Of a stretch of DNA of 64,000 nt, positions 1 through 64,000 are shown piece by piece. Source of the stretch: Paramecium tetraurelia (Eukaryota > Ciliophora > Oligohymenophorea > Peniculida > Parameciidae). Where the stretch lies: positions 319,454 through 383,453 of the forward strand of contig NW_001799122.1 in assembly GCF_000165425.1 (NCBI RefSeq), read 5' to 3'. The position numbers and the translations under genes are program-made. Numbering within the stretch: position 1 is the stretch's first letter; each line of letters starts with the position of its first letter. Below the pieces are notes generated by a model that did no database searches, was not told the DNA's origin, and saw only the letters and a program-made list of their open reading frames with translations.

Positions 1-1388
1 CAATTTGTAATTTTGGATTAAACATCTCTCTTATATGAGGTACTTTGAGAACCTACTTGGCTTGAGTAAATTCTGTAAACATCCTCAAAAGTATTTTATT
101 CCTCTTGAAGAGTTTCACTAACTGATTTGAAGTGAGCTTCTGCATTTGTCAAATCCTAATTGTATTTATGGTACACATACTTCATTAGCCAAATCAATAG
201 AATTTTAGATTTTCTTCAATCTGTCCTTGCAGGCAGCTGTGGCTTATAAAATAGTGATCAATTGGTTTTGTAATTTTTCCTAATGAATGAATACTTAAAT
301 TGAATACCAAATTGACATCTTCAGCAGCTAAATGTCCTCTGAATGTTTCATTCTCCTTAGTTATCAAACCTTTAAAGTCACTATATCCCATGGCTGAGTT
401 GACTTGATTGTCTTATTTCTTTCCAAATGATCCTCTGACCTCGTCCTCCAAGATATCCAAAAAGTTTAACAACTCTTATTATGCAACTGTGAATTAAGAG
501 TAATCCTTTCCAGATCCACCTTAAGCGGGAGCCTTCTATCCCTTCTCAATGATTTTATTAAAAGCTGCAGCTTCCTTTGCTAATTGTTCATAAGTAGCCT
601 TCTCTTCAGCCTCCAAAGGATGTTCAGGTACTGCTTGTTCTGGTTCATCTGTTTATTATGCTTCCTCTATTTCATGATCAGCTGCTTCTACTCCTTCTTC
701 TGGGGCGGCAGAAGTTACTTCCTATTCAGCTTCTTCAGTTTCAGTTACTGATGTTTCTTCTGGAGTCTCAGTAACTTCATCGTATACGTGGGGAGGCTCA
801 TTGTCATCGGAGGTCAATTCTGGTTCTTCTCCATCGTCAGCCAAGAAGGATTTGAGTTGGATGAATTAAGCAGATTACAATAGAGTGGGTAAATCAGTCT
901 TATATTGCATAATGATGTACTTCTTTTGCATTTTTCAACAGCCCTTCTAAGGAAAGCTATTAAATTAAGAGTTTTCTTTGAATTCTTGATATCGTTAATG
1001 AAATTAGCATTCGATTCACATCTGTTCACATCCAATCTTTAAAGTCTTTCATTATTCTCTTTGATTCTCTTCTCAAGCCAATTAATATAGCTAAGTGTTA
1101 TTCTAATGTCACGCTCTTTATTTGCCCATTCTTAATCTCTTCTATTGCATTCACCCCTTTGAGTCGATGCTGAACGTTATAAATCATTAACAATGTCTTG
1201 CTTTTGCTGATCGAAAGTCATATTATACACATTACATATTTGGTTGCTTCCCAATCACTCTCCAATTCTTATAATTGCTTGATTGTGCCATTTTTTAAAT
1301 CCCCAAGCATCTTCAACACAACATCTATTTCGTTTGATTGAGAGTATGCTGTTATTAGCAACAAAGCCATTATAGCAAAAACCTTCAT
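1..1388 (-). CDS. secreted acidic coiled-coil protein, 3' end outside window
   Basis: The start at 1388-1386 gives a classic signal peptide (MKVFAIMALLLITAYSQ). It is followed by a charged heptad-like region, then a Glu/Thr/Pro-rich acidic stretch near 620-840, then a second coiled-coil region. Short introns are visible: one of 29 nt after codons for WEATKY near 1230, one of 28 nt near 280, and one of 25 nt near 165 (GTATGTG...ATTAG). A further junction near 930-960 must exist because the frame changes there, but I could not place it with confidence. The frame is still open at base 1, so the C-terminus is missing. The architecture resembles ciliate secretory or surface coiled-coil proteins, but I do not recognise the family. 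Confidence 0.8.
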
Positions 1389-2039
1389 TTTATTAAATTA
1401 TCACACAAAAACGGTACATTTTTTAGTTTTAATTTATATAATATAAAATTTTCAACTCTTCTTCCTGCAATTTTTAGTGTTAAATCTATGAATTAAGTAA
1501 TTATTTAACATTAAAATATTATCATCGAATCTAAATATCATAGAGAAAATGTTTAGTACTCTCTAAGTTGATAAAGTGGTTACATTTTGTTATATAGCCT
1601 CTATTTAATTATAGCTTGGCCTGAATCCAAGGTACCATAAGGAATTGTTTTATTTTATTATGAGAAATATATAGATCAGCATAATAACTTGGATTATTAT
1701 CTATAGAATAAATTTTAATTAATGCTCAACACAGTTTTATCTATTTGTTTTACTTATAAGTTTAATGATGAACAAAAACTAACCTATAATCAGAATAATC
1801 GAGAGTACTTAGTTACAATTCTCTTATCTTTGAAACATTTCTTACTTCTTTTACCCCATTTAAATAACCGTAATCATTTTTTCACTGAATGTTAGTTTTA
1901 ATTTCCAATTTCATAAGGTGTGTAATACGATATGCATAGGATCATATATATTTAGATTTAAAAATTATAGCTCAAAAAGGATAAAGATCAAAATAAAACT
2001 CTATTTCTGATACTTATATATAAAACAAACAGCTCTAAA
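1389..2039. other. intergenic, no gene seen
   Basis: AT-rich sequence with no convincing frame on either strand under the ciliate code. No tRNA-like boxes or repeats were seen. It should hold the promoter of the secreted protein to its left. Confidence 0.5.
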
Positions 2040-2266
2040 TCATTCAAGAAAATTCATTATTTGAGAATGACTTCCTGGGTTTTCCTAAATCAATTTACCT
2101 TTTATTTTCTTCTCATCATCAACGTACTCGATGAAATATGTTCTAGTTTAAAGGAATATCTATAAAAGAGACTCTTCTTCTTCTTAATCTGATTTTTCTG
2201 CTCAACAATACATTTATTTTATTCCATTTAATCAGCCTTAACTTATTTCATGATTGAGCACCCCAT
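2040..2266 (-). CDS. small protein with MGC N-terminus, exon structure unclear
   Basis: A start at 2266 begins MGCSIMKQVKADQ, a typical N-myristoylation plus palmitoylation signal. A second open frame just downstream reads TRTYFIEYVDDEKKIKG and ends at TGA 2042-2040. Both pieces look protein-like but lie in different frames, and I see no canonical GTA...TAG intron that joins them. The gene therefore either has an unusual splice site or a sequence error, or only one piece is real. I do not recognise a family. If real, it would be a lipid-anchored protein of about 70 residues. Confidence 0.4.
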
Positions 2267-2745
2267 TTGATTAATTTTTTGGATTTATTTTTTTGTAATC
2301 TAAAACTTGAGACTGGAATTAATCGCGAAGGCATATTATAATATATTAGTATATATAGACAAGATACAATAAATTTTTAAATTGAAAGCTAATTCTTTTT
2401 GCCCAATCACCCTTTTTAACTTGTATATGCAATAAAAAAAATGTTAACATATGTATCAAATGTACTCCCTCGTATAAATTAAATATATTGAATCAACCAA
2501 AATAAAAATGTGATTGTTTATTTTATCTAAAAATAGATCAATTCAATTAAAAATACAAATATTGTCAAATTCAAAATATTTTAACTTTGGAATCTCTATT
2601 TCTGATGTACATTCGTTTGATGTATATAAAATTAAGTTATAAAATATTTTTGAGAATAATTTTCTAATTATGTTAAATTTATAAAGTAGTATTTACATTT
2701 TCAATAACAAATATATTTAATAAATTAAAATATTTTAAGAGATCT
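2267..2745. other. intergenic, no gene seen
   Basis: Very AT-rich, with no supported frame on either strand. It separates two minus-strand genes and probably contains the upstream region of the small MGC-start gene. Confidence 0.45.
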
Positions 2746-4053
2746 TCATTGTTATAATGTATCTTTAGAACATGAAGAACTCAATAATTTACTCTAAAAT
2801 GATAATTAATACAATTACATTTGATAAATATTAGTAATCTAACAAACTGGAATATAAACCAGCAGTGTATATAGTAGATTAATTAATATTCTTATAAATC
2901 TATTGTAATTACTGTTTGCTCTTTCGATTTGTAATAGATGATTTAATACTTGGTGCAACCTACTCTAGTAAAATATTTTACATCATATTCATCTGATTAA
3001 TTGGTTCTATGAAGTCGAAGATCAGGCATCTGATATTCATCATTAATTAAATTTAAAAGTTTTCTATTAGTCGATAATTAGCTTTCATTATTAATTTGCA
3101 CTTTATAAATGGGCGTTTGCAGAGGACTTGTATAACTTTGTTTTTTTAATCCTTTATTGTGTTATTTTTTTGATGTTTTGGTAATTAACTATCGTTAAAA
3201 GTCTGTCAAATTTTTCACTTGCTGCTACAAACCTACTATTAATTGATTTTTTTCTGCTAAGTCCCTTTAGAATTGCAAGATTTAATTTTAATACTTCTAA
3301 ATATTATCGTTAGTAGATGAAGAGTTATTTTAAAAGCTTTATGATTATTACCGAGAATTTTAAGATTACTTTGATCTATTCAAGTTGAACTCGCCTTGCT
3401 AATCCAAATCTTTTCTGCTGGATAATCCTTAACCAACGAGTACATTCTAAGTTTCAGTAGTATTAAATTGCTCCTTGTAGAATGAATTTTCTTCATTCAT
3501 TTTAGTCAACGTAGAATTAAGCTAATTTTATAGCACAAATAAACTACTTTCTATACAGAAATCTTTAATTATGTAATATCCCTCATATATTAAACTCCAT
3601 TTTCTTAAGCCTACTTTAATTCGCTTTCTTTTAGTGAAATTCTATTTTGAAATAGTTTTAACTCATTTTATAATTTTTTATTTTATGCTTCTGATTTGTT
3701 ATAAAGACTTTAAAGATCTACATTATTCTAAATTAATTATTAATGATATCGAGATAGATTTTGATTGTTTTATTCAGAATAATGTAATGCCTATTGTAAT
3801 TAAAAATTAGATTAATAAGTAGTGTTTTATTGATTTGTTTTCAAAAGCTTTTCGGAATTGTAAATCTACTCAAATTAATCAACATTCTTAGTAGAAACAA
3901 CCTTCTTTCTCTCCTAACTCGAGGCTGAAGTCTAAGATGATCTGAGATTTAGTAAATCTAAAATTTATACTTAAGTGATGTTGGTGTAATATAATAGTTA
4001 TTGGAATGAATGACTTCTGATGGCAGTTTTTTATGAGACTATCTCTATTACAT
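2746..4053 (-). CDS. Q/N-rich coiled-coil protein
   Basis: ATG at 4053-4051 opens MQQRQSHKKLPSEVI. Canonical introns fall near 3965 (29 nt), 3540 (26 nt), 2930 (22 nt) and 2800 (25 nt), and removing them leaves one frame ending at TGA 2748-2746. The middle (residues about 60-260) is a coiled coil rich in Gln and Asn, for example QRDLAEKNQLIVGLQQQVKN. A more globular stretch with basic and aromatic residues follows. Many Gln codons are TAA or TAG. No enzyme motif is visible and the family is not recognised. A structural or scaffold role is a guess. Confidence 0.75.
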
Positions 4054-4093
4054 TATTATTTATTTATTTTTATAAAAAAAACTATAACATAAA

Positions 4094-5737
4094 TCAAACT
4101 AATAGATGATCAAATTATTTATTATTTTAAATAAAAGTTCTTACTTCATGCAATTCATTAAATTACTATTTCTTTAAAAGGGATTTTGCTAATGACATCA
4201 AATTTTTGTATAAAAAAAATGAAAATTCTTTATGTCGATTTTTTACAGATTTTTAAGCCCATTTATCAAATTCACTTAGGGAATCATCAATATCGTAATT
4301 TGACAATTTGGATACATAATTATTCCTTAATGTTGGTTCTCCAGGGAATGTGAGAATGAGGTGCATGAGTAACACTCCCAAAGCTTGAAGACTTTGTTAT
4401 TTATATTGCGGTTAATCTTGTTTGAATTATTTTTGCATATCTTCGAAATAAGAGTATGAATGATTCAAGTCTGCCAACATTACCTCATTTATAGAAGAAT
4501 AGGCTTACTTAGATTTCCCCAGTGATACTCGTAGTAACCATAATGCTTTCTGGCTTGAGATCTCCATGGATTATTTGCTTTTGCTGCAAATACTCCAAGC
4601 CACTTATAATTTGGCACATTATTTCAATTATTAATTTGCTCTTCTATTCTGATGGCATTGGATTCATATAAAAATAAGAATAACTCAATAGGTTTTTAGT
4701 TTGCGAGATATATCCTGGATAGATGCAATATTCAATTTGAGTGTAGAGGAATAGTTGTTAATTTTTTGATTCAAGCCACCAATCATAATGTCTGATGATG
4801 TTTGGATGTGAAATACGTTATAGAATACGTGCTTCTTGAATTGTTAAGTAATCTTAATTAGAACTTTTTGTATTAAAAATATCTTGAAATGTAACATTAA
4901 TAGGAATGCCTTACAATTAAATCTATAATTAGGTTGTTTTTTACTCGTTTAACAAAATAAATTTAATCATCCATTGGCTTATAGACATGAAAAGTTGTGG
5001 ATTATTTCTGTTGATCCAATTCTTCATTTAAGACAATAAATTCATTTTTGAATTTATTGTTTCTTAAAAATTAGTTTTTAAAATCTTATTACACATTTAA
5101 TTCTTTCTAAATGTTGATATTGAAAAAAGAGAGAGTCAATCTTACTCGCTCATTTTTTTGTTCAATTGATATTTTTTTATTCATAAAACTATCAGCTATT
5201 GATTTATTGAGAAAGATGAATGCTGTAGACTTTATTTGTAGTGTGGATGTGATGAATCCAATGTTTATATCTTAATAAAAGATTTTAAAGAGAGTTGATT
5301 ATTAATTCTCTATTAGAAAACATGAATCTTACTTTATATTCTTAAACTGATTAGAAGTAATTAGTGTCCTAAGTAAGCCTTTTCTTAATGGCTTTTTTGA
5401 TAGCCTTGACAACCATCGTAATATGTCTGAAAAATGGATCATCACTAGAAAAATTGATTGTAATCAATGAAATAACAAGCAATTATTGAAACTAATTAAA
5501 ATCTTCTGAAAGTAGGAAATCATTCTTTTCTTTTAGATTTTCTTCCTTTTTATATAGAAGATATACATTACAAGTGTTAACATGATTTTGTTTTTATCTG
5601 TATTTGGTATGTCCAACTTTTCATTTTGAATCTCATCGAATACCTCTTCAATATAAAACTTGCTACTCATCAATTCATCAAATTGCTAGATAAGATTGTA
5701 AGCATTAATTTACTTCAATGCTGCTATACTATTACAT
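4094..5737 (-). CDS. protein kinase related to eIF2alpha kinases, altered motifs
   Basis: The C-terminal two thirds is a protein kinase fold. The N-lobe shows YKPMDDQIYFVKRV, with the likely ATP-binding Lys. Then come EARILQRISHPNIIRHYDWW and LYTQIEYC, which closely follow the GCN2/PERK pattern (LxHPNIVRYYxAW...IQMEYC). The catalytic loop is IIHGDLKPES, so HRD is HGD, and the metal-binding motif reads ADLN rather than DFG. The insert before the activation segment is short. Introns of 22-33 nt occur along the gene, for example 28 nt right after the first codons. Catalytic Asp residues are present, so activity is possible, but the loss of HRD Arg and DFG Gly suggests altered control. The assignment to the eIF2alpha kinase group is by motif only. 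Confidence 0.8.
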
Positions 5738-5786
5738 TTTAGATTATAATTATTATTTTAATATATATAAAAATACATGAATTAAT

Positions 5787-6918
5787 TCAGATGCTCATTA
5801 AACTTCTTCTACTATTGTTGTTATTCATGCTATCAACAGAAAATTAATCAGGAATCCAAAGTACTAAATTTCTACAGCCACTAGCCATCAAAAAGTGAGT
5901 AGGACAGAATTTAACAACTTTACATCTTTTTTGATGTCCATCTAATTTTGCTATTTAATTTCCATTTGGAAGACTCCAAATATGAATAGTTCCTGTTTCA
6001 CTTCCACTTATTACGTAATTGCAATCAGGAGTAAAACCAGCCTCTATCATGGATCCCTGGTTGTTAAAATCACTTAATTCACAAATCTATTTATAAACTC
6101 AATTATTTACTGTATCTAATGTATAAGCATCTAAAATAAGTATTGTGCCATCTCCAGTAGAACATAAAATATATTTGTTGTTATTACTAAACTTAATACA
6201 CTTTACTTAACTACAATTAATCTTTTTGGATTAAAATGATCCAGAATGATATTTTTTAAAATCATATAAGTATAACCAATTATTTGATATACAATAATAT
6301 TATTCCAAAAACACTACTGCAAATACTTATCCTGATGGATCAAATGCAGCTACACAAAATGTTTTTTTAGCAGATAAATCTAATAAGCCATCGGATGTTT
6401 AGTATTCTGATGCTAAATTCCACAATCTTAATGTTCCATCCATACTACAACTTAAAAAATCATCTGAGACAGGAGATAAATCTAACCAATGTATTCTATC
6501 AGAAAGGTAACTCAATTTAATTTTACATATTAGTGTGTCCAGTGAACTTTTTCAATATTTAATTATCGTGTAGTGACCAATAGTAGATATCATAAGGCTC
6601 TTTTTTTGTAACACATAAAACACATGAATTATGATGTGTAAATCTCACAAGATCTATTTCCTTCACCTTATTATAGAGTGTTCTCATTTTTCTATTGATT
6701 AGGAATTTATATACTTTCCTTAATGAACATCATACACGTTAAGAGCTTAATCATCACAAGAGACCAAATATTATCCATCTTTTGAAAAATCGATAGCATT
6801 TATATCTTTTTGCTAAATTTTAGAATCCTAAGCTTACGTGGTCTTTGAAGATTTTGCACATCTTCAATGATTGCAATTATTCAGTCGTTATTTCTGCTTC
6901 TTGCTCTTCGTGCATCAT
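5787..6918 (-). CDS. Swd2/WDR82-type WD40 protein
   Basis: ATG at 6918 (MMHEEQEAEITTEQL) leads into WD repeats such as DINAIDFSKDGQYLVSCDD. The protein ends with CNYVISGSETGTIHIWS and FCPTHFLMASGCRNLVLWIP. This C-terminal pattern is that of Swd2/WDR82, a subunit shared by the Set1/COMPASS H3K4 methyltransferase and, in yeast, by the cleavage and polyadenylation factor. The length of about 350 residues fits the family. Introns of 23-27 nt are visible near 6840 and 6700. A short Asn/Ser/Arg tail follows the last repeat and ends at TGA 5789-5787. Only 49 nt separate it from the start of the neighbouring kinase gene. Confidence 0.88.
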
Positions 6919-7213
6919 TAAATAATATAAATTATTATTATATGTATGATATATGTTTTCAGATATAGAAATTGTTAATCATTAATCTCATATAATGAGA
7001 TTCCATAATTCATCAACTTGATAAATATTAATATTATAGATATATCAGATATTGCCACATTAGCATCAACAACAATCAGACGGTAATTCCATCAAAATTT
7101 ATTTTCATCACAAAATAAAAAGTCAATTAAATAAATATATGAAAATATCAATCCATTAATCTGGTCATATACATAAAAATATTTAAAAAAACAAAAAAGA
7201 ATTAAAAATTACA

Positions 7214-7930
7214 TCAGCAACAACCACTACTATTATTCCTATTCTAGGATTAATTCTATTATTATTAAGATAAATTATTATTCTGATTGTAAGGCTATTA
7301 CTATTTCATGTTCATGACCTACTCACAAATTGAAATGAATAATTTATCCACATTATCAGATGTTTTAGCAGATGTTTCAAGAAATCGTGCATTAAATTAT
7401 TTCGCTTTCTCCAACCCTTCCTATAGGCTAATTTTTCTTTTATTCGGTATATCAGCTTTATTTCCGACTATTAATTTTTAAACAGATTTTCTCCCATACC
7501 TTTATTTAATGGCTTAAGTAAATCATTACTTATCAATATCCTCAATCCAGCTATCCACTGCATCAAATGTAGATCTTTCAGTCACATCATAAACAATGAC
7601 GACTCCATGAGCATCCCTATAATAATTATTAGTCAATGCTTTAAATCTTTCCTGTCCTGCTGTATCCCACTGAATTTACTTAAAAAAAATACAATTTGCA
7701 ATTTCACATTTAAATGCCCTATTTTAATCACTCTAGTTTTCTCTAAATAAGATCTATAAATACAAAGTCTACACCAATAGTATTGTAATATTAAGATGTA
7801 AAATAGTTTTCAGAATATCTCATTAAAATGCAAGATTTTCCGACATTGCAGTTCCCTACTATCACAACCTTTATTAGAGTATCGCTATTAATCTTAATAA
7901 GTATTACTAAGCATTAGTGTTTTTATTCAT
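7214..7930 (-). CDS. Rab-family small GTPase
   Basis: The G motifs are all visible: P-loop GNCNVGKS, switch I YNTIGVDF, switch II WDTAGQERFKALTNNYYRDA, NKAD, and ETSAK. These are standard for a Rab protein of the secretory pathway. The Q of DTAGQ is retained, so GTP hydrolysis should be normal. After the G domain comes a Gln/Asn-rich tail coded largely by TAA and TAG. It ends in SSGCC before TGA 7216-7214, the double-cysteine signal for geranylgeranylation. Two introns are clear, 23 nt just after the start and 30 nt in the middle (GTAATGATT...AAAG). The nearest subfamily is likely Rab1/Rab8-like, but I would not assign it further. Confidence 0.93.
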
Positions 7931-8686
7931 ATAATATATATTAGAAAATTAAAAATTAATTAACCTTCCAAAATAACCATTTTATATAAATTATTAAACA
8001 AGATCTTATCTTAATAGTCAAGTTATCAATTAAATAAATTTCTTAAAATTTAAATAAAAAACAGACACAAAGTATGGTTTTGGTTTTATATAGTTCTAAA
8101 AAATTTGCTTTTTATAATAAATTCAACTAAAATACTTACAGAATATTTCATATACCTGAAAGTAAGATGTCAAGAAAGTAATACACTGATTTAATCTGAT
8201 ATCAATCCTATATAAATTCTTTTGATTAAAACTTATTCATAAATCGATTAACAATTCCGTTAACTCTTACTCTTGAATATAATAAGAGATATCATGGTGA
8301 GAAAAGGCTATAATTAATTAAATAACAAAATTCAATATCGAAATATGATTTTTATAAATTTATAGAATATTATGCTATAAGAGTAAAATAAAAAAAAGTA
8401 ATTACACTTATCCATTTAATCTGTTATCTGTTTTTATAAATTTACATAAGATCCAAAAATAAGATAATCTCAAGATAATATCTCCAATATATTTATAAAA
8501 TGCACAAAATCTTTTCTCAAATTATTGGAAGTCCACAAAATATTGATTTGTATTAACATGATTATGCAGGTATATTCTGATTTTATTAAATTTCTAATAA
8601 GTTATTTCCAATTAGAAATAAAATATACCTAAATGTGAATAGCCTTTGTTGTTATATATAATTCTTTTATTTATTTAAATTCAAAT
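7931..8686. other. intergenic between divergent genes, no gene seen
   Basis: AT-rich spacer between the minus-strand Rab gene and a plus-strand gene. It must contain both promoters, but I see no recognisable element and no supported frame. Confidence 0.5.
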
Positions 8687-9438
8687 ATGAACATGAACGA
8701 CAGTTTCTTTGACAATATAGAAGTTTTAAACTAAAATGTAACTACATATAGTAAACCATAAACTATTTGCAAATCTTTAGAGCGTTCATTCGCAATTTGC
8801 AGTAATCCACCTAAGTATGTATGAATTGAAATTTATACTTTCAGCAAAAATATTCATCAACAAAGTTAATCACACAAAGACGTTTCTATATAAAGACATT
8901 AATCATACAAATTAGATTACTTTTTAAAATAATAAGTGAAGAATTCTTAAAACAATACTTAATCTAAAAGCTTTAGAAGTATAAAATAATAAGATTATAA
9001 CACAAACAATTTGACATAAAACCCTTAAAGTAATGAGTAATATCTATTTAGAATCCTATTTAAAGCAATAGATGAGATTAAAAATAAACTTGGAGAATGA
9101 TGCTTATTAATCTAATTTGAGACACAAAACCTCATCTTCACACAATACAACTAATCCTTATTAATCATCTTTAGCAACTTTAATGAAATAACAAGTAAGA
9201 TTATTAAGTTTAATGAATTAAGATGCAGAAATAATAATAAAGTTATGCCAACATATGCAAGACTTTGAACGATGAATCTAAACCAAGAATTTCTTCAACA
9301 CATAGGCAATCTATAGTTCCTTAAAAATTAACTTAAAGATAAGATTCTGTCAATATAAGAAAGAGCAATTCAGTCTATATGCAAGAATTTAGAAAAATGT
9401 TTAGCAAAAGCAAATATAGCATGCACAACAATATTTGA
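8687..9438 (+). CDS. hypothetical Ser/Gln/Asn-rich protein
   Basis: ATG at 8687 (MNMNDSFFDNIEVLNQ) runs to TGA 9436-9438 after removal of three canonical introns: about 30 nt near 8813, 22 nt near 9035 (GTAATGAG...TTTAG) and 28 nt near 9195. Each join restores an open, protein-like frame, which is good support. The product of about 220 residues is rich in Ser, Gln, Asn and Lys, has no membrane segment and no known motif, and is probably largely disordered. The C-terminus is basic (FRKMFSKSKYSMHNNI). The family is not recognised. Confidence 0.65.
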
Positions 9439-10128
9439 ATTAAAGATATCTCTATTTCAATAATAAAGTTATAATTTAAATCAATATTTAATACATTATT
9501 AATAATTGCTAATTTTTCACTATTTTTATTTAAATTTATCAAACAATGAATTTTAGTCTCCTCATCAAATTAATTTATTAATTATTTGAAGAAATCCTTC
9601 TTAATCAAAGTTATGTAAATAAATTAATATCTTGAAGATTAATTTTTCAATACTCCGTTTCAATCTGTTAATATTAATTACGTTATTTGATAATTTCAAA
9701 TCTTAAAAAATAAACTATAACTTTTCACAATTATCACTATTGATTATAAAAAGTTAATATAGTTTTATCATTTAAATTTTTTCCAACTCATAATTCTTTA
9801 AAAAATTCAGAAGGAAGCAATATTTCACTTTCAAAAAGGGGATATAACTTTATAATAATTCATTATTTCCTTAAATCTAAACAGATTTCTAAACTATAAA
9901 TTCAACTATTTTGTTATTTTTTTAGATTATCTCATATAATAATATTAATATCAAAATATAATTTTCTTATATTGAAAGTATCAAATCAACTTTGTATTTG
10001 AGTTTATTTAAAAGAAGTAAATAGAGCCTATTATATTTCTGTTGAAGATAAAAGATTTTTGAAATTTTATAAAAATAAATAATGTAAAACTAATAAATGA
10101 ATAATTTTACATTAATATAAACTAAATA
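9439..10128. other. intergenic, no gene seen
   Basis: AT-rich spacer between two plus-strand genes. Neither strand shows a frame with protein-like composition, and no RNA gene is apparent. Confidence 0.5.
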
Positions 10129-10772
10129 ATGAAGAGATAGAAGAAATCAACAACAACAGTTGATATATATTATATGGAATGCCAAATAAACAAACTTATT
10201 CGTTCAAACACAAATAATTCCATTCATCCTCAATCTCTTAAACATCATGTTGATACTCAATTAAATATTCCTAAGCGATCTACTTTACGTAAGTATGATT
10301 CTAAATAGATTTAGATAAACATAACCCAGTATTAATTGAAAACAAAATATAAGCGAGTACCATGTATTAAAAGAAGTCTCTACATATTCATGCAAGGCCG
10401 ATTTCGGAAGACTAGACTCGAAAATTTCATCCAATAAATATGGAAGAGCTGATATTACCATAGAGAAGCAATTTAATAAGACAAATAAAGAATTAGATGA
10501 TGTTTCCTAGATAATAATGGAGTAAACAAGAGAACATAGAAAATAGAAAATACCCGGAGATATTTAATCCTCTAAAAATATCAAGGAAACCAATAAAAAC
10601 ATTTTCTATCAATCTAAAGTCATCTTTTAAATAAGTTTCGAATACTAGTAGATTGAATACGGGATTGAATCTCAGTAATTAAAGAAATTTCTCTCCCATG
10701 AGAACTATGACCGAAAGACCTAATGTCGATTTAACTGGATGGCAAACAACAGAAGATGTAGAATGGGTGTGA
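10129..10772 (+). CDS. hypothetical basic protein ending WQTTEDVEWV
   Basis: The first in-frame ATG is at 10129 (MKRQKKSTTTVDIYY). One 26-nt intron (GTAAGTATG...ATTTAG, near 10288) joins two exons into a frame ending at TGA 10770-10772. The protein of about 200 residues is rich in Ser, Thr, Asn, Pro and basic residues and looks disordered. Its end, LTGWQTTEDVEWV, is more ordered in appearance and may be a binding motif. Frames without the intron end early, which supports the splice. No family is recognised. Confidence 0.6.
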
Positions 10773-10971
10773 TTTCTTTTTTTTCATTTTGTTTATAAAT
10801 GTTTATTATCAGCAGTAATTCATTGATAAAATTTTAATATTGACAATAAAAATACCATCAGATAGGGCTTAGGCTCAAAATTATATATCTAATTATTTCA
10901 TAATTTAATGAGGCATAGATAAGTACTAGTTTAGAGAATATTAAAAAAATGTGTCGTTAATCTTGTCATAA

Positions 10972-11217
10972 ATGGAAGGGGGAGAGAAATTATACATTCG
11001 ACTTAAAGAAGAAAGAAATAAAGGCATATTGATTAGAATTTTCGATATTCAATCTGATATTAAACTATCTACAGAAGTTTAGAGGAGGATTATTCTATAA
11101 TAAAGAAAGTTTATCTATTATAAAATTTCATAGTTAGCTATAAAATTGAAGTTTAAACGGAGAGAATAAGTTAAGATATACTACAAATTGAAGAAGGATT
11201 AAATTTTGACGTCATGA
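10972..11217 (+). CDS. possible short gene, weak
   Basis: A start at 10972 (MEGGEKLYIRLKEERNKG) gives about 81 codons to TGA 11215-11217, rich in Lys, Arg and Ile. The opposite strand is also open across much of 10910-11410. In a code with one stop, an AT-rich stretch this long can stay open by chance. There is no motif, no intron support and no homology that I recognise. It could equally be the tail of the minus-strand gene to the right. Confidence 0.22.
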
Positions 11218-11409
11218 AATTAAATTAAAAAATTAATATTTTCCTTGAATATCTAGATTGCATAAAAGTAAAAGAAATAAGTAAACTATGCTATTTAATT
11301 TTAGATAAAAATTCTTTTTAGTAATCCAAATTCTAGGATTCAAATTATTTTTGATGCTGACTAAATTACTCGCCCACATGATTATTAATTGTAATTTTAC
11401 CCAATGAAT

Positions 11410-12187
11410 TCATATGGTTAATGAATATCTTTCAATTTTCAATGAAGAACTTATATAATCAAGTATTTTTCCATAAGATTTGGTATATTCATATTAAAAA
11501 TTAGTGTCCATTGAGTATAAACATATCAGAATATTTTTATTTAGATCATATACTTGTCTTAATCTGGTTTGATTACCTGTTTCATTTATTCAAAGAGGCT
11601 CCATTTTACTCTATTTTAAGTTCATTATTACTATACCTTTCATCGAAATATTAAGTTCAGTAGAGAATTAAACTTTAAAGACTCGCTATAATGAAACAAA
11701 TTCGAATTCTTCTAAAACTTTGTAATACAATTTTTAGGCTTCCTTGAATTACTTTTTAAATTTTTTATAAGCAACAGGGTAGATCTAATGAATTAGAAAT
11801 CAGAAGGCAGTTTAAAAGGGAATAAAGATTAAAATGATCTATAAAAATCACTAGAATTAATGGCATTAATAATTAATAAAAGATAAGTCCATAATATATT
11901 ATTTAATTAAATTGATGTTCTATTTGGTCTGATAAGGGATTCAAAAATATTATATTTTTTGATTATTAAATTATATTATCAAAGGCTACTAACTTTTTAT
12001 ATAATATTTGAAAACAACAATAATTCGGAGTTAGTGTAGGTTGAGTCAAGAAATACTGGGATTCCCTCCTGAAGATAGTAATTATGATATTTGTTAAAAA
12101 AGTAGTATCAAAAAAATAAATATTATTAAGAAATATGAAATCATAACATCTGCCAATCAAATCTTGTGTTTGAAATAAATTACTCAT
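11410..12187 (-). CDS. hypothetical protein, exon structure partly unresolved
   Basis: A start at 12187 (MSNLFQTQDLIGRCYDF) opens a long frame. Further down, another frame reads YPVAYKKFKKQFKEAQKLYY. After a 33-nt intron near 11580 it continues as LRQVYDLNKNILICLYSMD, ending at a TGA at 11412-11410. These stretches look like real protein, but the join between the first exon and the second frame is not clear to me, and a further minus-strand frame is open downstream. No conserved family is seen. The 3' end may lie further left than given. Confidence 0.42.
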
Positions 12188-12509
12188 TCTAAGTGAAGTA
12201 ATAATAACATAATAAATTAACTATACCTCCTCAACAATTATAAGTAAATTTAATAAAATCTCTAAATATGATTTTCCTTTGCAAAATTTCAATCAATCCC
12301 TTCATAAAGTAATTTTCAATTAAATATTGTGATTTCTGCAAATTTCAATAATTAAACAACAACTATAAATTATAGAAATAAAAAATTCAAGGAAAATTAG
12401 TATAATTAAAGATGATTATAAATATAATTAAAATATAATTATTTTAATCCGTTTTTGAGTTTGAGAAATTCTGATTTCAATTTATTAATAATATAAATAA
12501 TCGTTACAT
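12188..12509. other. intergenic, no gene seen
   Basis: Short AT-rich spacer between two minus-strand genes, with no frame or motif that I can support. Confidence 0.5.
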
Positions 12510-13801
12510 ATCACAATCTATAGTTTTTTGTCACTTCATGAAAAGCCATAGACACGTACTTGATGTTAGCATCATTCAATCCAGCTATCGATATTCCACC
12601 ATTATGTAATAAATAGATGTGATACTTTTCCATGAGTTCTTTTATTTGGACTTGCCCAAAACCCTTATAAAATATTGATATATATTACTGTTAATGAATA
12701 CATTCCAAATTATTTTGAGAGATGAGACCAATCATGAGGAGAACCTAAGTCTTTTAAGGCTTTTGTAAAACTTTATCTTATATTTTTTAATCTTAATGCC
12801 ATTTGTTTGACTTCATTCAACCACAATTAATATATTTCAGGATTGTTGAGTATAGTTTCTGCAATTCTGGCACCATGAACTGGAGGGCAAGACCAAAGTG
12901 ATCTGGCTAACAAATTTAGTTATGAAACAACCATTTCCTTTTCTCTTTCATTAGAACAGACTATACTGAGACACCCAGTTCTTTAGCCTGCCAACCCCAT
13001 GTTTTTATCAAATGATTAACCTAACATGATGGGAACTCCTGCTTCTGTAAACATTCTAATGGCTTAAGCATCTTAGTCCATATCTCCACTTGTAAATCCC
13101 TAGTATGTCATATCAAAAAATGGTAGAATGCCTTTTTATTTTGTTAAATCCAATAATTGTTTCCATTAATCTAAATCAAGATCACATCCAGTTGGATTGT
13201 GTGAGCAAGCATGGAATAATACGATTGATCCATTTGGGACAATTTATAAGTCTTCAAAAAGTCCAGAAAAATCTACTTGTCTGGTAATTGGATTAAAATA
13301 GCGATACTCTTTAGACTATAATCCTGCCATCTAGGCTATAGTCGAATGAAGAGTTTTAGTCGGATTTGGAACAAAAACTTATGTTCCCGGAGAAACAAAC
13401 TTATTTAATAGTTCAAAACCTAATCTTACAGCCCCTGTTCCACTGAGAACTTGGCACCCAGCAATGTATTTACCGTTTCTTTCGTAGTACTTCTCACCAT
13501 ATCCAAGTTTTATCGTTGCTTAGATGAAAGATTAGAGTCCTTCTATGGGAGGGTATTCATTATCTAAATTTTTTTCTCTAACAATTTACAAAGCCTAATT
13601 GAAGAAAAATTTTACTTCTTGTACAGACTCCAGAAGTACAGGATTTCCTTAGTTATCTCTATAAGTATTTACTCCCAAATTTACTTTTTAGTAATAGTTA
13701 TCTGCATCATATTATGCAACTAGATTAACTGAAGGATCTAATGAACCATAAGGCACTTTAGACCACAGAGTTATGCATCTTAATACTTTGAAGCAACGCA
13801 T
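12510..13801 (-). CDS. aspartate aminotransferase family protein with altered substrate pocket
   Basis: Start at 13801 ([17 protein letters not shown]). The order and spacing of motifs match eukaryotic, mainly mitochondrial, aspartate aminotransferases: [40 protein letters not shown] and [14 protein letters not shown] with the PLP-binding Lys. A 25-nt intron near 12690 yields GMYSLTGFGQVQ. Two residues expected for substrate binding differ. The usual PTWGNH is NPTKTLHS, so the Trp that stacks on PLP and substrate is gone. The usual SGRINxxG is HNGGISIAG, so the Arg that binds the alpha-carboxylate is gone. The fold and PLP site are intact, but the reaction may differ from Asp/Glu transamination. 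Residue equivalence was judged by eye. Confidence 0.88.
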
Positions 13802-14698
13802 ATGTGATTTGGATAAGATATTTTTAATATTATCATCATCTTGCGAAAGACAGCATTTATATACACTGCGATTTCGTAATCGTTAAAGATACTGATTAAA
13901 TATTTGTTTAAATTTTATATATCAATTAAATTATATTGCTTGATATAATAATTGGAATAATATTCGCAGCCGATACTTTTATAAAATACATTATTGCTTA
14001 AAAAATCTATAACATTAAAATATATGGAAAATATTGCTATTTATGTAAAAACCTTTCTCTTAAGTTAAAGATCCAGGTTTCATTATAACTTCTAATTTCT
14101 GCCCTTCAGGAAAAATATTATTATTTTTCAAAATAAAATTAAGAATAAAATTTTATTTATTTAAAATAAATGTTTTTTATCAGCTTTAGTTTGTTATTTC
14201 GAGGAAGGAACTTCCATTTTTTGGAAAGAACAACATCTATCTTCTAAAAAGGGTGAAATAGTAAAAAAAACAGGATTCTCAAAATATAATCAAAAAATTA
14301 ATTTTATTATTCGGACAAACATCATCTGTGTTAGCAATTAATAAATTTTTGGAAGTTTTTTTTTTAACAGGATAAATATACTTTAGTTGGTTAACGTTAA
14401 AAGGAAAAAAAATATTTTGAAATTATAGGTCGCCAAAAATATATATGTAAAACGAATTTTTTTATTTCCTAAATGAATTAATTGAATAATAAATAAATTA
14501 TATAATAATCTTTGAGATTTGGTGCTGGTAATAACCATGCTGCTAAAATAATGATAACTAACTTTCTAACTTTGCATACATATTAAAAAACGTAGAATCG
14601 TTTTTCACTCAAAATTGAAACCGATTTCAGATTTATATAATATAGAATTATTTACAGGTTGATAATACTTAATTAATAAATTAAATTATCAATATAAG
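13802..14698. other. intergenic between divergent genes, no gene seen
   Basis: Nearly 900 bases of AT-rich sequence between a minus-strand and a plus-strand gene. I see poly-A and poly-T runs but no gene, RNA or repeat that I can support. It is the largest clearly empty gap in the window. Confidence 0.5.
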
Positions 14699-15343
14699 AT
14701 GGAAGAAGAAAAAGAAAATAAAATTGGCTATGTTGATGCATAATTTAATGGAAGGTTTATTAAGTGCTTATTTCAATTAAAGCCAAAAATTGAATCACAT
14801 AATGATTATATGGTACTTATATACATAGATTGGTCTTTGTTTATAGATTAAGATTTGGAATTTGTTTAGAGAAATAGAATCCCTTTGATGTAGATGAGAG
14901 GTTAAGATTTTTATATTTTCCTTGAAAATCAAAGGAAATATAATTATTGTTGATACCAAGTTTTTAGGGAGAATTGTTGGAATTGATAAATTTTGATGTG
15001 TTTTAAAACAGTCCAAATGGATTACAAACCAATTCATCAAAAAACAGCGATAAAATTATTGAGCAAGAAAATATTTATGTTCAAGATAGTATATTATGAT
15101 TCTGATTGTACAAAGTTATATTTTTAAGCAAATTTCTTTGATTCTTTAAGTGAAGCAATGAATAATTGCAATCATTTTAGAGATGTGTAAACTTAACGAT
15201 TTTTGAAGAAAGAATTTTGTTTTAAACAAAGTAAGATTGATGTTAAATAAGGACTCCTTTATCATAGGATTTAAGATGATTTATGTAGATTCTATGAATA
15301 ATGTAATATATAATTTGAATTTTTTATGCATATTAATAATTGA
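14699..15343 (+). CDS. hypothetical protein, internal splicing unresolved
   Basis: The start at 14699 (MEEEKENKIGYVDAQFNGRF) and the final exon (KTAIKLLSKKIFMFKIVYYD ... to TGA 15341-15343) both look like real protein. In between, at 14810-15060, three frames are each partly open, for example LLIPSFQGELLELINFDVF, and I could not settle the introns. The product would be about 190-200 residues with a basic, Phe-rich and Cys-containing C-terminal half. No family is recognised. Confidence 0.55.
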
Positions 15344-15594
15344 GACTATAGGAAATCATGTTTTAGTCGATTGAAATCATTTTAAGAAAAGTTATGTACA
15401 AAATTAATCCAAATTGTCATTTAAGAAAATGAGCATTTAATATAATATATAAAGGATTTTATATTATTATCAGCATCATTTAGGAGAAAATAATAATTAG
15501 AATTATTCTTAGAGACTAAGTAAATGAGTTTCTATGTACACGTGTATATAAGAGAGTGTAAAATTATTCTAGAATATTTTATTGATTTTTATTA

Positions 15595-18422
15595 ATGATT
15601 AAATACTTACTCATTTGCCTCCTAGCTATCGTTACCAATGGTACAGTATTGGGAATTGATTTCGGATCTGAATTCATCAAGGCAGTTTTAATAAGTCCAG
15701 GCAAGTCTTTCACAATCATTGAGAATACTACAAGCAAACGAAAAACAGAAAATGCTGTATGATCAATTATCTATGCTTAAGATTGCATTTTACAATAAGG
15801 AACGTTTGTATGAAAGTGATGGTGTTTCCAAGAAATCCAAATCTCCTAAGAATACATTTACATTCTTAAACAAATTTTTAGGAGCATTAGCGAATGACGA
15901 AAAACTCGTAGAAATTTCCAGACAGTCCTATGAAGACTTTAAAATAGAGATTGAAGAGGTAAAGATGCTAAACTTATGATTTTAGAGAGAAGGAACATTT
16001 GCCTTTGAAGTTGATGGTGTATAAGTAGAAGGAAAGGATACCATGATAGTGAAGGTCGAAGAATTGGCAGGAATGGTTCTTAAATTTATAGCTAAGTTAG
16101 TGGATTTCAATCATTAGATCTAAATTAAAGATGTTGTATTGACAGTACCAAGCGAATGGAATATAAGTCAGAGATCGTAATTTAAAATTAAATATTTTAT
16201 GTAGTGCATTAAAATCAGCCGCTTAATTAGCAGAATTAGAAGTTTTAGGAATCATCAATGAAAATACAGCAGCTGCTCTATATTATGCCCTTGAACGTTC
16301 AGATGAAAACAAACACACTGCTCTATTCTATAACATAGGTTCATATAATATTCAAGTGTCTTTGGTTGAATTCTAGGCTGTAGATGCTCAAAAGAAAAAG
16401 GTTGAAACATTAAGAGTTCTAGCTGACTATTCCATCCCAAATGCGGGTGGCTAATCTTTAGATCTCTTACTAGCAAATCATTTTGCAAGGGAATTCGATA
16501 ATCAACCATCCAGAAAAGGAAAGAAGTCTATTTTTACAAACTCTAAAGCAATGAATAAACTATTGAAGGCAGCAAATAAATACAAGGAAATATTATCAGC
16601 AAACAAAGAGACTTAGGTTTATTTGGAAGGTTTGATTGATGGTGAGGATTACACTACATCAATTTAGAGATCAACTTTTGAATCATTATTCGAAAATAAA
16701 CTTTAATAATTAACAGAACCAATTAATTACGTTTTAGAAAAATGCAACAAAACTAAAGAGGACATCAATATCGTTGAATTAATAGGTGGAGGCATTAGAG
16801 TTCCTAAGATCTAATAGGAGTTAGCTAATTACTTTGGAAGTGTAGAAGTTGGAACACATTTAAATGGTGATGAGTCTATGGCATTTGGTGCTGCATTCCA
16901 TGCTGCTAATCTATCTCATTCATTCAAAGTTAGACCAGTTTAATTGACTGACGGTTTTAGTTTCAGCAGTTCTATTGAAATTAATGGTGTTAATGATGAC
17001 GATTATCATAAAGAATTCTCTTTGTTTGGATACAAGAAGAAATATGGAAGTACTAGATCTTTGGAATTCACTTATGATAAGAATTTAAGATTAGATATCT
17101 ATGTGGAAAAAGATGGTTAGAAATCTAAATTAATGTCCTATCATTTAACTAATATTACTAATGCCACAGAACTTAATTTCAGTAAACCAGAAATCTCACT
17201 TACTTTTAAATCCACATCAAATGAATTTATAAAGTTAGAAAGTGCTGAAATGAAAGTTGAGGAAATTAAATTAATTGAAATCAAACCTAATGTTACTACC
17301 ACTAATACAACATCATCATAAGATAAAGATAAACCAACAAATAAAACTGAAACAAATGATAATGAAAACACTGAAGAAGGTGATCTTTCTGAAGAAACTG
17401 AAAAGCAACAAGACGAACATCAATAATCAGAAGAACAACCAAAAGTTACTGAATAAGTCGTTTAAGAACCTTAATTCAAAAAGTAGAAATTTATTCATAC
17501 TTTCCCCATCAATTATACAATTACTCATCATGTAGTGTTAGGATTAAATCAATAAGAGATTGATGATTCAAAAAAAATTATTAAATAATTTGAAACTGCT
17601 GAAGAAAATAGTAGAAAGTTAAGTGAAATTAAAAATAAATTGGAATCACTTATTTATACAGTCAGAGAAGTCAAAGATGCTGAATATTTCTAAAAGGCTT
17701 CAACTGAAACAGAAAGAGCTGAAATCTTAAAGACAATCGAAGAACACTCTGAATATCTTGATAGTGATGAGGCATGGACAGCTGATTTTGAAAAATTCAA
17801 CACTAAGTTTACTTAATTGAATAATTTGTACTTATTATTACTAATTTAAATAGGTTAAAACCAATCCAAGTTAGATTAGATGAAGCTAAGGCTAGACCCT
17901 AGTTCATTAATGAAACAATCACAAAGTTGACTGATTTCCACAAGAAGGCCAATAATCTTAACTAAACTATGCCTTGGGTTCCTGAAGAGAAGAAAGTCAA
18001 ATTCTTAGGACATCTTGCAAATACAACTGATTGGTTGAAATCCAAATTAGAAGAACAAGAGAAGAGGGAATTGCACTAAGATCCAGCATTCTTAATTGAA
18101 GAATTGAAGAAAAAGATAGATAAAGTGAGCGAAGAGTACACTAAAATTAAAGCCATAACTAAACCTAGAAAAGTATATAATATTATTATTATACAAGACT
18201 TAGGAATAAAAGGAGGAAGAGAAAAAGAAGAAGGAGGAGAAAAAGCAAACTAAAAAAGATGCAGAATCTGATTCAAAAAAGGGCTCAAAACAATAAGAAT
18301 AAAGTTAACAAGATGAAAAAGAAGAATAATAAAACTAGCAATAATAATAAGATGAAAATTTTTAAGATTAATAGGATAGTCAGACCTAAGGAGACGGCGA
18401 TCCAACAATTGAGGATTTGTGA
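15595..18422 (+). CDS. ER-lumenal Hsp70 of the GRP170/HYOU1/Lhs1 type
   Basis: A signal peptide (MIKYLLICLLAIVTNGTV) leads directly into LGIDFGSEFIKAVLI, the Hsp70 ATPase start found in GRP170 proteins, which act as nucleotide exchange factors for BiP and as holdases in the ER. Later motifs include DVVLTVPSEWNISQR, NENTAAALYYALER and ELIGGGIRVPKI. The long C-terminal half contains the GRP170-type PWVPEEKK and TDWLKSKLEEQ segment. Introns of 25-28 nt are clear, for example 15757-15781. The protein of about 900 residues ends in an acidic Gln-rich tail closing with DPTIEDL before TGA 18420-18422. IEDL may be a divergent ER-retention signal, by analogy with KDEL and NDEL. Confidence 0.92.
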
Positions 18423-18669
18423 TATAGATAATTCAGATATATTATAAATATATTATAAATCATATAAAAATAAATGATCAGAAATTACTTTCAATCTCTT
18501 AACTGCTATCCAAATTTTTAAGCATAGATTTTGTTACTTTTAGCAGGGTCAATACTCTATGGCATCAACAAATTAAAAATTTGCCTTAAAATTGAAGAAG
18601 CGGTTTGGCATAATTAATTTATAAATTACCGTTAATTGTTCATTGTTTTCTCGTTGAAATGAAAAAATC

Positions 18670-19697
18670 ATGAATTGTCATAATTCATTATTTTTCACCA
18701 TTTTTAGACTTAATTTAGCTATATTCATGCTAATACTTCCTTCAGCAGTATTAAAAGACGATTTATTTAATGATTAAGAGATATCCTCAATCAATTTTTG
18801 CCTTTATTACTTATTATTTCTAGCAATAGTCATATTATTTACCGTTGAATTCAATTATGCTTAAGAATTTTAAGAATTAATTCCCTTATAAGCTTTTTAG
18901 TATTTTTTAATGATTTGCACTTTATTTTAAAATCATATCCTATCTTATGTAATATAATCTTAAAATAGTTATTTCGACAGGTTTTAGTAAACTATTTAAA
19001 GATCAACATTATTGAATTTATTTTATCTCAATAAATAAATATGAAAATATTAAAAAAACATCAATTCAGAATAGGTGGATACTTTTTATACTTTCTTTTG
19101 CATTAGTTTATTAGCTTTTCTTTTACGCTAGTAATTTCCTATTAAAATTGTTGTTTGAATTAAGTTAAATGTAATTTTAAGGGTTTTTATTAGTTTGATT
19201 TAAATTCACTTTATTCTGTATATAATCTTTAAATTTTTTTTGTGGCTTTTTCTTAAGAACCATATCTATCTTTCTTAATCGGTAAATTTATTTATTGTTG
19301 ATAATAATTATCAATTATTTAGTAGAAATTGAATGGGTTTTCTGGGCTTATCTCTTAATCTATTGACTAATTTATTTTTTGAGTTATTTTCTTTAAATGT
19401 GAAGAACTTGATGAAGCAGTAGTAGACTTTTACCTATCAGATATATCTTCATATATAATTAATGGTTATGGTTTTTTATGATTTTTCTCATCCTCACCAA
19501 AAACTAATTTCTAGGAATCTAAAATTGGATATAAGGATGAGGACTCCCCCTTGGATTAGGATTTCAAGAAAATTCTAAGTTTGAAGTTATTTGAGTTAGA
19601 AGCTTAGTTATTCGTTTTCATTGATAGATTATTAATAATAATTTCATTTAATTTATCGGCGCTTTTTTCTTCACAATTACGTAAGCCCGAATAGTGA
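18670..19697 (+). CDS. multi-pass membrane protein with acidic C-terminal part
   Basis: ATG at 18670 (MNCHNSLFFTIFRLNLAIFM) gives several hydrophobic segments, including CLYYLLFLAIVILFTVEF and RWILFILSFALVYQLFFYAS. It then has a soluble acidic region, CEELDEAVVDFYLSDISSY, and ends KLFELEAQLFVFIDRLL...QLRKPEQ before TGA 19695-19697. Introns near 19170 (23 nt) and 19470 (about 45 nt) are supported by frame restoration. One or two other joins near 18990 and 19350 are uncertain. No transporter or channel signature is visible and the family is not recognised. Confidence 0.6.
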
Positions 19698-19941
19698 TAT
19701 TTGAATTGCTGTAGAAAAATATTATGAAAATTTCAAAATTTACAAATATTTATTGTTGATGAATGCAGAAAATTATATAAATTTCTAAAATGCTATTAGT
19801 ATTAAATAATTAGAATTATATTAGGGTAAGGAGATTATTCATGAAAGAAGATTATTAAAAGAAAATAAATGAATAATTAATTAATAAAATATGATAATTT
19901 GATTACTATAATTTACATAGTTAATTACATTTTTATTTAAC

Positions 19942-22900
19942 TCATTTATTTTTTTTCGGTTGTTATTTCTTTAATTGCTTCTCTTTTTATTTCATTTAAA
20001 GCATTCCAACTCCTGTTAATTTAACTCCTGGCAACATTGTTTGAACAATTTCTTCATCTGTTATCATTTTTAATAGTTGTTTCTCTTGATTGGTTATATC
20101 CTTATTGACCTAGAAGAAATTTAAGATTTCTTTTCCAGCTGAAAAATTTCATATGAAAAATTACCTTTTCCTTTTTTTAAAGAACCAGGCGCAATTTTAA
20201 TCTTGAATTTATAATTTCCTAACACTGAATATGGAGCTACCATAGGAATAAGACTTAAATATTTATCTAATAAATAAGCATAAAATTAATACCATCAGCA
20301 TAGAGATAAGAGACAAGTTTTTACATTTCAGAATACTCGATATTCTCATCCTCTTATTCAGGTTATTTTTCTTATTTTTCATCATCACTATCTACCTCTT
20401 CTTATTTATTATCTGCATTTTCTGGGTCTTTTTATTATAAAACCTCTTGTTGTTCTTATTATTATTATTGTTCTAATTATTATTATTATTATTATTATTG
20501 TTCTAATTATTATTATTATTGTTATTATTATTATTGTTGTTATTGTTCTTCATTTAATTTAATAGCTTCTTATGATTATTGATCAGGATTAGTTTCTTTT
20601 GTAACTTCTATACCTTATTACTTCAGCAATTTTACTGTAATAGACTCTTATTTTAATTATTATTTTTTATAGTATTCTTTATCTTTTGGTTATCCATCCT
20701 ACTATTGTGTTTACTCCTATTCTTATTTTTTTGGCTCATTTTTATCTTTCTTTTTTTTTTCAGGTCTTGCTTCATTTTTCATATAAGTTGCTCCCATTAA
20801 CTTTTATCTTAATTCTCTCTCTTCATCAGATTAGTCAGCATATTTTTCTTTCACTTTTTTCATTTTATTTTTTTTGCCTCTTACTTGTTATGTTTTTGGA
20901 TTTTTCTAATTTTTTTTATCATCCTCAGAACTCTCAGCTTCAACCTCTTTAACATTTTATTTTTGCTACTGTTATTTAGGAGGTTATTATTATTTTGTTT
21001 ATTATTATTATTATTATTTTGGTTATTGTTTAGGTTATTATTATTAGGTTTATTGTTTTTGCTATTATTCTTTTTCTTTCTATTTTTTATCGTTTCTTTA
21101 TTAAATCATTCTTGCATTAGGATTGACTTCAACAATAGTATATTCCTTATCTCCTTATTAAATAGTCTGAACAGAGTTAGTTTTTTCTAGATCAATTAAA
21201 TCTACTTTATTATCATCTTCATTATTGTCTTCATTATCATCATTATCAGAATCTAGTATATTTTTCTCAGTAATTTCACTTTCATTTTATTCAGATTCAT
21301 CAACCTAAGATTGTTCTTCTCTTAATTTCTTCTTTCTTTCCTCTTCATGTCTCTTAATACTATCTTAATCCAATTGATATAAAATTGTGCAACCCATTTC
21401 TAATCTAGGAGGATAAATAAAATTCTTTTTTCCATAAATCATAAATGAACCAGCTGGTATATTCATACCTGTAGGTGCACTTTTACTAACTTAAGACGCA
21501 TGAACCCACCAAGCAGATACAACTATCTTAGCATCCCAAGATTTTGATCTACAGATTGTTGCTGTAGCTGCTTACATTATTGTTGCCTCAGGAATAGGGC
21601 CTTCACTAGGATTCTTTACAATAGTTGAAGCTGATCCATAAATATCAGCATGCATGTAGATATCATCCTTATTCATATATCTTTTAACAATCATTTCATT
21701 CTATTGTACATCCTTACCACTTATTACCAAATATCCATCTGAAGAAATAAACCAAAAGAATTTTTCAAACCAATACTTTTTTCTTTAATTTTACACTTTT
21801 TATATTTTATTTTTCTCTCTCTCTATTTCCTTCAAAGCAGTTTTCTCAGCTTATTTCAATGCTTGCTCTACTGCCTCCTTTGTTTTTATTTCCTTATCTC
21901 TATTTTTCTTCTTGCTTTCATAATACTTTCTGGCATTTTGATAAGCAGATTAAGTTATATCAATTTCTATTTAAATCAAGTCTGAATATTCATCATCTTT
22001 ATTACCTAATAATATTGTCACTTTGTTTTATTTCTAATCAAATAAATATATATAAATACCAAATTCATTCCACCTATCATATTTGAAAGTGGGTTTCCTT
22101 CTTTTTTGCTATCATTAATCATTCTTTGTATCTTATCCCAAGGAATACCATTTTCAATCATTTTCTGAATAATATCTATAATTGCTTAGACATCATTAAT
22201 ATTTTCTTAAATGAGTCCTGCCTTCATTATATATTCGTCCTGTTCCTCCTGTAATTTCTGAATTCTACTCATTTAATCCTATTTAATATTTTCAAACTTC
22301 TTCCAAGCTATATCCTCAATAGACTGCTTATTTTCTTCCTGCCTATCAACAACTAGAAAGTATTGATGCACAGCCTAATTGAAAGTAGGTGTTTCTACGA
22401 CATATTTTCCCTAATAATAAGCAGGTTAATCAGCAGCGAAATCAAAAAATTTAGGTTTCTATTCAGCATCTTTTGGTGCTTCCTTTGCACATAAATATCC
22501 TTTATATTGAGTCTAAGCACGATATTTATTTATATAATCCATTGCAAAATCCACTACTTTCTTTACACTATCAAATTGATTCACAATCTTTTCATTTTAA
22601 TTCATATTCAACTATTATATTATATCATCTGTTAATGATTAATGTAAACAGGGAACTAACTTAAATACTACTTCCTTTAACTTTTGCCCTTATTTTTCGC
22701 TTATCACCTTTTGAATTCTTTCCATTGATGTATCAAACTTCTCGAGATAATTAGTTGCTGTGTATTCAAAAGGATAAATCTCATTAGGAGCAACTCTTAT
22801 AATGTATTACATTAATACTTCACATTTTCAGAAAACTCATGTTGTCTAGTCAATTAAATAATCCTGTAATCTTTGTCCGCTAGTATGATATTTCCTTAAG

Positions 22901-23281
22901 AGTATAATTCCAGTATTAGATAGTAAGTATGATCTTCTCTACCAAAAGTAAACACAACCACTCTTTCAACTCCAATTTATTCAATGCTTTCTAATCTTCT
23001 ACTCCTAAGAAACTTTCTAAATTTCATTGTGAAACCTGAAGGTACTTTATTTTTCTCTATTGTATCAGAAAGATTAAATCTCAACCCATTTTCTATAACC
23101 AGATAAGATTTCGATTCCTGAAGAGAAAATTTGAAAACATACGTTTTAGCATCAATATTGTAAATATTTGAAAGCCTTTTTATTAATTAAGTACATACCT
23201 AGTGCCTATTAGCTTTTACTTTAGTTCTGTCACTAGCGCCATTATGTCTAGAGCTGTAAGCCTTATTTTGTTTTTCATCAT
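19942..23281 (-). CDS. NEMF/Rqc2/Tae2, ribosome quality control factor
   Basis: Start at 23281: MMKNKIRLTALDIMALVTEL, followed after a 23-nt intron by RLSNIYNIDAKTYVFKF, the NFACT-N pattern. The NFACT-R part is clear: GYLVISGKDVQQNEMIVKRY, DIYMHADIYGS, SWDAKIVVSAWWVH and PAGSFMIYGKKNFIYPP. The NFACT-C end reads MVAPYSVLGNYKFKIKIAPG with GSLKKGKG. These proteins bind 60S subunits obstructed with peptidyl-tRNA, recruit Listerin and drive CAT-tail addition. Between domains lies a long charged, Gln-rich linker with poly-Q coded by TAA (20450-20560). At 3.3 kb the length fits. The stop is TGA 19944-19942. The many open frames on the other strand over 20.7-22.7 kb are shadows. Confidence 0.95.
20450..20560 (-). 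repeat. TAA trinucleotide tract coding poly-Gln in NEMF linker
   Basis: On the plus strand this reads as repeated TTA with occasional TTG and CTA. On the coding strand it is TAA and CAA codons, giving a run of glutamines broken by LEQ. It lies between the ribosome-binding and C-terminal domains, where length variation should be tolerated. Confidence 0.8.
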
Positions 23282-23873
23282 AATTATAAATAAATTATTA
23301 AAGAATTTTAATTATCATTTTTCATTTATTGGCATTCTGATTTTTCTTCAATAACCTATTAGTTAATTGATTTAAATTTAGTCTCAAATAGATTCTATTA
23401 AAATATAATGAGATTATTGTAAAATAATTGCTATTGATTAAAATTAAGAATTAATTCATGCTTATCTCACCAAGTTTTAAATAATGCAATACTTCTGTTG
23501 AGAAAATTAAGTGAAATCAGATTTTATATGCTATAATAAGATCAATTATTATTATTTTCATTGGATTCCATCATTTAATGACAAGTTAATTACCTGCTAT
23601 TACCTGCTATTATACTAAGAAAAATATACTCTATTCTATAGTTATGTCAAATTTTTTGTCAAAATAAAAAGGCATAAATCTAAATAAGCATTTCGACTTT
23701 AATTATTTAATATATAGCTATTTATAAAAATGTGTTTGATTGAACAATTTTTAAGAATATGGCTTATTCAAAAGAAATAATTTTTTATTTAATAGATTAT
23801 ACAGAAGAGTTAAGAATATTCTAGAACATAAAAATAGAGTTATTTCCATTCTTTTTTTATGAGGATTGTGTTA
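23282..23873. other. intergenic between divergent genes, no gene seen
   Basis: AT-rich spacer between the NEMF gene and the importin gene. It includes a direct repeat ACCTGCTATT near 23592-23613 but no supported gene. It should contain both promoters. Confidence 0.5.
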
Positions 23874-26800
23874 ATGCAAGAAGATAATGATATCATGATA
23901 AACAATAGTCAATAGGAGCATATAATTGATTTTAGCGCAAATTTGGTTTAAAAAATTTTAAAATAAATTTTAAAAAATTAGTTCGTGAATGCAAACCTAA
24001 GACTTGGGATATTTAATCAATGCCTTATAGTTAACATATGGAACATCATAAGAGAGTGTAAATAATGGAGAGGCTCTTTTAAAATAAGCATCTTTACAAC
24101 CATTGTAATTAAAATCCTCCAAATTTTTAGATATGCCATTTCATTATTAAGGATAGTGGATGATTAAACACAGCCAGAATTATTGAGACAAAGTGCTGTT
24201 GTCAACTTGAAAACATTTTTAGAAAAGCATTGGGCTGATAAGAAAGAACCAGGCCACTTTGTTGTAAGTGGAGAAGAAAAAAGTGTGATTCGAGCAACCA
24301 TTATTGACGCTTTAGCAAGGTAGCTTAATAATTTAATGTAGGTGTATCTAAGTCAAGAAGTTAAGATCATAATATGAAGATCTGATATACAAATTGGTAG
24401 CTATAGACTTTCCTAATGATTGGCCTTAATTAGTACAATAATTAGTAATTAAATTACAAAACTTCACCTCATATGAAGACCTTTGGAGTGCATTGCTTAC
24501 ATTAAGACGTGCATGCGAAGTCCATTAATTTTTATTGGAAAATGATCGTAAACCATTGGAACCATTAGTTGCTTCAACATTTCCTATTTTGGAAACTCTG
24601 ATTCAAAAGTTTTTAGAAGGGTACAATGAATAGAGTGGATAACTCGTAAAGGTGATTTTGAAGATATTCCATCACGCAACTCATTTAGTGATGCCTATAT
24701 ATATGAGAGATTACAATGCAGTAGCTAAATGGATGCTTTATTTCAAGACAATTATACAAGCACCTCCCCCTCCTGAGTTATCAACTTTAACTTAAGATTC
24801 TGAAGAAGAAACCAGAAGAGAAAAAACATATATATGGACAAATAAGAAATGGGCAAGCAGAATCATATTGAGATTCATTTAGAAATTTGCCAATAAAAAA
24901 ATGGTCGAATCAAATATGGCTGAGTTTGCAGAACACATTAAATCAACTTATGCCATAGGGTTTATGGAAATATTTTATAAGATTTTAACAGATAACACTT
25001 AATTCTAGGGACCTAGAACTTGCTTGTTTGCTCTCAAATATTTATTCTACTCTTTAAAATTAGACAATACAAAGGAATTACTCAAGCCTCATTATGACAA
25101 ACTTCTATATCACATTGCTATTCCAAAAATGCAATTGACTCCAAGAGATGATTAATTGTGGAAAAATGACCCTGAAGAATATATCAAAAGATTAGACGAT
25201 TTCTCTCTTTCAACTTACAATATCAAGAACCCTGCCAATGATATTCTTTAAGAAGTTTGTCAATAAAAAGATGTAAATGGCAATTTGATGTTGATTTCAT
25301 TTCTTAATTATTGTTAAACTGCCTTTAGCACTAATATTGATCCATTAACAAATCAACCTTTAGATCTTCTCAAAAAGGAAGCATTATTATCGGGTATTGA
25401 AAGTTTGGTTCACTAAATCTCAAAAATCAACTCCATTCAGGGTGGTTTAGAATAAATCTTAGAGAAGTTCATTCTATAAGAGTTCTCAAACCCAGTTGGA
25501 TTTTTAAGGGCTAGAGCATGCCATTTATTCAATGAATATGGCTCTATTGAATTCAAAAATAAACAAAACATATAATTGGCAGTATAGGGAATATCGAAAT
25601 GTATATTAGATAAAGAATTACCAGTCAGAGTTGCTGCAGCTATAGCATTTAGTTCAATTCTTAAACACAAGGAAGCTTAAGATTTGATAAGGCCTTAATT
25701 AAGTTAGGTGTTGGAAATATATATTAAATTGATGGAATTGATTGATAATGAAAAGATTGTAAGATCACTAGAAGAAATAGTTAAGAATTTTACAAATGAA
25801 ATCACTCCTTATGCTCATTAATTATCTGCTCATATTGCTACTATCTTCTAAAAGTATTGCAACAAATAGAATTAAGGAGATGGTGATTCTGATGACGACG
25901 GTGAAGCTGAATTAGCTGCATCAGGATGTTTAGAGGCCATCAAAAGAATCCTTAACGCTCCACTCCAATAAGAGTCTTATATATAATTGGAATCAGTTAT
26001 CTTTCCAATTATTAATTTTGCTTTAACAGAAACTGGCTGTGACTTCATTAATGAGGCTTTAGAGATCTTGAACATAATGCTTTATAAAAGAAAACAATTG
26101 ACTCCAGGTTTATGGTTCTATTACCCAGTCTTGTGTTACATCATATTGGGAATCCCTGAGGAAACCAATGTTTATAGTATCTAAGGTTTATCAGAGGATT
26201 AATATGTGTTGTTAGAAGGATGCAAGAAAGATTGGGGAAGTGAATTTGTTTCCTAGATGTTGGGATCCTTCAGAAACTATATCTAAAAAGGAGGAGCCAC
26301 TTTTTTGACTTAAAATGATTTCTTTGGAAATTCATTTATTTCCTTGATCTTTAGATTCATATAAAAAATTTATGCTATTGCTGACAATGGAAATGATGAA
26401 ACAGACTAAAATTAAGTTACCACAATACTGATTGCTTTAATTGAAAATTACCCTGGTTAAATAGACAATCTGATTCCATAAATCGTGGACTTTACATTAC
26501 TTAATTTATAAGTAATTATTTCAATTTATTATTTATTAGAAAGAGAAAAAAACTAGTAGATTCAAAATTGTCAATATTGGAGTTTTGTGCATGTGTATTT
26601 GGTATAATCCTAATCTTGCTGTTAATTACTTAAACAGTAAAGGATTGACAGATCAGATCCTCTAAACTATGCTTTAAATGGAAAAGTTCTATAAATATGA
26701 ATGGGATATCAATAGATTAATCTTCGCTCTTTGCTAATTGTATTCTCTACCTCAAATACCTAATTTTTTATTGTCAACATCATCAGAAGTTGGAAAATTA

Positions 26801-27184
26801 TTTGTGAGATTATCAACAAAAATATTGGATTTACGAGAAGAAGAGGAATCTTGTGATTAAGAAGATTAAGCCGAAGAGGAGGAGGATCTTAAAAAAACTA
26901 TTGAAAAAATCTAAGATTTAGAATAGGATGATGATGAAGATGACGAAGATTATGATGAAGGTGATGATGATTATGCCGAACTCTATGATAGTCCACTTGA
27001 AGATTACGATGCCATTTTATTAATGGAAAAATTAGTTTTGACTTTACAATAAAATAATCAGTAATTGTATGCTGCCTTGTTCTCTTAATTGAATCAATAA
27101 GAATAAGAACAAATGACCAAAAATATTAAAGATGCTAAGGAATAATATGATGAATGGCTTAAATAGAAGTCATAAAATAAGTGA
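23874..27184 (+). CDS. importin 7/8 family nuclear import receptor (Sxm1/Nmd5 type)
   Basis: The body is a HEAT-repeat karyopherin. It shows LLRQSAVVNLKTFLEKHW near the N-terminus, then AIDFPNDWPQLV, and IAIPKMQLTPRDDQLWKNDP followed by EEYIKRLDDF, a stretch typical of importin 7/8. Near the end an acidic loop and AELYDSPLEDYDAILLMEKL also match this group. The C-terminus is QYDEWLKQKSQNK before TGA 27182-27184. These receptors carry ribosomal proteins, histones and signalling proteins into the nucleus. The exact start is uncertain: 23874 is the first ATG of the open frame, but the first 80 residues fit the family poorly and an internal intron or later start is possible. A clear intron lies near 26510-26545. 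Confidence 0.9.
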
Positions 27185-27539
27185 TATTTGTTTATATATC
27201 ATGAAATCTATTTTCAAAATATTTTCATTTTCATTATCTTTATTTCTATAATTAGTATGATTTTAATTGAAATAATTTCTCAATAATGCAGAACATTGTT
27301 TCATAGATACGATTTTATTTTACTTTTCTAAAGACGTAGTTTAATTAATTTTCAAATTAAGAAACAGTTATAAATCACTTATAATATCATCTAAAATTAT
27401 TATAAATTAAACTTGATTTATAATATTAATTTAAATTGGAATGCAATAATAATAAACAAACTAGTAAGAGTTAAGATAGATTTTTTAATTGTTTTCTTAG
27501 GATGGAGCAGAGGATATTAACATAGCTCAAATTAATTAA
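27185..27539. other. intergenic, no gene seen; may hold a first exon
   Basis: AT-rich. A possible short first exon for the next gene starts with ATG at about 27442 and would be joined by an intron ending TTTTCTTAG at 27500, but I cannot confirm it. Confidence 0.4.
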
Positions 27540-28039
27540 ATGATAAAAGAATTAGAAACCATAAATATGGATTCCCAATCTATTAATGTGCCTTTCTAAC
27601 CAGGTCGAAGATTAGCCAAAAAAGGGAATTCAAATGAAAATTTAGAAGATGCTTAAAAAGACAGTTCCCCTAAATCGCCAACTTATGTATCGGTAACTGA
27701 ACTCAAGTATAGAATTATTCAAATATAGATATTTCCCAAATAATAAGACCACTATGTAATTTTCAGATTTCTCAGAACTTTTTAATGAATGCATGTCTAA
27801 TAAAGACTAACACGATGAATTATTAGAAAGCGCATTTGCTATTTTTGATTATGATAAATCTGGCCACATTGATTCAAAGAAAATAAGAAAAGTCTTTTAA
27901 AAATTCAAAGACAATACAAGTGAGGAAGAAATTCAAAGTAATTATAAGATTTTAGTTAGATGTTCTAAAATTTTGTGGCGTATTACATGATTAAATGTCA
28001 TTATAAGAGTTTAAGGAATTTTTTAAAAAGAATTTATGA
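27540..28039 (+). CDS. EF-hand calcium-binding protein
   Basis: The frame upstream of the ATG at 27540 (MIKELETINMDSQ) is also open, so the true start may be earlier. After a disordered Ser/Pro-rich N-terminal part there is a canonical EF hand, FAIFDYDKSGHIDSKKIRKV, with Asp, Asp, Ser, Gly and Ile in the loop positions. A second, degenerate EF hand follows (FCGVLHDQMSLQEFKEFFKK). Introns of 22 nt near 27708 and about 30 nt near 27940 restore the frame. The product of about 140-150 residues resembles centrin or calmodulin-like proteins, but only one loop looks competent for Ca2+. It ends at TGA 28037-28039. Confidence 0.72.
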
Positions 28040-28197
28040 TCATATAAAATATGATAAAAACTATTCAAACTCTACTGAATGTTTCCACAAAACTATAGTG
28101 AATGGAATTTTAGCTAAAAGTTCAACATAAGTTAGTGCTGTGACAAATTTGTTAATGTGTTATTCTCCTTTGGTTATGCCGTTACTCTAAATTTATT

Positions 28198-29383
28198 TCA
28201 AATAAATACTCCTCCGCATAAATAAATCCAGAGTAAATCATAAAGGAATAAGACAGCATTTAAATATGTGAATATTCTCATCCATTTTTGGTTAATTTCT
28301 CTCAAAATTAATAGTTACATCAAAACTGCTAATATTGTTAACTAATATTGATGAAATGTTAATACTTCCAAGAATTAGCATCTATATAAACTAATCATCA
28401 CCGATAACGCAACAACCAGTCCAGTTAATTTGTAAAATAACGGTACCCAATCTTATATTCTTTCTTACAATGCATCATTTAATGTATCCAAACATTTCAA
28501 TTCAAATTCTTTAATTTCCAATATTGGAGGCAATTGTCTTATTTTGATACATCCACCACTAAAAACCTTAGCAAGACAATTTAAGGCCTATTATGTTTCT
28601 TTGACTTCTAAAGTATTCTGGTTTATTTCGTGATTTAGTTTTTATTGCTCTTATTTGTATAGGCTTTCCTAAATTAGAAGAAACTTACTTTTGAATGATT
28701 AAACTTTAAAATCACATGCAATTTAGTTTTGATTTTCATATTATCTTATCTCTATAAATTTACACTAATGTCTTTTAGTTTTTATTCTCTCAGCTCAGAA
28801 ATCAAAAATTGAGTGTAACCAATCATATTGTCATTCATCTAGAATTGATTCAATATCTTACGCTATCAAAAAGTGTTATTATAACATCCTAACAACCAGA
28901 ATCAATGGGGAATTCAAATTATTCTTGGAATTATGGACTTACTCCTTTCATTGTTCTTGTCTTGTGTGTTTTTGGTCCGCAACAGATTTACAAATAAACG
29001 CTGGGATCTCTAGTTTCGATGTTTTGACAATCCATAATTTAAAGTGTTAAGGAGTTCTGTTACAAGGCATTCGAATTTAACTAATCACTCAATTGCTAAT
29101 GCAATATTCTTAATTCTTTAATCTTATTATTTAATATTTCTGAACGATATTATAGAGTATCGACTGTCTCATTGTATTAATTAATAAAACACTCTAAATC
29201 TATGACACCATTATTTAAAGATAACTCAATCAATTGTTGAAATAAATGCTCATCATAAAAATGACCACACTTCATAAAAATCAATAGTAATACTTTTTAC
29301 TTGAGGTATATATCGAATTGTTCTACCAAAATCTTGTTGGTTTAGAATGCTGTAAACATTTCATTGTATTGTTGCTAATTCAT
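28198..29383 (-). CDS. C2-domain protein with coiled coil and C-terminal membrane region
   Basis: The start at 29383 (MNQQQYNEMFTAFQ) opens a helical region with LRILHQQLSDQLNSNALQQN. A C2 domain follows: LTLQIMDCQNIETRDPSVYL, then QICCGPKTHKTRTMKGVSPQ, FQEQFEFPIDSG and DVIITLFDS. This layout is typical of C2 domains with partly kept Ca2+-loop Asp residues. A second coiled coil comes next, then two or three hydrophobic segments (LFYKLTGLVVALSVMISLY, LTILAVLMQLLIL, FLYDLLWIYLCGGVFI). It therefore looks like a tail-embedded membrane protein with a lipid-binding domain. Introns of 20-24 nt are clear at 29330, 28850 and 28665. Stop is TGA 28200-28198. Confidence 0.78.
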
Positions 29384-29462
29384 TTCAAATTCAAAATATT
29401 AAAGGGAATTATTAAATATTCAACATTAAATTTTAGAATCATGAAGAACCATATTAAGATTA

Positions 29463-30125
29463 ATGAAAAACGAAAGTGAGAGCAGAGTTTCAATTGACAA
29501 TTTATCAATCAATAAGGCTACAGCCCCTTTGGTCACAAATTACAAATAATTGGTTTGTTGCTTAGTAAAATAAATGCTCTTTGATCTTGTGATTCCTGGA
29601 TAAAAGATGTTCACAGAAGACAAGAAACAGAATTTGAGAAATTAAATATTATTCTATCAACAAGGCTTTGCAAGAAATATGAATGATGAATAAGCATATT
29701 CAGAATTAATTCTGTTGAGTACATCATCTCCTCAGTTTATAGAATTGCTCAAAATGACTTGCTTTAGTTTGATTGGGTAAAATCAAGAGATTGAAGCTTA
29801 AGTAAATAAAGAATTGAATAGAAGTATATCGTCGATTGAAACCTTTAGTGGTAACATCAAGATGATAGAAAAAAATGTCACTGTTAATTGGTCAACTAAT
29901 AAACAAAAATTATACAGTAAGACTGTTATAGATATAATCATGAGAGGGTTTTTGCTAAGTTATATATTAGAGATAATCATCCGATCTTCCTTGAAATAAG
30001 ACTTTACTTTCAACTTTTCTATTACTATTGAATACAATTAATGCTGTTTGGAGAAGGAAGTCTAGCCCTCATTTATGATTAACGATTAGACAACAATATA
30101 TGAATTTAAATTTTATAAGTAATGA
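29463..30125 (+). CDS. hypothetical intron-less protein, 220 residues
   Basis: One uninterrupted frame runs from ATG 29463 (MKNESESRVSIDNLSINK) to TGA 30123-30125, with glutamines coded by TAA. It contains SELILLSTSSPQFIELLKMT, FSLIGQNQEIEAQVNKELNR and a hydrophobic stretch VIDIIMRGFLLSYILEIII that is probably a buried helix. No known motif is recognised. Its start lies only 79 nt from the divergent C2 gene, so the two probably share a promoter region. Confidence 0.65.
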
Positions 30126-30361
30126 AAAATAAAAATATATCTAAAAGTATTTAATTTTTAATAGTTTGTTTAGCCATTTATATTTTCAAGAGATATAAAT
30201 ATAAATCTAGGTTTTCAATTCCTTTTAGGATACTCTATTTTTTTTGAATGGATATCGTAATTATAATTTAATATCTGATTAAATAATGATGCATTTCTAA
30301 GTGTGAAATATTGGAAAAACAGATTAAATTAAATACATAATATAAAAATTGTATATATAAA

Positions 30362-30679
30362 ATGAAGGATTACAGCGAAACACGTCCTCTTAATAAGAAA
30401 AGAGTAGTGAGATCTGAATCTCCTCCTCCTCTGCGAATTAGATACAATAGGCCTTATAAAACAATAGTTTTATCATTTTTCCTCTTGAGTGCAGGAATCT
30501 TATTTACAGAATAAGGGATAATACAATATCAAGAGAAAGGATTAGGCGAGACTTATCCAATTTTCATTTTAGCAATTATGCTTTTAATACCCGGGGTGTT
30601 TTATTCTGGAATGTTTATATTGATAGTATTAGGGATTGGAGGATTCACTTATGACATGCTACCATCAGTGAATAATTGA
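30362..30679 (+). CDS. TMEM230 homologue
   Basis: A single exon from ATG 30362 to TGA 30677-30679 codes for 105 residues. Two membrane segments (TIVLSFFLLSAGILFTEQG and FILAIMLLIPGVFY...ILIVLGIGG) are preceded by NRPYKTI and followed by FTYDMLPSV. This PYKTI...PG...YDxxP arrangement matches TMEM230, a small two-pass protein of secretory and recycling vesicles. The length is close to the short human isoform. The gene converges with the PP2A gene, leaving only 23 nt between the two stop codons. Confidence 0.82.
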
Positions 30680-30702
30680 ATAAAATATATTTAATTGTTA
30701 AA

Positions 30703-31766
30703 TCATAAAAAGTACTCTGGTACTCTTCTGGTGGTTTAAGGTTCATTATCTCTTGGAGCAGGTTCATATTATGAGCTTTTTTATAGTCAATTAATTTACA
30801 AACTCATTTTTAGCTGATCATCAACCTCTACAATGCAAGCTTGATTGCCACATCTATAACAATAATTTGGGGCTGAGAATATTGTAACTGTTTTCCGTTG
30901 ATGAACATGCTAAAATCCCTCCATTACTAACTGATGTGCTCTGGCAATCAATTTCAATTTATTTTGATGCAAAAATTTATCTGTTATATCTTAACCCCAT
31001 GTCCATCCTGCTCCTCTAGGAGAAACACCCCATCCCGGCTTGGTTTCTTCAGGATCGCTCCACAATAAATCACAAATTGCACCATCATGAGGGATGTCTT
31101 AAATTCTATTTAATTGTTTGATCTGATCGACTGACTCTATTGCTGGTGATAGACCACCATGTGTGCAGAAAATCTAATAATAGAAATGCTCAAATACACT
31201 GTTTTCAACTATTGCCACCAATGGTAAATAACCAAAAACATCTGTAAAGTGTTTCCATACAATCTCATTTCCGTACTTTCTCTGACATTCATCATAAAAC
31301 CCATAAATCTTATTAATTTCTCTGTTTTCATGATTACCTATCATAGTATTACTAATTACCTCTCAACACAGTCAACCTATCTTTGTATCGTATTTTTAGA
31401 CAGAGTATAAGACTGAAGGTTTCAACGCTCTAGGAACCACGATCTACATAGTCACCAAGAAAGAGATAATTTGTTTCCTTAATATTATTTCTTAAAATAC
31501 TGGTAATCTGCCTCCGATACGAAACAATTCGATTAGATCATGAAATTAACCATGTATATCACCGCATATTGTTAAGGGTGCTCTTACTGATACAATGTTT
31601 GGTTCATCAACTAGTATTTCTTTAGCCTGATTAATAATGCAAATATTAACACTTTTTAGCACACTAGTTTTATATCATTTTCACTTAATAATTAACCATT
31701 ATATAGATCTTCAATGTACTTGTCGAAATTTCCCAATTCTGAGTTACTCAATTTTTATGGATTCAT
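30703..31766 (-). CDS. PP2A catalytic subunit
   Basis: The phosphoprotein phosphatase signature is complete: [43 protein letters not shown] and [20 protein letters not shown]. After a 24-nt intron near 30780 the tail reads [20 protein letters not shown] then YFL before TGA 30705-30703. The PEYFL end corresponds to the TPDYFL motif whose terminal Leu is carboxymethylated in PP2A and which governs B-subunit assembly. This tail separates it from PP4, PP6 and PP1. At about 315 residues the length is normal. The N-terminal part ([20 protein letters not shown]) also fits. Confidence 0.95.
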
Positions 31767-32103
31767 AAAAAAATTATATAATATAAAATTGATTTCTTAT
31801 TTTCAGAATAGTTTTGAGAAATAAAAGTGCTATTAAGATTTGGACGTTTAAGTTTTGTTAACTCAAGGGATATGTAATTAATTCTATAATATTAGATAAA
31901 AAGCTGAACATTTCATTCATTATTTTATTTAAGTATTCTAAATATGTAAACAGACAAAATGTAAAAGTAATAAAACAATTACATAATCATTGTTTTTATA
32001 ATGCCCTATAAATAATTGGTGGATGCCTCTCTAATGAATATTAATTTAGATATTTATGCGAAGAATTGTGATTTAGTTATTTAAGATAAACACAATTTAA
32101 ATT
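31767..32103. other. intergenic, no gene seen
   Basis: AT-rich spacer upstream of the PP2A gene. It should hold the PP2A promoter and the end of the FAM32A transcript. No other feature was seen. Confidence 0.5.
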
Positions 32104-32494
32104 TCAACCTGGGCCAACTTTTGGTATATCATAATGTTCTGGCATTTTTTAAATTTTCTTATTAAAAGTTTCTATTTTTTATCTGTATGTTAATTCCATT
32201 TTCTAAATGTTTATTACAATAAATTTACTTTTTCTATTTTATCACCTAATCTCTTAAGCCTTACTAAATCATACTGGATTTCTGCTTATGTCTTCCCTGT
32301 TCCTCCTTATTGAGCCATTTCAACTGGATTGAATTGCTATTTTTTTTATTTTTCATTTTCTTATTCTTACTCTTTTGCATATAAGATAATTAATTACTCT
32401 CTACTATTTCTTACTATACGTATTGTTTTTTCTCTGTTGGATTGGTTTTTTGAATTTTTTTTTTTAATTAAAGAGGGCCGAATTTTTATGACAT
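32104..32494 (-). CDS. FAM32A homologue
   Basis: Start at 32494: MSQKFGPLQLKKKI, matching the GPLKLKG start of FAM32A. Two introns of 26 nt (near 32393 and 32226) join three exons. The C-terminus, TYRQKIETFNKKIQKM followed by PEHYDIPKVGPG, matches the FAM32A end (RVEDFNRHLDTLTEHYDIPKV). About 112 residues, as in animals. Human FAM32A is found in the catalytic spliceosome. The middle is charged and Gln-rich with TAA codons. A hydrophobic open frame on the other strand here is a shadow. Confidence 0.85.
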
Positions 32495-32669
32495 TAAATA
32501 TAATAATATTTTGCATTAAATAAAACACAATCGAAACCAATAACAAGTTAACTAGAACAAAATAGCAATAATGTTATAATGGACACAAACTAGCTCACCT
32601 CTAAATTATGATAATTTATATAAATATCAAAGAACGAAAGACTATATCTTTTAAAGGTTTTTGAATAAA

Positions 32670-33010
32670 ATGGCTTAGTAAATAAGTACTAATTTGAATC
32701 AATAAATTAAAATAATTTTTTGTCAAATGTTGAAAATCATTAGGGCACATTGGCTAACAATTGGAATTTAGTATAACTATTGAAACAAATATTCTTTTCT
32801 CTAAATCCATTTAGAAAATAAACTATTATTTTAATGATCATTAACATCAAAAAGACTTAAAAAAGCATTTTCAAAAAGTATCAACTTTGTAACCTTTACT
32901 GAGTAAGCTTTATTATTGATTCAGAAAGCTTAAACGACTAAGGATTACTAACATAATCAGCCCCATTAAAGGTAGATATATATCAGAGCATGAATAATTT
33001 TTGTTGGTGA
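32670..33010 (+). CDS. small hypothetical protein
   Basis: A start at 32670 (MAQQISTNLNQQIK) and a good downstream frame (NDHQHQKDLKKHFQKVSTLQ, then LLTQSAPLKVDIYQSMNNFC to TGA 33008-33010) suggest a protein of about 85-100 residues. A 22-nt intron near 32900 is convincing. Joins near 32700 and 32780 are not settled. The product is helical and charged, without a recognised family. Confidence 0.4.
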
Positions 33011-33196
33011 AATAGCATTAAATTGCTGCCAATATTTTTATAAAAAGCCTACTTAAAGTTAAATTTCCTCTATAAATGTAAGGCAAGTTTCATCATTATA
33101 CTTAACAACATAATTGTTATCCGCATCAAAATACAAATCTATATTGACTGCTGAATATTGAATTTAGAAAGGAATCATTAGGTTATTCATCCTGTT

Positions 33197-33838
33197 ATGT
33201 CTTATAATCAAGATTAGGTCACGATGGAAAATATATTTTGATAGTAATTCTTCAGCAAGAGGAGTCAATTGACATATTAGATAAGTGAAAGGCAATAAGG
33301 ATACAAGAATAGTGATGGAATCGATAGGTTTGCATATGAAAGAAAGATTAATGATAAAGGAAGAAAGCAAATAAGAGAAAGAAATTTGATTGGTTAAATA
33401 TCTACAACTAACCATTATATGAACATTGAAGAAGAATAAGTAGAGCAATTTGAAGTTGAATTGAAGGGACTTGGACAATACCTTGGCATTAGTTCAATTT
33501 CACATAGAGTTATTTTTTTATAGGAGCAATAACCTATAAAAAATCCAAATTATTGTCCGTCACCTCAAGAATAATTAACTTATTCTATTCCATCTAGCTA
33601 TATAAATGGAAATTAAACAAATTAAATTCTAGATGAAATTTAGCTTAATTTAATTTAAGATAGATATAAGAATAATCCAGTTGGGCTGACATGGAAACAA
33701 TCAAACTAATAAGTCAGAATTTAAAAATAGAGTTCTGTACTCTCATTAAGCAAGAGAGCCCTTCTCCCTGAAAAATAATCATTCACAGGAATTTACTAAA
33801 ATAAGGGTGCTATAAATTATTATCCTTATTCTGAATGA
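33197..33838 (+). CDS. myeloid leukemia factor (MLF)-like protein
   Basis: ATG at 33197 (MSYNQDQ) joins by a 27-nt intron to a frame reading YKNSDGIDRFAYERKINDKG and RKQIRERNLIG, then NHYMNIEEEQVEQFEVELKG. This order (a DG-type turn, basic strand, GRK, IG, then an acidic helix with 'EE..EF..E') resembles the MLF1/MLF2 family. A Ser/Gln/Asn-rich tail follows to TGA 33836-33838. The family call is from pattern only. The start and the intron, which begins GTCACG, are less certain than the main exon. Confidence 0.55.
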
Positions 33839-33987
33839 TATATACATATATATTATTATAACAAAATTTGAAAATCTAGGGGTTCGAAATCTAACCTCCA
33901 TATAAGAAAATCAGCTCTTCAATCAATTTACCCTACCCGCAATTAAGGAGATCAATTTAATAAAATAAAATATTAATGCAATTATTC

Positions 33988-34391
33988 TCATAAAGAGTCA
34001 GCATTTTGTTCTATTCTTCTATATTAATTTTTGGGAGGTGGAAGTTTCTATTTGCATGATTTTGAATAAGCTTATATTATTTATGAACATCCACAGCATG
34101 CAGCAATTGTTAAAATAGAAATTATTGACGCCACTGCCAACCTTTTCATTTATCTATCCTGAGCTTCAATTCCTATTTTGATAATATCTTTATCACGATA
34201 CCCAAAACTTAAAACAAATGATATTGCTCAAGTTCATTTGCTATATCTAAAAGTGTTAGAGTTTCTTCTTTTTGCATATGTGTACTATCATCTAGATCAT
34301 ATTGCTCTAAGGAAATACTCAGGGAATGCTCTGACTTAATAAAATTATTTACATTCACTAACACGAATAACAATAGCATTAATATATTCAT
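33988..34391 (-). CDS. small membrane protein with signal peptide and Cys cluster
   Basis: Start at 34391 (MNILMLLLFVLVNVNNFIKS) is a clear signal peptide, followed by an acidic ectodomain segment ending ANELEQYHL. In a neighbouring frame a second part follows: GYRDKDIIKIGIEAQDRQMK, then a membrane span LAVASIISILTIAACCGCS and a basic tail KSCKQKLPPPKNQYRR. Together they would form a type I membrane protein of about 130 residues with a palmitoylation-prone CCGC at the membrane edge. The frame change near 34220 is not explained by a standard intron, so this join is an inference. Confidence 0.5.
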
Positions 34392-34623
34392 GATAATAAT
34401 AATATAAAACGAATTCAGATTATTTTCAAAATTTAATATAACTTGACAATCCCTAAGAAGAGTTTTCATTCTGATTTGACATCTAAATATAAATTAATAG
34501 TTACTGTCGATTGTATGTTACTTGAAGAACTAAAATTGTCAACATCTAATATCTTTTTATTGAAATACTCAGAACCTCTAAATAAAAACTTAGATTTGCT
34601 ATTTGCTCTAATTTTTAACAATA

Positions 34624-35329
34624 TCAATACTGCTATTGATCTAATTGCATTTCATACTAAAGAAGTTTACTCTCTTATTCATTCACCTTTTTAGTAAGTT
34701 CTTAAACTTAATTAATTAATTCTTAACAAGAGGGAGTATTTATTAATTTCTTTGTAACACTTAAAATTAATAACATTTTTTACTAATCTAACTACAGATT
34801 CTTTGTATCCAATTCGTTTAATAGTTATTTGCATTTGTCCTTATACTCAGATAATTCCATCAGGATAGCCTTTTAGTTTACCTCATTAACTAAATGTCCA
34901 AGAACTATATAAATGATTATAGTTCTATTTACTTCCATTCTCATGCAAGTCTATTTGAGATTTACTACGTTATTCTAATTATTTCTTTAACATAGATATT
35001 TCAGACAGGAGTTGTTATTTCTCATGATTTCTCTTTTAATTGTTGCGTTCAATGATCATTTAATACTTTTGAATTTCCTATATTGACAGCTCATATTTTA
35101 AAGCCAACTCTTTGTATTGTTAATTCTGCACTTATATTTGTTTTTTCAATTCAATCTCTGCATTCATAGTAGTTTTACTCTTTTTTTTGTAACAAACTGC
35201 ATTCTCTGCTTATGAAGTTATAGTTCTATTTGTTTATTTGAGTACTAATTATGTCTTCTTTAATGGGGACGAACTCTAACCTGGAGTAGCAGAAGGAGAT
35301 TATTGATGAGAATAGTGAATTTTGTGCAT
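34624..35329 (-). CDS. coiled-coil protein
   Basis: ATG at 35329 (MHKIHYSHQQSPSATPGQ) leads into a basic Ser/Thr-rich head, then a long coiled coil with AEIELKKQIQVQNQQYKELA and LLSEISMLKKQLEQRSKSQI. After a 28-nt intron near 34940 it continues as ILGHLVNEVNQKAILMELSE. It ends QYEMQLDQQQY at TGA 34626-34624. About 225 residues. Only 28 nt separate its ATG from the stop of the upstream Q-rich gene on the same strand. No family is recognised. Confidence 0.72.
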
Positions 35330-35357
35330 TAACGAATATATATATTTTTAATTAATT

Positions 35358-36693
35358 TCAACTATGGCTTTATTCGTAGGCAAACAAATCTAATTGTTAT
35401 TGCCATTAAGAATTCTCCTCAATTTTATAAGATTTGATTTCATCATCGTCGACAGCCACTATCTTTTCAACTTTAACTTTTGGTAGATCTGCCATTAATT
35501 CGTTTGTATGTTAAAAAAGATTTTCTAACCTTGATTTAACTAATTCAACTCTAGGTTGGTACAGAAAGGTTTGAGAAGCAATAGGGTTTTGATTGGTGCA
35601 ACGAGATTAATCAGGCATCTATAGATTTGTACATCTTGATTAATCTGGAATTTATTAGTTTGTACATCTAGATTGTTCTTATAGTTGAGGAATTTAATTT
35701 TGAGATTATGGATTGGAGTTTCTAGGTTGTTCATTCTTAAAAATATCGACTGTTTTAGGTTTTTAATATTTTCTACTTGAATTTCTGAGTGCTTTCTAGG
35801 ATGCAGTAGGCTAGGAGGGTTCTTCATCTTCTGGTATTGCCATAGATTACTAATATACAGAAAACTAAGCCTAACTCATTTGAACTTCCTCAACATCTCC
35901 TTATTTTTCATAGTTGCATTTTAACTAACTTTCAATGATTTCACTCTATTCACACATACTTGATTATTATATAGTATCATTATTCAACTTTAATGTATTT
36001 TGTTGAAGTAATTTTGTTGGGAATTTCAGTTCTTGCTGTCTTGATTAAGGCTTTATATTTTCGACAAACATAGCATAATATTCTTGGGTCTTTAACATAT
36101 TTAAATCATAATTCTATGGATTTGGAATTTCAATATCATATTGTTCTTTATCTGAATTCTCATTTTAATCATCCTATTCATCTTTCTGATCAAAGGGATT
36201 ATCGATACCTTATTCATTAACTTCCTCTTCTTCAGGTTCAAAATCTTTTTGATCATAATTTTCTTCATCTGAATTTTAATTTGATTCATCCATTTCTTCA
36301 TCTTAATAATGGTCTTGCATATTTTGGCTTGCCTAAACCCTACTTAATTAAGGAGGAATTGACTTTTAAATTGCATTTGTGGGTAATTCGCAACTTTCAT
36401 CTGTGATAGATGATTTTTATTACAAATGCTACTGAAAGTCATTATTTGAAAAATTTTAAGATTGCAGAGTCTTGAATTATTAAGACTATGATGTTTTTGC
36501 ATTTTCTGGTTATTTGAAATTTTGAGACTGTTGTGTTTTTAATTTCAATTCTCTTAATTCTGGCATAAAACTCTTTCCTAATTATTCTTCAGTATAGTGC
36601 ACATACTCAGATTCCCCTGGCAATTCAACATCATTATCAATCATTGATTCTGTAATTCCTTTAGGTTTATAATTTTATTACTAGAATTATTGC

Positions 36694-36738
<45 letters not shown>

Positions 36739-38145
36739 TATAATTATTATTACTATTATTATTATTAGGAGTAAGGTTATAAATGCTTTTCAGGATGTAA
36801 CTAGTTTACTTCTTAATATTAATGCGAATATTAAGATGAAATATCAGATTATTTAAATTACTTCTAAAACTATTAAGCTTATGAATTTGCTGTAGGGGAT
36901 TAGAAAGGAGATATTTTGATTGGTTATATGTTTGCTAACTATTATTAATGAGGAGATAAATTTTGATTATCTTTTTTACCTAAGGCATTAAAAAAGACGC
37001 TAGAAGCAAAGACAGTTGGATCCAAAGGACGCTTTTATTTTCCTTGAATAAAGTCTTGTAATTTAAGGATTTCTTGTTCAAATAATTTTTACTCCCTTTA
37101 TATGTCCATCACTTTTCTTTAGTATTAATCTATTAATATTTGGTTCTACATTTCTATTTATTATAATCTAAGTTTTTCTTCTAATATCTATCTAACTAAA
37201 TCAATTTCCTATCTATTTTGCTAGAGCTACATCAAATATTATTAATGAACCATAACAGCCTGTGGATGGTGTGTGTTTTGATCATTGAAAAGCACTTATT
37301 AATATTGTTATATATTATCCTATGGATGGAATTGATTATAGACATTCATCAATGGTGACATAGGAGGGTGATAAGGATTATGTTAATAAGGTGTTTATTG
37401 AACATGTTACTAAAGCTAGGAATATTATTAATATTGAGGCTATTACATTTATGGTTACATATATTGTTATTATTGTTATTATTATTATTAATGCCTTTGA
37501 TCTTAAACAGATGATAATTATTCTCTTTATAAATCACTTTCTGGAGATAAAATCTGCAATGCAGATTTCTTAATAATGTCTTATTGAGGTTGCTCGTTTT
37601 ATATATTCTACTTTCCTCTCCTTCCTACCTCTTTTTATTAAACTTACTAATCAAATTATTCAACTTACTTTTATTTAACCTATTCCTCCTATCTTTTTTT
37701 CTCAAGCATAACTTATTATTAATATTATTATTATTCTAATTCGTCCCTTCTTCTATTTTCCTCTTCCTCTTCTTTTTTCTTTCTTTTTTTTTCCTCCATT
37801 TATCTTTTTAATTCTTCTGCATATTATTCTTTTATAGCTTATTTTTGTGGATCTTCAGGTTATCCACTAGTGAATCTTCTTTACAGGAATCTTCCTTTTG
37901 ACTAATCATCAGAAGGTGCAGATTATGGTGGCTAATAATAATTAGGAGATTGAGGAGGAGGATTATTTCTATAGTCATATTCTTATGGAAAATCAAAGAC
38001 GTTTGTTGGATTACTGGCTGGCCTTTTGGCAAAATCCTGTTGATTTTTTAATTGTTATTATTCCATTTCTCTATTTTTTTTTTCCTAAATTTAACGATCG
38101 AGTTCTTCTCTATACTTCATTCTTTACAATGCAGCATTATCCTAA

Positions 38146-38178
<33 letters not shown>

Positions 38179-39101
38179 CTCCAACCTTACTAGGATTAGG
38201 GCTATCCGAATTTAGAAAAGAAATCTGCTTCTGGTTATGGTTATGGTTATCTCTAACTTTATTGTGAATGTGGTTTGTATTATTATTATTATTATTATTA
38301 TTAGTACTAAAGATTTTATTATTACTAATATTGTTACAGTCCCTATTAGTTTTAAATTTGCTATTAATTTTATTAACCTTTCTAACTAATCTACATATCT
38401 AATTGTTCCTTATATTTTCTTTTTTTTTCCCTTTCTTATTCTGCTGCCTCATTAATTTTATTTTTCTAATAATTACTATTATTATTCATTTAGGGTGATG
38501 GTTAATAACGTGGCTCATAACTTTATTTGTCTTGTTATTTGTATGAATCATTCTTCATTTAATTATTAAGTTACGACTATTATATTTATCTTCCCCCATA
38601 GACTTGATCAGGATAATAATTGGCAACCGGTTATTGCTAATGATGGTAATTGTTATTTTGTTGATTTGAAACAACTTATTACTTATCTAACCAATCTGCA
38701 TTTTAATTAATATTTATCTGATTCAAATTTTGTAGAAGCTTTTATTCCAATTAGACAGGCAATCTTTCCTTTTCTTATTCATAAGCACTTCCTAAGCCAT
38801 TCTTTCTTCTCAATCTTTCCTCTTCTCTTAATTTAATTCGAGCAGCACGTTCTTACTCAGCTTTAGATTACTGAGGAATAACATCCTGATATTCTGCATA
38901 TACCTTATTTCTGAATGACTCAACATCCTGTCCTGCATATTCTAATTATTTTAAATTTTCTTCTTTTTCTTAGAGTTGCTGCATTCTTAATTCTCTCTTT
39001 TTATTTTCTGCTTACATTTGAAGTTCCATTTTCAATTAATCTTCATTCATTTAAGGATTTTACTATCTTTCATTTCTAGTTCTTGGAGGTCTTCCAATCA
39101 T
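35358..39101 (-). CDS. 1,247-residue Gln-rich coiled-coil protein, possible CSPP1/CCDC66-like centrosomal type
   Basis: One intron-less frame of exactly 1,248 codons runs from ATG 39101 (MIGRPPRTRNERQQNPQ) to TGA 35360-35358. A recurring helical motif appears at least three times: KYKEQLDMQIS, KYREELDRQIQEKK and QYAEELKRQMEEKK. Similar YxxxLxxQIxEKK motifs occur in the microtubule and centrosome proteins CSPP1 and CCDC66, so a ciliary or basal-body role is a reasonable guess. Between motifs are poly-Gln runs coded by TAA. Later come an acidic stretch (NYDQKDFEPEEEEVNEQG) and three copies of a DQSRCTN-like heptad at 35597-35678. The C-terminus is ordered (LPKVKVEKIVAVDDDEIKSY). Confidence 0.8.
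36690..36770 (-). repeat. TAA trinucleotide tract coding poly-Gln
   Basis: A near-pure TTA repeat on the plus strand, read as TAA (Gln) codons with a few TAG and CAA on the coding strand of the Q-rich gene. It is one of several such tracts in this gene. Confidence 0.85.
38148..38310 (-). repeat. two TAA tracts coding poly-Gln
   Basis: Two runs of TTA/ATT on the plus strand, at about 38148-38180 and 38277-38303. Each codes for about 9-10 Gln on the minus strand, flanking a segment that reads SQRQPQPQPEADFFSKFGQP. Confidence 0.8.
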
Positions 39102-39162
39102 AATCGTTAATAAAATAAAAAAAATAGTTAAATTATTCTAAATAATGTGAAATTATTTTATA

Positions 39163-42100
39163 TCAAGCAAAACCAAAACCTTCTTTTCCTTCCATAATTG
39201 CCAGCTCCAATTTCTCCTTTAAAATCTATCTAGCTGGATAATCAGGTAAGTCTAATTAATTAAAGCTAATTGATATGGGATTAACATTTACCATGTGTGT
39301 GATGTAGGTAATTCAAAATTGACATAAGGTTTTTTATGTATTTATATTTTTTGAGGGCCATGCATTCCTTTTAACTCCTTGAATCCTCCTAAAGGAACTT
39401 TAGAAGTGCCTAAATAATGATTAATGGATGAAATACCTGTAACAAATTACAAGAATGCTGCTCTTTTACTTTTATCGAAACTCTCTAACAACTCCCATAA
39501 CCACTAAATTACTTTATTTTCTTTATCGTAACCATGATATTCAATGTTTTCCTTCATGTCCTCAACTAAAATAATCAATATATAAATCTTACGATCAATG
39601 TCAGGTAGACCACACAACATTAGCTCCATTTCTTTCCATTCAAAAATGCTTACTAATGATTATGGTATCAATTCATGAAATCCATTCAAAAATGCTTCAA
39701 TCTAATCCTTAATTTCTTTAGCCATCTTTTAATAACAGTAAATCTGAACATACTCTTATTTATTCTCTTCAGTAACTAACTTTGTTTTTCCTCCTTCAAT
39801 TAATTCTCTTTCTTCTAGTTTACCAAAGTGATCAACATTGTATGTCCAATAGATTCCCCAATCTGTAACATTTTCTTCTAAAATTTTCTTCATACTATTA
39901 TATTCATTTAAATCTATGTCCTCCATATCATGAATTGTTAATTTCTAACCCAAAATATGTTTATAAAAAGAACGTGTGAAATATGTGTCCAATAATTATC
40001 CATCATATAGTGCTTTACCTACAATTCTTCCGATGAATTTAAAATATTTAACATGATCTGGATTCACATGAGATTTATTGCTTGGTTAAAACATTTGCCC
40101 ATTTAATGATGGAGTAAAGAGAGCATAATTTGGATTGAAAATCTCTTTTGAAAGCATTAAAAACCATTCTCTAGTGACACCCCCTGCATCAACTCCTTCT
40201 TCTCCATCAAATTCCACATGTAATTTACCCTTCAATTCTTCTGGCTTTAATTTGCTTATACGATGATATGAATCCATAAATATATCCTTTCTTCTACATC
40301 TTAAATTGATATTTCCATAATGATGTCTATTGTTCTGCATTTTCAATTGTTTCAACTCCATCTTGAAATACTTCTGCTTATTATCAAAATCTACTATTCT
40401 AGGATTCTTAAATATTATCACTCCTAAAGAATCATTAACCAACTTCCCTTTCTCTCTCAATTCTTATAATCTCTCTCTAATCATCATATTCAATAGAACC
40501 TTGCCACTCTCACAAATCTATTAGAATAATTCATCATGCAATTATTGTTCTTAAACCTCCTATTATTATCCTTCCATACTAGCGATCTTTGTTGGTTCTC
40601 TTTAAACATTTTTATTCTTTCTAATAGGATTAACTAATTAATAGATAATGAAAAAGCATTCCAAATATGGAGATATTTTTGTACTTAATTTTGCTAACTT
40701 TTGTTAAGGTATATCTTGTAAGAGTTTTATCAAATTTCTCCACAATTATATTAAACCTTAATCTTCCAACAATTCCTTGAAATTGCTTCTTGTATCTTGT
40801 TAGTCATTATTTTCACCTATTTTATCATTCATTTCTCTAACAAACTAAAATACATTGATTAGAACTTTATCTGCCGTAAAGATCTCATCATATTAGCATT
40901 ATTTGTCAAAGTTATTATTTATTTCTCTAGTTATCCTTTAAATAAATTCCTTTATATATTTTATAATTAATTGTTGGTTCTCCTTATTATTACTAAGATT
41001 TAAAATAATATGAGAGAAGTTCTTAACACTTCTGTTCATATTTTGCAACAATATTGTGCAAACGCATTCCACTGATCTTGAGTCTAAATTTAATTAATCT
41101 TATTTAAAGTCCTTCTACTTTGTTGTAATATTTGAAATTGCTTAAATCAATAACTCTTGATGATCACCTTTAAACAAAGGTAATAGCTATATTAATTACA
41201 ACAATGGAAGATCTTAACTACCTTCTGACATTTTGGCTATGGATGACAATTAATCCTTATTTCTTTGTTTCAAAGAAGTATTTTATTGATGGACCCTACA
41301 ATTTTGAAATTTAAATAGAGGATCTTTAATGAAACTATCTCATAAATCTTATTTTAATCTCTTAATAGTCCATTTCTTCTTATTAATACTTATGGAGGGA
41401 ATTCCCCTTAGTCTGTTCTCTGATTACGATTCTTAAGAATGAAAAATAGAGTGTCAATCAATTTATATTCGACATTTGGATTGTTTGTCAAAGCAATGAA
41501 TAAGTTTATTGGGAAATTAACAAAACTATGGGACTCAACATAAAGTAATCTCAATAAAGATTCAGCAAACTCATCATCAACATTTCCCAATTTTTATACT
41601 AAATGTCGTTAAGTTTGAAGTAAGTTCTTCAAGTTCAAAGATTTTTGGTTCTCCTTTCTTTGTAATTGTGGTTATGGGTTGAGATTGCGTTAGAGTTATT
41701 ACTAAGGATCCACTTAATAGTACAGTTATCTTTCTGTCTATTCAATTGCCCTTTAATCAGCTCGATCTCTTATATAAGTGGCTTCCTACCTTAGATCTTA
41801 AGGCAGATTTCGCACTTATTCAGCACTTATTTATAAATACATTTCCTCTCTATCATCATATGGAGTTTAATTTATTAAAGCAATCAATTGATCTAGATCT
41901 GAAAGTTATTATGGTTGATTTTAAGTTGGTTGTACATATTATTAATAGATTTCTCTTCTAATTTCTGGAGGTAATGATTATAAGAATTATGGGTCTATTC
42001 CTTCGATATCATTTATTTCTTTATTTTCTGGAATGTTTGAGATAATATCAATCATCATATCTTCCTATAAATCTTCAAATACTGATGGATCTATGTTGTT

Positions 42101-45100
42101 GTTTGTTAAATCATCGAAAGTTCTACCAGCCCTTTATAAGAAGCTGAAGGTGTTGGGATAAAGTTATTCTAAATTTAATTATTATTCTTATTAAATAGTT
42201 TAAATTTGTTATTCTACTTTTTAAGGTTAATCTTCTGTTTGCATTTGTTATTATTATTGTTATTATTATTATTATTATTACTATTATTATGGTTGTTATT
42301 ATTATTATTGATCTTATTTTTTTCCTTATTATTAGGACTCTTAACTTGAAGCTTCTATTTACATAACTTCTGAGTTTGTTTTAGGAATAACAACTTATTG
42401 CTCTTCAACTTGAATTTATTATTAAATTTACAATTATTCTTATTATTACTGTGATTATTGCGATTATGATTATTGTGATTATTACTGTAGCAGATTCATA
42501 AATTATTATTATATTTGATCTTATAAGTTTTGTAAATTTTAAGATTGTTGTTATAAGGGAGCAGGATTTTATTATTATTATTATTATTATTGTTACTGTT
42601 ATTGTTATTATAATTATTATTATTATTATTATTACTATTATGGTTATTATAAACTTTATGAGATTTAATTCCAATTAAATAATCGAATAAATTATGATTC
42701 TCTACTATGATTATAATCTTGCTATTGGTGTTATTAAAATAAGTTAGCTTATGGTTGAATTTGTTATTGTAGTTATTATTCAAGTTATAATTCTTCTCTT
42801 CTATTTCGAAATGTTGATCTATATCTATCTTATCTAATTTACTCAAGTCTTTCTTGTCTGTCAATCTGATCAAATCTTGCTGCTTAAAACCTATTAAAAA
42901 TTCTATCATTTTAGTCAATTCTAAAGATTTCATTAGTCAATCTATTATCTCTAAATAGTGGTTACATTCTCAATTCTTGTCCATATGATCTTTCATCTAA
43001 TTAGAATGATTTAGCTATGAATTGAGTCAATTCTGTCCACCAATTAATTGGTTAAGAATCTTCAGGGGAGGTCATTTTAGGTAATGAATAGACTAGTTTA
43101 TCTAAAACCTTCACAAATTATTATGGGAATTGAATTCCAATTAATTGAATGATAGATTTGGTCATTTTAGCAAATGCCTAATCTTCTCTACTAGTAAGAT
43201 GATGGAATTGTTTAGTGACTTCAATATTTTCTTCTGAAATTTCATCATCATTGTGCTCCTCCTATTCGAATCCTTCATTTTCCTCATCAATAACTCCATC
43301 TTCTTAATCTTCTTCATGTTCTTCTTCATCCTCTTAATCCATGTCTTCTTCAGCGTCACTCTAAATTTCACTATTTGAGGCATTTTCTTCTTCCTATTCA
43401 TCTTGCTCATCCTACTCACTTCCTTCCTCTTCCTCTTGTTGATCATTATCTTCATCTTCATCCTCTTCATCAGTCCAACTAGATGAAGAATTCTAAGCTT
43501 CTTCTGGTTCTATTTGATTATTTCCACTTTAACTAGATCCCCAACTATTTTCCTCTTCTTCTAGATCCTCTGGAGCTGATTCATGAGAATTATGAGAGTC
43601 TCCACTTTATTCGCTATGCATATCATTGTCATCATATTCCAATTCTAACATACCATCATCTTCTTCAATGTTGGCAATCAATTCCACATTCACAAGTCTA
43701 TTTCTTCTTCTAAAAGGAGATAAGATTTATTAAAATTCCAATTCTTCATGTTATTGATTTGAGTTTAATTCTTCTAGGAATGAAATTGGTAAAAGAGGCC
43801 ATTTTTAGAAATATTTGATTGAATCCTGATATAAAATACTCTTATTTGGTACTAATTATGAATTGATCTCTTCTGGCAACAATTATCCTATCATACCTTG
43901 CAATTGAAAATGATCTCCATATTATTCTTATTGTTATTTGGAAATTACAATAGGAGCAGGTTTGTAAAATAGAAGATAAATAGCCATATTGAATAATACT
44001 GCTAGGGTTTCTGTTACAAATTACAATTCCTTTTCATAAATGTAATATGAGTTCAATTCGAAGTTCTTCATTCCATCCATATACAATTTTATAAAGTTAA
44101 AGGAGTTTGTGGTGTCATGAATATTTCTATAACAAATCTTTGCCACTGATTTTATCTATAGTAGACGTATTAAAGTATATGAGTATTAACAAACTATTGA
44201 ATCAAAGTTCTTAATTCTTTTTTCAATGCCCTCATATAATTCACTCACAATCTTTCTCCTTGTTTCATTTGAAAATGGAACAATAACATTATTGGCCATT
44301 TAATACAACAAGACATTGTCCAAACACAATTCAAATAGTAGATTCTTTGCAGGAGTCATAATTCTAGTAATAAGAGTAAGAAAAGAGATTTTTCTCGGAA
44401 ACTCCAAATCTTAGTAGTCTGTACTTAATTATTTTTAATAAGGCTTTAAAAATTTACTGCAATTTACTCTCACTATCTTTGGTATCAGAACAGGATATCT
44501 TCGAATCAATATTTACAATACTTAAGTAATAGTGTACCAATGATATTGATATTATTCATTTTCGAAAAATGAACTTATCATCTATTGTATTAATAATTTA
44601 ATTAGGATTTATGCTTCTTAAGTATGTTAGAAGTTGGATTGTAATTGTAGTTTATCTTCACTCTTTTTTTTTTTTGAGATTTATTTGCTTTTTTTAGCAG
44701 TTTCAGGTTCCTTATGCTTTTAAAAACTAGTAGGTTAAACGCAATCGAAAGTGTGTAATGAACAACCTTTCCTAAGATTCAAATACTTAACTCCTTCAAC
44801 AGTTTCTCCATCTTCAAATAAGTGAGACATAACCTCTTTAACTTCATCTGTATAAAAGGCTTAAGTTTAAATGGCCAATAAAGCTGGATGATTTGAAGCA
44901 ATCTTGATGTCATTTGTTATGGGAATATTATAATAAATTGGTTAAAAGCAGATGGGGTAATGAGGTTAATGTTGTTGCTAAACCTATGATTAAGGTTGCT
45001 ATTGTTGCTTATTAATGTTCTCAATCTCTTTATTATATTCTTGATTATAGAGGATCTTTTTAATTTTAGCTTCAATCTGAGCGATTACCAAGCTCTTGTC

Positions 45101-48100
45101 ATGAACAATTGAAAGTGCTAGTTTAGTCAATGGAAACATGTGATTTTATTAATCTCCTTTTATTCTCATCAAATATTCTAATCCTCTCATTTGAGAGACA
45201 AACTTTGAGACATTTTCCTTGTTTACTTGGAATGCTCTCACAAGAATTTCTATGCAAATTTTTGAGGTCGTGTGATTTTGAACTTTTCCTTTTAATATGT
45301 TGATTACTCCCAAAAGGATATCATTTACTGTGTCATGATGATTCTTTTTCTTCTTTTGATCATCAGTGATAAATAGAGTTAAAATTGCTAATATGTGATT
45401 TATGGCTTTTAGACTGAGATCATCTTATTACTTCATTAATTCCTATGCCAATTTCATCAATTCAGGTACAATGCTTTCATATTCCTCAACAAGGTTCTTT
45501 TATTTGTAAATATAATGCAAAATTGTGATGATGACTTTCATATTATCAGTTTGAGGTTGTTTGATTTCAAGTTCGCAATCCTTAAATTTGAGTTGTAATT
45601 TTAATTATTCAAAGGCAACCTATTTTAAGCATTTTAATAAGGAAGGCATAACTTATCCTTCCAACAATTAAAAGATGCTTTCCTCAAATCTACTAAATGA
45701 TAGCATATTTGTTTAGATAAATTCTTTCAGAGTCTTTTGTTATGCTTAAATTTATTGTGTAACATCTTCTAAAGAAGGTTCATTCTTTTGAATTTCCATT
45801 ATTCTCACTCTTTATTCTTCAATCATATCAAAATTGTCTTAAATCCATTCAATAAGCCTATTCACATCATAAATATCATTATTTTGAAGTGCAATTGTAA
45901 TCTAATCTTCTTGATAACCCATGTCTCTAAGTTTTGTTCTTGCTTCATTTGGATCTTATTATAGTATATCGATCTCACCTCCATTCTCATCCCTGAAAAT
46001 TTAATATGTCTTTTAGAAGAAGTTATCCTTGTCTTTTTAGAGAATGTCTTATAAGAATTGAGGACGGAAAATAAAAATGACCTTATTGAATAACTACTCT
46101 TAAACTGCATAGATGGGATCAGCTGATAAGCATTATGTAATGGTTAGGAGATTTTAAATTTCTTCAATTTACTTAGGAATCAACATATATCCTTGGATCT
46201 TTTTATTCATATCTACTTTGTTCAGATAAATCAATTTAATGATATTTGCATACTACCAACCCAACAAATCTATAGATTCAACATTACTCTTCTAACCCAC
46301 CAATTAAATAAATTAACTAATACCAGATTTGAGATTGTCAAGAAATTCAGAGTTTATTAACAAACTCAAAAAATCTGGGTGCAAATTTTGGAAATCTGCA
46401 TACTTTCTACCTTCAACAAGGTTATTCAATAAATCACTTATCAGATAAGTATGCATTTAAATTACTTAGATATTTTCATTCTTCAAATTTTAACTTAATT
46501 AACAAAATAAATTACTAAGTGGTTGTAATTCATTATTGATTCTTCTCATTACTCTATACGAATTGATAATTATGACTTTTAGTAATTAAATATATTAGTA
46601 GAAAACAGATTTTTTGAAAACTTATTCTATCTTCTAATCCTCCGTATATTTGATAGATCTGATTAAGATTAAAAACAATGAACAACTCTTAGTCAATAAT
46701 TTTCCTATTTCCTATTATTCATTTCTGATTTAACCGTTCATCAAATAGTGTTTTAGCACTTCCATCAACGACTCAATTTGAGAATAGTAGGATACAAATT
46801 CTAATTTCTATTACAATTAGTCCAAAGGACAAGTTAGAAAGAATTTCTCAGAGCTATAGTATGATTCATCAATTAAAATGTTTGTTTTTTCAAAGGAGCA
46901 ACCCAATTTATCTTCCAGATTAGAAATGGAGGCAAGTACTTTAGATAATGCTTTAAATGGATTATCAAATTCGTCTAGTTAAGCAAATAATCTAAATACT
47001 TTGGTTAAGTCAATTTTAAAATCAAAAGTAGGAAATTCAAAGAACTTTAATAATTATTCAAAGAATCCTTATGAATTCATTTCAGATTATTAGGATGGAT
47101 GTAAATTATGAATCATTTTGAAGGTTAGTATGGATAGGTTTGAGATTTTAGTAATAATTTCATAATATTATTAATATGTGTCTTCTTTCAATTTGTTTTT
47201 CTTATCAATCAACTAATCATAAAGAACTTTTAATCCAATGTTGAGTATGTTTATGACTTAGGGTCCAACTTTATCAATTTTTTGTAGATACTTAGCTATA
47301 TTTTATCCGACAGATGTTAATAGTTCCTTGGGCACATTAGATACAGTTAAACTGAATTCAAGAATCTTTCCCATGAATTCTAAGCCACAATTATTAAATT
47401 GATCATATCCTTCCTCCTTTAATGAAACATTAAAATAGAATTAGAATATAGCATTAACCATTTTATTGTTAATTTATGCGTAATTTAGACTCTTAATGAT
47501 TAAATTTAATTATTGTGGTAATTGAGAGTCAATCAATCTACCAATTAGTGTAGGAACCTCATTTGCAAGATGTGAAATCAAAATGAGCGTTTATTGAATA
47601 ATAAGTGTGTATTTACTGTCTTAAAGTAAACTTTAAAGTTTCTTAATGATCTGAGTTTCTGATACCTTCCTGGCAATAGTAGGTGCATTAGCTCTATTAT
47701 ATCTTCTTCCAAGATCATCTTTGAAATGTTCGTTGATACTCTAAATAGCAAAAGAAATGATAGAATCAGTTTCATCAAAAGTAACATGTTGATATCCTTA
47801 ATCTGTAGGTTTGATTAGATTGGGTCCAATGGTAATGAGGTTTTCAACCACTTTAATTAGATCGTTAAATATTTTAAGATCTCTTTGTAGATCTTCTTTT
47901 CTGGACAACCTTCCTAACATTCCAATAGCTGCTTTCAGGATTTCAGGTGGCAATAGCAATTTATTATCTTAAATAAGTAGTGTTCTAATTAAAGCTTAAG
48001 ATGATCCTAGTGCAATGTTGCTTCTACTTAACAATAGCACTCCAGATTCTGATGAGAATAATTTGAAAATTCCACAAGCAACTTCTTCATCTCTAGCGCA

Positions 48101-49411
48101 TTGTTCATTTAATAGTTACCCATTATATTTTAATGGGTAACTGGATTCGATTTCAATTTGATGTGGTTGCATTGATAAAACATCGTATATCAATTACAAA
48201 AAGGTTTCATCATAATTTTTGGCTGTATTTAATGCTATTTCATTATCCTACTATCTTTCTGCCACTAATATTTCATCCAAAGTTGATAAAATAGTTGTTA
48301 GTAATTTGGGCTACACAGTTTTCAATTGAAATAATTTAGCATAGACGCAAAAATATTGTTCGTATTCTATTTTCTCCATAAATACTTAATCTAATAGTAA
48401 AGCACAATCGTGAGTTGAACAGAAAGCATCCAATAACATGTTCATTTCAAGTGATAATATATGCATACCTAAAACCAATGTATTGGTTTCAATTTTATTC
48501 TTAGCCAAACCTCTATGAATGAGTATTCGATATTTAACTGCCTCTACCAATGGACTCAAAGGCATATCCTGCTATCCTAATGTTTTTTTAGCTAAAAGTA
48601 TGGCAGAAATGGAATGGTCATCTTAAATGCTAAAGTTCTATTTATATATTTAATAAACAAATTATACTTTAATTGATGTTTAATGCTGCAATTCTTTCTT
48701 GTGAATACCATTTTTACATAAATCTGCATATGACTCATCTAAAATAGTTGGCTCTATATATTCAAATTGCAATTATGGAAACTAAATTGGATTGTCTGTA
48801 ATAGTTAAATAATTTGGATCATCATAATAATAATCGATCAATTCAAGTTTGGTGGATGAAAGAGCATTATTATGATCAAAGAGAAATCTATTCAAGTAAA
48901 CCAATCTAGGGATGTTATCTCGTAATTATTAATTGCAGATTTCTTTCTATTAAGGATTGTTTAGATTAATCGCTTAATCACAAATTTTGATCAGAATGTT
49001 CATAATGGTCTCATAATTTTGCAAACTGTCAGTATGCTCCACTATGCTTAATAGATGTTCTAATGAATTAAACAATTTTCTATGAATACTTTTTTAAATT
49101 ATTACCTATAACACTCATACTCCATTAAACTATTAATGAGGTTTAACAACTATGAACAATCATGCCTAGAGTTCTATTATACTAGTTGAGCCATATTCTC
49201 TATATAGTCATCTAATTTATCCATTAGTAAAGTCAATGATCCCAAAGATAATTTGTGGATAACATTACTCTTGTCATTCACTAATTAAAGCAACTCTTCC
49301 AAGAAGTTGGGACTCACTAAGATGGATGCCAAGAGCTAAAATTAGGCGGAAAGAAATTACACGACGTTCGATTTCTTTAGGCTGCTCAAGAGTATTAAGA
49401 GGTATTTTCAT
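39163..49411 (-). CDS. giant HECT ubiquitin ligase, HUWE1/Tom1/UPL1 type
   Basis: A gene of about 10.2 kb with short introns. The C-terminal HECT domain is unmistakable: FDGEEGVDAGGVTREWFLML, FIGRIVGKALYDGQLLDTYF and TSKVPLGGFKEL. The catalytic Cys is in LPTSHTCFNQLDLPDY, after a 26-nt intron at about 39267-39292, and the end is EGKEGFGFA at TGA 39165-39163. Upstream are a UBA domain (45841-45960: TKLRDMGYQEDQITIALQNN), a long acidic region (43160-43600), a poly-Gln region of over 200 residues and a UBM-like motif (IDPSVFEDLQEDMMIDIISN). The N-terminal half is helical-repeat-like. This order matches HUWE1/Tom1. Such ligases act on histones, Myc-type factors and orphan ribosomal proteins. The start at 49411 (MKIPLNTLEQPKEIERR) is plausible but close to the next gene. 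Confidence 0.9.
42240..42660 (-). repeat. TAA-rich low-complexity tracts coding poly-Gln in the HECT ligase
   Basis: Several runs of TTA/ATT on the plus strand, at about 42250-42310 and 42568-42645. In the ligase frame they are TAA and CAA codons and give a Gln-rich region before the UBM-like motif. A different frame would give poly-Asn, but the Gln frame is the one continuous with the flanking domains. Confidence 0.8.
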
Positions 49412-49429
49412 ATTTAAATTAATATAAAG

Positions 49430-51574
49430 TCAAAGATTTTTTACTATGACTTCAACTATCTATTTTAAATTTTCCAGAGTATCTCCCAGTGATATTTTCT
49501 CTATTTATATATATTTTAGTAGACAATCTAAACATTCCTGCCACACTCCCGGCATTTCATTGGAATTAAAGAACAAACTCAAAACAGCAAATATTACTAA
49601 ATTCATCCACTTCGTTTGTCTGTCACTATCCTCACTTAAAACATTGGGCATGTGGTCATTTAATATTTTAAAATTAATAACCATAATATCCAAGTTGATC
49701 TTATTGCATTCCCAATGACCATCTTATAATTAATTCTGCAATAACTTCTACACCATTTCCTAAGACTTCTTCTCATTTCTACTCTTAGTATAATTGGTCA
49801 TTCCCTTATTCCCCAAATATCCACCAATAATCCCTCCAACAATTCCTCCCACCAAAGGAATCGGAATCAAAGCCTATCCAATCAAAGCCCCTGACACTAA
49901 TGAAGTGGATATCGCCAAAGTAGAAGTAAAAGTTCTCTATGGAGTGTATATTTCTTAACTAGTCAACAAAGCTTAAGCACCAAACCCTCCTAAATTTAAA
50001 AAGTCTTTAAGTAAAGGCATATAAACCACCAATTATTACATACAACCATTATTCACTGCATTTTCACCAAAATTTTGTAAGAATTCTCTAATAATAGGTT
50101 TATAAAATACTTGTTTCTGTTAACATTGGCTAAAAATGATCCAAACATTGTATCCATTTCTCCTTCGGCTTGTTTTCTTAATTGGTACTCATCCTCTTAG
50201 TATTAATTCAATATCATTAATGCTAATTATTCATGAACCCAATTAGAGTGTATTAATTCCTTCATTGTTTTAAATTTTACTGGGTACACTCCCCAACCTG
50301 ACTTTCTATTTGAATCTTTTTTAAAGAATCCATCTTTTTCTTATTAATCAATCACAAAAGTCTAAATAGAATTTGATAAAATACTTTCTAAAATGCCCAT
50401 CTTTTACTTACTAATGGAGCATATATCACTTTGAATTCCTCATTCATTACATAGATGATAAATTTTGATTGAGGATCTTCGCTTTCGAAATATAATCCAT
50501 TTAAATAATATCTTGCATCCTTTTACATCTTAAAAGATTTAATGCCAGTTGATTGTGTACATTGATCTTCATCATCTTCACTTGATTTTTTTTGTAGTTT
50601 TTGTCTACATTAAATTTTGTACACTGCAATTGACTTACTTTTATTTGTGATGCATTATTGAAGACAGTCCAATACTTAGTCAACTGTTTGTCTGCTAATG
50701 CTTTCATTTTGCTATGCTGAATTAGAGAGCATTTTATTTTTCAGTATCAATGTGTCATAATTTTCAATTGCATATCTCATGAATTTTTCAACAACATCAG
50801 GTTCAGCATAATGGAATAGTGTAAACTCCAAGAGGTCTTGTATCGTTTGATAGCAATTCTAACTTAATTCTTAAAATAATGCTAATATAGTATATTTGTT
50901 TAATAAAATTTATGGGATATTCTATATTATTTAATAAGTATTACTCTCTCTCGAAATTTAGAAATAAATGGTTCTATGTACCCTCTGCATTCCTCTAAAA
51001 TTAAACATATTTAATCACTAACTTCATAAGATAAACTGGTTAATAATTAATGTGATTGTTCTATCAATTGAGAGTATAAACTGCCAGAAACTATGTTCAT
51101 ACTAGTGGCTATATATTTTTTTATCAATTCAACAATTTTCGGTTGAAAAAGTTATAGATTAATCTCCCAAACAGTTATTTACAACTCTTCAGCGTAATCA
51201 ATGAAATGATTTTCAAGAAAATCCACTATTGGCTTTGAAATATGGCATAATGCAAAAACCAATAAATTAAGATCTTCAATTATTTTTTATTGAATTCTCT
51301 TTTCCAGCTGTTGTTGCACTTGTAATTGTTAGCATTCATTCTCTACATACACATTAATCCTCTTTATTAGATTTTTTTAGATAGGCACTCTCTCCTTTTT
51401 AATGCTCTAAGTAAACTCCCCAATGGTAAATTGAAAAGCCCCAGTTGTTATTTCGAATATATGCCTTTAGAGAGGTTTCGGAGGAGCCAAAGACTTTCTT
51501 TTGGTTGGAGATTCTGCAAAGAGACTTTAGTCTTCAAATTTCAATAAATCGCTTAGCCTAAAAGAAGGTTTCAT
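49430..51574 (-). CDS. unknown protein with glycine-zipper hydrophobic segment
   Basis: Start at 51574 (MKPSFRLSDLLKFEDQSLFA). The N-terminal 200 residues are helical (QQQLEKRIQQKIIEDLNLLV). A middle part has YYLNGLYFESEDPQSKFIIY and SGWGVYPVKFKTMKELIHSN. A strongly hydrophobic glycine-zipper follows, LIPIPLVGGIVGGIIGGYLG, preceded by LAISTSLVSGALIGQA. The C-terminus is WQECLDCLLKYIQIEKISLG...EVIVKNL at TGA 49432-49430. Introns near 50880, 50700, 50390 and 50100 are partly resolved. I do not recognise the family. Gaps are only 24 nt to the upstream gene and 18 nt to the ligase ATG, so it could be part of one larger gene. Confidence 0.6.
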
Positions 51575-51598
51575 GATCTCATCTTATAACATTATAAA

Positions 51599-52469
51599 TC
51601 ACTTATTTAATTATTTCACAATCCAGGATTCCCAATCATTTTCATCAATTCCTTCCTCTTCCGCATCTTCAAAAAGTATGGAAACCAAGATCTATCTGCC
51701 TGGATGATAAAGAGGCAATCCCTCCTTCGCTTTCAAAGCTATATCAAAGAAACGCCTTCTAATCTGACTTCTTAACTTTTGTGAATTTGATAGGGCTATC
51801 TTGGCCTGTTGGGCTTCATGAGTGTTTTCCGAGTTGTTGCTATCAGTTAAGTCAGGCAATGATTCTTAAAAATCGTACATAGATTGTCTGCCATCCTATT
51901 CAACAGAAAATACCCCCAATCCATTTCGATTCATTTTCTATTGTTACAAAATTGAAAAATAATTCAATGTGGCTTTATGATGAGAGAAACGCTCCAAGAA
52001 CTCCTCCACTAAATTAAAAAAAGTGTTCAATTCCTATAATAATCTAATTATTTAATACTTTCTCTTTTTCTACAGTCGGAATGTTATTCTCAATCTCTAG
52101 TTAACTTTGATCAACCTGGTATTATGCTATTATATCATCGTATTCAATTTGAATCTCTTGAACATCTGCCTTGATTTTACTCTTCACCTATTTTGCATTC
52201 TCATTCTACAGCATTACTTAATATTTCTTAAGTAAACCTAAAACCTTAGTCTTCAATTGCTGCATTTCTTATAATAAATCAAATTTCGATTCTTCCTCCT
52301 ATGCTATAATTTAGGTAGGATTTAGTGATTATAGCATTTCATTAAGATCTTGCTCTGGGGCTTGGGGACTCCCTAGGATTTTGCTCCCTCCTACTCTTGA
52401 AGATTAAAGTGAAGAGGGTTTAGATGAACTACCTTTCGAATGGAAATGAGGATTATTGAAAACTTTCAT
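51599..52469 (-). CDS. unknown coiled-coil protein
   Basis: Start at 52469 (MKVFNNPHFHSKGSSSKPSS) gives a disordered Ser-rich head. A coiled coil follows, with LLQEMQQLKTKVLGLLKKYQ and KSKIKADVQEIQIEYDDIIA. After a 25-nt intron near 52050 it continues as LNTFFNLVEEFLERFSHHKA, with a C-terminal part RSQIRRRFFDIALKAKEGLP and EDAEEEGIDENDWESWIVKQ. It ends at TGA 51601-51599, 24 nt before the next ATG on the same strand. No family is recognised. It may be the 5' part of the gene below it. Confidence 0.65.
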
Positions 52470-52829
52470 TCTCTATAAAAAAAACGAAAAAAAATAAAAG
52501 TGAGTTTGAAAGTAAATTTGCAAGTGTTTTATTATAATAAAGTATAAAAAATAAAGAGATTTTTCCATAGATATATAATTTGCAAGAATTATTAAATCTA
52601 GTATACCATATTATTGTAGGAGAAAAAATAGTCTAAATTTAGATTAGAACTTATGTCAAAATAGAAATGACAAAACTTACTTAAAAACTTAAGGTAATGT
52701 TCAAATTAGATATTTGAAGAAATTTAAGACTACATACTTAGTTTAAATTAAACTTTATCTAAGTTAGAGTGGAGACAACCTAATATATACCGAAAAATAT
52801 CATATTCCCTTTGAATATATGATATAATA
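52470..52829. other. intergenic, no gene seen
   Basis: AT-rich spacer between two minus-strand genes, with no supported frame or RNA. It includes the promoter region for the 51.6-52.5 kb gene. Confidence 0.5.
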
Positions 52830-53831
52830 TCATATTGTTAAGTATAGACATCTACCTATTTTGACTTTATCTTTTATGACATCTTCCAACTCTTTTTTGA
52901 TATATTATTTAATGGTTTATGGTTCATCTTCATTTAGGATATATTCTTGGTGTTCAAACACATTATCTGAATAATAATTTTAGAGCTTGCCCTAAACAAT
53001 AAAATTTTGCTACTAAGGAGTCTTTGATCCAAAATCTCTTTAGACTTCTTTTCTTATTAAATCGATTACATCTGAAGCTACCTCATTCTCATATAAGAAT
53101 TTAGGTTTCAAACCCAAATAAGTGACTGCTAAATTATTGGCTCCTTCTCTTAAAATTTATGACTTGACATCATTTAATCCTTATTCTGTGATTAACTCAA
53201 CAACACTGCCTCCCAAACCACAGATTGTACTTTTTAAGCAATTATGTTGATATACTCCGAAAATACCTTGAAATATTGGCAAATTATAATACTATTGTTT
53301 GTTGCAACAAATGCATTTAAGTTACCAATAACAATATTTTCTTACAATTTTCCCACTAATTATTTACGTTTATCATCTATGTTAGTCTCAAAGTAAGCTT
53401 AGTTTTAGCTTTGCCTTAGAACTGATTCAATATTTGAACTATTGAAATCTTTTTCTTAATTAACAACTGTTTTAATAAAATTTGTCGAAAATTCTAAAAA
53501 TTCATTAGTTCTGGCTACAAAGTCTGTTTCACAATTTATCTATATTCAAATAAATTTCATGGATACTTCAGCAAGGGCAGCTACTTTATTATTGGTATAA
53601 GCGACAATAACTCCTTGTTTAGTTTGATTGCCCGATTTCTTCTCAGCTTAAGCCAATCCTCTTTCTTTGAGATATTGAATGGCCTTCTCAAAATTACCAT
53701 CTGTTGATTCCAAGGCTTTTTTGCAATCATTAATAGGAGATCCTAACTTATATTTATTCAAAAATACCAGATGCTTCTCTCAATTGCTTAATGAGTGTGA
53801 TGGATATATTTGTGTATATTTTTCTGAACAT
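52830..53831 (-). CDS. mitochondrial elongation factor Ts
   Basis: Start at 53831: [20 protein letters not shown], a basic, Ser/Thr-containing presequence running into the UBA-like EF-Ts N-domain. A 25-nt intron at about 53752-53776 restores [20 protein letters not shown], the family's LREKTGAGMMDCKKAL pattern. The core motif [17 protein letters not shown] is present and is the nucleotide-exchange hallmark. The second subdomain has [15 protein letters not shown] and [16 protein letters not shown]-Ts recharges EF-Tu with GTP in organelle and bacterial translation, so in a ciliate it should act in mitochondria. It ends at TGA 52832-52830. Gln codons by TAA and TAG argue against a bacterial contaminant. 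Confidence 0.92.
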
Positions 53832-54393
53832 AAAAAATAAAATAAATTTTGATCTCAAATATATTATAATTGTAATCTAATTCTTCTTATTTATTCATTA
53901 TCAAAATAGAAATAGAATCTGATAGTTTGATTAAAATAAAAATAGAATAAGGAAACATCTTATGAATTAATGTATTGGAAGAATTTAGAAACTGTTAAGA
54001 GTATCCTTTTCTTCAATTTTAATTTTATCACAATGATTCTAAAAAATTTGAGGATATAGCATAGTTAATTATGCAAACATGGCTTGGTAAATGAAGTACT
54101 GATGAAAATTTATTATTGATTGGCTTTTGGATAGGAATATTGATTTAAAAACACTTATAGATTATAATTTCTGAATTAACAAATTCTCCATTTTTATAAT
54201 ATTAAATGAATAAGTTTAGAAGTTATTTGGTTATAGAAATATAAATTACTACTATTATTTGTCTTCTTTTTATAAAGGAAGGATATAAATATTATTCTAT
54301 CATCATTAAAGAACATGTTACAAATTTGAAATTTTTTTGTATTATCTTTATCCATTAAAATTTTTGATTTGAAGTTTTTTAATAAATTAATTA
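53832..54393. other. intergenic between divergent genes, no gene seen
   Basis: AT-rich. A plus-strand frame of about 49 codons starting near 53980 (MYWKNLETVKSILFF) is open but has no supporting feature, and I treat it as chance. Confidence 0.45.
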
Positions 54394-55402
54394 ATGGGAA
54401 ATAAAGTGCCTAAGGCTTCAATAATGATTGGAGGTGCTGCAATTACAGCAGTAGCACTGTAGTATTTGTGAATATTTTAGAATTCTTAATTAGAGAAGAT
54501 AAAGAAAAAATAGTAACAAAGGGCAGAATCAATTAGAACAGACTTAAACAGAATAGTTTAACGAAGAGTAGGTTCCATAAGAGCAGACTTCTTAAAATGT
54601 TTAATAAGTAATTAATTCAACAGAAAACTAAAATCCTGAAGACTCAAATAGCATCGATAGTATTTCATTCATAAACAGAGTGAATAAAGAATTGAAAGCA
54701 TTTCAAGAATAATAAGTGCCTCTATCTTTTGATGTCTTAATGAAAATTACTGAGGCAGGGTTCAAATTAGTGGCTAGAAATTACAGTTAAATGTAAAATA
54801 AGAATAGAAATGGTAATAATTTGCTAATTTTAGAGAGAAGATAATTATTGAATATTCCTTAATAATACACTTTGAAGGTTTTAGAATTTAATAATGAGCT
54901 AGAAATACTCATTAATTAAAATCAATTGGATATTTGCAAAAAGCTTAGAATATCTTCTGAAATATATGAAAATAGCTTTGTTCTATAATTTTAAACATAA
55001 GCTGCATTAGAAAGGTTTATAGTGTTTTAATTTTCTATGAGATAATAATTAATGTAATTATTTGTGATTACTCGATTAGAGCATCAATCCCAAGCTAAAA
55101 AGAAATCAACGAATCCTAATTAGCCTAAGTAGCAGATATTCAATTGAAAAAGCTTGATGACATTCAATTTTTCAAAAATTATCTTTAATAATTACAAGTA
55201 ATAAAATTGTATATCGAAGGGTGAGGACCAACAATTTAGCTCAATTATCATCACTGTTTTGTTATCGGATATTGTATATTAGTAACTCGGCTTTGAGGAG
55301 GAGGATATTTTGAAAGCAGTTCTTGCATATCCGGTTTTAAAGAATCAACTGAGTTTGATTCAATAAAAGGTTCAGGCTGTAATGGAAATGTGCTTCCAAT
55401 GA
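54394..55402 (+). CDS. hypothetical Gln-rich protein with hydrophobic N-terminus
   Basis: ATG at 54394 gives MGNKVPKASIMIGGAAITAV, a possible membrane anchor, then a 19-nt intron near 54462 and a Gln/Asn/Ser-rich segment. An ordered helical part follows: SFDVLMKITEAGFKLVARNY, YTLKVLEFNNELEILINQNQ and LDICKKLRISSEIYENSFVL. Introns of 26 nt (near 55058) and 22 nt (near 55199) join to ADIQLKKLDDIQFFKNYLQQ and FSSIIITVLLSDIVYQQLGF. The end is LSLIQQKVQAVMEMCFQ at TGA 55400-55402. A two-helix pattern near the end is UBA- or STI1-like, but I would not assign a family. Confidence 0.68.
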
Positions 55403-55630
55403 TTTAATAATAAAGTATAATAAATTTAAATCCCTATCATTTTACTTAAATTTGATTCTTAACATACAACATTATTGATGCTATCATAATAATTGAAAGA
55501 TTTTTCCTATTATTTAGTTTATCTGATTTTAAATGAATTAGAGTAGTTCCTACTCGTTAGGAATATCTGTTATTCAAAATATATTTTATGATAAATTAAA
55601 TTATATATATAATTTATTATAAACCTTAAG

Positions 55631-56570
55631 ATGGATTTCACAGGACAATTCAGACTCGACGAAGACTCGATGGCTATAAATATCTTCCAAACACCTATTA
55701 AAGGGTTAATATAAGGTATTTTTAAACTTTTCATCTCCATTCCCTATAATATATTACCTGTTTATGGCGGAATATTTTCGCGCTTATACTACAATTTTGT
55801 GACAAAAAAATATATTTTTAGATTCAGAGGCTAATTGCAATTCATAAGCAAACACAAATCAGAAATTATTTGTTTAGACTGAACCTTTCGATAAACCAAA
55901 GATTTAATCAGATCTATTCAAAACTTAGAAAAAGTGGAGTCTAAAATATATCAGCAATCGAGTAATGAAGGAATTATCTCATGAAGCTATTGCTTATAGT
56001 GATATTTGCTAATAATTGACTGATGAAATGATTTAAGAATTAGATGGAAAATAAAATGATAGACAGAAAGAAATCAAAAATCTTAGAAGAAGAGTTTATG
56101 ATGCTTTGAATGTCATGATTTCTATTGGAATAGTAGTCAAAGAGAATAAAATGATGAAAAAGAATTCTGAAGCCTAAGTGAATCTAACAAAGTAGAATTT
56201 AATAATACGAAAAGTAAGAATTAAATTTAATTTTAACAGCAAAAATTAAAAGAATAATTATAAATAAAAAAAGCATCAGCAACAACATAAATTTAACAGC
56301 AAGACACTCTTAAAAAATTAGTAGAATTGAACAAAATGAGGGATGTAGATGAAAGTGAGAAGATCAGATTTCCATTCATTCTTGTCAAAACCTAATTAAA
56401 TAATGTTGATGAAGTAATTAATTTCCATATCATTAAAATAGGATGAATTAGTCTTAGAGTAAAACAAATAGATGGACTATTTGAAAGTATTTAGTAAAAA
56501 TCAACTTGATCTCCAGCTAGATCTAACTGTAGTACAAAAACTATTTTAAAGCGAACACATGATTTTGTGA
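55631..56570 (+). CDS. DP, E2F dimerisation partner
   Basis: Exon 1 (55631-55715) reads MDFTGQFRLDEDSMAINIFQ then TPIKGLIQ. Exon 2 starts after 55821 and gives the DP winged-helix: KKWSLKYISNRVMKELSHEA, AYSDICQQLTDEM and IKNLRRRVYDALNVMISIGI VVKENK. The RRRVYDALNVL core that contacts TTTSSCGC is intact. After a 26-nt intron comes the dimerisation region with LKKLVELNKMRDVD and IRFPFILVKT, equivalent to the DP 'LPFIIVNT' strand. A further 28-nt intron near 56412 leads to the C-terminus at TGA 56568-56570. DP proteins bind promoters with E2F and control S-phase genes. The intron between exons 1 and 2 is about 106 nt, far longer than its neighbours. Confidence 0.85.
55716..55821 (+). other. putative 106-nt intron of the DP gene
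   Basis: The sequence begins GTATTTTTAAAC and ends TATATTTTTAG, matching the intron ends used elsewhere in the window. Its removal joins exon 1 (phase 1, last base 55715) to exon 2 with the correct phase, giving a frame that runs into the DP DNA-binding domain. No ATG lies in that frame between the last TGA upstream (55799-55801, inside the intron) and the domain, so an upstream exon is needed. Splitting it into two short introns did not give a consistent frame in my hands. Confidence 0.55.
55766..55783 (+). promoter_or_regulatory. E2F-type binding sites inside the DP intron
   Basis: TTTCGCGC at 55776-55783 is an exact match to the E2F/DP consensus TTTSSCGC. Just before it, GGCGGAAT at 55766-55773 is a one-mismatch match in the opposite orientation. 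Such GC-rich octamers should be rare in DNA this AT-rich, and this pair sits in the gene for the E2F partner itself. Confidence 0.5.
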
Positions 56571-57233
56571 AATATCTAATTTTGTTTTTATAAATCTATA
56601 TCTAACACTTTATTTCATCAAATTTAATAAGAAATTTTAATAGGAATTATAATGGAATAATTCCACTTACACAAAAAATGATTTGGTATATTGATCGAGT
56701 TATTAACTTCTGTTTATTAATTTCAATATTGTTTAATTCTTAATTTAATCTTTTGGATTGTAATTTCAGAATAATGAAATAGGTTACTATGTTATGAATA
56801 TAAAGAAATGTACTTTCATTTTTTCGTAAATGTAAAGACAAAAATATATATTTAGATTTTTCTTAACTTTTTGTTAATTTGGTTTTCCAGAATCTTTCAA
56901 TGAATCGAAAGTCTATAACAATGCTATTTAAATAATAATGTATTAAGATTGCATATTCGTTGTTCTAAGAAGGAATAAAATTAATATATTTTGATTATAT
57001 TTTTTCTATATTTAATTAATAATTAAGAAGAAATGGATTTTATATTTAAAAAATTTTTGAAAAGTTAATAGTTAAATTATATATATAAAATGTCACAAAT
57101 TTTGTTTTTTGGACCGGTCTCCTCCCAATATTTTGCTATTACACACAACTGCAATTGAACACCAAAAACACTATAAAAGGTGTTAAATTCAACATTTTTT
57201 TCAATTATTTTTAAATTGATATACTTAAATTGT
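56571..57233. other. intergenic, with a GC-richer patch at 57111-57184
   Basis: AT-rich spacer between two plus-strand genes. At 57112-57119 there is a perfect 8-base palindrome, GACCGGTC. At 57158-57163 and 57179-57184 there is a 6-base inverted repeat, AACACC/GGTGTT, with a 15-nt loop. The patch could be promoter elements of the following gene or a small RNA. No known RNA was recognised. Confidence 0.4.
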
Positions 57234-58041
57234 ATGACTTCCATATAATAAAATTCTCAAGTAGAGGGACCTTAGGAATAAATGAAGAATAATACTCCAA
57301 CATCACCAATAGACTCCGATTCCTCCGATTCTTCGTATGATTTCGTGAAGGATGTGAATTAAAAGTCCTATCTGAAAAGAACTATTGAAGAAGATTAGGA
57401 ACTTCTCTCAAAATATAAAGGTAAAACTCATATATAAAATGAAATAGGCAAGCACGGGCTAAAGTATTAAAAAATATCAAATGAGTAACGATAACAACTA
57501 ATCAAATAGGTAACAACTACAGGCTGTATGATAAAACATGCTGCCCGAGATTTGAATATTAATTTCTCGACTGCTAAGGCTATCATGCAAATTTTTAGAA
57601 GGGAAGGTAGAATGTCCAAAAAAAGGAAAAGGTGTACTGCTTAGTCAGAATTTAAAAACCCCGAGATATTAATTTAAGATGTTAAGGAAGGTCTAAAAAG
57701 TCAATTTGGATTGATGAAAGAGGAATAATGCTAGTAGAGACTAAATAATGTGCAGGACAATTTGGATACAATTCATTTTCAATAAATGGAGGAGAAAAAT
57801 AGAAATTAAGCTATTTTTATATAATAATTAAAAACATAGGTTAGAAACTTAAATAAATTTTAGAATTTCTATTTATAAGGGAGAGCAAATTAATTATAAC
57901 AGGAGATATAATAATTGAATTAAAATTATTCTTATTTGCAAATTCAGTATAATCAATAGCAATAAATGGTATAAAAAGTCCACTAATTTATATTAGGTCA
58001 GATATGCAATGCCCCAATATTAACAGTAGTTTCAATTTTGA
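57234..58041 (+). CDS. HTH-domain protein with Gln-rich coiled coil
   Basis: Start at 57234 (MTSIQQNSQVEGPQEQMKNN). After an acidic Ser-rich head and a 27-nt intron near 57421, a helix-turn-helix segment follows: KISNEQRQQLIKQVTTTGCM then IKHAARDLNINFSTAKAIMQ and IFRREGRMSKKRKR. The 'IKxAAxxLxINxSTAKxI' pattern resembles the homeodomain-like HTH of psq/transposase type. A Gln-rich coiled coil and a 28-nt intron near 57971 lead to a short end, MVRYAMPQYQQQFQF, at TGA 58039-58041. No catalytic transposase domain is present, so a DNA-binding regulator is likely. The target is unknown. Confidence 0.72.
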
Positions 58042-58213
58042 TTATATTCAATATTGCAATAAGACAGTTATTTAATTTGGCATTAAAGATAATAATTATA
58101 TCTGGTCCTTTTTTTTTTTGAAATTTTACACTTTAATATTCCAATAATTATAATGATACTAATTAATAAAATAATTTCTGTAATGTTTCTGTTTATTAAA
58201 TTAATAAAAAAAA

Positions 58214-60097
58214 ATGGATTTTGAAGAGGAGCACGCTGGAGGAGACGACGTTGAAGAAATCTAAGATGGGGAAGATATATTCGGAGAAGATGCCGACATT
58301 TCAGTACATGATTCAGGAAGCAAGAAAGATGCAGTCATATTCTTGGTAGATTGCAAAAAGGCATTATTTGACATGGATCAGGATGGACAAGGCACAGTCT
58401 TTTCTAAGATATTATCTGCCTTTTCTAGCTTTATGAAGGCTAAAATCATATCAAGTCCAGATGATCGTATTGGCATGATATTTTATAATACAGTAATTGA
58501 TATCTATAAAATTAGAAATCTACTAATAATCAATTAAAATTCAATAACATTACAGAAATCTATAAATTAGATGGACCATCAGCAGATATTATCAAAAATT
58601 GTTTAAAAATAGAGCAAAATTTTGAGAAGGATTATCAATTAGGCAATAATGCACATTTTCATGAATGTTTATGGCTCTGCAATCATGAATTCAAAGAATT
58701 GTAAACATATTATCAATATTTATTAGAGATAAGAACAAATTCAATATGCGTATATTTTTATTCACTCCAGATGATTTACCATATTTTAAAGATGTGAATG
58801 CCAGATCATCAGCTTTGAAATATGCCAAGTAATTGAAGGATGCAGATGTTTAGATTGAATTGTTTCCATTGCCCAGTTAAAATGAATTCAAAATTGCTAG
58901 ATTTTATGGTGAGATTATAACTGTTGATTTGGATGAAGTTAACAATGCTGTACTTGATACTTCAACTAAAATTATGGATTTGCATTAAAGAATTAAATAA
59001 AAGGAATTTAAGAAAAGAGCCTTGAATAGACTTATTATGGATATAGATGATATTAAAATTGGATTAAAAATATATTGTTTAGTAAATAAGGCTAAAAAAC
59101 CTTATGGCAAACCCTTAGATAGGAGATACAACTAATAACTGAAAAAGAAAGCATAATTCATTGATGAAGAAACAGGACAAGCACTCTTCCCTCAATAAAT
59201 ATCTACTCATTTGATTTTGGGAAATGAGAAAATAGCTATCCCAAAGGAATATATGGCTAAAATAAAAGGATTTGAAAAACCTGGGATGACTCTAATAGGT
59301 TTCAAATCTTCAAGTGCATTGAAGGATTATCATAATTACAGAGCCTCCTATTTTTTATATCCAGATGATGAACATGTTAATGGATCTTCTTAATTTTTTG
59401 ATGCATTGATTCAATAAATGATATTGAAAGAGAGAATAGGAATTGTTAGATTAGTCCCTAAGTAAGGATCTTAGGTTAGATTTTGTGCTCTGCTTCCTTA
59501 AGCTGAATAATATGATGAAAATCATTTTTAGACACCTCCAGGATTGCATTTGATATTTTTACCATATGCTGATGATATTAGAGGATTATCTTCAGTCAAA
59601 TAGGAAGGAGCCGAGATCTCAAGATAGACATTAAATGCAGCTAAGATTTTGGTAAATGCATTAACAATTCAAGATTTTGATTGTTCGAACTTCGAAGATC
59701 CTTCAATATAGAAGTAATAATAGATTATCTATATAGATTTTACACATATTTGTAAGGTTTAGCATTGTAGGAGCAGAACATTGAAGAACCTGAGGATTTA
59801 CTTTAACCAGACTTCAAAGGAATGGAAAAATATAGAGATATTGTTAATTTGTTTATGAGTAATGTAAGTCTGGAATGTTCTAACATGCCATCAAGATCTA
59901 AAGGATAAGGAGGTGGGAGAGGCCGAGGTAGAGGTAGAGGCAGGGGCAAGTAGGAAGAGAGTGATAGTGATGATTGCCATAAAGTAAAGGGGAGAGGCAG
60001 GGGATCCACTTCAAAACAAAAGGTCGAAGAGGAAGAAGATAGTTTGGAAGGAGAGGAAATCTATTAACCAATAAAAAAGAGAGGAAGAGGACGTTGA
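58214..60097 (+). CDS. Ku70 with RG-rich C-terminal tail
   Basis: An acidic N-terminus precedes the vWA-like domain, DAVIFLVDCKKALFDMDQ, with KILSAFSSFMKAKIISSPDD and RIGMIFYNT. The core beta-barrel follows, with LGNEKIAIPKEYMAKIKGFE, GMTLIGFKSSSALKDYHNYR, ERIGIVRLVPKQGSQVRFCA and PPGLHLIFLPYADDIR. This order identifies Ku70 rather than Ku80. Ku70/Ku80 binds broken DNA ends in end joining, and in Paramecium Ku is required for programmed elimination of germline DNA. Introns of 23-26 nt are clear near 58491, 58704 and 59716. The usual SAP domain is not apparent. Instead the tail is rich in Arg-Gly (GRGRGRGRGRGRG), with acidic patches and KKRGRGR at the end. Confidence 0.93.
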
Positions 60098-60301
60098 TTA
60101 TTAACTCATATAGATTATTTTTAATACCAAAATTTAATATTGTATGGAGTTTGCATTAAAAAATTTTATGAATCTGTTGACAATTTATTTGATACATTAT
60201 TGATACCTATCTTGTTTATTAAAGATTTGGATTTAATATTTCAAATCGAATTTTCAAAAATAAAATAATTAGCAATTACTTTTTACTATAAATTTGTACG
60301 A

Positions 60302-61462
60302 ATGGGCAATTGTAATGTGTTGGATAAAAAAGAAGAATTTTAAGAAGCAAGTATTTTTAATGTCTTTAATTAGTGTAATCAATAAGAAATTATGAAATCT
60401 TAGATATACTTGGTAAAGGAGGATTTGGAAAAGTCATAAGAGTAAGGCGAAAAAAGAATAATCAACTTTATGCTATGAAAATAATGTCAAAAGCAAAGTA
60501 ATTTCCGTCATGATTTAGAATCGTTGAGAAAAAATGCGTATCATCAGTATTAAATGAAAAGAATTTGTTAAAGTAATTGCATCATCCTTTTATTGTGAAT
60601 ATGCATTCCGCATTTTAAGATAGGGAAAATTTATATTTAGTCCTTGATCTCCTTAGTGGAGGCGATTTGAGATATCATCTATTTAAAAATAAAAGGTTTT
60701 CAGAAGAAGAAGCATGTAAAATTTATAGTTATTCTTTTAGAGTTTTTTGCTGCTTGTATAATTGTAAGTCTAGAATATCTCCATCAAAATGGGATTCTTC
60801 ATAGGGATCTCAAGCCTGAAAACTTGGTTTTTGATGAACAGGGATATCTTCGGTTAACAGATATGGGAATTGCAAGAGTTTGGAGACCAGATAATGCTTC
60901 AGATACAAGTGGAACTCCAGGGTATATGGCACCAGAAGTGATGTGCAAATTAAAACATGGTATTGCGGTTGATTTTTTCGCTTTGGGTGTTATTCTTTAT
61001 GAATGTATGCTTGGAAAAAGGCCTTATGTTGGGAAAACTAGACAAGAGATTAGGGATTAAATCCTATCCAAACAAATACAAATCAAAAGATCATAATTAC
61101 CTGTTGCTTGGTCAATCGAGGCTGGAGATTTTATAAATTAAGTAAATTTTTAATTGCTCATATTAGCTCATCTAAAGAAAACCTGAAAATAGACTAGGAA
61201 CAGACAATCCTTCAGATGTTAAGAACCATCCATGGTTTAGTGCTTTTGATTGGGAAATGTTGCTTAAGAAAAAGTATAATCCACCCTATTACCCAAAAAA
61301 GTTCAAAGGGTATGAAGGATCACTAGAGGATACAATGGAGGATGAAAATGACAAGAAATTCATATTACTCAGAAATAACACTCTATGTGGTATTATAGTT
61401 CATATACTTAAGAATAATTCAACGAGTATCGTTATAATCCTGAAGATTGTATCAAGAAGTGA
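60302..61462 (+). CDS. STK32/YANK-like AGC kinase
   Basis: The N-terminus MGNCNVLD is a myristoylation/palmitoylation signal, as in STK32. A 23-nt intron then gives NYEILDILGKGGFGKVIRVR and YAMKIMSKAK with the catalytic Lys. Later motifs: LVLDLLSGGDLRYHLFKNKR, LEYLHQNGILHRDLKPENLV, TDMGIARVWRPDN (DMG in place of DFG), DTSGTPGYMAPEVM and VDFFALGVILYECMLGKRPY VGKTRQEIRDQIL. The last is a strong STK32/YANK match. Five or six introns of 21-25 nt are needed. The last (23 nt, near 61391) gives the end EQFNEYRYNPEDCIKK at TGA 61460-61462. Substrates are unknown. The kinase is probably membrane-attached. Confidence 0.88.
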
Positions 61463-61514
61463 TATCTTAAACGATTCTCTCTTTAACTAAATTATATTAA
61501 ATAAATTAATAAGG

Positions 61515-61805
61515 ATGTCTTCTGCTTATATTACTATTCTTTCCTCAAATGGAATTGAATTTATAGTTGCTAAAGAAATAGCTGGTTTAAGCGAGATTTT
61601 TAGAAAGTAGATATCGAATGCAGATATGAGAGGAGAATCTCAGATTCTTTCAGACTTCACAGCAGACATCCTTGAAATAATCCTCTAATACCTACACTAC
61701 AAAAATAGATGGCAATTAGAATCCCCAATAAATTTGCCAAAATTTTAAATTGCCAAAGAAAAAGCCTTATCGGTTTTATAAGCTGCAATTGCATTATAAA
61801 TATGA
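61515..61805 (+). CDS. Elongin C
   Basis: A single exon of 96 codons from ATG 61515 to TGA 61803-61805. It aligns along its whole length with Elongin C: YITILSSNGIEFIVAKEIAG, ISNADMRGESQI, FTADILEIILQYLHYKNRW and PINLPKFQIAKEKALSVLQA. The BTB/POZ-like fold binds Elongin A and BC-box proteins, linking them to cullin ubiquitin ligases or to transcript elongation. The start lies 52 nt after the kinase stop and in the same frame as the kinase's last exon before its final intron. Confidence 0.93.
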
Positions 61806-61858
61806 AATAATTATATAATCTTATATATTAATTATGAATTGATACATTTCAATCGATT

Positions 61859-62972
61859 TCAAAAAAAGAATTGTCAAAGTCAATACTCTGATTTTCATTT
61901 TCAAATTGATTGTTTGTATTTTCTAAATTGATTAGTTTTTCCTTCAATTTGATTCCCTTTTATTTTTTTGCTTTTAATTCTTACTTCATTTATTAGTCTA
62001 ACTATTTTTCTAATAATTCCTTGTTTGTGTTATTAGTCTTTTTTAAACTAAATTATGTATTTTCACATTCTTTGAGCAACTATTGATTTTAAACTATTAA
62101 TTTCTTATATTTCTCTATCTAAATTTAATTTTTCTTCTAGACCATAATTATTTATTTCTTAAGCCTTTCTTCATTTTTAACAAACTCGTCATTTTAGTTT
62201 ACCAAACTAAAATATTTTGATTTTCTACTGGAAAGTAGATTCGAAATTTAATGAACTAAATTATTTTGATTTTTTTTCAATTCTTTTCTTTCAGCTTTAT
62301 TAAGATAAATAAGATTATTTTCTGCATATTCAATTTATTCCATAATTGGTAGTCCAAGTATTTCTTAAGTAAGAGTAGATATACTGATCTTTTGTTATTA
62401 TAAATGTATTAGTTTCTCATTTAATTAATTTTCTGTATCATCTTTCTCGATTTTAAATATCTCTTATTGAAGTTCATAAATAGTAAAATTCAAATTATTA
62501 ATTCTTCTTTCCTGTGACTTTTCAAAATTTTCTTATTCATTATTAGTTGTTTAACATATTTACTTTTTTTTCTCTATTTATTATCTATTCACAAATTTTC
62601 TATTCTCAGAATAGGTATTTGCATCAGGATAGTTGCATAAATTTTGAAAATTGTTTGCTGTCTCCCTATCATTTTATTCAAGTTTTTAAATGAAATCATC
62701 TTTTTATTTTAATTGATCATCATTATCCTTAGCAATAATTAGAATGTTATCTGCACTCTAATGTTAATTTGAAAGGATTACCTTAATAATATCGAAATCC
62801 AATTAGTTTGAAATTGTAGTTTTATTTTTTTCCTCATCAATAAAATGTAAAGTGAAGCTATTTTTATATGCAAATTTGAAAGACTGTTGAATTTACTTTC
62901 TTAAATCTTTATATTTTGTAATATTTTCCAAGAGTTTTTTCGTATTCTTTATATTTGACTAAAAATATTCAT
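61859..62972 (-). CDS. coiled-coil protein, 5' end uncertain
   Basis: A long frame ends at TGA 61861-61859 (SIDFDNSFFEID). It begins with an ordered segment, SFKFAYKNSFTLHFIDEEKN then TTISNQLDFDIIKVIL, a beta-strand-rich pattern reminiscent of a PB1-like domain. About 250 residues of coiled coil follow, with ERRINNLNFTIYELQQEIFK and KKQIIMVQKKNQIQIEKYKK. No in-frame ATG is available before the ordered segment, so a first exon must be joined. The start given (62972, MNIFSQ) is in a neighbouring frame and tentative. No family is recognised. Confidence 0.62.
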
Positions 62973-63029
62973 TATCTTTTAATGTTATTACAATATTTCA
63001 CTTATATATATATAAAACTTTATTTCAAT

Positions 63030-64000
63030 TCATAAATTTTGATATCTGCTTTTTGGAATTGGATATGTAAAGAATTAAATTAGGTTTTTCTTCATCAAAT
63101 TAAATTGAATTTGATCTTCACCAAATTGAAACTACTTTTTCTCTCTTCTAAAATCTTCTTCTGAGTGAATCTACTTGGTTGTTTTAAACTAGATAAGTGT
63201 TAAAAATTACTTTTGAAGCATTACTACAATTAATTGATGTCATGGGAAGCAACATACAGGATATCATTAACATAAATATGGAAATAAATAGAGTAAAGTA
63301 TGGGTTCTCATAATAATGATACTTCTAGTATGTTTCTCTATTTTGAAAAATGGAAAAAGTGTAAACCAGAGGCCCAAATATCATTACTATTAATGCAAAG
63401 ATATTTAATATAGTATGATGCTGCCAAAAGCCACATATGCAATAAAATAAATAAAAGATAAGGACAGATGTTCCAAGAGTATCAAACATCTCAAACCATA
63501 GTGCTGCTGCTAAAGAAAAAGAATTTATAACTTTTTTGTTTTAAAATGATAAATACAAAGTATAATCCCAACTAAGAATGCCAAAAGAGGAGCAGTAAAA
63601 GCAGCTATCAAGAAGTATACAAAATATCTCCAATTTCTAATGCCAATGCATGTGCCAACCCAATAACAATGATGATCGAATCCATCGACACAATGATTAC
63701 ATTCTCGACCTTTTTATTTATTTATTATATTTACAATGAGATGCTTTAGGTGGTCTCTTAATGTTACATGTTGAGCAATGTCTCTCTCTATAAATTTTAG
63801 GTATATCATCTTGTTATGTATTATTTTCAATTTAAATTGCCTCCTCATTACTTTCTGTTAAACTGCTTTCAGGCTGTTAATTATCACTAATTTGTCTCTT
63901 TAATAGCACTCCTGGCTCTATAAACTTAATTATAATCAGAAACCTGTAATTGCTGTCATTATCAAAGTAGTGATAGGTGTGAAACCATATACAACACAAA
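63030..64000 (-). CDS. DHHC-type protein S-acyltransferase, 5' end outside window
   Basis: The Cys-rich domain reads [16 protein letters not shown], then after a 25-nt intron near 63710 continues [20 protein letters not shown] and IGIRNWRYF. The active-site DHHC is intact. Membrane segments flank it ([39 protein letters not shown] and [14 protein letters not shown]). A 22-nt intron near 63205 leads to a basic soluble tail, [20 protein letters not shown], ending [10 protein letters not shown] at TGA 63032-63030. These enzymes palmitoylate membrane-associated proteins on ER, Golgi or plasma membrane. The N-terminal part lies beyond base 64000. Confidence 0.9.

Follow-up and report, generated by a model that had tools for sequence, protein, structure and literature searches.

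A conserved block with an E2F/DP consensus site in the long first intron of a Paramecium tetraurelia DP gene: a candidate element for autoregulation

The window analyzed here is a stretch of 64,000 nucleotides from the genome of Paramecium tetraurelia (a 69-Mb assembly in 231 contigs with a G+C content of ~27%), and at 55631–56570 on its + strand it carries a gene of four exons that encodes a DP transcription factor, the partner of E2F. The features of this gene are collected in Table 1. When spliced, the DP frame gives an uninterrupted protein of 259 amino acids in which the E2F_TDP domain is found by Pfam (PF02319; E 1.8e-11, 44.1 bits compared to a cut-off of 25.7). Human DP-2 (1cf7_B) was the best solved structure for this protein, with an E of 1.6e-7, and was the only one below E 0.1; alignment of the two proteins shows RRRVYDALNV to be common to both, and by its sequence the Paramecium protein is judged to be nearer to DP than to E2F. 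The dimerisation domain PF08781 was matched weakly in the unspliced frame (20.7 bits, cut-off 24.7), in the spliced protein no Pfam match to it is listed at E 0.001, and residues 153–251 gave a weak match to the DP-1 chain 2aze_A (E 0.18). The downstream neighbour of the gene, a frame at 57159–58121, had an unexpected match to Phospholip_A2_4 (27.8 bits, cut-off 23.9), its protein being glutamine-rich.

Table 1. Features of the DP gene and its first intron (positions are those of the 64,000-nucleotide window; L002 and L003 are the two duplicates of the gene)
Feature	Position	Strand	Remarks
DP exon 1	55631–55715	+	85 nt, ATG at 55631; MDFTGQFRLDEDSMAINIFQTPIKGLIQ plus one base; kept in both duplicates
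DP intron 1	55716–55821	+	106 nt, phase-1, GT-AG; 105 and 110 nt in the duplicates
Intron 1, 3′ 60 nt	55762–55821	+	One difference from the L002 copy
Inverse GC box GGCGGAAT	55766–55773	−	CGCGCACT in L003; E2F-like, one base short of the consensus
Conserved core	55767–55806	+	41-column alignment with the remote copy L003
E2F/DP consensus octamer TTTCGCGC	55776–55783	+	9-mer TTTTCGCGC from 55775
Second conserved box GTGACAAA	55799–55806	+	GTGGCAAA in L003; role putative
DP exon 2	55822–56213	+	Winged-helix DNA-binding domain at about 55932–56150
DP intron 2	56214–56239	+	26 nt; 26 nt in both duplicates
DP exon 3	56240–56413	+	
DP intron 3	56414–56441	+	28 nt; 27 and 23 nt in the duplicates
DP exon 4	56442–56570	+	Stop TGA at 56568–56570

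Searching the same genome at the DNA level gave two further near-full-length copies of the DP gene, L002 with 86% identity and L003 with 69%, along with two more matches that were confined to 43 bases of the DNA-binding domain. The three copies agree in their 85-nt exon 1, the phase of intron 1, a long intron 1, a 26-nt intron 2 and a product of 259 amino acids, and from their differing divergence and the background of Paramecium we infer that they derive from two genome duplications. Between the window and L002, exon 1 has a dS of 0.81 and a dN of 0.054 (28 codons), and it appears to evolve as coding sequence under selection at the protein level. The E2F/DP family as a whole is large in this genome, with 24 domain matches merged to 22 loci, most of which are ~30% identical to the DP copies where they can be aligned at length.

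A preliminary description of this DNA had proposed that the DP frame needs an upstream exon, joined across an intron of about 106 nt, and this is confirmed by the gene model. Intron 1 starts with GTATTT (donor GT at 55716) and ends with TTTTAG (acceptor AG at 55820–55821), the last base of exon 1 opens a codon that exon 2 completes, and the DP frame is reached solely by joining exon 1 to 55822. No shorter GT-AG intron can be drawn from the same donor because there is no other AG inside intron 1, and an internal AG is missing from this intron in each of the 3 copies (shuffle P 0.027, 0.015 and 0.005). With internal AGs absent from all three introns, two short introns in place of the long one, an alternative that the preliminary description had also raised, are ruled out. 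The intron as read-through coding sequence is ruled out as well, since the one-base length difference between the window and L002 shifts the frame and retention leads to a TGA in all three copies. GT-AG ends and restoration of the frame upon removal are found in 3/3 DP copies, and we predict that the intron is spliced out of the DP mRNA. Within the intron, at 55764–55802, there is also a mini reading frame of 12 residues, MAEYFRAYTTIL, that is retained in L002 apart from a single silent substitution; in L003 the corresponding position lacks an ATG, so the mini-frame was set aside.

At 106, 105 and 110 nt, the three first introns are outside the 20–30 nt class of P. tetraurelia introns. In the passages of PMC5485702 available, that class holds ~98% of the introns of the species, introns longer than 40 nt make up 720 of the 94,711 in a newer annotation, and the median is 22–26 nt across the Paramecium species listed. 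The longest intron of the P. bursaria annotation is 100 nt (PMC12862383, from an excerpt). The P. tetraurelia read mapping described in the same passages of PMC5485702 used an intron maximum of 100 nt, with the same limit applied to intron calls in three other species, and since this mapping limit is 100 nt, introns of 105–110 nt could have escaped detection.

An exact E2F/DP consensus had been described inside the intron, and the octamer TTTCGCGC is indeed present there, ~145 nt downstream of the DP start codon. The inverse near-match that had been described two bases before it is also present, separated from the octamer by two bases and kept as a GC box between copies, but as an E2F site it falls one base short of the consensus. 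TTTSSCGC occurs once in the 64-kb window, compared to a mean of 0.61 in shuffled sequence with at least one occurrence in 44 of 100 shuffles; the octamer alone within the window is at chance level and proves nothing. What goes beyond chance is its conservation in both duplicates, an extended motif that is confined to the DP introns, and the counts near E2F/DP and MCM loci. We take the octamer to be real because it is conserved in the duplicate DP genes: L002 has TTTTCGCGC and L003 has TTTTGGCGC, giving the consensus TTTSSCGC in 3/3 DP copies, and the change between TTTTCGCGC and TTTTGGCGC stays inside the E2F consensus. The preliminary description had made its proposal depend on conservation of the octamer in orthologues; here it is the two paralogues of the same genome that keep both the long intron and the site.

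Conservation within the intron is uneven. Between the window and L002, 44% of the synonymous sites differ, compared to a single difference in the 3′ 60 nt of the intron (binomial P about 4e-14). In the same comparison, 8 of the 45 aligned positions in the 5′ part of the intron are substituted, and there is one gap (Fisher P 0.005 against the 3′ 60 nt), and when this 5′ part is combined with introns 2 and 3 there are 18 substitutions in 98 positions versus 1 in 60 in the 3′ block (Fisher P 0.002). Intron 2 is identical at 23 of 26 positions between the window and L002, a level of conservation that the 60-nt block does not significantly exceed (Fisher P 0.08). Synonymous sites between the window and L003 are saturated (pS 0.79), and the core aligns between them with a local score of 25 and a z of 9.7, where 2000 dinucleotide shuffles had a mean of 9.4 and a maximum of 18. 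We regard this alignment as the stronger evidence of conservation compared to L002. The core contains the GC box (GCGGAAT / GCGCACT), the octamer (TTTCGCGC / TTTGGCGC), TTATACTA and GTGRCAAA. All of these conservation comparisons are between paralogues, and all of the evidence is from one genome. The earlier suggestion that the intron may persist through a regulatory element is supported by this selective conservation in the duplicates.

The motif was also counted across the 69 Mb of the genome. There are 84 matches to TTTTSGCGC versus 36 for a reversed control, and the extended form TTTTSGCGC[N0-3]TTATA has 3 matches, which are exactly the three DP introns (2 for its reversed control). The 9-mer TTTTSGCGC is found within 2 kb of 5 of the 22 best-scored candidate E2F/DP loci, where 0.11 sites are expected, and of 4 of the 13 best-scored candidate MCM loci (expected 0.07), while a kinesin control had the 9-mer within 2 kb at 0 of 121 best-scored candidate loci (expected 0.70). 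Since duplicates are not independent, Poisson values for these locus counts overstate their significance. Among the best-scored E2F/DP loci 17 of 22 are without the 9-mer, and 2 of the remaining 5 (L008 and L009) have it in coding sequence. Enrichment of the site near replication genes, which the preliminary description had suggested looking for, was seen with the 9-mer at CDT1 and MCM genes, but among the best-scored candidates none of the 2 ribonucleotide reductase loci and none of the 5 DNA polymerase B loci had it within 2 kb, and this counts against the autoregulatory reading.

Classic targets of E2F include the CDT1 and MCM genes. Two CDT1 duplicates (L033, C1 and L044, C34), assigned by PF08839 at 26.5 and 25.4 bits with a cut-off of 22.6, have the site 89 nt upstream of the probable start codon, and an upstream block common to both, TTTTTGGCGCTATTAATTTAAT, is a conserved candidate E2F promoter. 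The MCM sites are in promoter position at 3 of the 13 best-scored loci (L068, C23; L071, C164; L072, C178), each as an inverted TTTTGGCGC 5′ of the MCM gene, and the fourth (C134) is inside a neighbouring reading frame. In L071 and L072 the inverted TTTTGGCGC is followed by ATTGTGGCA, closely resembling the core of the DP intron, and the box GTGGCAAA comes after the E2F site in the MCM promoter of L072, with GTGGCATA in the duplicate L071. Because the 9-mer of the DP intron also precedes the pair of CDT1 genes and three of the MCM genes, TTTTSGCGC is probably a working E2F site, with the other target genes being judged by position only. The flanks of 47 of the 84 TTTTSGCGC sites were inspected, and many look coding. 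Pfam searches of 10 chosen frames from 10 loci gave 2 CDT1, 2 PHD-finger, 1 copine and 1 PH domain match, with 4 frames having no family.

Autoregulatory E2F sites are found in the E2F and DP genes of animals and plants, and the Paramecium gene likewise has a consensus site within a member of the E2F/DP family. It differs from them in that the site is intronic and past the start codon, and in what lies upstream: in stretches of ~3.9 kb around the window and L002 copies, no further TTTSSCGC was found outside the intron, whereas L003 has a second one (TTTCCCGC) ~1.5 kb upstream, at the edge of its ~3.9-kb stretch, which counts against the autoregulatory reading. Intronic E2F sites are known in animals, where introns are typically far longer than those of Paramecium. 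The preliminary description had seen an intronic E2F site as a new arrangement, and what is new is its setting among tiny introns, the intronic position itself having animal precedents. The first intron of p73 has a ZEB-bound silencer that tempers E2F1-driven transcription (PMC3267157, from an excerpt), and to the extent of that excerpt p73 and the Paramecium DP gene both place DNA for E2F control in a first intron. Exceptional intron length is likewise explained by functional cargo in the snoRNA-hosting introns of P. tetraurelia (~80 nt; passages of PMC5485702), but unlike these the DP intron has no snoRNA match or boxes, and its cargo resembles promoter DNA. Other ciliate E2F-DP regulators are the Rb-E2F-DP1 module of Stentor (PMC9371601, in excerpt) and a DP-like partner of E2fl1 in Tetrahymena (a title cited in PMC11385659); the passages at hand on these deal with expression, predicted targets and function, and do not describe a cis-element inside a DP gene. 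Among the literature matches listed, no title or abstract opening mentions an E2F element in a Paramecium gene.

We think it fairly likely that intron 1 is long because it houses a cis-regulatory block with an E2F/DP site, through which E2F-DP acts on DP itself. E2F-DP dimers would bind the intron block, and their binding would set DP transcription through the cell cycle. This autoregulatory reading is supported by the lengths of the introns in the paralogues, where intron 1 is 105 and 110 nt, compared to 23–28 nt for introns 2 and 3. Negative feedback, in the form of repression or an elongation block when E2F-DP is plentiful, seems somewhat more likely than activation, since in DP the site follows the start codon by ~145 nt, whereas in CDT1 and MCM it is upstream. 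We also put forward, tentatively and as an unlikely outcome, that E2F-DP on the intron is a feedback switch that controls how the DP pre-mRNA is elongated or spliced. When E2F-DP is abundant, the intron it occupies would slow the polymerase or stay unspliced, and transcripts that retain the intron would be destroyed via the in-frame TGA; if true, the DP gene would contain its own autoregulatory checkpoint, in a genome whose introns are otherwise about 25 nt.

Other readings of the intron have to be weighed against autoregulation. Since CDT1 and MCM genes carry the same motif in promoter position and the block in the intron looks like the promoters of these genes, the intron could be an alternative E2F-driven promoter, with transcripts from inside or after it encoding a shorter DP. 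However, the first downstream in-frame ATG is at 55965, already within the DNA-binding domain, and L003 does not have an ATG there (VEKEL for VMKEL). The apparent protein-level selection on exon 1 also speaks against a shorter product, as does the extreme rarity of alternative start sites in Paramecium (passages of PMC5485702), and we consider such a promoter rather improbable. We find it improbable too that the block works in the RNA, either as a switch of splicing or retention, in which the retained form meets a premature stop and decays, or as a small RNA that has escaped recognition. Intron retention does lead to a premature TGA in all three copies, and the few known long introns of P. tetraurelia (~80 nt) hold snoRNAs (passages of PMC5485702), but no Rfam family was found at gathering score in the window at 55500–56000, in L002 or in L003, the best match touching the intron being snoR126 with 16.6 bits compared to 39. 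The TGATGA and CTGA box strings are absent from the three introns, folding z-scores are only −0.7 to −1.2 with a double change in 1 of 12 consensus pairs, and the octamer of the block is common to promoters of unrelated genes.

It is very improbable that the block has been kept merely through splicing constraint and slow drift, with the E2F octamer a coincidence. One TTTSSCGC per window is the chance expectation, the 3′ ends of introns are always constrained, and intron 2 is itself identical at 23 of 26 positions between the window and L002. Against this, the block is ~60 nt and far longer than a 3′ splice site, the octamer has varied between TTTTCGCGC and TTTTGGCGC yet stayed within the consensus, and E2F/DP and MCM loci have more than their expected share of the motif. 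Internal eliminated sequences are TA-bounded. That the stretch is one of these left in the assembly, and no intron, is barely conceivable: such elements do interrupt Paramecium germline genes, according to partial sources, but three duplicates share the stretch in the same phase and with GT-AG ends, and the exon join demands the removal of a GT...AG piece and not a TA-bounded one.

If the autoregulatory reading is true, intron length in Paramecium would not be purely a matter of splicing, and DNA for transcriptional control could keep introns long. It would also provide a predicted Paramecium E2F motif and a first list of candidate targets (DP, CDT1 and MCM), and it would mean that an intron limit of 100 nt in mapping can lose such introns and break the gene model.

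Some further loci with the motif are described here as observations in their own right. The duplicate E2F genes L008 (C210) and L009 (C194) have, at about position 1933, two inverted E2F-like sites that code for GEALFIITAPKG, while the related E2F copies L006 and L007 are without those sites and have nearly the same peptide GEALFIITAPKG by way of other codons. L008 and L009 differ at 48 of 600 positions, and they were rejected as a second intragenic case: the sites are coding, and the identical run of 38 nt is merely the third longest in the pair. Two similar PHD-finger loci, L042 (C25) and L079 (C219), have TTTTSGCGC about 25–50 nt before possible start codons.
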